Below are positions 1 through 37,268 of a DNA stretch of 37,268 nucleotides, in pieces. The position numbers were made by a program, and so were the translations under genes. Source of the stretch: a virus. The stretch lies in the IMG/VR virus record IMGVR_UViG_3300023220_000597, positions 1 through 37,268 of that record; one strand, written 5' to 3'. The number at the start of each line of letters is the position of its first letter. Position 1 is the stretch's first letter. Below the pieces are notes generated by a model. That model was given only the letters and a program-made list of their open reading frames with translations. It made no database searches and had not been told where the DNA came from.

Positions 1-51
1 AAGCGCGACGACAAAGGTCAAGAAGTCTACTTCGTGCCGGCCGTTTCGATC
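1..51. repeat. Terminal direct repeat, left copy (circular overlap)
   Basis: These 51 bases are identical to 37218-37268. An open reading frame crosses the join without interruption, so the repeat most simply marks overlap of a circular or circularly permuted assembly. It is too short and too convenient for a T7-type functional terminal repeat. Confidence 0.9.
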
Positions 52-122
52 GGCTTGCTGGCTTTGTGGGTGGGCTTGAGGATATAGGATCCGCAGTAAT
101 CAGGGGTTCGCAACGTGGTTGA
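1..122 (+). CDS. C-terminal part of T7 gp14-like internal virion protein (continues from 36923)
   Basis: This is the 3' end of the gene that begins at 36923. The frame enters at base 3 and ends with TGA at 120-122. Joined across the duplicated 51 bases, the protein is 138 residues. The C-terminus is hydrophobic and glycine-rich (LAGFVGGLEDIGSAV), as in short internal virion proteins of T7-like podoviruses that precede the large ejection proteins. It overlaps the GTG start of the next gene (115) by 8 bases, so the two are translationally coupled. The apparent truncation results from where the circle was opened. Confidence 0.8.
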   Translation, partial: ARRQRSRSLLRAGRFDRLAGFVGGLEDIGSAVIRGSQRG

Positions 123-2385
123 TGTTCGTACAATTCCTGAATTTACCGGTCGTGCGCCAAATCGTCCTGCGGCTCCCAAGGATTTTAGAGGCATTTCAGG
201 GGCGCTTGGATCGATCGGTAATTCACTGGGTAAAGTTGAAGAACGCATTAATAACAGCCTGGATAAACAGGCGGCAATTGAGGGCCGGGGCGCAGGTATT
301 GCCGCTGGTCAGGCCGATGAACTTGCGTTAATGACAGATAAGACAATTCGCGGACGCGCATTTAATCAAGCAGCTCTTTCGACATTTCAGGCCCGGTCAG
401 AAATCAAGATCAGCGGCGAGCTCGATGCAGCCTTTAAAATTAATAAAAATGATCCAAATGCCGTTCAGGCAGCGTTTGATGATATTCGTGTTGAGAGCCT
501 TAAGGGCTCGCCGGATCAGGCTGCGCCGGGTATTAATAATCTGATTGATAAACGTCTTTTGGTCGCGCTTGAAGCCAGCGGCCGTATTCATGAAGAAAAT
601 GTTTTATCGGCAAACCGTGCTTCAGCGGCCGATCAGTTAACGGCTCTTAGCCGCTCGATCGAGCAATCCGCATTTGTGCTTACCGGTGATGAGCGCGCTG
701 CCAGTATGGTTATTGACGGTTTTATGGATTTTAAAGATGCTTTGATTTCATATGGTCCGCGCGGCGAATTTGAATTTGACGGTGAGACATTTCCGATCGA
801 TCCAGCTAGAACCGGCGTTTTCCGTCCCGAAGATATGCAACGGATGATGCAACAACTTAATGACGGTGTTATTGAAAACAAGGTTCTCGGCAAATTTGAC
901 CGCGCTCCTGGTGTTGCTGCAAAAATGGCTGTACGGGATAGTTTGCGGCCGGCATGGGCGGAGGGCGATCTTGATCTATCGGAAGCATCGCTTACATCAC
1001 TTGAAAACCGGCTTGATGGTGATATTCGTGCGCTTAGGACGGAAAATTCTGCCGGTAATCGTGCGCTTGCTAACAAGGTCACCCGGATCAATTCTCTGGT
1101 GGAAAAAGGGTTTTCAATCCGTCCTGATGACTGGAGCGTTGTTCAGGCGGAAGTTGCTGCAAATGGCGATACTGTGCTTGCTGAAACGCTTGAAAATGCC
1201 AAGGCGCTGTCATTATGGCAAAATGAACTTGTGCAGCTTACGCCGGTGGAGCTGCAATCAGTTGTAAATGAACAACGAAATTCAATTAGTTCAGAAGAAG
1301 GAATTCGTAGCTTTGAGCAAGTACGACGTCTTGAGGTATCTGAGCGACTTCTTACTGAAATGAAAAGAGAGTTAAACCGTGATCCGATCAGTTGGGCGAC
1401 ACGTGTTGGTATCATCAAAAGTGAACCTTTAACCCTTGAGGGACCAGAGGCACTTGATAGTATGGAAAGACGTCATGCCCAGGGGCTTGAGGTTGCGGCG
1501 CAATATGGAATAGAGGCAAAATTTTTAACCGATGAGGAAGTATCCGGACTTTCTGTCGCGCTTCCTGAAATGACCGTTGATAATAAAATATTACTGGCAA
1601 ATACGATTAGTGGCGGGTTTGGCCCTGATGCCGGCAGTGTGCTTGAACGCGTTGCTGATGATAATGGCAGCTTTGCTCATGTTGGCGGTCTTGTTCATAA
1701 CGGAAGTCAGGGCAATGTTGATGTGGCGCGCCGGATCCTGCAAGGTAATCTAGCCCGCGTCGGTCAAAAGACAAATATTTTGCCGCCTAAATCAGACCTG
1801 GCCGCTGTTTTTTCCGATGTTGCCGGCACTGCGCTTGCGACATCCGTCACGCGCGAAACTGTCATTGATGCGGCCAAGGATCTTTATACGCAGGCCGGGT
1901 TGCTTATGGGGCTCACGTCGGATGAATTTGACGATGAGCTTTATGCCAAATCACTTAATGAGGCGGCGGGCGCTGTGTTCATTAATGGCACACAATACGG
2001 CGGCTTTGCCGATTATCAGGGCAATGAAATTGTTCTACCGCGTAATATGACTATTGATGAATTCGACGACCGATTATCAGATATTACAGACGATGAAATC
2101 AAAAGCGGAATTTTTGTCGATATTCCGCGCCATGTAAATGGAACTATTGCAACGGCCGATGAGATTAATGACGGCCTTTTAATTCCGGTAGGTGAAGGTG
2201 TTTATGCAGTTGCACGCAATGAAGATGGTACCGGACTTTTTGTCGGATCTATTCCCAACCAGCCATTTTTGATTGATATTAACGGGCTTAATGTTACGTC
2301 CCGATCAAATGAGGTTCCGCAGCTTGTTCGCAGTGCGCCTGTGATTTCCATCGGCGATCCTCTGCCTGTAAGGGGAGATGAGTAA
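115..2385 (+). CDS. Large internal virion / DNA-ejection protein (gp15-like position)
   Basis: A 756-residue protein starting at GTG 115, with an AGGGG ribosome site just upstream. It is rich in Ala, Asp, Glu and Leu, largely helical in character, with long amphipathic stretches and no signal peptide. No catalytic motif was recognised. It is first of three very large ORFs (756, 758 and 827 residues) lying between the nozzle/short internal protein and the tail fibre. That is where T7-like podoviruses encode the internal core proteins ejected into the cell to form the DNA conduit. The next gene starts within its stop codon (TAATG). Function is inferred from position, size and composition, not from a recognised domain. 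Confidence 0.65.
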   Translation: MVDVRTIPEFTGRAPNRPAAPKDFRGISGALGSIGNSLGKVEERINNSLDKQAAIEGRGAGIAAGQADELALMTDKTIRGRAFNQAALSTFQARSEIKISGELDAAFKINKNDPNAVQAAFDDIRVESLKGSPDQAAPGINNLIDKRLLVALEASGRIHEENVLSANRASAADQLTALSRSIEQSAFVLTGDERAASMVIDGFMDFKDALISYGPRGEFEFDGETFPIDPARTGVFRPEDMQRMMQQLNDGVIENKVLGKFDRAPGVAAKMAVRDSLRPAWAEGDLDLSEASLTSLENRLDGDIRALRTENSAGNRALANKVTRINSLVEKGFSIRPDDWSVVQAEVAANGDTVLAETLENAKALSLWQNELVQLTPVELQSVVNEQRNSISSEEGIRSFEQVRRLEVSERLLTEMKRELNRDPISWATRVGIIKSEPLTLEGPEALDSMERRHAQGLEVAAQYGIEAKFLTDEEVSGLSVALPEMTVDNKILLANTISGGFGPDAGSVLERVADDNGSFAHVGGLVHNGSQGNVDVARRILQGNLARVGQKTNILPPKSDLAAVFSDVAGTALATSVTRETVIDAAKDLYTQAGLLMGLTSDEFDDELYAKSLNEAAGAVFINGTQYGGFADYQGNEIVLPRNMTIDEFDDRLSDITDDEIKSGIFVDIPRHVNGTIATADEINDGLLIPVGEGVYAVARNEDGTGLFVGSIPNQPFLIDINGLNVTSRSNEVPQLVRSAPVISIGDPLPVRGDE

Positions 2386-4661
2386 TGGTGTTTTTTAACC
2401 AGAAAAGAAATGTTGATTTGCTGCCTCGGGATTTTTCGCCGGCACCAGATACGGGGTTTGTTGACAATACTGTGGCAGCATGGAATGCGACCAGGCACAA
2501 TGATCTTGCTGCCTCGCGGTCGGTTAATGAATATGATGCCATCCAGGGTTATATTGATGAAATTTATGAAGCAACCGGTCGGCGCTTTAATCATCCGACA
2601 GATGAGGCAGTTTCTCTTAATGTTATTGGTACAAATGCGGGTGAAAAGCTGGTTGCCGATTTTTTTGAGAAAACCACTGCCAGTGCCGACGAGACAAAGT
2701 TATTTACGGCTAAATCACAGGAAACACTTGAGAATGAAATTGCCGAGCGTGGTGCTTTGTTTGAGGCGGAACTTGAAAAAGTTTCTTCGCGGGCGACCGG
2801 CACAGGTGTCCTTGGTGCTTTCACCGGTGCGATCGGTGCCGCGTTTACGGATCCGCCGTTGTTATTTTCCTTGCCGATCGGTGCGCCTGCGGCCAGTGGT
2901 ATTTTACGTACCGGTTTGATTGAAGGATTGATCGGTGCCGGCACAGAAGCAATTATACAGCCCGTAGTTCAGGGTTATCGCTCGGAGCTTGGCCTTGAAG
3001 CTGGCTTTGACCGTGCGCTTGTTAATATTGGTTTCGGCGCAGTGGGCGGCGCAGCTTTTGGATCGGGGCTTAAATCACTTGGTGTGCTTGCAGGATGGTC
3101 ATCGAAAAAACTGATCAGGGCGTTTGATGATGTTGTTAAGGATCCTACGCCTGAACAGCGCGGCGCACGCGATGCAATGCAGGAAGTAGACAATCAGGAA
3201 CAATCAAATCCATATAAGGGGGAGCCGACCGCACGCACAGATCACGAGAGACGCACCGTGGAGGGGATAAGGGCCGCAGAGGATGTGAGAGTACCGGAAA
3301 TGCCGGAACGTGCCGCCAGCGCTCACGAGGTGCCCATCAACCTAGTAAATGGTGATGGTGGTATCAAGCGGTTTAATCCGGCTGATATTATTGTTGATGC
3401 AAAAAGATTTCAGTTCAAGTCTGAAACTGATGAATTCGGTGTGACTACGCGGTTAAAAGATGTTGAAGAATGGGACGAAATCAAGGCCGGTGTTGTGGTT
3501 CTATGGCAGGATGATGGTAAATTTTTTGTTGCTGATGGTCATCAACGTATCGGACTAGCAAAACGTCTTAAAGATCCGGACATTAAAATTAATGCTTTTG
3601 TGTTGCGTGCGGCGGACGGGGTGACGGATATTGATGCACGCGTGATAGCCGCGGCGAAAAATATTGCCGAAGGGACTGGATCAGCGGTTGAGGCGGCCAA
3701 GGTACTGAGAGCCGCGCCGGGGTTCGAGCTTAATTTACCGCCAACATCAGCTCTTGTGCGCCAGGCGCAAAATCTGTCGCGTGTCGCGGATGATGCGTTT
3801 GGCATGGTGGTTAATGAGCAGGTGCCGGAAAATTATGCAGCCCTGGTGGGTAAACTTGTTGATGATGAGGATTTACATCTTGCAATTATGGAAATACTGG
3901 CAGAGGCTTCGCCTGCCAATGTGGTACAAGCGGAAGCAATTGTGCGGCAGGCACAGGTGGCCGGCAAGTCAAAAGAAGTTCAGCAAACTTTGTTTGGCGA
4001 AGAAGAAATAACCACGAGCCTTTTTAAAGACCGGGCGCGAATTTTGGATAAAGCACTTAAAAAACTTAGCCGTGATAAACGCGTATTCAAAACCCTGGTC
4101 GATGAAGAAAACAGAATAACCGGTGTTGGTAATCGCCTTGACCGGTCGGAAAATTTAAGACAGGAGACAATTAATGGCAGAGCGGAGCAACTTATTCAAC
4201 GTCTTGCGCACAGTCATGGACAAATTTCGGAGGCCCTCAACGCGGCAGCCAGGAAAGCAAAAACAGAAGGGCGCGACGGTGGGGCAATTGATGAATTTAT
4301 CAGTGCCGTCCGGGCAGGATCCGGAAGAGCTGATTTCCTTCGGGGTGAACTTGGCCAACCTGGACGCGCAGGTGAAGTTACGGGCGAAATCGGGCAAGCA
4401 TCTGCATTAGTTCCGGATGAAACAGTTGAATTTGCTAATCTGAAAGATTTTGATGAGCCGGATGGTATCGGTGCTACCGGGCAAGAACAGGTCGCTATGA
4501 CTGAATTTGATCTTGGTGAAGATACAGACCGGATACTCCTTGGGTTTGATGTGGATGATACTGGCGAAACCGTTGCCCGTTTGCAATCGCGCGGTGATCT
4601 CAAACAAGAGTTCAAAGACGATGCGGCATTCGAGAAAACCATAGAAGGGTGTGCATCGTGA
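2385..4661 (+). CDS. Large internal virion protein with embedded ParB/Srx-like domain
   Basis: A 758-residue protein. Residues about 140-235 form a Gly/Ala-rich hydrophobic, possibly membrane-interacting segment typical of ejection proteins. Residues about 318-415 look like a ParB/sulfiredoxin-fold domain: a strand-rich part leads to the hallmark A-D-G-H-Q-R at 383-388, followed by a helix (IGLAKRL). Such domains occur in phage polyvalent proteins and some ejected proteins, where they may act as nuclease, nucleotide-binding or ADP-dependent modules. The C-terminal third is charged and probably helical. It starts in the stop of the upstream gene and shares a GTGA overlap with the downstream gene. 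Ejection into the host is inferred from position; the domain call rests on the motif. Confidence 0.65.
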   Translation: MVFFNQKRNVDLLPRDFSPAPDTGFVDNTVAAWNATRHNDLAASRSVNEYDAIQGYIDEIYEATGRRFNHPTDEAVSLNVIGTNAGEKLVADFFEKTTASADETKLFTAKSQETLENEIAERGALFEAELEKVSSRATGTGVLGAFTGAIGAAFTDPPLLFSLPIGAPAASGILRTGLIEGLIGAGTEAIIQPVVQGYRSELGLEAGFDRALVNIGFGAVGGAAFGSGLKSLGVLAGWSSKKLIRAFDDVVKDPTPEQRGARDAMQEVDNQEQSNPYKGEPTARTDHERRTVEGIRAAEDVRVPEMPERAASAHEVPINLVNGDGGIKRFNPADIIVDAKRFQFKSETDEFGVTTRLKDVEEWDEIKAGVVVLWQDDGKFFVADGHQRIGLAKRLKDPDIKINAFVLRAADGVTDIDARVIAAAKNIAEGTGSAVEAAKVLRAAPGFELNLPPTSALVRQAQNLSRVADDAFGMVVNEQVPENYAALVGKLVDDEDLHLAIMEILAEASPANVVQAEAIVRQAQVAGKSKEVQQTLFGEEEITTSLFKDRARILDKALKKLSRDKRVFKTLVDEENRITGVGNRLDRSENLRQETINGRAEQLIQRLAHSHGQISEALNAAARKAKTEGRDGGAIDEFISAVRAGSGRADFLRGELGQPGRAGEVTGEIGQASALVPDETVEFANLKDFDEPDGIGATGQEQVAMTEFDLGEDTDRILLGFDVDDTGETVARLQSRGDLKQEFKDDAAFEKTIEGCAS

Positions 4662-7141
4662 GCCAGTTTTCCAATTGTTTAAAAGTGAAAATCAAGGGAG
4701 GCATTGCTGATAAGCAGCGTGCCAAGGAGGCTCTTGATCAATTTGATATAATTGAAGCGGCTGCGCTGCAACGTATGTCACCGGAGGAGGCGGCGCGGTT
4801 TGCGGCTGATGAAGTGGTGAAACAGGTAAAGCGGGCCAATTTTGAAAAGCGACGTTATGTGGCGCTCACTGCCCAGGTCCAAAACCGGATCAAATTTGAC
4901 TTGAATAATTACCGCGATGCGCGGGGCGAGAAAAATCTAGCCAAAGCGGCCGAAGCGTTATTCAGCCGGGATAATTATGCGACATATTCAGCGCTTGAGG
5001 TAAGACAGGATATTATTCGCGGTCAGGCGCATTCGGGTATGTCGGAGATCCTTGCCAATTTCCGGCGTACGCTTACCGGTGGTGTTCGTGATAAAGCCGG
5101 TCTTGAAAATATTGTTCGGGAAATATTCGGACAGAATAGTGGTGATAAAGCGGCCAACGAGCTTGCTAATTCATGGTCGGAAGTGGCGGAGGTACTGCGC
5201 CAGCGTTTTAACCGTGCCGGTGGCCGGATCCCTAAGCGTGCTGATTGGGGAATGCCGCAAACTCATGACACGCTAAAGGTTCGAAAAGTGAGTTATGAAC
5301 AGTGGCGAACATTTGTCGAGCCAAAATTAAACCGGCTTAAAATGATCGATGAGCTTACGGGTCAGCCGATTACGCCGGAACGGCTTGAGACATCCCTTAG
5401 AGGTGTTTATGAGTCGATTGCAACGGACGGCGGAAACCGGTTGACGCCGAGCGGTCGTGCCAGTGGTACATCGGTCGCAGCTAGGCACCTTGATCATCGC
5501 TGGCTCGTGTTCAGAACTGCTGATGAGTGGCTTGAATATAATCAGGAATTTGGCCAGACGGATCCTTATTCAGCAATGATGGGTCACATTGATTTAATGA
5601 GCCGTGATATCGCCATGATGGAAGTGCTTGGTCCCAATCCCAATGCAACAAAAAACTGGATTGAAGACACAATTACAAAATCGGCAAAAATCAAGGATGC
5701 CAAAATCGGTGGTGACAAAGCGCTTAACCAGGCCAGCAAATCAATTCACAAGATTAATGCCATGTACCGGCTTGTAACCGGGGAAACTACATCGCCGGTT
5801 GATGGTGTTGTGGCCAATACCATGGCTGGCACGCGCCAGATCCTTGTTGCAGCGCAATTGGGTGGTGCTGCATTATCGGCGATTTCTGATATTGGCTTTG
5901 GTATGATTACCAGCCGTTTTAACGGTCTTAATACTTTCCGTACACTGGGCAGGACATTAAAATTGTTTAACCCGAAAAATATTGATGATCAGAAGCTCGC
6001 GGTTCGCCTTAGTCTGATTGCTGAAAACTGGTCCGGCCGGGCATTGGCACAAGCGAGATATACCGGCGATGTGGCATTCGGGGAAATAGGCTCGCGGCTG
6101 GCGGATGGTGTGTTGCGGGCGTCATTGCTTTCATCATGGACGCAAGCGGGCCGCCATGCTTTTGGGCTTGAATTTCTGGCGACATTGGCGGAGCAATCCG
6201 GAAAAGCACTTGATGAGCTTCCGGAGGCGTTATCGGACACTATGAAACGTTACGGGATCCGTGCCGATAAATGGAACAAGATCAGAAAATCAAAACTGCT
6301 TGATGAGCAGGGTGTTGAATTTCTGGATCCGGCGATGATACGGCAGCTTGAGGATCTGGTGCCGGGTGAGGCGGAAAATCTAGCGACCAATGTAATGGAA
6401 ATGATCAGATCCGAGACTGAATTTGCGGTGCCGTCAACCAGCCTCCGCGGCCGTGTGGCGCTGCTTGGTGACAGCCGGCCGGGTACAATTGGCGGCGAGA
6501 TCCTCAGATCCTTCGCCATGTATAAATCATTCTCGGCTACGCTTTATTACACCCATATCCGGCGCTTGCTTGATGAAAAAACACTTGGACGGAAGGGTTC
6601 GTATGCGGCGCAGCTTCTTATTGCAACGACTGGTTTTGGCGCGCTTGCGATGCAGGCGAAGCAGATGGCGGCCGGCAAGGATCCGCGGCCGATGAATAAT
6701 AAAGAATTTATCGGGGCCGCATTACTACAGGGCGGCGGCCTTGGTATATTTGGTGATTTTTTAAAATCATCAGAAAATCGTTTTGGTGGTGGTATTTCCA
6801 GCACGATTGCGGGGCCGGTTTCAGGGCTAGGCCAGGATATATTATCGCTTACGGCGGGTAATGCGCTTGAGGCCGCGCGCGGTGAAGACTTGAATTTCGG
6901 CCGGGATAGTGTTAATTTTCTGAAAAGATATACACCGGGCGGCAGTATGTGGTATTTATCACTTGGGTTTCAGAGATTAATTGAAAGCCAGATCCAGGCG
7001 AATGTAGATCCAAAAGCACAGCGAGCGTTTCGGGCAAAGGAAAAGAAATTGAAAAAAGATTTTGATCAGCGATATTGGTGGCGGCCCGGAAAGGGGCTTC
7101 CCGATCGTGGTCCGGATCTGACGAATATAGCGGAGAATTAA
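4658..7141 (+). CDS. Large internal virion / ejection protein (gp16-like position)
   Basis: An 827-residue protein. I place the start at GTG 4658, giving M-S-Q-F-S-N-C-L-K and a GTGA overlap with the upstream stop; a GTG at 4649 is also in frame. Short openings of this form are common in phage ejection proteins. The middle has Ala/Gly-rich hydrophobic helices (for example near GAALSAISDIGFG and TTGFGALAMQ), and the C-terminus is basic. No transglycosylase motif was found, unlike T7 gp16; the lysozyme-like activity here may be the separate protein at 9582. It is last of the three giant ORFs and is followed after one base by the tail fibre gene. Confidence 0.6.
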   Translation: MSQFSNCLKVKIKGGIADKQRAKEALDQFDIIEAAALQRMSPEEAARFAADEVVKQVKRANFEKRRYVALTAQVQNRIKFDLNNYRDARGEKNLAKAAEALFSRDNYATYSALEVRQDIIRGQAHSGMSEILANFRRTLTGGVRDKAGLENIVREIFGQNSGDKAANELANSWSEVAEVLRQRFNRAGGRIPKRADWGMPQTHDTLKVRKVSYEQWRTFVEPKLNRLKMIDELTGQPITPERLETSLRGVYESIATDGGNRLTPSGRASGTSVAARHLDHRWLVFRTADEWLEYNQEFGQTDPYSAMMGHIDLMSRDIAMMEVLGPNPNATKNWIEDTITKSAKIKDAKIGGDKALNQASKSIHKINAMYRLVTGETTSPVDGVVANTMAGTRQILVAAQLGGAALSAISDIGFGMITSRFNGLNTFRTLGRTLKLFNPKNIDDQKLAVRLSLIAENWSGRALAQARYTGDVAFGEIGSRLADGVLRASLLSSWTQAGRHAFGLEFLATLAEQSGKALDELPEALSDTMKRYGIRADKWNKIRKSKLLDEQGVEFLDPAMIRQLEDLVPGEAENLATNVMEMIRSETEFAVPSTSLRGRVALLGDSRPGTIGGEILRSFAMYKSFSATLYYTHIRRLLDEKTLGRKGSYAAQLLIATTGFGALAMQAKQMAAGKDPRPMNNKEFIGAALLQGGGLGIFGDFLKSSENRFGGGISSTIAGPVSGLGQDILSLTAGNALEAARGEDLNFGRDSVNFLKRYTPGGSMWYLSLGFQRLIESQIQANVDPKAQRAFRAKEKKLKKDFDQRYWWRPGKGLPDRGPDLTNIAEN

Positions 7142-7142
7142 A

Positions 7143-9581
7143 ATGGCGGCCTTTATTCAGGATGTTCCGACAAGAAATCAATTTACGGCCGCGGCTGCGC
7201 AGACGATTTTTGATTATACATTTCCGATTTTTGATCAGGTAGATCTGGTTGTTGAGAAAACAAAAATTTCCGATGGTCAGACAATTATCCTAGTTCTCAC
7301 TACTGATTACACGGTTACTGGTGTTGGTGCGCAGGCTGGTGGAACAATCGTTCTTACGAGTTCTGCGGCAGCCGGTGATATTATAACAATCACACGTCAG
7401 GTTGAATTAAAGAGAATTACGGATTTCAGTCAGGAAGCAGCATTCAATTCAGCAAATGTAAATCTTGAACTTAATAGAATTGTTCAAATGGAGCAAGATC
7501 GTGACCGCGATATTGCTCAGGCATTACGTATTCCTGATGCAGATGTTAATTCGCCTGCAAATGATATTGATGATGAAACAATACGTGCTGATAAGGTTCT
7601 TGCATTTGATCCTATCACATCACAACCAAAAGCTGGCGTCAGTAATAGTGTACTGCAATCTTTAATTACAACAGGTCTTACACTATTAACCCCTGATCCG
7701 ATTGCGGTTGTGTCCGATTTCCCAGCGGCGCGCCTGATTGATGGTAATCTGCTGGTTGGCGGTGAAGTGATCTTAATTACATCGCTTGGCCGGGGTGGTC
7801 ATTTTGTTGTTGAGACGCTTGTTGCTCAGACGGATGATGATGGCATCACGCTTGAGCTTACCACTCCAAACGGCTTTGTTCTTGAACGGCTGTTTTTTGG
7901 CCGGGTACAATCCACTTGGTATGGTATTGGCGGCGGCGTTTCATTTGATGATGTGAATTTTGCTGCGTTTCTTGTGTCCGGTCCGTCACTTCAAATAAAC
8001 GCCGGGCGTATATTATTGTCTGCGGAGAATATAACAGGTTATGATCTTGATATTTTGTTTGATCCGGGCGCAATACTAGATTATTCAACGGCGACAAACG
8101 CGGCTAATTTTACCAGCAATTTTTGCTTCAATGCTGGTAATGGTACTTTGACGGCTTTGCCGGCGCTTTCAGCTAGTCCTGTGAAGGGTGCTTTTTCGAT
8201 TTCATTTGTCAGTGCGCCTGCCGTTGTTCAAGGGGATGTTATTAATTTCAATGATCCGACGGCGAGCAGTTATAACGGTGCGCGGACCAATTACCGCAAG
8301 GGTGAGTTCGCGCGGGTTGTGCGAGTGACGGGAACAACTGTTCTCCTGGATGGCCCGCTTTATGATGGCTATGATCATACGGTTATCGGGATGAATAAAG
8401 TCAATGGCGGCACGGTCAATATGACTGGTCGTGTAGAAATTATTGGTGTGGCGCTTAATTTAATTGCCACATTCAGGGGCTTCCGTTTGATCGATAGTTA
8501 TTTCAACGGGGTTTCTGCGACGAATAGCCGTAATGCGGAACTTTCCTTTACTCAGTGTTTTCATGTAAATGGTGAAAATATGGTTGGGCAACAGGTCATT
8601 AATTCCGGCGTTGGTTTGCAATATGGAATTTCGGTTGCTAATTGCCAGCATCTTTATATGCGCGGTACTTTTTCAGGAACGCGGCACGGCTCAACGGTTG
8701 GCGGCGATGATGAAGTTGGGGCTATTGTTAACTCAGATGTGCGCCTTTTTGGTCAGTTTTCTGCGACCGATGGTAATTTGAATGCTGCGGATCATCATGG
8801 CAATGTTCGTCATAGCGAATATAATGGAAACTTTATGGGTGGGATTGTGGCGGCGGGTGCTGATAATACCTATAGGGGTTATGCTTCGGCGCGGCCTGAT
8901 GGGATCGCAGTGTTATTTACTGAAATGAAAAATTTCAACCATGATCTTTCGGGGCTTAAGGTGTTTTCAAATGGTGATCCGCTTGCGGTTGGGCGCGGCG
9001 TCATTGATGTTGGGGGTAATGACAATGCTTTTGATGTGAACACCACAGAAGGCGGAACGCTCAATTTATCAGGAACAACTATGGATGCGCCCAATGCAGG
9101 ACGGTTACTGTCCATTCGAAATCGTGGTGCCGTTCACGGCGAGCCGATGGTTGTTAATTTGGATGGTAGCCACTGGAAAGACATTAGTGCTGCTTCACCT
9201 TCATTTTTGATTAACAAGGTTTCCGGCGACAATATTTCGTTAGTGACTGGTTATGGTATTAAGTTTGGCGACACGGTTGCTTATTCCATATCCGGCATTG
9301 ATGAGATGCGGGGCTGGGAAGAAAATAAAACTTTCAATCAGGTGACGGTTGGTGGAGCGGCTACGGAGTCTTTTGCCATTGTATTTGACGAAGTTTTTCC
9401 ATTTGCACCAACGGTTATGGTTCAGCCTGAAAAAGCGGGTTTTGGTTCGGGTATATTGTCGGCCCGCGCAACCACCGTTACTACAACTGGTTTTACGTTG
9501 GTTTTGTTTTTAGAAAGTAGCGCAAATTTACCAGCATCTAATTCTGATATTATGTATCAGGCGGCGAGCGGGAGGATTTAA
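7143..9581 (+). CDS. Tail fibre / tailspike with T7 gp17-like N-terminal domain
   Basis: An 812-residue protein. Residues 1 to about 140 resemble the T7 gp17 N-terminal tail-attachment domain: a start of the AFIQDVPTRNQFTA kind, then a TDYTVTG-like strand, a GDIITITRQ segment and an RITDF...N helix with the conserved LNRIVQM region. The remainder is rich in short beta strands with Gly, Asn, Asp and Ser, as expected for a trimeric beta-helix or spike that binds or cleaves a surface glycan. No enzyme motif was identified. Codon usage matches the neighbours. It lies one base after the last ejection protein gene, so it belongs to the late operon. It is the likely host-range determinant. Confidence 0.8.
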   Translation: MAAFIQDVPTRNQFTAAAAQTIFDYTFPIFDQVDLVVEKTKISDGQTIILVLTTDYTVTGVGAQAGGTIVLTSSAAAGDIITITRQVELKRITDFSQEAAFNSANVNLELNRIVQMEQDRDRDIAQALRIPDADVNSPANDIDDETIRADKVLAFDPITSQPKAGVSNSVLQSLITTGLTLLTPDPIAVVSDFPAARLIDGNLLVGGEVILITSLGRGGHFVVETLVAQTDDDGITLELTTPNGFVLERLFFGRVQSTWYGIGGGVSFDDVNFAAFLVSGPSLQINAGRILLSAENITGYDLDILFDPGAILDYSTATNAANFTSNFCFNAGNGTLTALPALSASPVKGAFSISFVSAPAVVQGDVINFNDPTASSYNGARTNYRKGEFARVVRVTGTTVLLDGPLYDGYDHTVIGMNKVNGGTVNMTGRVEIIGVALNLIATFRGFRLIDSYFNGVSATNSRNAELSFTQCFHVNGENMVGQQVINSGVGLQYGISVANCQHLYMRGTFSGTRHGSTVGGDDEVGAIVNSDVRLFGQFSATDGNLNAADHHGNVRHSEYNGNFMGGIVAAGADNTYRGYASARPDGIAVLFTEMKNFNHDLSGLKVFSNGDPLAVGRGVIDVGGNDNAFDVNTTEGGTLNLSGTTMDAPNAGRLLSIRNRGAVHGEPMVVNLDGSHWKDISAASPSFLINKVSGDNISLVTGYGIKFGDTVAYSISGIDEMRGWEENKTFNQVTVGGAATESFAIVFDEVFPFAPTVMVQPEKAGFGSGILSARATTVTTTGFTLVLFLESSANLPASNSDIMYQAASGRI

Positions 9582-10040
9582 TTGAAAACGAAACATTTCA
9601 GAAAATATATGATGCGGGCGATCTTACAGGAATATGATTGCTGGTCGGAACGCGCGGAAGAGCTTTTGTTGATGACGGGTGTTGCTGAAAGCGCGCTTAA
9701 ACATGTTGTCCAGGCGAATGGTGGCCCTGCGCGTGGGTATTTTCAAATGGAGCCTTGGGTTTGTGTTGATCTTATCAATAATCGTTTGATGAATAATCCT
9801 AAGCGGCGTGGTAACTTGCTTGATAATTTAGTTGGTACCGAAGCGCAGGCGCTCAAAGATGATATTGTTTTTATGGTTTTGTCATGCCGTTATTTTTATA
9901 TGGAAGTGCCGGAAGCTTTACCGGATCATAGGGACAGAAAAGCGATTTACCGATATTATAAAAAATATTGGAATACGGAAGCGGGCAAAGCAACCGAAAA
10001 GCATTTCTTTGAAATGTGGGACAAATATGGCGATGATTAG
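9582..10040 (+). CDS. Lysozyme/transglycosylase-fold virion or lysis protein
   Basis: A 152-residue protein. I favour the TTG start at 9582: it directly follows the fibre stop and has GGGAGG about six bases upstream. A later ATG at 9609 lacks such a site. Residues 32-59 have the lytic-transglycosylase arrangement: A-E36-S37 at the end of a helix, then a glycine-containing loop and G52-Y-F-Q-M-E-P58, comparable to the catalytic Glu and the G-x-(M/Y)-Q strand of SLT enzymes. Related small proteins occur beside fibre genes in marine phages. Likely role: local peptidoglycan cleavage during entry, or the endolysin, since no other candidate is visible. E36 would be the catalytic acid. Confidence 0.6.
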   Translation: MKTKHFRKYMMRAILQEYDCWSERAEELLLMTGVAESALKHVVQANGGPARGYFQMEPWVCVDLINNRLMNNPKRRGNLLDNLVGTEAQALKDDIVFMVLSCRYFYMEVPEALPDHRDRKAIYRYYKKYWNTEAGKATEKHFFEMWDKYGDD

Positions 10041-10055
10041 TTAGGCTAATTGTTT

Positions 10056-10084
10056 TAGACAATATTTTATATATATGGTATATA
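10056..10084 (+). promoter_or_regulatory. Sigma70-like promoter before the accessory virion genes
   Basis: TAGACA at 10056-10061 and TATATA at 10079-10084, separated by 17 bases. The start point would fall near 10091, about 20 bases before ATG 10111. This argues that the more upstream in-frame start at 10075 is not used. A small inverted repeat (ATTGT/ACAAT) overlaps the -35 box. Confidence 0.5.
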
Positions 10085-10110
10085 GGATAAATTTAAGAAG
10101 AGGTTTTATA

Positions 10111-10398
10111 ATGACCGGATTTCCTGATATAGTTGTTAATGAAGATGTTTGGACCGATATCACCACGGCAGTTTCAGTTGCGGATGGTGTTTCATTACTG
10201 ATTTCTAATGTTTCAGTATCTAAGAAAAAACCCGTCGCGCGTGTTGAGGTTGATACGTCGGCTCCTGATGTTCCAATCGACAGGGGTGAGCCTGTCCAGC
10301 CGGGTCAGCAAGTAACAGCAAAGCCGGGTGTTGGCGAAAAAATATTTGCCACATCGGAAAGTGGTGCCGTTCGATTATTCGTTCAGCCTGTGTCTTAA
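10111..10398 (+). CDS. Small beta-rich hypothetical protein
   Basis: A 95-residue protein starting at ATG 10111 behind an AAGAGG site. It looks like a small all-beta virion accessory: short alternating hydrophobic strands, a middle Pro/Asp/Gln-rich stretch (VQPGQQV) and a C-terminal strand. No family recognised. It begins a run of four compact genes downstream of the fibre and lysozyme-like genes, which suggests a minor tail or fibre-associated protein. Confidence 0.6.
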   Translation: MTGFPDIVVNEDVWTDITTAVSVADGVSLLISNVSVSKKKPVARVEVDTSAPDVPIDRGEPVQPGQQVTAKPGVGEKIFATSESGAVRLFVQPVS

Positions 10399-10415
10399 TT
10401 TTTTAGGAATTTTTT

Positions 10416-10943
10416 ATGTCAAATGTCATTAAATCAATGAATGGAAGTGTCCCCGGCGATAATCTATTTGGCGGAAGTTTTGATGTTCAGGATGTAACAA
10501 CTGTAACGACCAAGATTGTTATCCCCGGCACTGGGGTATTCACGCAATTAACCAATGATGGTGCTGGTACTCTAACAAATAATTTATTTGCTCCTATCGG
10601 TATTACAGAGTTATGGGATGAGGTAAATGATGAGTTTGATTTTAGCCAGCTAAAGCTTGGGGATATAATACATATTCGTGCTGATATTGATGTTATTACC
10701 GCTAACCCAAATACACAAGTTGAATTGCGGTTAGAGGCTGGTATTGGTGTGTTTGCGTTTTCCATAAGTTGGGACAATCAGTTTTATGGTGCTGCGGGGA
10801 CATTTCCACTGGTTCGTTCATCTTTCATAACAATGCAGACCACAACAATTTTGACCGGCAAAGCTGAATTTCAACTAAAAGCGGATAAGGCATGTACTGT
10901 TCAAGTTAATGGCTGGAATTATTTCATCCTGCGAAGAGGATAA
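10416..10943 (+). CDS. Beta-sandwich-like hypothetical virion protein
   Basis: A 175-residue protein, ATG at 10416. It is composed almost entirely of predicted strands with Thr/Val/Asn-rich turns and no helices or signal peptide. Its N-terminal half has repeated Gly-Thr-Gly and Asn/Asp turns like jelly-roll fibre tips and head fibres; its C-terminal half has the pattern KAEFQLKADKACTVQVNGW, resembling a carbohydrate-binding or TNF-like tip. Position after the fibre gene supports a structural or receptor-binding accessory role. Family not recognised. Confidence 0.6.
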   Translation: MSNVIKSMNGSVPGDNLFGGSFDVQDVTTVTTKIVIPGTGVFTQLTNDGAGTLTNNLFAPIGITELWDEVNDEFDFSQLKLGDIIHIRADIDVITANPNTQVELRLEAGIGVFAFSISWDNQFYGAAGTFPLVRSSFITMQTTTILTGKAEFQLKADKACTVQVNGWNYFILRRG

Positions 10944-10966
10944 ATTTATTAATGGAGATTAATTAA

Positions 10967-11257
10967 ATGTCATTTGAAGCGGAAGAAAAAGCAAGTCTTG
11001 TTGCCGGGAATACGTTTTCAAACTTCTTTCCGTTTCGTGGATCTGGTGAAAGAAATTTTGAGGTTGAGGCATCAGGCACGTTCGTTGGGACGTTAACCGT
11101 GCAGCAAAGAAGCGTTGACGGCGGAGTTATTGATCTTGAGGATTTCACCACCACATTTTCGCGCAAAGGTGAAAGCGTGGGGTCGTTTGATATCAGGATT
11201 GGTTTCAAGACGGGTAATTTTACTTCTGGTCAGGCAGATGTGGTGATTAGGCGATGA
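10967..11257 (+). CDS. Small beta-rich hypothetical protein
   Basis: A 96-residue protein with a good GGAG ribosome site. The sequence alternates strands (FEVEASGTFVGTLTVQQRS, FDIRIGFKTGNF) and ends in VVIRR. This looks like a short Ig-like/beta-sandwich module of the type found in phage head and tail accessory proteins. Its stop overlaps the ATG of the 46-residue ORF that follows (ATGA). Function unknown. Confidence 0.6.
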   Translation: MSFEAEEKASLVAGNTFSNFFPFRGSGERNFEVEASGTFVGTLTVQQRSVDGGVIDLEDFTTTFSRKGESVGSFDIRIGFKTGNFTSGQADVVIRR

Positions 11258-11394
11258 AAAATTCAGGTACAATGACTGACCAAGAAAAAGAAAACTTAAA
11301 GGCCCCGGAGACGATGAAAACGCGCTTTCAATCTTGGTGGCTTTCTTTTTGTTTTAAGCGCGGATGGAAAAAAAGAGGTAGAACAGATGGTTAA
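11254..11394 (+). CDS. 46-residue basic hypothetical protein
   Basis: A short ORF that fills the gap between two confident genes, starting with an ATGA overlap and ending 8 bases inside the next gene. It has an acidic N-terminal half and a basic, aromatic C-terminal half (SWWLSFCFKRGWKKR) that could touch membrane or nucleic acid. The coupling at both ends is the main reason to accept it. No family recognised. Confidence 0.45.
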   Translation: MKNSGTMTDQEKENLKAPETMKTRFQSWWLSFCFKRGWKKRGRTDG

Positions 11395-11950
11395 ATTTAA
11401 TAATTTTAAGATGTTGGCGGCGCAGTGGTTCCGTTTGTTAATTGCTCATGCGGTCAGGCCGTTTTTGCTTATTGAAGGCACTGGCGCATATCTCAGCGGT
11501 GCAACCTCCCCGGAAGCGCGGCTTTCTGCCAAGGTTTTACGGGCCAATGGCGATATTGAAGAACTTGGCATAATCAGCACTAAGCTGGTGACGAATGCCT
11601 TTGTGAATGATGTTGTTGATAATCTTATTGCTGAAGGTGCGGCGTTTGGTGATTATAAGTTTCACGGTATGGGTACCGGCGCTGTTGCCGAAAATGTGAC
11701 TGATACCGCACTTGGAACACCCGTTGAAACTAGAGCATCGGGAACACAGGTAGAGGGCGCAAGTGCTAATATTTATAGGTCTGTTGGAACCATCACCGCT
11801 ACAGCTTCAAGGGCTATCACGGAACATGGGCTTTTCAATGTCGTGACCGTTGGCACATTAATGGATCGTTCGGTTTTCACGGTGATTAACCTCGCCAATA
11901 ATGACGCAATCCAATTCACTTATGAAATTACATTTCCATCTGGAGGATAA
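11387..11950 (+). CDS. Conserved phage virion structural protein (tail-associated)
   Basis: A 187-residue protein. The central part has the order F-H-G-x-G-T-G...D-T-A-L-G-T-P-V...T-R...A-N-I-Y-R-S-V-G-T-I...A-I-T-E-H-G-L-F, a pattern I recognise from a widespread phage structural protein usually found beside tail fibre genes. It is beta-rich and lacks a signal peptide. Start at ATG 11387 behind an AAGAGG site; the next gene starts five bases after its stop. It is probably a tail or baseplate-like accessory; the precise location in the virion cannot be read from sequence. Confidence 0.7.
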   Translation: MVKFNNFKMLAAQWFRLLIAHAVRPFLLIEGTGAYLSGATSPEARLSAKVLRANGDIEELGIISTKLVTNAFVNDVVDNLIAEGAAFGDYKFHGMGTGAVAENVTDTALGTPVETRASGTQVEGASANIYRSVGTITATASRAITEHGLFNVVTVGTLMDRSVFTVINLANNDAIQFTYEITFPSGG

Positions 11951-11954
11951 TTAA

Positions 11955-12173
11955 ATGGCTGAAACAGAATTAGCGAAAACCACAAGACGAAAAACTATGC
12001 TTGATGCAAGAGAAAAAATAACTCGACAAAAAGCTGCGGCTATTGCTGCGTTACAAAACCTTAAAACGAGCTATGCTGAACTTATGGCGTCGGTTCCAAT
12101 CGATGGCAGCGAATTAGAAGTCGAAGCACATAAACAGCAATCAATTATAGATATTAACGCTATATTGATATAG
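11955..12173 (+). CDS. Small coiled-coil hypothetical protein
   Basis: A 72-residue, almost fully helical protein with heptad-like spacing (REKITRQKAAAIAALQNLKTSYAEL), charged N-terminus and hydrophobic C-terminus. It lies between the conserved structural protein and the repeat-bearing adhesin-like protein with gaps of 4 and 8 bases, so it is clearly in the same operon. It may be a connector or chaperone; no family recognised. Confidence 0.6.
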   Translation: MAETELAKTTRRKTMLDAREKITRQKAAAIAALQNLKTSYAELMASVPIDGSELEVEAHKQQSIIDINAILI

Positions 12174-12181
12174 GTCTTTAA

Positions 12182-13402
12182 ATGGCCACCGAATATCTAA
12201 ATCCACAACAGGCCGATACCGGCAGTGCACAAACTGATACGTTGACAATTTCAAGCTATGTTGTCCCGGCAGGAAGTGACAAGAAGATTATTGTTGCTGT
12301 TTTTTATGAAGATAGCGGAACCGTGGCCGATATCACCGACCTTAAATTTGATGGTACATCTATGGTTCTGGTTGATACCGGGTTTGGTGATGGGTCAAGT
12401 TTTGATAACAAGGTCACTCAATTTGAACTTGACATGGGATTGACAACACCTACGGGCGATATAGTCCTGACTATGGCCGCTAACACTAATCACTTAATGC
12501 TTCTTGCCATAACTGTAACTGAACTAGAACAGCAAGCGAAGGAAGCCTCTGTTAATGCAGGGAACGGTAGTACAAATGCGATTAGTGCATCCATAACCAC
12601 TATAACGAATAATGCAATTATAATAAGTTCTGGGTTATTTGGATCAAACGCGGCCATAGACGTGACGGGTACAGATCATGTTCTTATATCCCAGTTTAAT
12701 GTGGGTGGGGGAAGTGGAGCTTTGGGTGCTGGGCGTGTAGAAGCAGGATCCGCGGGAAGTCATGGTCCTCTTGGTTGGGATAAAACCGGTTCCAACTCCA
12801 GAATGGCTCTTGTTTTGGCAGCATATGAGGCAGTGACAGCGGGGGGCACCACATTTTTTCAGACAAACACAGGCTCTTTAACCCCATCCGGGATCATTTC
12901 AAAACAAATTGATAAACCTCTCGTGGGATCTGTAACACCCACCGGTATCATTACCAAGGTGGTTTCGACTATCTTTGGTGGTTCGTCTACACCGTCCGGT
13001 ATCCTGTCAACGCAATTGGTGGCCTTGCGTACCGTTTCCGGAAGTCTCACGCCGGCCGGGGATCTAATAAAATTGATCAATAAGAACATGGACGGCTCAA
13101 GCACACCTTCAGGGGCAATCCAAAAGAACATAAGTAAGTTGCTTGCTGGAAGTATGACGCCGAGCGCTGCCTTGCAAAAACGTATTGAAAAAGTTCTTGA
13201 TGGATCACTGACGCCAACAGGAACCGTAATCACTGCCGTTGTTATTCTGGTTCAGCTTGCCGGACAAGTCATTATGAGCGGGTCACTTGCCACGCTCTTT
13301 ATTGCCGGAGTAGCTGGGGTGTCGAAATTTCTTGGCAAAATTTTGAAGCCAATTTTGCGGCCGATACTGAAAAAGATTTTGAAAAGCCATGAAGATGAAT
13401 GA
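12182..13402 (+). CDS. Repeat-bearing adhesin-like virion protein
   Basis: A 406-residue protein. Residues 1 to about 215 are beta-rich. Residues 231 to about 350 are seven tandem units, each opening G-S-x-T-P and followed by a hydrophobic/basic helix-like segment; units start at G231, 249, 267, 287, 305, 323 and 341. The period is 18 residues except for one unit of 20. The C-terminus (about 355-406) is hydrophobic and then strongly basic (KFLGKILKPILRPILKKILK), which could be a membrane-active amphipathic helix. The GSLTPSG-type 18-mer is familiar from phage tail-region and environmental proteins, but I know of no assigned function. Likely a virion accessory or adhesin; last gene before the lysis cassette. 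Confidence 0.65.
   Translation: MATEYLNPQQADTGSAQTDTLTISSYVVPAGSDKKIIVAVFYEDSGTVADITDLKFDGTSMVLVDTGFGDGSSFDNKVTQFELDMGLTTPTGDIVLTMAANTNHLMLLAITVTELEQQAKEASVNAGNGSTNAISASITTITNNAIIISSGLFGSNAAIDVTGTDHVLISQFNVGGGSGALGAGRVEAGSAGSHGPLGWDKTGSNSRMALVLAAYEAVTAGGTTFFQTNTGSLTPSGIISKQIDKPLVGSVTPTGIITKVVSTIFGGSSTPSGILSTQLVALRTVSGSLTPAGDLIKLINKNMDGSSTPSGAIQKNISKLLAGSMTPSAALQKRIEKVLDGSLTPTGTVITAVVILVQLAGQVIMSGSLATLFIAGVAGVSKFLGKILKPILRPILKKILKSHEDE
12872..13240 (+). repeat. Seven tandem 54-nt (18-residue) repeats inside the adhesin-like gene
   Basis: In-frame repeat encoding G-S-x-T-P-(S/T/A)-G-x-(I/L)-x-(K/T)-x-(I/V) units. Nucleotide identity between units is modest while the protein pattern is kept. 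This points to old duplication under protein-level selection, not recent slippage. One unit is lengthened by two residues. Confidence 0.8.
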
Positions 13403-13489
13403 GTGTTTAAAAAAAATAGTGCAAGTGTGTGTTTTTGCTGATATGGTTGCCGGGCAATAAAAATATTTAACTCCATTTAGGATTTTATC

Positions 13490-13663
13490 ATGGCCAAATT
13501 TAAGGAATATTTAAAAATGCCTTCCACATGGCGGGGTATCTTTGCCCTTTTGGGTGTTGTTGGTGTTTCTTTTATGCCAGAGCAAAAAGAGGCGGTTATC
13601 ACTGTTGTTGTGGCGGCGCTTGGTCTTTATGAAGCATTTAGAAACGAGGAAAAAGATGTCTAA
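13490..13663 (+). CDS. Small holin-like membrane protein
   Basis: A 57-residue ORF, ATG at 13490 with an AGGA site upstream. A basic N-terminus (KFKEYLKMPSTWRG) precedes two hydrophobic segments, about 17-30 (IFALLGVVGVSFM) and 36-50 (AVITVVVAALGLYEAF), with a short charged turn and a charged C-terminus. This hairpin topology matches small phage holins or membrane accessory proteins. It overlaps the start of the lipoprotein gene by 8 bases, placing it in the lysis cassette. Confidence 0.65.
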   Translation: MAKFKEYLKMPSTWRGIFALLGVVGVSFMPEQKEAVITVVVAALGLYEAFRNEEKDV

Positions 13664-14033
13664 AATATGTAGATCAATTTGTTTTTGCATGATCGGGATG
13701 GTCATGCTTTTAGTATCCGGTTGCGCTGGCGCGGTGCCGTGGAATAAACAAAATTATGCTGGGCTTGAAGAATGGTCGGTTGAATATGCCGTACCGGACG
13801 ATCGGCAAGGCATTGAACGTGTCCATTATATCAATGGTAAAGAGGCGGCCGCTTCTGAAATCAAGATCGCGCTTAGTGACGGGACAATACTTAACTTTGC
13901 AGGTGACGGAATAATGGCTTTTCAGGGTCAAGCCCTTAGAGCTGATGTTGAGCGAGCGGTTAGTGAGCAGCTTGGCGAGGTTGGTCCGGGTGTCATTGAC
14001 GCAATTATCAACGCTATTATTAGGCCTGACTAA
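13656..14033 (+). CDS. Lipoprotein, possible spanin-like lysis protein
   Basis: A 125-residue protein, ATG at 13656 overlapping the holin-like stop. Residues 1-23 are a lipoprotein signal: basic residues, a hydrophobic core (FCMIGMVMLLV) and a lipobox ending S-G-C23. The mature part is small and mixed, ending in a hydrophobic helix (GVIDAIINAIIRP). Gene order holin-like, lipoprotein, then second holin-like suggests outer-membrane lysis (spanin-like), but the mature sequence is not a classical Rz1. It could also be a lysogenic conversion lipoprotein. Its stop overlaps the next ATG (TAATG). Confidence 0.6.
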   Translation: MSKICRSICFCMIGMVMLLVSGCAGAVPWNKQNYAGLEEWSVEYAVPDDRQGIERVHYINGKEAAASEIKIALSDGTILNFAGDGIMAFQGQALRADVERAVSEQLGEVGPGVIDAIINAIIRPD

Positions 14034-14185
14034 TGAGAAAGCCAAGACGACCAAGAATACCAAAGCGCACCGGGGGCACGGGAGAGGGCAAGGGTGGTGC
14101 AGACAAACCATCCTTGCCGGAGCGCCCGGACTTGCCAGAAAAACCGACCATGCCCACGCTTCCTGAAAAACCAATTTCGCCGTAG
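14033..14185 (+). CDS. 50-residue Pro/Lys-rich peptide
   Basis: ATG at 14033 within the lipoprotein stop (TAATG). The N-terminal part is Arg/Lys/Gly-rich; the C-terminal part has spaced Pro-Glu-(R/K)-Pro motifs (PERPDLPEKP, then TLPEKPISP). Proline-rich mature segments are typical of Rz1-type spanins, but no signal sequence is visible, so that reading is weak. Translational coupling supports it being expressed. Confidence 0.45.
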   Translation: MRKPRRPRIPKRTGGTGEGKGGADKPSLPERPDLPEKPTMPTLPEKPISP

Positions 14186-14243
14186 ACGCTGGAATATTAG
14201 AAGATAATCATTTATTTATAAATTAGTAGAGTTAGGGGTTACA

Positions 14244-14504
14244 ATGTTTCAATCAATATTGGAAAGTGCTGATATGATAACGGAAAAGGTTGGTAATCTT
14301 ACGGGCGCAATGGCGTTTGTTCTCAGCGGTATGTCAATTGTTAGCTCTTACAATCAATGGCTGGATCATTTTGATCAACATGGTACGGCTTACGGTTTTT
14401 TTGTATCGGCCTTTGTGGCCTTGGTCCATTTTGTTTTTAAGTGGCTTCATTACCGCCGAAAGATGAAAAGTGATGCGCTTGACAGATTAAAGAATAAAAG
14501 GTAG
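14244..14504 (+). CDS. Holin (two-TM, class II-like)
   Basis: An 86-residue protein with AGGGG upstream of ATG 14244. Two hydrophobic segments, about 20-37 (AMAFVLSGMSIVSSY) and 50-67 (YGFFVSAFVALVHFVFKW), are joined by a polar loop. A strongly basic C-terminal tail (HYRRKMKSDALDRLKNKR) would be cytoplasmic. This is the layout of class II holins, which release or activate the endolysin at lysis time. It is the last gene of the late operon, with a terminator 60 bases downstream. Confidence 0.7.
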   Translation: MFQSILESADMITEKVGNLTGAMAFVLSGMSIVSSYNQWLDHFDQHGTAYGFFVSAFVALVHFVFKWLHYRRKMKSDALDRLKNKR

Positions 14505-14564
14505 AGTAATTTTATTGAGATTGTAGCTCCCTTTTTGTATCTAATTTACTCCCCCTGAAACTAT

Positions 14565-14596
14565 AAAGCCCCGGTTCGCGTTCCGGGGCTTTTTTA
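14565..14596 (+). terminator. Intrinsic terminator, late operon
   Basis: Perfect 10-bp stem AAAGCCCCGG / CCGGGGCTTT with an 8-base loop and a T-run on the + strand; the A-run on the other side means it can also stop minus-strand transcripts arriving from 14624. Confidence 0.92.
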
Positions 14597-14623
14597 TAGC
14601 TCGGTTTAAACCGGCGTATAGTG

Positions 14624-14866
14624 TTAAATATTTAGTAATCTAATTGCATCCAAAATTGACTTATCATTTGCTCCGTCTGGATTTTGATTTTTATATCTTC
14701 TCAATTCACCTTCTACTGCCTCTGCATATTTGGTGACGGCTTTCATTTTTTCCAGTATGTCTTGCATCCATTCCGCACCCGGTACATGCTCATAACAGCC
14801 GCTTTCATTTATTATAAACCGCCATCCCTTGTATGGGACCATATGAATTGGTGATATAATTTTCAT
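14624..14866 (-). CDS. Small hypothetical protein
   Basis: An 80-residue protein. The N-terminal half contains MVPYKGWRFIINE and an aromatic/acidic stretch; the C-terminal half is helical and charged (MKAVTKYAEAVEGELRRYK). It overlaps the upstream minus gene by four bases (ATGA), so the two form an operon. No family recognised; position at an operon facing the late genes suggests an accessory or early function. Confidence 0.6.
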   Translation of the reverse strand: MKIISPIHMVPYKGWRFIINESGCYEHVPGAEWMQDILEKMKAVTKYAEAVEGELRRYKNQNPDGANDKSILDAIRLLNI

Positions 14867-15126
14867 AATATTCTACCTTGCCAAGCTTGGTACATTCTCT
14901 TCCACCAAGGTTGCGCGTGAAATGCAGCAATTCCGTCACTTAGATACTTATTTTGTGCTGCAAACGTCTTATGAACGCGTCTTTCGTTCTCTGATGGCGT
15001 GATAACTCTAGGGTCTGGCAGTGTATCGCCGTAAGCCCCGAGCTTCATTGCAATTACGTCAAATTCATCATGCGGTTGTTTTGATTGCTCACATAAAAAT
15101 TTAACTGTTTCTTCTACTATATGCAT
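14863..15126 (-). CDS. Small hypothetical protein
   Basis: An 87-residue soluble protein starting with MHIVEETVKFLCEQ behind a GGAAAGGGAAA ribosome site. It has an acidic helix, a middle TPSENERRVHKTF segment and an aromatic C-terminus (PWWKRMYQAW). No family recognised. It is first gene leftward from the 15127-15247 divergent control region and is followed by a coupled 80-residue gene. Confidence 0.6.
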   Translation of the reverse strand: MHIVEETVKFLCEQSKQPHDEFDVIAMKLGAYGDTLPDPRVITPSENERRVHKTFAAQNKYLSDGIAAFHAQPWWKRMYQAWQGRIL

Positions 15127-15247
15127 TGTTTCCCTTTCCGTTGCCCCGTGGGGCGTAAAGTAATTTCAAATTGTTGTTGACTTAATTTGTAATATTACAT
15201 AAACTGATTTCAATTACAATAGCTAATTATGAAACAAGGTAAAATAA
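15127..15247. promoter_or_regulatory. Divergent promoter region with palindromic operator
   Basis: Rightward promoter: TTGACT at 15177-15182, 17-base spacer, TAAACT at 15200-15205. Leftward promoter: TTGTAA (complement of 15214-15219), 17-base spacer, AATATT at 15191-15196. A perfect 12-bp palindrome TGTAATATTACA (15188-15199) fills the spacer of one and overlaps the -10 of the other, so one bound dimer could close both. CAAATT (15167-15172) and AATTTG (15184-15189) form a second inverted pair around the rightward -35. GCCCC/GGGGC at 15143-15154 forms a short stem in the leftward leader. Confidence 0.55.
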
Positions 15248-15775
15248 ATGGAGAATACGCTATTAGGATATGTGCAAGATAGGTCAAATTTAAAAATGAC
15301 CGCCGCCGATCAGATAGACCTTTTAATAGATCATGGTGTTAAAAAAAGTAGAATTTACGAACAGCATGAGGGGCTAGAGGAAGCAATTAATTCTTGTCGT
15401 GAAGGTTTAACGCTGGTTGTTTGGTCGGGTGCTGTATTAGGTGCTGAGCCGACCTATAACAAAGTGGTTGAGATGCTTGAAGAGCAAGGTGCATTCTTAA
15501 GACTATTACATAAACCGATTGATGTTGATTGTAAGGCGGGTGCTGCGGTGCTTCAAGGCCATAAGGATATAAAGGCCGCAAATAGCGGTAATGGCGAGTG
15601 TAAGGGCCGTAAATTGGATATAACACCTGATCGGGCCAAGCTAATCAAGAAATACGTGCAAGAGGGGCGGACGCAAGCGGAAGCGGCCAAATACTTCAAT
15701 GCATCAACCCGCGCCGTGAGCTACATTATGAATGATAAATACTTTGTTAATCAGAAAAAGGGGAAAAAGAAATGA
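15248..15775 (+). CDS. Serine-resolvase-derived protein with HTH, active site lost
   Basis: A 175-residue protein. Residues 3 to about 105 follow the resolvase/invertase catalytic fold: L-G-Y8 opening, a helix with D21-Q22, E-L-I-like middle, R-E-G-L-T-L-V-V-W59, V-V-E-M-L-E-E-Q-G, then I-D-V-D with a trailing A-A-V-L. Residues about 124-165 form the resolvase-type HTH (ITPDRAKLIKKYVQEGRTQAEAAKYFNAS...). The nucleophile region is disturbed (Y-V-Q-D-R-S in place of Y-A-R-V-S). The usual V-V-x-R-L-D-R-L-G-R is W-S60-G-A-V-L-G-A66, so the catalytic Arg/Asp residues are absent. It is therefore probably a DNA-binding regulator or partner, not an active recombinase. Its stop overlaps the ATG of the Topo VI-A-like gene (ATGA). 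Confidence 0.75.
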   Translation: MENTLLGYVQDRSNLKMTAADQIDLLIDHGVKKSRIYEQHEGLEEAINSCREGLTLVVWSGAVLGAEPTYNKVVEMLEEQGAFLRLLHKPIDVDCKAGAAVLQGHKDIKAANSGNGECKGRKLDITPDRAKLIKKYVQEGRTQAEAAKYFNASTRAVSYIMNDKYFVNQKKGKKK

Positions 15776-16800
15776 ACTATGAATTTACAATGCCTAAAAC
15801 CACCGGGCCTTTACACGAGCGGAGAGAAAGCCGTGTAATGCTGGCTGAAGCTATCGAAGAAATGTCGAATGATACTGGGTACAAGTTTGGGCCTCGTGGT
15901 TGGGCATATTACGCTGAAGGGCTTGGGCTTATAACCAAGGGTGAATTTGCTAGATTTGAAAAACTTCTTACTGATATGCGTAAGGCTGGCGAACTAGACC
16001 CTAACGTAATTGAGGCTGATGTTTCAAGGATTGCAACCACGGTACATGATTATGAAGCTAGTAGCTATGAACCTGAAGGATTTGCTCGTTATGCCGTTGA
16101 CCAAATCAAACCAGAATTGGAAAGTTGGGCTAACAGTTTCCATGAAATTGGCTATTGGGATAATTTAGATTATTACGTGGAAATGATCGTAGAGAAAAAA
16201 GACCTTTTACAAATTTTTCAAGATACTGCTAATCGTCACAAGGTTCGCATTACAAACGGAAAAGGCGACACAGATATTCATTCCCGTTTAGCGATACTGG
16301 AACGATTTCGTGACCATTCCTATGAAGGTAGACGGCCAATTTTATTGGCGATTGGCGACCATGACCCAAAAGGATTGGATATTGTTACTGGTCTAAAACG
16401 CACCCTAATGTCTTGTGTTAATTTAAAAGGGTTGGAATGGGACGATCCAGATTTCGACGTTGTTAATATCGGCCTAACTGCCGACCAAATTAATGAAATG
16501 GGGTTAATGAAAATCCCTAACCTAGAGACTGGTGGCGGTAAAGATTTGGCTGACCGAAAACATGCAGATCATTATAAGCCATACGTTCAGGACTACATTA
16601 ACACCCACGGTGTCTGGAAGGTTGAGGCCAACGCTCTGGTGAGTAATCCTGATGGTGCTATTCAATTATTTGAAGATGCTCTGTCTGAATTTATTCCAAA
16701 CGACCATTGGATAGATCGAAGGGAAGAAAACTCTGAAGGCCGAAGCGCGGTAAGGGAAGAAATTGAACAACTTATGAAAACTTGGACTTTTAATGATTAA
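15772..16800 (+). CDS. Spo11/Topo VI-A-like TOPRIM protein (Mini-A type)
   Basis: A 342-residue protein. Residues 38-75 match the winged-helix 5Y-CAP region of Topo VI-A/Spo11: G-P-R42-G-W-A-Y46-Y47, then GLITKGEFARFEKLLTDMR, with Y47 the likely DNA-cleaving tyrosine. Residues about 135-220 match the TOPRIM domain: V-E141-K-K, then ITNGKGD, then L-A-I-G-D196-H-D198-P-K-G201-L-D-I, the metal-binding Glu and Asp-x-Asp. Topo VI-A works with a GHKL ATPase B subunit; none is encoded here. Stand-alone A-like proteins of mobile elements have been described as Mini-A; their role is not settled. Expected activity would be double-strand DNA cleavage or strand passage at a target. Coupled to the resolvase-derived gene upstream. 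Confidence 0.75.
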   Translation: MNYEFTMPKTTGPLHERRESRVMLAEAIEEMSNDTGYKFGPRGWAYYAEGLGLITKGEFARFEKLLTDMRKAGELDPNVIEADVSRIATTVHDYEASSYEPEGFARYAVDQIKPELESWANSFHEIGYWDNLDYYVEMIVEKKDLLQIFQDTANRHKVRITNGKGDTDIHSRLAILERFRDHSYEGRRPILLAIGDHDPKGLDIVTGLKRTLMSCVNLKGLEWDDPDFDVVNIGLTADQINEMGLMKIPNLETGGGKDLADRKHADHYKPYVQDYINTHGVWKVEANALVSNPDGAIQLFEDALSEFIPNDHWIDRREENSEGRSAVREEIEQLMKTWTFND

Positions 16801-16848
16801 TAATATTTCAAAACTAAGGACGTTACTACACGTTAGTGAGGAAAAGTG

Positions 16849-17118
16849 ATGGTTGATATTACTAAAAAACCGTGGGATGAGATTTCGGCTGAAGAACAGT
16901 TGTACTATGAGCCTTTTATTAAAATAGGCTCTGATGCAGCAACAGACGATGACCTTAAATTAATGCAAGCGGCTCCGGAAATGTATGAAGCTTTAAAAAT
17001 AATCGGAAGTGGTGGCGAAGGGCACTATCGGTGGAGTATGACAAAGGCGGAAGCTCTTGCGCGTGATGTGATTTCAAAACTAGAAGTGTCACCAGACGTT
17101 AAGAAAGGCGATAAATAA
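16849..17118 (+). CDS. Small acidic phage protein (AAPEMYEAL motif)
   Basis: An 89-residue protein from ATG 16849 (a GTG three bases upstream is also in frame) with GAGG upstream. Residues about 41-52 read LMQAAPEMYEAL, a motif recurrent in small proteins of tailed phages of proteobacteria, function unknown. It is otherwise acidic and soluble. It is followed by a four-residue-spaced run of small ORFs with ATG/stop overlaps. Probably an early accessory protein. Confidence 0.65.
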   Translation: MVDITKKPWDEISAEEQLYYEPFIKIGSDAATDDDLKLMQAAPEMYEALKIIGSGGEGHYRWSMTKAEALARDVISKLEVSPDVKKGDK

Positions 17119-17252
17119 TGTTTAAAGAATTTAATTTATTTCATCTACTTGCCGTCATAGTCGTTTGCTTGTGCGTCAGTTGCACAAGTGAGATCATTAT
17201 GAATGGCAAAGAGCGGATAGCTGAACTTAATGTTAGTGGAGATAAAAAATGA
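17118..17252 (+). CDS. 44-residue membrane or lipoprotein-like peptide
   Basis: ATG 17118 overlaps the previous stop. A short basic start leads to a hydrophobic segment (LLAVIVVCLCV) and a C-V-S-C22-T lipobox-like site; the mature part (about 22 residues) is polar. The lipobox lacks the usual Leu at -3, so lipidation is possible but uncertain. The end overlaps the next ATG (ATGA). Could be an immunity, exclusion or envelope-modifying peptide; no family recognised. Confidence 0.5.
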   Translation: MFKEFNLFHLLAVIVVCLCVSCTSEIIMNGKERIAELNVSGDKK

Positions 17253-17449
17253 GCAATCTTACCGAATTAGAAAGGTTGCAAGCCCACCTATCGAATGCAT
17301 CCCATGAATTTAATCAGCTTGATAGAGAATATAACAATATAGCTAAAAGAAGATATGATGCGCTCGATAGATTTGAAAAATTGAACAGCGAATATATTTT
17401 TCAAAAGTCATTATTTGACGTTCCCCTGAAAGGCGGTTCAGATGGTTGA
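17249..17449 (+). CDS. 66-residue coiled-coil hypothetical protein
   Basis: Almost entirely helical and charged with heptad hydrophobic spacing (LTELERLQAHL, then FNQLDREYNNIAKRRYDALDRFEKL). Start overlaps the upstream stop by four bases and the next ORF starts 8 bases inside its end. Similar small coiled-coil ORFs are frequent in phage accessory operons; function unknown. Confidence 0.6.
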   Translation: MSNLTELERLQAHLSNASHEFNQLDREYNNIAKRRYDALDRFEKLNSEYIFQKSLFDVPLKGGSDG

Positions 17450-17657
17450 TATAACAATGTGTCAGAATAGTGAATGTGGTTCAAGTTGGAGTTGCTACCG
17501 ATATCTTGCCAAGCCCGGTAAGCATCAATCATATGCGGCATTTAAACCAGATGAAGATACTTACTGCAAAGATTACATAAAACAATATGGAACGTCACCA
17601 GATGATGCAACTCAAACAAAACTTAACGTTAAGAAAGGCTCAGACGATGCAAGTTGA
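17442..17657 (+). CDS. Cys-containing small phage protein (putative metal-binding)
   Basis: A 71-residue protein with cysteines at 7, 12, 18 and 42. The arrangement M-C-x4-C...C-Y-R-Y...QSYAAF-K-P...C-K-D-Y recalls a common small phage protein with a four-Cys metal site. The function of that family is unknown to me. It overlaps both neighbours. The C-terminal 25 residues are Asp/Ser/Lys-rich and share a KKG-(S/D)-D ending with the 16849 protein, perhaps by short duplication. Confidence 0.6.
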   Translation: MVDITMCQNSECGSSWSCYRYLAKPGKHQSYAAFKPDEDTYCKDYIKQYGTSPDDATQTKLNVKKGSDDAS

Positions 17658-17823
17658 TCTCAAAGAAAAAACAAAACTCTTTTCACAAGAAAATAAATGC
17701 GAAGATTTTGATGAAGATTGTGATGAGGATATTTGCGCGACAAGTTGTTGGTTATATCAACCCGAGCGTGGATGGTGTCCGTTACTTTACGTTCCTCAAA
17801 CTGAAAGGCAAAGTCATGAATAG
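17647..17823 (+). CDS. 58-residue Cys-rich acidic protein
   Basis: Start chosen at ATG 17647, which overlaps the upstream gene's end; an upstream ATG at 17587 would lie deep inside that gene. Cysteines at 18, 25, 30, 34 and 44 lie within an Asp/Glu-rich segment (EDFDEDCDEDICATSCW), suggesting a metal-binding knot. An overlapping membrane ORF begins at 17816. No family recognised. Confidence 0.5.
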   Translation: MQVDLKEKTKLFSQENKCEDFDEDCDEDICATSCWLYQPERGWCPLLYVPQTERQSHE

Positions 17824-17950
17824 AATTCCTTTTAAAAAAGAAAAGAACTACTGGAAAATGATTTCTTCTATCCGCTGGTTTATATTCTGGTTTGTCTTCG
17901 GTATGGCTGTTTATTTTGGGGCTTATTATTTGACCCAGCAATTTTCTTAA
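17816..17950 (+). CDS. 44-residue single-TM protein
   Basis: A short basic N-terminus (RIPFKKEKNYWK) is followed by one hydrophobic, aromatic membrane segment (WFIFWFVFGMAVYFGAYYL) and a polar tail. Its ATG lies 8 bases inside the previous ORF and its stop overlaps the following ATG. A longer frame reaching back to 17654 is open but would duplicate coding sequence. A small membrane peptide of an early operon could be a superinfection-exclusion or anti-host factor; this is inference. Confidence 0.5.
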   Translation: MNRIPFKKEKNYWKMISSIRWFIFWFVFGMAVYFGAYYLTQQFS

Positions 17951-18129
17951 TGAATGGGATGATTATGAAAACAATACTCACAACAACACGCTCTTTATTT
18001 AAGTTTCCGCAATTAGGATCGAACAGCGAAGCGCAGCTAGAAATAGACCTTGACAAGCTTTCAATATGGCGCGGCAACATGGCGCTGAAAGCCTTGGCAG
18101 GGCCGAATGATCATGAGGTTAAATCATGA
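17950..18129 (+). CDS. 59-residue hypothetical protein
   Basis: ATG overlaps the previous stop (TAATG) and the end overlaps the next ATG (ATGA), so it sits in an unbroken coupled chain. ATGs at 17959 and 17965 are alternatives. The sequence has a Thr-rich start, then LEIDLDKLSIWRGNMALKAL, mixed and soluble. No family recognised. Below 60 residues, so easily missed. Confidence 0.5.
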   Translation: MNGMIMKTILTTTRSLFKFPQLGSNSEAQLEIDLDKLSIWRGNMALKALAGPNDHEVKS

Positions 18130-18416
18130 AGTGCCCTAAATGCGGATCAGCCTTAAGGGTTGTTAATAGTTTTATCCGGAGTTTTATCAATGCGCGCTAT
18201 CGCAAGAAAAAGTGTGTTTCTTGCGACGTAATTGTATCCTCGCTTGAGGTTATTGTTGAAGATAAAGCAATTAAAAATGAACGTCTTGCGCGATCATCAA
18301 TTCTTATTCCGCTGCATCTTGGCGGGTTATATGTTGGTCAAATTGCATATATCAAAGAAATGATTAGAAAATTTGAAAAAGATAATGAAGGTATTAATCG
18401 TCACGCGATGTTTTAG
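18126..18416 (+). CDS. Zinc-ribbon protein
   Basis: A 96-residue protein. C3-P-K-C6 and C30-V-S-C33 (C-x2-C-x23-C-x2-C), separated by a basic linker ending R-K-K-K, form a zinc ribbon like the N-terminal half of NrdR and similar to Ogr-type late activators. The rest is helical. Expected to bind nucleic acid or regulate transcription; the position at the end of the early operon would suit a late activator, but this is inference. The stop codon lies inside the 18411-18431 inverted repeat. Confidence 0.6.
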   Translation: MKCPKCGSALRVVNSFIRSFINARYRKKKCVSCDVIVSSLEVIVEDKAIKNERLARSSILIPLHLGGLYVGQIAYIKEMIRKFEKDNEGINRHAMF

Positions 18417-18431
18417 AATTTAATTCTAAAA
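18411..18431. repeat. 10-bp inverted repeat at the end of the zinc-ribbon gene
   Basis: Arms TTTTAGAATT and AATTCTAAAA are perfect complements around one base. The single-base gap makes a hairpin poor, so a protein-binding palindrome is more likely. The ATTCTA element recurs at 18488-18493 and, inverted, at 18414-18419 and 18512-18517. Confidence 0.6.
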
Positions 18432-18480
18432 AACTAGGGGCCCCACGAAAAAATATTGTTGCGATCGGTTGCCGGCATTA

Positions 18481-18530
18481 AAATGACATTCTAAAAAGCG
18501 AGCAGCTTTAGTAGAATGTCATTTTTTTAT
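18481..18530. terminator. Bidirectional terminator between early operon and integrase
   Basis: Perfect 13-bp arms AAATGACATTCTA (18481-18493) and TAGAATGTCATTT (18512-18524), with an imperfect inner stem (AAAGC/GCTTT) and a T-run after the right arm. It lies between the convergent ends of the zinc-ribbon (+) and integrase (-) genes. Confidence 0.85.
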
Positions 18531-18550
18531 GTAAATCCGAGTCCCGTTGG
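18531..18550. other. Candidate attP core (tRNA T-arm-like)
   Basis: CCGAGTCCCGTTGG at 18537-18550 directly abuts the integrase stop codon. It resembles the T-loop/3' stem of bacterial tRNA genes (TTCGAGTCCC type), the commonest attachment target of tyrosine integrases. The ATTCTA elements to its left could be arm sites. There is no complete tRNA here. Confidence 0.35.
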
Positions 18551-19669
18551 TTAAATGTGGGCGCTGTGACGGCCGTCATCGATGATACGCTGTGTGGTTG
18601 CCCGTCTTGCCTGTTTCTCAGTTCTTTTATTATATCGGTCAATTATGGTCTGCACGGATTTGAGGCTGTGGCCAGTTACGCCGGCAATGTCCATGAAACT
18701 TATATTTGCATCAAACATATTCGTTACGGCCGTGTGGCGAAGCTTTCCCATTGTCAAGCCGGCAATGGTTGGATCTTCTTTCGCGGCCAATGCGCGGACG
18801 TCGCGAAATTTCTTGCGCAATGTTTCAATATTCCACGGCTTCCCGGTTGAGGCGCAACATATAATATAGGTGCTTAACGGTGTTGATATTTTTTCAACAA
18901 GCAACCGTTCCTTAAGCCGCGGCGATACCGGTGCGGAAATCAAAGCACCAGTTTTTTTGCGCTCGAAATAAAAACATCCAGCAACGTATATCGGCCAGGT
19001 CATTTCAATTATGTCCGATGGATACTGACCAAACCATTCCATTAATAAAATGGCGGTGCCAATTGATGGGTCAATGTCGTCGGCCGTTGTCACCATTAAG
19101 TCGATCTGCGCCGGCGACCAGATCTCAACAGGCTTTTTTCTTTGGGTTATCCTTTGCTTCGCCCAAGGGTTTAGATCCAGTGTGGCGGCCGCGCCAGGGT
19201 ATCCTGTGCGGATTGCCCATGATGTGGCCGCCTGGCCGGTAGAAACGATGCACTGAGCCTTACCGGGCTGGCTGGTTTCAAATTTATCCTTAAGGCGTGT
19301 GACATCGGCCGCGATGATTGTGTTAAATGTGGCATGGCCGATTTCGGCTTTTATGATCTTTGATCCCTTTATATATAGCTTGCGAGTGTTATCAGCAAGC
19401 TTGGTAAATTCAGGGGATCTTATGAAATCATCGAGTAGTGCAGATATGGTTTTATTAAGCACCGGGCCATTATCGATTTTCGCATTACCGGCCTGCCAGG
19501 CGGCAAGCTTTTTATTTTGCTCGAAAGCTTCAAACATTGCCTGATCTTTATTATTTGACAGCCGTTTAATTTCCCAACCGGCATCGCGCAAATCTTTTAT
19601 AGGCTGCCAGTAATAACGCTCGCCGTTTTTTGATGGCTTTATTGTGAAATATTTAATGTTGATTTTCAT
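18551..19669 (-). CDS. int: Tyrosine-family integrase
   Basis: A 372-residue protein. Start set at ATG 19669 (AGGAG site); an open frame extends upstream without a ribosome site. Residues 70-155 are the SAM-like core-binding region. The catalytic domain follows: K238/K239 in R-K-K-T-G, L-R311-H-T-A-V-T, T-G-H334-S and the nucleophile Y346 in D-R-Y-N. Two residues are unusual: the segment that normally carries the first catalytic Arg (G-Q-R-x-x-D type) reads G-Q-Y216-P-S-D, and the first His of the H-x-x-R motif is G308. It catalyses site-specific recombination of attP with the host chromosome. Activity depends on whether another Arg substitutes. It overlaps the upstream zinc-finger gene by 17 bases. 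Confidence 0.85.
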   Translation of the reverse strand: MKINIKYFTIKPSKNGERYYWQPIKDLRDAGWEIKRLSNNKDQAMFEAFEQNKKLAAWQAGNAKIDNGPVLNKTISALLDDFIRSPEFTKLADNTRKLYIKGSKIIKAEIGHATFNTIIAADVTRLKDKFETSQPGKAQCIVSTGQAATSWAIRTGYPGAAATLDLNPWAKQRITQRKKPVEIWSPAQIDLMVTTADDIDPSIGTAILLMEWFGQYPSDIIEMTWPIYVAGCFYFERKKTGALISAPVSPRLKERLLVEKISTPLSTYIICCASTGKPWNIETLRKKFRDVRALAAKEDPTIAGLTMGKLRHTAVTNMFDANISFMDIAGVTGHSLKSVQTIIDRYNKRTEKQARRATTQRIIDDGRHSAHI

Positions 19670-19967
19670 GGCTTTTCTCCTGTGGTATATTCCAGTTGAC
19701 CCGTTCAATCGGCATGTTGAATGACTGTCTATGGGAAGTGTGGTCATCCTGTAGGAATATGCCGATCTGGTGGCAGAGGTTTGATAGATCCTCTTTTTTC
19801 CTTCTTCTTCGCCAGGTCATGGCCAGGTCATATATAATAGCGCCGCGGGATTGGCGGCGGTTATTGAATGCCTTGCGACACTTGATTGAACAGAATTGTT
19901 TCCAAGCCTTCTGGCTTAACCCAGTGCTGCATTCTTTGCATTTGGTGGTGGTTGGTGCTTTTTTCAT
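19653..19967 (-). CDS. FCS-type zinc-finger protein, possible excision/regulatory factor
   Basis: A 104-residue protein starting at ATG 19967 behind an AAGGGG site. Residues 10-30 are C-x2-C-x12-C-x3-C with F-C-S-I-K-C-R, an FCS-like zinc finger, followed by a basic stretch (RRQSRG, RRRRKK) suited to DNA binding. It lies in one operon with the integrase and overlaps its start, a typical place for an excisionase or an integration regulator. Its function in this family is not known to me. Confidence 0.6.
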   Translation of the reverse strand: MKKAPTTTKCKECSTGLSQKAWKQFCSIKCRKAFNNRRQSRGAIIYDLAMTWRRRRKKEDLSNLCHQIGIFLQDDHTSHRQSFNMPIERVNWNIPQEKSHENQH

Positions 19968-20093
19968 CTTACCCCTTTCAGTGGTCTTTAAAATTGATGC
20001 GACTAGTCGCCTATAATGTTTTCTCATGAAAATAGGGTCTTGTCAAATGAAAAAATAACTGCTAGTTATGATTTGGTAGACAGGAGCTTTCGA
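19968..20093. promoter_or_regulatory. Divergent switch region with two inverted repeats
   Basis: Rightward promoter: TTTAAA at 19988-19993, 18-base spacer, perfect TATAAT at 20012-20017. Its spacer holds the 12-bp palindrome GCGACTAGTCGC (19999-20010). A second operator candidate, ATAACT/AGTTAT around GCT, lies at 20055-20069. On the minus strand TTGACA (complement of 20041-20046) may be the -35 of the integrase operon; its -10 is weak. Since transcription to the right starts near 20024, the in-frame ATG at 20016 cannot serve the next gene. Confidence 0.6.
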
Positions 20094-20288
20094 ATGACCT
20101 TTGATCAATGGTGTAAGAGCCAAGAATTAAATAATGCAGATGTTGCGGCTGAACTTGAGGTTTCAGCCAATTATGTGAGCATGTTGCGATGTGGCAGGCG
20201 AGATCCTTCTTCAAAGTTGATGATTGTTATCTATGATATGACTGATGGCTTAGTAGATCTGTTGGATTGGAGAAAGTCCGATGAATAA
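20094..20288 (+). CDS. Cro/CI-like HTH regulator
   Basis: A 64-residue protein. Start set at ATG 20094 (CAGGAG, 7 bases). Residues 1-45 are a Cro/C1 helix-turn-helix: FDQWCKSQELNNADVAAELEVSANYVSMLRCGRRDPS, with the recognition helix around NYVSMLRCGRR. There is no oligomerisation or cleavage domain, so it is Cro-sized. It begins the rightward replication operon and overlaps the primase start by 8 bases. It probably binds the palindrome in its own promoter. Confidence 0.8.
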   Translation: MTFDQWCKSQELNNADVAAELEVSANYVSMLRCGRRDPSSKLMIVIYDMTDGLVDLLDWRKSDE

Positions 20289-21342
20289 AGACCCGATAAA
20301 ACTTGAAGATATTATCATGATGCTCAATGCGCAGTGGGATAGCCTGGTTATTGAGCTTGTGACGAATGTGAAAATGAGTGGCCAATATTTTACCGTTGGG
20401 GATCTTGATGGATCGCCTGGTAAGTCATTGGTCTTTTTTCGTGGGGTCAAGGCCGGCGCGTGGAAGGATTATGCCACGGAAGAAAAAGGCGACGCGCTAA
20501 TTTTAATTGAAAAGCAAGTGACCGGTGGCGACCGCGGCCAGGCTATTATTTGGGCCAAACAATGGCTTGGTATTGATGATGAAAATCATGTGACCTTTCA
20601 GGTTCGCCGGCAAACGGCGCGGCGGCAAAAGGACAAAAATGATAAGGCGATAATCCAAAATAAAGAAAAAATGTGGGGCATTGCCAAGGCAATATATTTA
20701 GGCGCGCAGGTTAAAATTGTCGGAACTATGGCCCGTGATTATATTTGTGATCGCGGTATAGATGTGGGTGCGAAGCTGTTTGAAATGCGGGCTTTGAGGT
20801 TTGATCCTGAATGTTATGAGAGAGAGACGGGTCACAAACATCCGGCGCTTATCGCGTCAATTTCGGTTCCTTATAACGATAAATTAATGATGGCCATTCA
20901 CCGGACATATTTAAGATTTGATAATGATGGCACAGTTCTTAAGCTTGATGTTAAGAATGCGAAAAAGGTGCTTGGTGATTACCGCGGCGGTTATATTCCC
21001 CTTTGGCGTGGTGAAAGCAAGAAGATTTTATATAAAGCGGATCCAGATGAGTGGGTTGTGATCACCGAAGGTATTGAAGACGGATTATCGATTGTTATGG
21101 CGGATCCTTCAAAGCGGGTGATTGTTGCTATATCCCTTGCGAATATGGGGGCAATTATTCTTCCGAGTAATGTTAAAAAGGTGATACTCGTCAAAGACAA
21201 TGATGAGGATAACCAGGCGGCTGAAAATTCGTTTCAGGCGGCTGTGAGGTGGCATATGGATCATGGTCGGCGGGTGAGAATTTTTAAGACACCTAAAAAA
21301 TATGGTAAAGATGTTAATGATTGGTTGAGGTCAGAGGATTAA
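20281..21342 (+). CDS. TOPRIM-domain primase
   Basis: A 353-residue protein. Residues 40-75 (DGSPGKSLVFFRGVKAGAWKDYATEEKGDALILI) are the N-terminal template-recognition part seen in phage/plasmid primases without a canonical zinc finger. Residues 258-345 are the TOPRIM fold: I-T-E263-G-I-E-D-G, then V-K-D306-N-D308-E-D, ending K-D-V-N-D-W-L. E263 and the D-x-D pair should hold the catalytic metals. It makes RNA primers on lagging-strand templates. It sits between the Cro-like gene and the ATPase, and with it forms a replication pair. No DNA polymerase is encoded, so host polymerase is needed. Confidence 0.85.
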   Translation: MNKDPIKLEDIIMMLNAQWDSLVIELVTNVKMSGQYFTVGDLDGSPGKSLVFFRGVKAGAWKDYATEEKGDALILIEKQVTGGDRGQAIIWAKQWLGIDDENHVTFQVRRQTARRQKDKNDKAIIQNKEKMWGIAKAIYLGAQVKIVGTMARDYICDRGIDVGAKLFEMRALRFDPECYERETGHKHPALIASISVPYNDKLMMAIHRTYLRFDNDGTVLKLDVKNAKKVLGDYRGGYIPLWRGESKKILYKADPDEWVVITEGIEDGLSIVMADPSKRVIVAISLANMGAIILPSNVKKVILVKDNDEDNQAAENSFQAAVRWHMDHGRRVRIFKTPKKYGKDVNDWLRSED

Positions 21343-21346
21343 AAAT

Positions 21347-23137
21347 ATGCCTGTAAAAAAAACAAAAACAAAAAAAGCATCAAAGAAAAAGGTTGCAGAA
21401 ATTAAGGACGGCCTAGATGCCGCGGTTGATGTGGTGCCGGTGCCGAAAGAAGAAGATTATCCACCGGAAAAAAGGGCGGAAAGTTTCCCAACGGTTTATT
21501 CGCTTCCGGATGATTTCCCGGTTGTGCCGCTCGGTGTTTTGGTTGAGGTCGCTTATTTTCTTGATGGAATGAGCCAGCTTCGGGAGCTTAAATTTAAGGA
21601 TTTTTCAAAAACACGGCTGCAAAGTCTATTTATCCCCAACCCTCAAATCGTGCAAAAATATTGGCCGCGGTTTGATAAAAAGGGAAACCCGACGTCTGGC
21701 TTTGCTGCGGAAGAGGCCACAACGATTTTAATGACACATGTTGCCAAAGCCGGAATATTTAATCCGGATGAGCGGATCCGCGGCCGCGGCTGTCATTTAT
21801 CGGAGAGTGGTCAATTAATCTGGCATTTGGGCAATGGTGTTTTAATCGAGGGTGAGCTTAGAAAGCCGGGTCTTATCGGTGAGTTTGTTTATCCTGGTGC
21901 TCAAAAATGTCTTATGCCTAAGCAGTTTGATGATATTGAAAATCCTGGGTGGGAGCTTCGGGATATTATGAACCAGTGGCATTTTGCGCGGCCGAAGCTG
22001 GACAGCCATTTATTGCTTGGTTGGATTATGGCGGCAAAGATCGGTGGGGCGCTTGATTGGCGGCCATTGATGTGGATTACCGGGGATAAATCAACCGGCA
22101 AATCGACTTTACAAAAAGTTATGACCACGACGCTATGCGATGTTATAGCGGTGACAGATCCAACCGGTGCGGGGATCTGGCAGAAGTTGCAATTTGACAC
22201 CTTGCCGGTATTGATTGATGAGCTCGAAGCAGAGACAGACAACCGAAAATCGGCCAAGGTCATTAATCTGGCCCGGCAGGCGGCCAGTGGTGGTAAGATC
22301 CTACGTGGTGGCAGTGAGCATCAAGCTAAGGAATTTCATGCCAAGTCATGCTTCCTTTTTTCATCAATTCTATATCCCCCCTTACCCCCACAGGATTTAA
22401 GTCGGATCGCGATTTTAAATCTTTTGACAATTCCACAAGGCACACCGAAGCCGCTGCTTGATCTTCCTCGGATAAAGAGAATAGGCCAGGCGCTGATGTA
22501 CCGGTTTCACCGGTATCACAAAATCTATCAGGAAGTGCTTGATCTCTATATTGCCGGGCTCGTTGCGGTTGGTCATGGGGGCAGATCTGCGGATGTTTAT
22601 GGCAATTTGCTGGCCTGTGCGCATATTGCTGAATTTAACGAGGTGCCGACAAATGAGCAGATAGCGGTTTGGACTGAGCAGCTTGATGTTGAAATAATCG
22701 ATGAGAGCGACGATAAAATGAATGATGCGCAGGCGTGCATTCATCATCTGTTAACTTCCGAGGTTGACCCGTACAACAGTGGATCAAAGAAGGTGGTCAG
22801 TGAAGTTATTTATAGCGCAGTGATAAAGCACAGTGATTATGCCAAGCGTGGTCTTGAGCGGCATGGCATGAAGATTATTGACGTGGTTGGCAAGCCTTAT
22901 TTGCTAATCGCTAACCAGCATAAAAATCTGCTTGAGCTGTTTAAAGGAACGCATTGGCAAGGCCGGCCGGATACGCCGGGTGTGTGGATCCAGGCTCTTA
23001 GGAGGCTTCCCAGGGCGAAAGCGTGGGGACCAATGCGGTTCATGGGGGTTACGCAGCGTTCTACAGCGATAAAAATCGAGGATATCGTTGATTTGAATGA
23101 TTTCACCACGGTTGCCGCGGAAGATACAATTCCATAG
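21347..23137 (+). CDS. Replicative ATPase/helicase (P-loop)
   Basis: A 596-residue protein. It has a Lys-rich N-terminal tail (about 1-20), a 100-220 region of mixed fold, then a P-loop ATPase core. Walker A is G246-D-K-S-T-G-K252-S-T, Walker B is V-L-I-D291-E292, and a sensor/arginine segment reads Q-D-L-S-R-I. This is the layout of SF3/DUF927-type helicases that follow TOPRIM primases in temperate phages and satellites. It presumably unwinds DNA at the origin that begins about 270 bases downstream of its stop. Subfamily not resolved by eye. Confidence 0.75.
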   Translation: MPVKKTKTKKASKKKVAEIKDGLDAAVDVVPVPKEEDYPPEKRAESFPTVYSLPDDFPVVPLGVLVEVAYFLDGMSQLRELKFKDFSKTRLQSLFIPNPQIVQKYWPRFDKKGNPTSGFAAEEATTILMTHVAKAGIFNPDERIRGRGCHLSESGQLIWHLGNGVLIEGELRKPGLIGEFVYPGAQKCLMPKQFDDIENPGWELRDIMNQWHFARPKLDSHLLLGWIMAAKIGGALDWRPLMWITGDKSTGKSTLQKVMTTTLCDVIAVTDPTGAGIWQKLQFDTLPVLIDELEAETDNRKSAKVINLARQAASGGKILRGGSEHQAKEFHAKSCFLFSSILYPPLPPQDLSRIAILNLLTIPQGTPKPLLDLPRIKRIGQALMYRFHRYHKIYQEVLDLYIAGLVAVGHGGRSADVYGNLLACAHIAEFNEVPTNEQIAVWTEQLDVEIIDESDDKMNDAQACIHHLLTSEVDPYNSGSKKVVSEVIYSAVIKHSDYAKRGLERHGMKIIDVVGKPYLLIANQHKNLLELFKGTHWQGRPDTPGVWIQALRRLPRAKAWGPMRFMGVTQRSTAIKIEDIVDLNDFTTVAAEDTIP

Positions 23138-23404
23138 CTGAAATTTTGAGTATTGAATTTGCATAAAATCAGCACTTAAAAGTAAGCGCGGCCGCGACTA
23201 GCGGGCGCACACTAACAGGAAATGCCGACTAGGCATTGACGCTCTTAAGAGTGCGTACCAAGTCCGGGCGCGCGGCACGCGGCCGGCCCTTATAATCCTT
23301 AAAACCCAAGAGTGAGAGAACGGCGGCCGCTTATTACACCGGCCGAATTAACTTGACTTTCCCCTCACCCCAACCCATATTTCACTTAAAGAAAGAGCCG
23401 GAAT
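23138..23404. other. GC-rich non-coding island before the origin
   Basis: No convincing ORF. It contains two copies of the octamer GCGGCCGC (23188, 23323) and GGCCGGCC at 23281. CGACTAG at 23195-23201 and 23226-23232 matches the half-site of the 19999-20010 palindrome; the second copy is in AATGCC/GGCATT. CTCTTAAGAG is a 10-bp palindrome near 23242. TTGACT (23353-23358), 17 bases, CATATT (23376-23381) is a promoter candidate pointing into the iterons. Composition differs sharply from the surrounding AT-leaning DNA. Confidence 0.5.
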
Positions 23405-23663
23405 TTGTTACGGTTACGCTATAAGTTACAGTGATACGTAACACATAAGACACTGAAATCATTAAATAATCTGGAATTGTTACGCTGTTACGCTGGTAAC
23501 GGCTTGCACGTAGCGTGGCCGCGTGTATGCGTGTAGAGCTATAGAAAAGCAGCGTAACACCGTAACTTATATATATATATCTCAAATAAGATAGATATAT
23601 TAATAGGTTACTGGTGTTACGCTGCTTGTTACGGTCTGTTACGCTGGATTTTGAAGCGTAACA
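23405..23663. other. Candidate replication origin: GTTACGCT iterons with AT-rich core
   Basis: The octamer GTTACGCT occurs at 23413, 23479, 23487 (the last two abut), 23616 and 23638 on the + strand, and inverted at 23551-23558 and 23655-23662. Shorter GTTACG/GTTAC forms lie at 23407, 23425, 23437, 23495, 23561, 23607 and 23628. Two iterons are embedded in a perfect 15-bp inverted repeat, AAGCAGCGTAACACC (23547-23561) and its complement (23613-23627), around an alternating TA-rich segment (about 23566-23605) suited to melting. It lies downstream of the primase/helicase pair. The distal end overlaps the stop of the minus-strand HTH gene. Confidence 0.8.
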
Positions 23664-23866
23664 AGTGAGAGCTGGTAATTTTTGCTGTATTCTGGCAGTT
23701 TTGCGGCGATTGCAGCCATTGCAAGGCGTCTTTCCTTTGGTATTGGTATCAGGCCGCGCTTTATGCGCTTAATGGTGCTGATATCAACGCCGAGCGCCGC
23801 TGCGGCTTTAGAATTACTAAGGCCCTGACATTGCATCCAGTGGGTAAATATATCTGTGTCGGTCAT
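23639..23866 (-). CDS. HTH repressor-like protein
   Basis: A 75-residue protein. Residues 14-42 are a helix-turn-helix (GLSNSKAAAALGVDISTIKRIKRGLIP) of the Cro/C1 class, followed by a short helical tail (RLAMAAIAAKL). There is no cleavable domain. It lies in a minus-strand operon with the 65-residue gene and its 3' end reaches into the iteron region. It could be the lysogeny repressor or a copy-number/origin regulator. Operator candidates are at 24106-24122 and in the GCGACTAG-type sites. Confidence 0.7.
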   Translation of the reverse strand: MTDTDIFTHWMQCQGLSNSKAAAALGVDISTIKRIKRGLIPIPKERRLAMAAIAAKLPEYSKNYQLSLVTLQNPA

Positions 23867-23867
23867 A

Positions 23868-24065
23868 TTAATATCCCGCCCATTCTTTCACGGCTTTCCA
23901 CGTTGGATCAATTCGTTCCCACGTCTCGCCGGATGACATTGTTCCGTCTTTATTTTTGCGCGTCCATACTGATAATGCATAAAGTTCTCCGTCCATAATT
24001 TTGTTCTCATAATAGTGCTGAGTAAGAAAAACTCTCAAGTCATGGATGATATTTATATTGGTCAT
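23868..24065 (-). CDS. 65-residue hypothetical protein
   Basis: First gene of the minus-strand operon, with a GGAT ribosome site. It has an N-terminal helix (NIIHDLRVFLTQHYY) and a beta/aromatic C-terminal half (LYALSVWTRKNKDG...ETWERIDPTWKAVKEWAGY). The next gene begins one base after its stop. It may assist the HTH protein. No family recognised. Confidence 0.55.
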   Translation of the reverse strand: MTNINIIHDLRVFLTQHYYENKIMDGELYALSVWTRKNKDGTMSSGETWERIDPTWKAVKEWAGY

Positions 24066-24099
24066 TTTTATATCCTTTTGTGGTGTTGGTGTTAATCAA

Positions 24100-24128
24100 T
24101 ATATAGGGGCATAATGCACCCATGTCAA
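24100..24128 (-). promoter_or_regulatory. Strong minus-strand promoter with internal operator
   Basis: On the minus strand TTGACA (complement of 24123-24128), exactly 17 bases, TATATA (complement of 24100-24105). The spacer (24106-24122) is a near-perfect inverted repeat GGGGCAT-A-ATGCACC. Drives the 24065 and 23866 genes. Best-matching sigma70 promoter in the window. Confidence 0.75.
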
Positions 24129-24204
24129 GTGCGATCGTGAAAATAATTTACTTTTATTAAAATTTGGCTTGTGATAATGAATTAAATAATAGGTAGATAT
24201 TCAT

Positions 24205-24774
24205 ATGAGTAAGAAAAAAGATAAAATCGTTGAAGCGGTAAATGAGCACATTGCCACTGAACAATTGGAAGAGATCCGGCAACGTGATCTGATTTCTGCT
24301 TCTATGGAGCAGCAAAGTTTGCCGCTAATTGATAGCGGGCGAGACGTGGATCATTTTGAAGCTGTGGAAGTGGAGCTTGATGATAACGGTGAAAAGCGCG
24401 GGCGTGGACGGCCAAAAGGGAGTAAGAACAAGCGCACAGAGGACTGGACAGAATATTTATTGAATAACTACCGGTCGCCGCTGATCATGTTCGCCGAAAC
24501 TTATTCCAGGCCAACGGCGGCGCTGGCCCTAGAGCTGCATTGCAGCCTAGAGGACGCGTTCAAGATCCAGATGGATGCCGCCAAGCAACTGGCTCCATAT
24601 GTCCATCAGAAGCTACCGCAGGCGATCGAGTTCGATACCGAGAAAGGACTAGTGAGCTTGACAATGGTTGTCAGTGCTGCTTATGATCAGATCCAGAGCA
24701 AAGCAGGGCTTGATATTATCGATGCTGAAACAGTCGAGATTATAGAGCCAGAAAAAATCGAGCAAAATCAATGA
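24205..24774 (+). CDS. terS: Small terminase subunit-like DNA-binding protein
   Basis: A 189-residue protein. Residues 68-80 contain an AT-hook (GRGRPKGSKNK). Residues 105-150 resemble the helical core of TerS-like proteins: ALALELHCSLEDAFKIQMDAAKQLAPYVHQKLPQ, the AAKxxAPYVHxKL pattern being the recognisable part. The C-terminus is acidic (EIIEPEKIE) and could contact TerL. TerS recognises the packaging site and recruits TerL. It is separated from TerL by about 300 bases of structured DNA. Assignment rests on the motif and position. Confidence 0.65.
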   Translation: MSKKKDKIVEAVNEHIATEQLEEIRQRDLISASMEQQSLPLIDSGRDVDHFEAVEVELDDNGEKRGRGRPKGSKNKRTEDWTEYLLNNYRSPLIMFAETYSRPTAALALELHCSLEDAFKIQMDAAKQLAPYVHQKLPQAIEFDTEKGLVSLTMVVSAAYDQIQSKAGLDIIDAETVEIIEPEKIEQNQ

Positions 24775-25070
24775 GTTATCATTCTGATAAGATCAATGTT
24801 TACCGCGGGCTGTTTACCGCTTTGCCTTATCATGTTGTAATCAAACGATTATCTAGGGTAATACAGGTTATTAGTTATAACCTGTACGGCGTGATCAAAA
24901 AAGGCTCCCCCACCCCATCATTGATATTGGTGTATATGCAGATGGGGGTCCCGAAACCGCGACTTTTATTTTTATGTTCGCCCATTCCTGCACACTTTTC
25001 GTCAGAATTTGGTAATAAAAGCAAAAAAAGTAGGGTAATAAATTGGGGTAAAAGGGGGTTGGGGGGTTAG
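24771..25070 (+). CDS. Doubtful ORF over the structured TerS-TerL spacer
   Basis: A 99-codon frame that starts with an ATGA overlap and runs up to the TerL start. Its translation is of atypical composition (runs of Ser, Lys, Leu, Gly, a GSPTPS stretch and a K-R-G-L-G-G end), and the DNA under it contains inverted repeats and G-runs. I think this is mainly a non-coding packaging or regulatory region, though translation cannot be excluded. Confidence 0.25.
   Translation: MSYHSDKINVYRGLFTALPYHVVIKRLSRVIQVISYNLYGVIKKGSPTPSLILVYMQMGVPKPRLLFLCSPIPAHFSSEFGNKSKKSRVINWGKRGLGG
24862..24947. repeat. Inverted repeats between terS and terL
   Basis: Perfect 10-bp arms TACAGGTTAT / ATAACCTGTA with a 5-base loop (24862-24886), followed by CCCCATC (24913-24919) and GATGGGG (24941-24947). 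A site of this sort beside TerS is a candidate packaging (pac/cos) or terminator element. Confidence 0.5.
25033..25066 (+). other. G-run cluster (possible G-quadruplex) at the terL ribosome site
   Basis: Four G-runs of 3, 4, 5 and 6, spaced by 9, 5 and 2 bases, end five bases before the terL ATG (25071) and include its ribosome site. This meets a relaxed G4 pattern (first loop of 9). Confidence 0.45.
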
Positions 25071-26522
25071 ATGGTGAAGTTTAATGTAAAATATGAGCCG
25101 CCCGGCCCTATATCTCATGAGTTTTATGAAGATATGTCAGTTTGTTCTATGATTATGGGGCCAATCGGTAGCGCTAAAACATCGACGGCGTTAATGAAAT
25201 TTGTGCTTCGGGCCATGGCACAGCGTAAAAGTCCGATTGATGGCGTTAGATATTCAAAATGGTGTGTGATACGTGACACATACCGCAACTTGAAAAAAAC
25301 AACAATTCCATCATGGCTTGAATGGATGCCGAAATCACTTGGCACCTGGGTCGGAGGCGGTAATGAACCGGCTGTCCATACAATCAGATTTAACATAGCA
25401 CCGCCTGGCGAGCCTGTTGATATTGTGCATATGATTGTAGAATTTATCGGGTTGGGCGAGCAAACAATTGAGGCCGCTATGCGTGGTTGGCAAGGGACAG
25501 GGGCATATTTGAATGAAGCTGACACTTTAACAAAAGATGTATTAACTTATGTTCGTGGCCGTGTTGGCCGTTTTCCCAGGAAGCTTGAAGGCGGTCCGTC
25601 CTGGTACGGGGTTTGGTGTGATATGAATGCACCGGATGAGGAAAACTGGGCCTATGATACGTTTATAGATAATTTACCTGAAACATATAAATTTTTCAGG
25701 CAGCCGGGCGGATTAGAAAAAGGTGCTGAAAATTTAGAAAATCTGCCACCGGGCTATTATGAAAATCAAATCGATGGTCAAGAAGATTGGTATGTTCGCC
25801 GATTTATACATAATCTTATTGGATATAGCCGCGATGGGAAGCCGGTATTTCCGGAGTTTAATGATGTAATTCATATTGCGAATGCGCCTTTATTGCCGTT
25901 GCCTGGCTTGCCAATACATGTCGGATATGACCAAGGCCGCACGCCGGCCGCTATTTTTGGTCAGCAATTAGGCGATGGACGCTGGCGAATATTACAAGAA
26001 TTTTGTGGTTTGGATATGGGTGCGGCAACTTTTGGTAAAGCAATACTGCCATTTGTGGCAGAGAAATTTCCTAATCATTCGCTTGGTTCTCATTGGGCCG
26101 ATCCTGCGGCGGCGCTTGGTTCAGATCATGATGAAACTTGCTGGCTCGATATTGTCAAGGCCGCGACCGCATATCCCTTAAAGCCGTCGCCTGTGCCGGG
26201 AAATAATCTCACCGACCGATTTGAGGCTGTTCGCAGTCCATTAGGAAGATTAGTCGACGGGAAGCCAGGCATTTTAATTTCACCGGCCTGTAAAACATTA
26301 AGAAAAGGTATGAATTCCGGTTATCGATATAAACGGATTGCAAAAAGTGGAAGCAACAGTATTTTTCAGGACGTGCCAGAAAAAACCGCTCAAAGTCATA
26401 TTTGCGAAGCGCTGCAATATCTTTTGTGTGGCGGCGGTGAACATATGGCGCTAAAAGGTCGTCAGAAAAAAATGGGCAAAGTCAAGATGAAAGTTGCAAA
26501 ATCGATATTAGGACGAAGGTGA
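25071..26522 (+). CDS. terL: Terminase large subunit
   Basis: A 483-residue protein. Walker A is G30-P-I-G-S-A-K-T37; Walker B is Y-L-N-E149-A-D151; the nuclease domain has G-Y-D287-Q-G and H-W-A-D344-P, with a C-terminal H-I-x-E-A-L-Q-Y helix. This is the full ATPase plus RNase H-like nuclease arrangement. TerL powers DNA translocation into the procapsid through the portal and cuts concatemers. It has a GGGGGG-rich leader and ends with a basic tail (KGRQKKMGKVKMK). Its stop overlaps the ATG of the next gene by one base. Packaging type (pac, cos or terminal repeat) cannot be inferred from these motifs alone. Confidence 0.92.
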   Translation: MVKFNVKYEPPGPISHEFYEDMSVCSMIMGPIGSAKTSTALMKFVLRAMAQRKSPIDGVRYSKWCVIRDTYRNLKKTTIPSWLEWMPKSLGTWVGGGNEPAVHTIRFNIAPPGEPVDIVHMIVEFIGLGEQTIEAAMRGWQGTGAYLNEADTLTKDVLTYVRGRVGRFPRKLEGGPSWYGVWCDMNAPDEENWAYDTFIDNLPETYKFFRQPGGLEKGAENLENLPPGYYENQIDGQEDWYVRRFIHNLIGYSRDGKPVFPEFNDVIHIANAPLLPLPGLPIHVGYDQGRTPAAIFGQQLGDGRWRILQEFCGLDMGAATFGKAILPFVAEKFPNHSLGSHWADPAAALGSDHDETCWLDIVKAATAYPLKPSPVPGNNLTDRFEAVRSPLGRLVDGKPGILISPACKTLRKGMNSGYRYKRIAKSGSNSIFQDVPEKTAQSHICEALQYLLCGGGEHMALKGRQKKMGKVKMKVAKSILGRR

Positions 26523-27007
26523 TGGCTGATAAACTGAAAATAGCAATTGTAGGTAATGGGATTATAACGCGTGATTGGGCACCTTTTCATGCCTCTGACT
26601 GGCAAGTTTGGGGTTTGTGTCTAAGAGAATTTCAGTATCAACAGGAAAATGGTTTTGCGAGAGATTTTAATATATTATGGGAATGTCATAATTATGAATG
26701 GGATGATGATTATATTTCATTTATGGAAAATAACAATGTCCAAAAGCCGCGTGACTGTTATAAGTTCCTAGAGCCAAACGAGGGTTTTAAATCTTCACTC
26801 GCTTATATGCTTGCGGAAGCAATTTTGCTGGAGCCTGACGAAATTGCTTTATTCGGTTTTGATTGTATCGTGATTGAAAGAAGAGAGTATGACGAACAAA
26901 TACCGAATATAAAGTATTTTATGGGCTTGGCCGCCGGTAAGGGAATTAAAGTTTCTGCGCCTGAAATATGTAGATTATATGAAACTTCAACATATGGAAA
27001 ATCATGA
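26522..27007 (+). CDS. Rossmann-fold phage protein of the terminase region
   Basis: A 161-residue protein. The first 15 residues are a beta-alpha-beta start with G-N-G (KIAIVGNGIIT), followed by WQVWGLC. The C-terminal part has SSLAYMLAEAILLEPDEIALFGFDC and FMGLAAGKGIKV. I recognise this pattern from a small Rossmann-like protein found beside terminase/portal genes in many tailed phages; its substrate is not known to me. The lack of other metabolic genes argues for a role linked to the virion or to the adjacent acyl carrier cassette. Start set at ATG 26522. Confidence 0.6.
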   Translation: MADKLKIAIVGNGIITRDWAPFHASDWQVWGLCLREFQYQQENGFARDFNILWECHNYEWDDDYISFMENNNVQKPRDCYKFLEPNEGFKSSLAYMLAEAILLEPDEIALFGFDCIVIERREYDEQIPNIKYFMGLAAGKGIKVSAPEICRLYETSTYGKS

Positions 27008-27402
27008 TCAACGGTAAGTATATAAATAAACCTGGCAGTCTTTTGCTTCAACCTGAAAAGCCGCGGATTGTTCAGGTGTTTAATATGCTTAAGGCTGTGT
27101 TTGAGGCGGAACCGGAAAATCTGCCTGGGCTCGTGGTTCATACAAATGCGTCATGGATTAATGATCCTTGGGTTGATAGCAAGGGTCATTTGCATATGAA
27201 TGAAGCGGATTTTTTCCGGCTTAAAAATGACGGAATGCCGACAATTCATTTAAAAACGATCAAGGATGTGTCGTTTTTTAAAATTGATGTTAAAAAGAAA
27301 ATTGAAAAATTAAATCCGGATCAGAAGCGAGCAAAGGATAAAGCTTTGCTTTCTGTACTTGGTCCGGGCAGCTTGAGAAAGGAAGATAAAGGTGGTGAAT
27401 GA
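27004..27402 (+). CDS. 132-residue hypothetical protein
   Basis: Overlaps the Rossmann gene (ATGA) and, by 11 bases, the acyl carrier protein gene. N-terminal and central beta/helix mix with FEAEPENLPGLVVHTNASWINDPWVDSKG and a Lys-rich C-terminus. No family recognised. Because it is locked between two genes of the cassette, it probably acts with them. Confidence 0.55.
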   Translation: MINGKYINKPGSLLLQPEKPRIVQVFNMLKAVFEAEPENLPGLVVHTNASWINDPWVDSKGHLHMNEADFFRLKNDGMPTIHLKTIKDVSFFKIDVKKKIEKLNPDQKRAKDKALLSVLGPGSLRKEDKGGE

Positions 27403-27685
27403 TAATTATACTGAAAGCGAAAGACTTGAGGATTTGATATTGACGACGCCTGCCGAACTACGTGAGCGAGTTTGTCAAGTGTTATTTTCTCAGTTTTGTA
27501 TAACGAAAGTATCAATGACAGATCGTCTTAAGGAGGATCTTGACGCGGACAGTCTGGATAAAATTGAACTTGGTCTGTATCTTGAAGAAGAATTTGATAT
27601 TGAATTTGATCCCGATGATCTTGATGGCGTTGAAACCGTTCAGGACCTAATTCAATTTGTCGATAAAAAAGTGCCAACGCCATGA
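27392..27685 (+). CDS. Acyl carrier protein (ACP)
   Basis: A 97-residue acidic protein from GTG 27392. The C-terminal 70 residues are an ACP four-helix fold: RLKEDLDAD53-S54-L-D-K-I-E-L-GLYLEEEFDIEF, then the acidic loop and TVQDLIQFVDKK. S54 in the D-S-L motif is the phosphopantetheine attachment site. ACPs carry acyl groups as thioesters; the phage would need a host 4'-phosphopantetheinyl transferase, none being encoded. Length (about 80 in FabC-type ACPs) is slightly extended by an N-terminal helix. It overlaps the preceding gene by 11 bases and the GNAT-like gene by 4. Confidence 0.85.
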   Translation: MVNDNYTESERLEDLILTTPAELRERVCQVLFSQFCITKVSMTDRLKEDLDADSLDKIELGLYLEEEFDIEFDPDDLDGVETVQDLIQFVDKKVPTP

Positions 27686-28164
27686 AAAAAGTCACTATCA
27701 TTGCCAAGCCTGCACAGCAATATATGGTATCAAAATATGCCTTTTTAAATTGTGATATTCTTGTGGGTGTAAAGTGGTCTGGAATAAAAAGGGCAATGAG
27801 GTATCAAATTGAATATGGCCATGCTTTACTGATTGAAGCCCATGTTATTGATGATAATAAACATGTTATATTGCCATTGGCAATTGCAGGATTGATAAAC
27901 TCGGATGCTGATCCAAATGTTGCTGAAATTTGGTTTGAGCCGACCGTTGATATGCCGCAATATGCTAAAAGTCTGCTCTGTGCGCTCCCCAGGCTTATCA
28001 AGGGATTGATGTTGGTTGGTGGTTATCATACCGGCCTGGCGCTGATTGATGCAAGCAACGATCGATTTAAGAAGTTTGCAAAACTGTGTAAATTCGATTA
28101 TAGTTCGAACCTTGAAATCAGACACATCAAATTTGAAGAATGGAAATTCGGAGGTTATCGATGA
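27682..28164 (+). CDS. GNAT-like acyltransferase candidate
   Basis: A 160-residue protein. The C-terminal half has a GNAT-type pattern: LLCALPRLIKGLMLVGGYHTGLALIDASNDRFKKFAKLCKFDY, where the N-x-R-F-K-K-F...K-F helix resembles the final substrate-binding helix of GNAT domains; the P-loop (R/Q-x-x-G-x-A) is not clear. Phage GNATs between terminase and portal are common and usually acetyl-CoA-dependent, but coupling to an ACP suggests an acyl-ACP donor, as in LuxI- and HlyC-like enzymes. Function is inferred. It overlaps the ACP gene (ATGA) and the next gene. Confidence 0.5.
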   Translation: MKKVTIIAKPAQQYMVSKYAFLNCDILVGVKWSGIKRAMRYQIEYGHALLIEAHVIDDNKHVILPLAIAGLINSDADPNVAEIWFEPTVDMPQYAKSLLCALPRLIKGLMLVGGYHTGLALIDASNDRFKKFAKLCKFDYSSNLEIRHIKFEEWKFGGYR

Positions 28165-28469
28165 CAGGCACAGTTAAAAAATTATTTAATCTTTCGACTT
28201 TGGGCTTGTTTTCCAGCCCGGATGTAGAGGGTCCGAGCGAAGCTGAACTTTCGGCGCAGCAAAAGCAGCGGCGTGATGAAGAACAGGAACAGGCCGAATT
28301 ACTTTCCAAAGGCCCGACCCGCACAACTGGCAGAAGCCGAAAAATTGGGCGTCAGTTATTGTCATTTTTAGGGCCAAGCGCTACAAAAACAACTACAGGC
28401 ACCGCGGCCCCAACCAGATCTGGCGGCCCAATCCGACGCGCTGTAAATGGAAGAAGACTGGTACGTTAA
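28161..28469 (+). CDS. Low-complexity protein before the portal (possible T7 gp7.3-like)
   Basis: A 102-residue protein with CGGAGG upstream, starting inside the GNAT stop (ATGA). Hydrophobic start (KKLFNLSTLGLFSS), then a Glu/Gln-rich coiled segment and a Thr/Gly/Arg-rich disordered C-terminus. Small proteins of this type directly before the portal occur in podoviruses; T7 gp7.3 (tail/host-range assembly) is a positional parallel. No domain recognised. Confidence 0.5.
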   Translation: MTGTVKKLFNLSTLGLFSSPDVEGPSEAELSAQQKQRRDEEQEQAELLSKGPTRTTGRSRKIGRQLLSFLGPSATKTTTGTAAPTRSGGPIRRAVNGRRLVR

Positions 28470-28479
28470 GAGGTAAATA

Positions 28480-30081
28480 ATGACGCATACTCCAAAAAGA
28501 GATCCGATTAAAATAACTGCCAGTGGTCAGAAGATATTGAAACGGGCCAAGGCTGCTTTTAAAATTCAAAATCCTGACAGCACAGAGATCCGCGAAATTT
28601 ATAAGTATGCCATGCCTAACCGAAATGTGTTTGACACACCCGAGGACAGAATGAGCGGTGTATTTGATAGCACGGCTATTTCAGCGGCGGCCCGATTTGC
28701 CAATCGTTTACAAACTGATTTAACGCCGCCTTTTCAAAAATGGTTTGTGATTAAGGCTGGTCCGCTGGTTATTAATGCAAACGAACGGCTTGCTATTAAT
28801 GAAAGACTTGAACTTATATCCGATGTTGTGCGCGCCGCAATGACGTCTGGTGGTTTTACCACAGCCGGACATGAACTTTACCAGGATATTGCCGCCGGTC
28901 AGGGCGTTATGCTGATCCTTCCTGCCAATACAGGTGCGCCAGTCCGGTTTATGTCTGTACCGTCAACACAATCAGCAACGGAAAATGGTGAATGGGGCGA
29001 GCAAATAGGCCTTCACTGGAAACGGAAAATACCGATTAATCAATTAAAAAATTTCTGGCCAAATGCCGTATTAAGTGAAGATCTGAAAAAACTTGCTGAT
29101 AATGCGGAGAGTGATGAAAAAGTCAATACGTTTATGTCGTTTGTCAGAGATAATAAGAACCATTCGAAATGGGATTATATTGTTACTATTGATCGACAGG
29201 ATGAAGTTATTTGGCAACAACAATTTGATTATAAACCGTTTGTAGCGCCAAGATGGTCAAAGCAGCCCGGCGACGATCGGGGGCGTGGTCCATTGCAACT
29301 TGCCATTCCTGATATCAAAACAATCAATAAAGTCAAGGAATTGTTGTTAGCTTCCGCGGCGCTGGCGATTGTGGGCGCTTATACGGTGATTGATGATGGG
29401 GTATTAAATGCCGATAATTTATCAATTGAGCCTGGGGCGCTTATACCGGTATCATCCAACGGCAGTGGATTTAGCGGGCCGTCAATTAAAGAGCTACCGA
29501 CCGGGCGCAATTTTGATCTTAGCCAATTATTGCTTGATGATCTGAGAACATCAATTAAGAAAATAATGCTTGATGATCAATTGCCGCCTGAGCTTGGGGC
29601 GGTGAGATCCGCGACCGAAATTGTGGCGCGAGCCAAGGAATTGGCGCAGGATAGCGGTGCCGCCTTTGGCCGGCTTTATGATGAATTTCTGGTACCGACA
29701 ATACAGGCGGTTATTGCGATTTTAAGAGAAGTTGGTGTGATTACGGATGATATTGAAATTGATAATCTTCAATTCAATGTGCAAATTTTATCATCACTTG
29801 CGCGGGTTCAGGACTTGGCAGATATTGAAACAATTGTCCAGTATGTGGAAATTGCGGCGGGTATTGCCGGTCCGGAAGCGCTGCTTGCGACAACCAAACT
29901 TGAAGAATTATTGCCATGGATTGCCGAGCGTATGGGTGTTCCGTCGAAATTTATTCGAGACGAAGATGAACGAACAGAGTTTCAAGAGGTTCTTGCCGCA
30001 CAGAAAGCGGCAGAAAGCGGGATGCTTGATGCATCAAATGAAAATGAAATACCAACACAACAAGGAACATTAGCAGCATGA
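28480..30081 (+). CDS. Portal (head-to-tail connector) protein
   Basis: A 533-residue protein of the podovirus connector family. Indicators: an N-terminal helical region with REIYKYAMPNR and VFDSTAISAAARFANRLQTDLTPP, typical of the T7/BPP-1 portals; the middle strand-rich wing; and a C-terminal helical stem (LDDQLPPELGAVRSATEIVARAKELAQDSGAAFGRLYDEFL, then QAVIAILREVG). The dodecameric ring is the DNA entry/exit gate and TerL docking site. It overlaps the Bbp19-like gene (ATGA). Confidence 0.88.
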   Translation: MTHTPKRDPIKITASGQKILKRAKAAFKIQNPDSTEIREIYKYAMPNRNVFDTPEDRMSGVFDSTAISAAARFANRLQTDLTPPFQKWFVIKAGPLVINANERLAINERLELISDVVRAAMTSGGFTTAGHELYQDIAAGQGVMLILPANTGAPVRFMSVPSTQSATENGEWGEQIGLHWKRKIPINQLKNFWPNAVLSEDLKKLADNAESDEKVNTFMSFVRDNKNHSKWDYIVTIDRQDEVIWQQQFDYKPFVAPRWSKQPGDDRGRGPLQLAIPDIKTINKVKELLLASAALAIVGAYTVIDDGVLNADNLSIEPGALIPVSSNGSGFSGPSIKELPTGRNFDLSQLLLDDLRTSIKKIMLDDQLPPELGAVRSATEIVARAKELAQDSGAAFGRLYDEFLVPTIQAVIAILREVGVITDDIEIDNLQFNVQILSSLARVQDLADIETIVQYVEIAAGIAGPEALLATTKLEELLPWIAERMGVPSKFIRDEDERTEFQEVLAAQKAAESGMLDASNENEIPTQQGTLAA

Positions 30082-30452
30082 CATTAAAAAAAATCGAGCC
30101 AAACGAAATCATTGATGGATTAAAAAAAATGGGTCTTAGTCTGGACCGTGACGATATGAACGAAATAGATCCATCAGCAATCTATAAACTTAAACTTAAA
30201 AATTATAAAACCGCGCAAAGTTTTAAAAAGGCTTTCAGTACAGCGGCCGGGCAAGAAGTTCTTGATGCTTTGATGGATCAGAGTTTGCGAAAAATAGCAT
30301 GGCATTGGAGCGCGGAAACAACAGATAAAGCCCTGCTTTATGGATTACACCGTCAGGGTCAAGACTCGATCATGCAATTTATATTGGAACAAATTGCGCT
30401 TGCAGAAGCCGGGCCACCCGTTCAGAAGTCGCCTGGTAAAACAGCACAGTAA
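30078..30452 (+). CDS. Bbp19-like phage protein
   Basis: A 124-residue protein. The central segment TAQSFKKAFSTAAGQEVLDALMDQSLRKI...LLYGLHRQGQDSIMQFILEQI matches the short helical domain named after BPP-1 Bbp19, encoded beside the portal in BPP-1-like podoviruses. Its role is unknown, possibly head completion. Overlaps the portal by four bases and is followed 32 bases later by the coiled-coil protein. Confidence 0.65.
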   Translation: MTLKKIEPNEIIDGLKKMGLSLDRDDMNEIDPSAIYKLKLKNYKTAQSFKKAFSTAAGQEVLDALMDQSLRKIAWHWSAETTDKALLYGLHRQGQDSIMQFILEQIALAEAGPPVQKSPGKTAQ

Positions 30453-30484
30453 TTTTTAAACCCTAACCGATAAGGAGAAATATC

Positions 30485-31273
30485 ATGGGTACCAGAAAAG
30501 GCAAAAACCAACAATTAATTGAAGCAGAATTAAAGCTTAAAGCGGAGCAGAATGCTGATCAGGCAAAAATGCGCGATCCTCAAAATTCACTTAAATCCGC
30601 GAAAGCAAGTGATCAGTCCAGTGCCAACGCTATGAATGCTGCTGTGAACCAGGATGTCAAGGCGCAGGAAAAGCAGGCCGCCGAAGAAGCTGCGGCGAGT
30701 CGTCAAACGGGTGAAGCGCAGGACAAGGTTGATGAGTTGCAGGCCGATATCAAATCGGAAAAAAATGCCAAAATCGAAGCAAAGCGGTTTGCTGATGAAA
30801 AGGAAGCTGAAATTGAGCGGCGCTCCGAAGAACGCTATCAGAAAAAGATGGCTACGAGACAGCGACAGTCAGTTGTCACGGTGCCAACGGCCAATGATGC
30901 GGATAATTTCCGGGATTGCTGTGTTAAAATTTACAAAGCGATCGAAAAAATTAACCGGCTTAAAAACGGGCTCTGTGGCGGTACTGAAAAAGATGTTAAA
31001 ATATGGCTCGAAATGCTTAAACCGGTTAAGGATCGCGCGAAATCTTTTTCAAAAAAATCGCCGAACATTACCGTACCGACTGGTCGTCGAAACTGGCACA
31101 GTTTTAATCTTATATGTGGTGATGATGACCGTGAAAACAGGATTTATAGAAATGAATTCATCGGCGCTTGTATGCAGCTTGTCGAGGCGTCCGTTTATCT
31201 TCCTGATGACTGGCTTGGCTCCAAATGGATTGACTACACGAAAGCAATTCTTAAAGAGTTGCAAAAACATTAA
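30485..31273 (+). CDS. Long coiled-coil head-region protein
   Basis: A 262-residue protein with AAGGAG upstream. Residues 1-130 are Ala/Gln/Glu/Lys-rich and helical, a likely coiled coil. Residues 137-262 form a mixed globular part (FRDCCVKIYKAIEKIN...GRRNWHSFNLICGDDDRENRIYRNEFIGACMQL). The place between portal and scaffold suggests a second assembly factor or a head-associated ejection factor. No family recognised. Confidence 0.55.
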   Translation: MGTRKGKNQQLIEAELKLKAEQNADQAKMRDPQNSLKSAKASDQSSANAMNAAVNQDVKAQEKQAAEEAAASRQTGEAQDKVDELQADIKSEKNAKIEAKRFADEKEAEIERRSEERYQKKMATRQRQSVVTVPTANDADNFRDCCVKIYKAIEKINRLKNGLCGGTEKDVKIWLEMLKPVKDRAKSFSKKSPNITVPTGRRNWHSFNLICGDDDRENRIYRNEFIGACMQLVEASVYLPDDWLGSKWIDYTKAILKELQKH

Positions 31274-31294
31274 CTTAAATAAGAGGTTGCTAAT

Positions 31295-32287
31295 ATGAAA
31301 ATCAGAAATATGTTTAATATTGAGGAAATCATCAAATTCTCCGCACTTACATTTTACATGTCCATCGATGATGGTAAAGATGATGATGGTGGCGGGGGCG
31401 GATCAGACGATATCGATCCAGATAAGATCAAGGATTTTGACGTCAGTGACGATGATGATGCCGGTAAAAAAGAAGATGATGATGCTGGCAAAAAAGACGA
31501 CGATGACGGTAAAACAGATGATGATGTCGGCAAAAAATCCGGCAAGAAAACCGGTATTGATGCTCTGCTTGACGGCAAGGATGATGACGGCGAAAAGGAT
31601 GATGACGACGGTGCGGGTGATACCAAGTCAAAGTCTGAATTTAAGGGCATACCAAAACATCTTACCGGCAAAGATGCCAAGGAAACACTTGAAAAGGTTC
31701 TTAATGCCTACAAAGGCCTTCGCGATAAAGGTGGTGCGCCAAAGGATGTTGCGGATTACAAGCTTAATTTGCCTGAAAATGTTGCCGGTTTGATTGATGA
31801 AAATTCCGATGATGACAAGCCGGTTTTTGATGAAATTAAAGAGCTTGCGAAAGAGCATGGATTGTCACCGCAACAATATGACGGCCTGATCGGCGGGCTT
31901 ATTAGCAAGTTTGAGGAAATGGGGCTTGTTGATAAACCGATAGATCCGGTTGCGGATTTCAAAATAATTGGCGAAGGCGACGGGAAGCACGGCAAGAAAA
32001 TTGCCGAAGTTGTTGATAACTGGATCACCGGATTGGGCCGTAAAGAAATCTTTGATGCAAAGGAGCTTGAGGAAGCAAAAATCATGGCTGGTAACGCTCA
32101 GGGTATTCGTGTCTTTACCAAGATCAGGGAAATGCTTGGTTTTGATCCGATACCGACAAACTTTCAGTCACAGGACGATAAACTCACCGGTGATGAACTT
32201 GATGCACGGGTTGCTGATAAGCGTTATGGTGAGGATAAAGCGTTCACAAAAGAGACTGAGAGGCTTTTCGAAGAAAAGTTTAATTAA
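31295..32287 (+). CDS. Capsid scaffold protein (Asp-rich)
   Basis: A 330-residue protein with AAGAGG before ATG 31295. An internal ATG near residue 23 lacks a ribosome site. Residues 25-110 are extraordinarily Asp/Lys/Gly-rich with an about 8-residue period (D-D-D-x-G-K-K-x). Residues 110-330 are helical, with ELAKEHGLSPQQYDGLIGGLISKFEEMGL, the pattern of scaffold cores, and an acidic/charged C-terminus for capsid contact. Expected to nucleate procapsid assembly and then leave; it precedes the capsid gene as usual. Confidence 0.7.
   Translation: MKIRNMFNIEEIIKFSALTFYMSIDDGKDDDGGGGGSDDIDPDKIKDFDVSDDDDAGKKEDDDAGKKDDDDGKTDDDVGKKSGKKTGIDALLDGKDDDGEKDDDDGAGDTKSKSEFKGIPKHLTGKDAKETLEKVLNAYKGLRDKGGAPKDVADYKLNLPENVAGLIDENSDDDKPVFDEIKELAKEHGLSPQQYDGLIGGLISKFEEMGLVDKPIDPVADFKIIGEGDGKHGKKIAEVVDNWITGLGRKEIFDAKELEEAKIMAGNAQGIRVFTKIREMLGFDPIPTNFQSQDDKLTGDELDARVADKRYGEDKAFTKETERLFEEKFN
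31380..31610 (+). repeat. Asp/Lys-coding GAT-rich degenerate tandem repeat
   Basis: Degenerate units encoding D-D-D-(A/G/V)-G-K-K-(D/E) are repeated four to five times, then lose regularity. Slippage-prone GAT/GAC runs. Confidence 0.6.
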
Positions 32288-32502
32288 TTTTTCCCTTGAC
32301 ATATGTAGGGGGTATTACGTTAATATCCCCTTGACATCAACTATTGAAATAGCCGGCCCCTGATCAGATCAGCCTGGTAGTTTTTGATAGTTAGGTAAGA
32401 CAACCTTGTACTGATGGCCCCGGCATAGCCGCCTTGACGTATTGGCCCTTGTTTCCCTGATGATAATATATTTTCAATCATTGGATATTAGAGGAGATCA
32501 AT
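32288..32502. promoter_or_regulatory. Capsid promoter region with repeated CCTTGAC
   Basis: TTGACA (32296-32301), 17 bases, GTTAAT (32319-32324) is a promoter candidate. CCCTTGACAT occurs twice (from 32294 and 32329) and CCTTGACG a third time (32433). CTGATC-A-GATCAG near 32360 is a perfect 6-bp inverted repeat. No convincing small ORF. It may give extra capsid expression. Confidence 0.45.
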
Positions 32503-33375
32503 ATGTCCAAACAATTAACAAATGCACAAGCGAAACTTTTTGACAGTCAGGTCAAGATTGCCTATGCGTCTGGCGGTGTCAATCTTGCCGAAACGGTTAA
32601 GAAAAAAGTGAACAAAGGTGTAAAAACTTTTCAGTTCCCAAAAATGAGCCAGGGTGTGGCGCAAGTGCGTCAATCCCAGACCATGGTCAAACTGATGAAT
32701 ATCACACACAGTAATGCTACTGCGACAGCCATAGGGTTTGAAGCCGCTGAATTTACCGATATTTTTGATGATGCTGAAACAAACATTGATGAGCGTAAAG
32801 AACTTGCGATGATTGTTCGGGATGCCATCAATCGTCGGTCAGATCAGATCACGATTGATGCGTGGGAAGTGGCGACGCCTAATATCATTGTCGATGTCAA
32901 TGAGGGTGGTTCCAACACCGGGCTTAATGTTGCTAAATTGCTTGCCGGTCTTAAAGACATGGACGCCAATGAAGTGGGTACATCACAAGATGGCGGTGCG
33001 GCAATGGATCGTTTCTTTGCTGGTCATACGGATGGCAAAGCAAGTATGCTTGCACAGACCGAAGTTACCAGCATTGATTTTAATGGTGTTAAAACACTAG
33101 TTAATGGTCAGGTTGATACTTTCCTTGGTATTAAATTCAAATGGATCGGTAATCGTGCGGAGGGTGGACTGTCTAAAACCAGCAGTACCCGGCGTAATTT
33201 CCTTTATCATGGCGGGATGCGCGGTTCAACCGGTTTCGGCATGGTAATGGAAGAAGCGGTTAATGTTACCTTTGAAAACCTTTTCGGGTCATGGCTTACT
33301 GTACAGCGATTTGATGCTGGCGCAGTTGTCATCGATGCGGTAGGGCTGGTAGAAATCGAAACTTTCGAGACTTAA
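32503..33375 (+). CDS. Major capsid protein
   Basis: A 290-residue protein with GAGGAG upstream. N-arm residues 1-35 (QAKLFDSQVKIAYASGGVNLAETVKKKV), helix/strand core with TFQFPKMSQGVAQVRQ, then EFTDIFDDAETNIDERKELAMIVRDAINRRSDQITIDAW, and C-terminal strands (RRNFLYHGGMRGSTGFGMVMEEAVNVTFENLFGSWLTVQRFDAGAVVID). This resembles HK97-fold capsid proteins of BPP-1-like podoviruses. There is no visible protease or delta domain, consistent with a separate scaffold. It is followed by a stable hairpin and the decoration protein. Confidence 0.88.
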   Translation: MSKQLTNAQAKLFDSQVKIAYASGGVNLAETVKKKVNKGVKTFQFPKMSQGVAQVRQSQTMVKLMNITHSNATATAIGFEAAEFTDIFDDAETNIDERKELAMIVRDAINRRSDQITIDAWEVATPNIIVDVNEGGSNTGLNVAKLLAGLKDMDANEVGTSQDGGAAMDRFFAGHTDGKASMLAQTEVTSIDFNGVKTLVNGQVDTFLGIKFKWIGNRAEGGLSKTSSTRRNFLYHGGMRGSTGFGMVMEEAVNVTFENLFGSWLTVQRFDAGAVVIDAVGLVEIETFET

Positions 33376-33395
33376 GTTTTAATATAAATATTCTG

Positions 33396-33418
33396 GTGTC
33401 GCGCTAAAGGCGCGGCAC
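33396..33418 (+). other. Hairpin between capsid and decoration genes
   Basis: GTGTCGCGC (33396-33404) pairs with GCGCGGCAC (33410-33418), one G-U pair, 5-base loop. There is no T-run, so attenuation or mRNA protection is more likely than full termination. Confidence 0.55.
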
Positions 33419-33444
33419 ATAACTTAAATTAAAGGAGGCCGATA

Positions 33445-33699
33445 ATGGCTTTTACAAATGCTGATTTTGATGCTGCCGGTACAGGAATGGGTAAAGCGCC
33501 GAAGCAGGCAAGTTACCGTACAACTGATGCAATCGCAGTCGTGGAGGGTGCTGGCTATTTCAATCTTGTAGCTGATGCGCTTCAAACCGGCGATGTGCTT
33601 TTTGCTAACATGTCCGATGGTAACAAGTTCTATGTGGTAACAGTTTCTGCCGGTGTAGTGACGCTTGCAGAGAAACTTGTTTTCACTACTCTAACATAA
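33445..33699 (+). CDS. Head decoration protein candidate
   Basis: An 84-residue protein with a strong AGGAGG site. Small, beta-rich, no Cys; N-terminal AAGTGMGKAPKQASYRTTD and strands GYFNLV, GDVLFANM, KFYVVTVSAGVVTLAEKL. Small proteins immediately after the capsid gene in podoviruses usually decorate the head or are head fibres. Two stable hairpins surround the gene. Confidence 0.65.
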   Translation: MAFTNADFDAAGTGMGKAPKQASYRTTDAIAVVEGAGYFNLVADALQTGDVLFANMSDGNKFYVVTVSAGVVTLAEKLVFTTLT

Positions 33700-33713
33700 T
33701 CCTTCGGAGGTAT

Positions 33714-33756
33714 GTGGCCGCGTCTGGTTTTGCTCGATGATTTCCTGCGCGGCCAC
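33714..33756 (+). other. 9-bp perfect hairpin upstream of tail tube A
   Basis: GTGGCCGCG (33714-33722) and CGCGGCCAC (33748-33756), 25-base loop, no T-run. It lies between the decoration and tail tube genes. Confidence 0.55.
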
Positions 33757-33767
33757 TGAAACTTATT

Positions 33768-34412
33768 ATGGCGCAAACAGATATTGATATATGTGTACAA
33801 GCACTTTCCCGACTAGGGCAAAGCGCGATCGACAGTTTTGACGATGGCACGCCAAATTCAATTACCTGCGCGAATACTTATCCTGATTTCCGACTTGCAA
33901 TGTTAAATGCCTATCCCTGGAAATTCGCGACTGCCGAAAGACAGCTTGCACAGGTGGCTGGCGTAGATCCAATTGGTTTTGAATTTTTTTATCAGTTACC
34001 GGCAGAGGCGCTCGACGCGCCGGAAGCGCTCTATTCCGATATAGACAGGACACGCATCAAACATTATGAAATAATCGGCAATCAGGTCAAATCAGATCAT
34101 CCAGAAGTTTTTGCCCGTTTTCAGATTAACGTTGAAGAAAATTTCTGGCCGCCAGCTTATACGATATTTGTGGTCGAGGCCTATGCGGCTGTCCTTGCGG
34201 TGCCGGTAACAGAAGAACAATCGCTTGCCAATCGGCTTGAACGCGCGGCATGGGGTGATACCGCGCTTCGAAATGGTGGATTGTTTGCCGTGGCCAAGCG
34301 TATTGACGCGCGCAGATCGTCTCAGAGATCAATGCTTGAAGATGGTGGCCCACTTATTCGGGCTCGTCTGGGGGGTGTGTTACGGGATTTTGCCGGTGTA
34401 ATTGAAGAATAG
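33768..34412 (+). CDS. Tail tubular protein A (gp11-like adaptor)
   Basis: A 214-residue protein. It starts with QTDIDICVQALSRLGQSAIDSFDDGTPN, then ANTYPDFRLAMLNAYPWKFAT, the classic gp11-like opening (CxxALxRLGxxxI...Y...R...L...PWxFA). FRDFAGVIEE-type end. It forms the adaptor ring between portal and nozzle. Eleven bases precede the next gene. Confidence 0.85.
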   Translation: MAQTDIDICVQALSRLGQSAIDSFDDGTPNSITCANTYPDFRLAMLNAYPWKFATAERQLAQVAGVDPIGFEFFYQLPAEALDAPEALYSDIDRTRIKHYEIIGNQVKSDHPEVFARFQINVEENFWPPAYTIFVVEAYAAVLAVPVTEEQSLANRLERAAWGDTALRNGGLFAVAKRIDARRSSQRSMLEDGGPLIRARLGGVLRDFAGVIEE

Positions 34413-34423
34413 AGGAATTTTAA

Positions 34424-36913
34424 ATGCCAAGACGGGTTCATGAAATCCAGACAAGTTTTTCTGCCGGTGAATGGGATCCTCTTGCAGCCGAGCGCGAGGA
34501 TATTGAAAGATATTTTTCAAGCGCTTCTGAAATGACCAATGCCATTCCGATCCCCATTAGCGGTTTTAGGCGTCGGGACGGTACCAAATTTATTCAAAGG
34601 ATCCGAAATAAAATTTCACAAATTTCAACGGCCGGTGCAACGGTGACAGCACCGGAGGGCGGCACTGCGGCCAATGCGGTTGACGGCGATGAAAACACAT
34701 TTGTTACTGGGGGCGCGATTGGCGTGATTGATCCTTATGAGCTGGTACATGTAGATTTTACGGTCGCGACTTCGGTTGATATTGTTGATGTGATTAATAT
34801 CAGTTTAAGCGCCGGCATTCTTAACGACCAATTCAGGGTTCAGTCCAGTACGGATAATGTTGTATGGGTGGATTTTGGACAGCCTTTCAATATTGATGCC
34901 AATAATCGGTCCAGGCGGCGCAGTCAGGGGCCGGACCTGCCGGTGGTCGCACAATTCTGGCGTCTTGTGCGTGTTGGATCCACAAGCACGCCTGGCACGG
35001 TTTCTGTGGCAGAATTAAAGTTTTTCAGCGACAGTGCGGTTTTAAGTTCCTCAGAGTTGATATCGTTTACCGTTTCCGATACCGATCAATATATTCTTGT
35101 ACTTACCAATGAAAATATTGATATCTGGATTAACGAGGTTTATGTAGCCAGCGCGGCAGTACCGCATCTTGATGCTGATATTGTTACTACTAACTGGACG
35201 CAAAGTCTGGATACTCTTAATTTGTTTCATAAAAATCATCAGCCGCGTCGCCTCTTCCGCCAGGGCGACGATGATGAATGGGATTTTCGGGCACAGCCGC
35301 TTACCAACATTCCGCAATTTGATTATGGTGACAGTCCGGGCGGCGTGAATGAGGTTCAGCAACTTAAGTTTCTTACGTGGATAGCGGGTGAAACTTTCAA
35401 CCTTTTCCTTGACACGGAACGAACATCATCAATTGCATTTGGCGCGAGCATTGCGGCGACAGCGGCCAGTATTCAGACGGCGTTGCGTGCTTTACCCAAT
35501 ACATCGGCGACCGGAATTGCAGCCGTTGGGTCTGGTGATATTGTCACAGTAACCTTTTCCGGTGAAGATGGTTTGACAAACTTTCCGGAACTTAATGCGG
35601 CGATATTAACCACAATTGACGGTGTGATTATTGAAAGCACGGTGACGGAAGGCGAGGCACCGGGCGAGGATATAATTTCAAATGCACGCGGCTGGCCAAG
35701 GTGCGGAACATTTTATAACCAGCGTTTATATATGGGGGGATTTAAATCTTTGCCGAGCCATTTGCTTTATAGCGTACTTGGTGATTTCTTTAATCTTGAT
35801 GATCGTACTATTTTAGCTGAGAAGGGGTTTGTGTTTACGGCCGATACGGACCAGGCGGCGGTTATATATCAACTTTTCGCCGGCCGACATTTGCAGGTTT
35901 TTACCAGTTCAATGGAATTTTTTATTCCGGCCAAACCGGTATCACCGCTTAATACGGCGATTGATCAAACCACAAGACGCGGAATACCTGAAGGCGTGCG
36001 GGTTGTGGAAAATGAAGGTGCAAGTTTTTTCATTCAGAAGGGCGGTAATGCGATCAGGGAATATCTTTTCACGGATGCATCAGGATCTTATGACGCAACA
36101 CAGATAAGTTTGCTGGCTACTCATCTGATTTTAAATCCGACTTCTGTGGCGCTTAATCCAGCGCAGGCCAAACGAGACAGTGATATTTATATTATGGCTA
36201 ATGGGACGGCGGATGCGACTGTGCTTGTTACGCTCCGAGAGGCTAATATAACGGGGTTCGCCCGGTTTACCACTGACGGAAAATTTATATCAGTGGCGTC
36301 TGAGGATCTAGGTGATCTTTACTGCATCGCCGAGCGGGTTATTGATGGCGTTTCGGTAAGATATCTTGAAAAATTTGACAATGAAATCTTTATGGATGCC
36401 GGCCGTAAAGAAGCTGTAGCGCCGGGAACAACACAGCTTACCGGTATTGACTGGCTTGAGGGCCGTGAAATATTTTTTATTATCGATGGTTCACCTTCCG
36501 GATCAGCGACTGTATCTGGCGGCGTTGTGGTGTTGCCGGTTACGGCGAATTCGGAAGTTATTTACGGTCTCAATTTTGTCGTCAAAGTTGAAACTCAGCC
36601 TGTGAAAACGCGACTTCCAAATGGTACCAGCGCCGGCACGAAAAAAAGAATTATTGAGGTCGATCTATCATTATTTGAAACAACAAACGTCGAGGTCGGT
36701 GCCAATGGCAATGCGCCATCACCATTATTTTTTAGAAATCTAAATAAGGATTTGCTTGATAGCCCATTGTCTGATTTTGAATTTACTGGTAATAAAGATA
36801 TCAGTGGAATTACCGGATGGGTTAAAAATGCCAGTGTTGTTATACAGCAATCAACACCGGGCAAATTAACGGTTAGAGCATTGACCTGGCAGGTTGCAAC
36901 ACAAAATTCATAG
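34424..36913 (+). CDS. Tail tubular protein B (gp12-like nozzle) with F5/8 type C domain
   Basis: An 829-residue protein. Residues 1-60 have the gp12-like start: SFSAGEWDPLAAEREDIERYFSS...NAIPIPISGFRRRDGTKFI. Residues about 65-203 look like an inserted discoidin/F5/8 type C domain: TAANAVDGDENTFVT and WRLVRVGSTSTPGTVSVAELKFF are its first and last hallmarks. From about 205 the nozzle resumes (ISFTVSDTDQYILVLTNENIDIWIN). The nozzle closes the tail and gives out to fibres; the extra domain may bind a carbohydrate or a partner. A RBS-linked gene starts at 36923. Confidence 0.82.
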   Translation: MPRRVHEIQTSFSAGEWDPLAAEREDIERYFSSASEMTNAIPIPISGFRRRDGTKFIQRIRNKISQISTAGATVTAPEGGTAANAVDGDENTFVTGGAIGVIDPYELVHVDFTVATSVDIVDVINISLSAGILNDQFRVQSSTDNVVWVDFGQPFNIDANNRSRRRSQGPDLPVVAQFWRLVRVGSTSTPGTVSVAELKFFSDSAVLSSSELISFTVSDTDQYILVLTNENIDIWINEVYVASAAVPHLDADIVTTNWTQSLDTLNLFHKNHQPRRLFRQGDDDEWDFRAQPLTNIPQFDYGDSPGGVNEVQQLKFLTWIAGETFNLFLDTERTSSIAFGASIAATAASIQTALRALPNTSATGIAAVGSGDIVTVTFSGEDGLTNFPELNAAILTTIDGVIIESTVTEGEAPGEDIISNARGWPRCGTFYNQRLYMGGFKSLPSHLLYSVLGDFFNLDDRTILAEKGFVFTADTDQAAVIYQLFAGRHLQVFTSSMEFFIPAKPVSPLNTAIDQTTRRGIPEGVRVVENEGASFFIQKGGNAIREYLFTDASGSYDATQISLLATHLILNPTSVALNPAQAKRDSDIYIMANGTADATVLVTLREANITGFARFTTDGKFISVASEDLGDLYCIAERVIDGVSVRYLEKFDNEIFMDAGRKEAVAPGTTQLTGIDWLEGREIFFIIDGSPSGSATVSGGVVVLPVTANSEVIYGLNFVVKVETQPVKTRLPNGTSAGTKKRIIEVDLSLFETTNVEVGANGNAPSPLFFRNLNKDLLDSPLSDFEFTGNKDISGITGWVKNASVVIQQSTPGKLTVRALTWQVATQNS

Positions 36914-36922
36914 GAGAATAAA

Positions 36923-37268
36923 GTGTCTATTTTAAGTGGCTTATTCAGATTTGCCGAAGGTAAAGAAAAGCAGAGGCAGGCGATGGAAGCGTCCGAACAT
37001 GAGCTTTTTCTTGGTGAAAGTGAGCGTATACAGGGGTTACGTGATCAAAATGAATTAACACAACAGCTTTTTAGCACCCTATCAGCGCAGAAATTAACAA
37101 TTGCGTCCAACGGTGTTGATCTTTCAAGTCCCGGCGCTCAGAGAATTGCGTCGGAGACAATCCGGCTCGGCGAGCGTGAAATCTCAAAAATTAAAACGGA
37201 TACCATTATTCGCAGGCAAGCGCGACGACAAAGGTCAAGAAGTCTACTTCGTGCCGGCCGTTTCGATC
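36923..37268 (+). CDS. T7 gp14-like internal virion protein, N-terminal part
   Basis: GTG 36923 with AGGAGA upstream. It runs off the window after 115 codons and continues in frame from base 52 to stop at 122 (138 residues in all). Charged helices and the segment IASNGVDLSSPGAQRIASETIRLGE match a common short internal virion protein that precedes the large ejection proteins in podoviruses (S-x-G-V-D-(V/L)-S-S-x-S pattern). Its position between nozzle and ejection genes fits. Confidence 0.75.
   Translation, partial: MSILSGLFRFAEGKEKQRQAMEASEHELFLGESERIQGLRDQNELTQQLFSTLSAQKLTIASNGVDLSSPGAQRIASETIRLGEREISKIKTDTIIRRQARRQRSRSLLRAGRFD
37218..37268. repeat. Terminal direct repeat, right copy
   Basis: Exact copy of bases 1-51, in the same frame of the internal virion protein. 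See the left copy. Confidence 0.9.

Follow-up and report, generated by a model that had tools for sequence, protein, structure and literature searches.

The two genes considered here lie on the plus strand of a 37,268-base virus record from IMG/VR, which may be incomplete and is referred to as a whole as the window. Among its proteins are matches to portal, head-tail adaptor, tail, terminase, primase and integrase families of phages, so that the window, judged by its gene content, appears to come from a temperate tailed phage, and its head-tail adaptor is similar to those of Methylophilales and Pelagibacter phages. The upstream gene (15248..15775) encodes a 175-residue protein that is very likely a degenerate small serine recombinase, i.e. 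the relic of a resolvase or invertase, and the downstream gene (15772..16800) encodes a 342-residue stand-alone relative of Topo VI-A and Spo11 that is assigned below to the Mini-A family. Both reading frames are found where the earlier note had placed them, and its naming of the two components, as a resolvase-derived protein and a Topo VI-A-like protein, was correct. The relic gene starts the two-gene unit and lies downstream of a divergent intergenic region; 5' of the unit, a consensus scan picked up a possible sigma-70-like promoter, TTGACT-17-TAAACT (15177..15205, plus strand, 9/12), which is a weak candidate since the number of such sites in the region is not above that in shuffles. As read from the sequence, the stop codon of the first gene and the start codon of the second overlap in the four bases ATGA (15772..15775, plus strand), from which the earlier note had concluded that the two proteins are made together. 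The overlap is indeed present; however, exact 4-base overlaps join 9 of the 38 same-strand neighbours in the window (counted on a simple gene set), so that this one is ordinary in its surroundings, implies translational coupling at most, and is weak evidence of a partnership.

The assignment of the 175-residue protein is based on its match to the PHROG 125 DNA invertase family with an E-value of 5.1e-5, accompanied by a match to the Pfam Resolvase family at 0.01, which is under the gathering cut-off. When compared by hhalign with three phage invertases, the protein gave 54.7 against a best of 24.2 among 200 shuffles, and its N-terminal 110 residues alone gave 37.4 against a shuffle best of 21.8; the invertases had been picked for matching this very protein, which makes the comparison somewhat favourable and leaves the PHROG match as the independent line of evidence. 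The order of the parts, an N-terminal domain followed by a C-terminal helix-turn-helix (HTH), is collinear with that of small serine recombinases such as the Tn3-type resolvase and the Hin/Gin/Pin invertases. Unlike these enzymes, the relic lacks the catalytic motifs and part of the long helix region and would be no functional recombinase: in the alignment YVQDRSN stands for YxRVST, HEGL for RPGL and SGAVLGA for LDRLGR, a Ser near position 13 aligns with the catalytic Ser only if a gap is introduced, and approximately 15 residues are absent from the region of the long helix. The single-sequence AlphaFold model of the protein is poor (pLDDT 47.6), with a confident HTH at about residues 125-165. 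The earlier description of a protein that keeps the resolvase fold and HTH while lacking the active-site Arg residues is thus borne out for the motif loss and the HTH, whereas the fold, given the poor model outside the HTH, rests on sequence profiles. On these results, the protein is very likely a small serine recombinase that is no longer catalytic but retains a DNA-binding end. No relatives of it were found in IMG/VR, nor among 289 genomes from a single bacterial class, the latter search having been run without a positive control, and plasmids and phages yielded weak matches only, mostly to annotated recombinases and invertases. The presence of the HTH and the position of the gene at the head of a unit that follows a divergent intergenic region suggest that the relic is most plausibly a separate DNA-binding protein, acting as a transcription regulator.

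The founding paper on Mini-A is that of Takahashi et al. 2020 (doi 10.1093/nargab/lqz021). The family has been described in phages and archaeal viruses as a group of Topo VI-A/Spo11 relatives without a B subunit (PMC7614492, PMC8185306, PMC11302465), which according to the reviews is functionally uncharacterized; its defining features are taken here from these reviews, and the member drawn in Fig. 4 of PMC7614492 is that of Pseudomonas phage NP1. The 342-residue protein matches PHROG 6247, annotated as "DNA topoisomerase", with an E-value of 3.9e-38 over residues 21-336. Its relatives were detected by tblastn in 46 phage records, and further ones are present in ten IMG/VR contigs (at 66-81% identity) and in two bacterial genome contigs; a related query retrieved 76 phage records, NP1 among them. 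Comparison of the group of the window with that of NP1 by hhalign resulted in a probability of 100 and an E-value of 2.4e-40 over 287 columns. By its homology to the published phage group, the 342-residue protein is, at the level of sequence, a member of Mini-A. The Pfam search did not connect it to Top6A or Spo11, from which its sequence is too diverged, the NCBIfam search gave no matches, and searches of PDB sequences with the single protein or with a profile returned nothing relevant. Like the NP1 exemplar, it is a truncated, stand-alone phage homologue of Topo VI-A without a B subunit and with the same catalytic residues; it differs from the published Mini-A in a longer segment at about residues 246-276, which it has in common with its Cellulophaga relatives. 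With members outside its own close subgroup it is about 20-29% identical, forming a distant sequence group. The close subgroup comprises, besides the window, the loci L001, L002, L003, L005, L007, L009, L024, L029 and L030, whose copies are 66-81% identical to that of the window and whose flanking genes are mostly unrelated, as if a single gene had been transferred between phages.

The residues R42, Y46, E141, K142, D196, D198 and E285 are invariant in 21 diverse Mini-A sequences, whereas Y47 is variable. The catalytic set of the Topo VI A subunit and Spo11, which share the Toprim fold, corresponds to R42/Y46 and E141/D196/D198 of the window protein: in Spo11 it consists of R131, the catalytic Y135, E233, D288 and D290, and in Top6A of R102, the catalytic Y106, E202, D254 and D256. 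The spacing of an Arg followed at +4 by a Tyr is therefore common to Spo11, Top6A and Mini-A and, together with the alignment, points to Y46 rather than Y47 as the probable nucleophile. The earlier claim that the A-like protein keeps the nucleophile and metal residues of its family accordingly stands for the family and the metal acids and has to be corrected for the position of the nucleophile, since the Y47F control that had been suggested aims at the wrong residue. In Top6A, a fourth acid, E342, clasps R102; by the aligned ranges, E285 of Mini-A is located near the position of E342 and may act as the corresponding clasp acid.

An AlphaFold model built from the 21 sequences reached a pLDDT of 86, and a Foldseek search of the PDB with this model returned Topo VI-A first. 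Alignment with VIA-align gave Z-values of 10.3 for Topo VI-A, 9.2 for a nuclease of C. glutamicum (8b7f) and 7.6 for Spo11, and a fold search of BFVD was not informative. These structural matches span residues 127-309 and hence include a Topo VI-A-like Toprim domain with the metal acids E141, D196 and D198, whereas the winged-helix half is barely covered; the winged helix with its catalytic Arg and Tyr is recognized by motif, and the placement of Y46 thus rests on the alignment and the spacing.

Strand passage by type IIB enzymes such as Topo VI normally requires the B subunit. No GHKL ATPase (PF02518) was found in the window, a possibly incomplete record, or in ten relatives, the same search having found this family in 14 of 14 control genomes. 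This confirms the earlier statement that the A-like protein comes without a B subunit, fits the view of Mini-A as an A-like protein that stands alone, and sets the window protein apart from Top6A and Spo11, which have a B or Top6BL partner. It also bears on the idea that Mini-A is an ATP-free decatenating or relaxing topoisomerase resolving the replicating phage circles, for which the retention of the full set of Top6A catalytic residues and the report of one ATP-independent enzyme, a Topo VIII described in PMC7614492, may be invoked. With no candidate ATPase in the records searched, and given the normal dependence of type IIB strand passage on the B subunit, such an activity is considered unlikely.

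The earlier note had further proposed that the dead resolvase takes over targeting or dimerization while the A-like protein makes double-strand breaks or passes strands, and the co-occurrence of the two genes had been set beforehand as the check on which this proposal was to stand or fall. PF00239 was found beside Mini-A in none of 29 records scanned (window included), the sole match in these records being a 570-residue frame at 22.6 kb, far from the Mini-A of that contig. The relic of the window falls below the sensitivity of the PF00239 model, and a phmmer search with the relic as the query was therefore added; over all the open reading frames of 59 loci it matched only the copy in the window and three invertases that had been fetched deliberately, giving no match beside any other Mini-A, and against eleven whole relatives the same query yielded nothing meaningful. 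Resolvase-derived neighbours are thus absent by both methods, in 28 records other than the window in the case of PF00239, so that the proposal fails the check set for it, and a conserved pair of resolvase and Mini-A was rejected on the basis of both the family search and the sequence searches of relatives. The closest Mini-A, in locus L001 (81% identical), is flanked on one side by an ERF annealing protein and on the other by a YqaJ exonuclease, on a contig that has only one other, weak match to the window over 17 kb. These two proteins were also rejected as general partners of Mini-A, ERF being present in 1 of the 29 records and YqaJ above the cut-off in 2, adjacent to Mini-A only in L001. 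The same outcome was obtained for any other conserved partner within 3 kb, as the 433 open reading frames in that range around Mini-A in 42 loci include no family that is shared by more than 3 of the loci.

The occurrence of an 81% identical copy in an otherwise unrelated contig and the lack of a recurring neighbour family imply that Mini-A moves between phages as a single gene, its resolvase neighbour in the window being local, and with no relative showing the same pairing, the supposed two-component system probably amounts to no more than a pair of adjacent genes. A genuine partnership in the lineage of this phage, with the dead resolvase binding Mini-A, directing its cleavage to the resolvase's own sites and standing in for the B subunit, could nevertheless be argued from the adjacency and 4-base overlap of the genes and from a relic that has lost catalysis and retained its HTH. 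Against the nine such overlaps in the window, the different neighbours of the closest Mini-A, the lack of a resolvase beside any other member and the failure to find relatives of the relic in IMG/VR, this appears very improbable, and slightly less credence still is given to its more specific form, in which a dead serine recombinase came to guide a Spo11-like enzyme to specific sequences, creating a site-directed maker of double-strand breaks that works without an ATPase subunit.

Phage early regions are generally rich in genes of DNA metabolism. Such genes are found near Mini-A in several phages: besides ERF and YqaJ at the closest relative and the Sak4-like and Cas4-domain proteins of NP1 (see below), in Fizzles the neighbours include a Cas4 exonuclease, a recombinase and a RuvC-like resolvase, the neighbourhood in MA9V-3 includes RecA, and DNA polymerases are located nearby in several others. 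Recombination genes accompany Mini-A in some phages only, with ERF and YqaJ absent from most, and the replication or recombination context is therefore suggestive and not universal. This context nevertheless speaks against Mini-A being a nuclease of the MksG/JetD kind, used in attack or defence to cut host, plasmid or rival phage DNA. The rank of the C. glutamicum nuclease 8b7f (Z 9.2) among the top structural matches is in line with such a role; however, no PADLOC defence model, including those for the nucleases of Wadjet/MksBEFG and Gabija, matched either protein at an E-value of 0.1, and the nuclease role is regarded as improbable.

Several further arrangements were observed around Mini-A. 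In NP1 (L060:3989-7678) it abuts the gene of a Sak4-like annealing protein, and a Cas4-domain exonuclease is encoded some 2 kb beyond. A tyrosine-integrase-like gene lies about 0.4-1.8 kb from Mini-A in the window (18551-19747), L008 (9441-10784) and L029 (9404-10834), and a C-terminal integrase-like frame, assigned by eye, is located about 1 kb upstream of it in L062 (61-360). In three phages of Bacteroidota hosts, an SbcC/RecF-like ATPase is encoded within 3 kb of Mini-A (L013:2127-3395, L014:243-1685 and L045:513-1892); since the breaks made by Spo11 in eukaryotes are processed by proteins of the Rad50 type, these neighbours may merit attention.

The reading that accommodates these results best, with a probability of approximately 0.7, is that Mini-A is a homodimeric enzyme of the Topo VI-A/Spo11 type which serves phage replication or recombination and spreads as a single gene, the relic being a non-catalytic HTH protein and no dedicated subunit. 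In the model proposed here, two copies of Mini-A would clasp a DNA duplex and form composite active sites, in which Tyr46 of one protomer would act together with the Mg-binding E141, D196 and D198 of the other, so that both strands would be cut with the Tyr linked to the 5' ends, following which the breaks would be resealed or passed to recombination proteins. The process would most likely serve the replication or recombination of phage DNA, and for want of an ATPase subunit, cleavage that feeds recombination, or cleavage followed by resealing, seems more likely than strand passage. The upstream gene would represent a former small serine recombinase that lost catalysis and persists through its HTH as a DNA-binding protein, most likely in a regulatory role, and its operon with Mini-A would be the product of local gene order. 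Of all this, the analysis itself establishes the family membership, the conservation of the residues, the match of the Toprim half to the known fold and the lack of a conserved partner, whereas dimerization, cleavage, the biological role and what the relic does are inferred.

The pairing hypothesis is thus unsupported, and the A-like protein is a member of a described family in which it represents a new subgroup. For this widespread and uncharacterized viral relative of Spo11, the case of the window adds a subgroup that is well conserved (66-81% identity) in phages that are otherwise mostly unrelated, and it fixes Y46 as the predicted nucleophile and thereby as the residue to mutate. That Mini-A appears to travel alone speaks against a dedicated adjacent partner.
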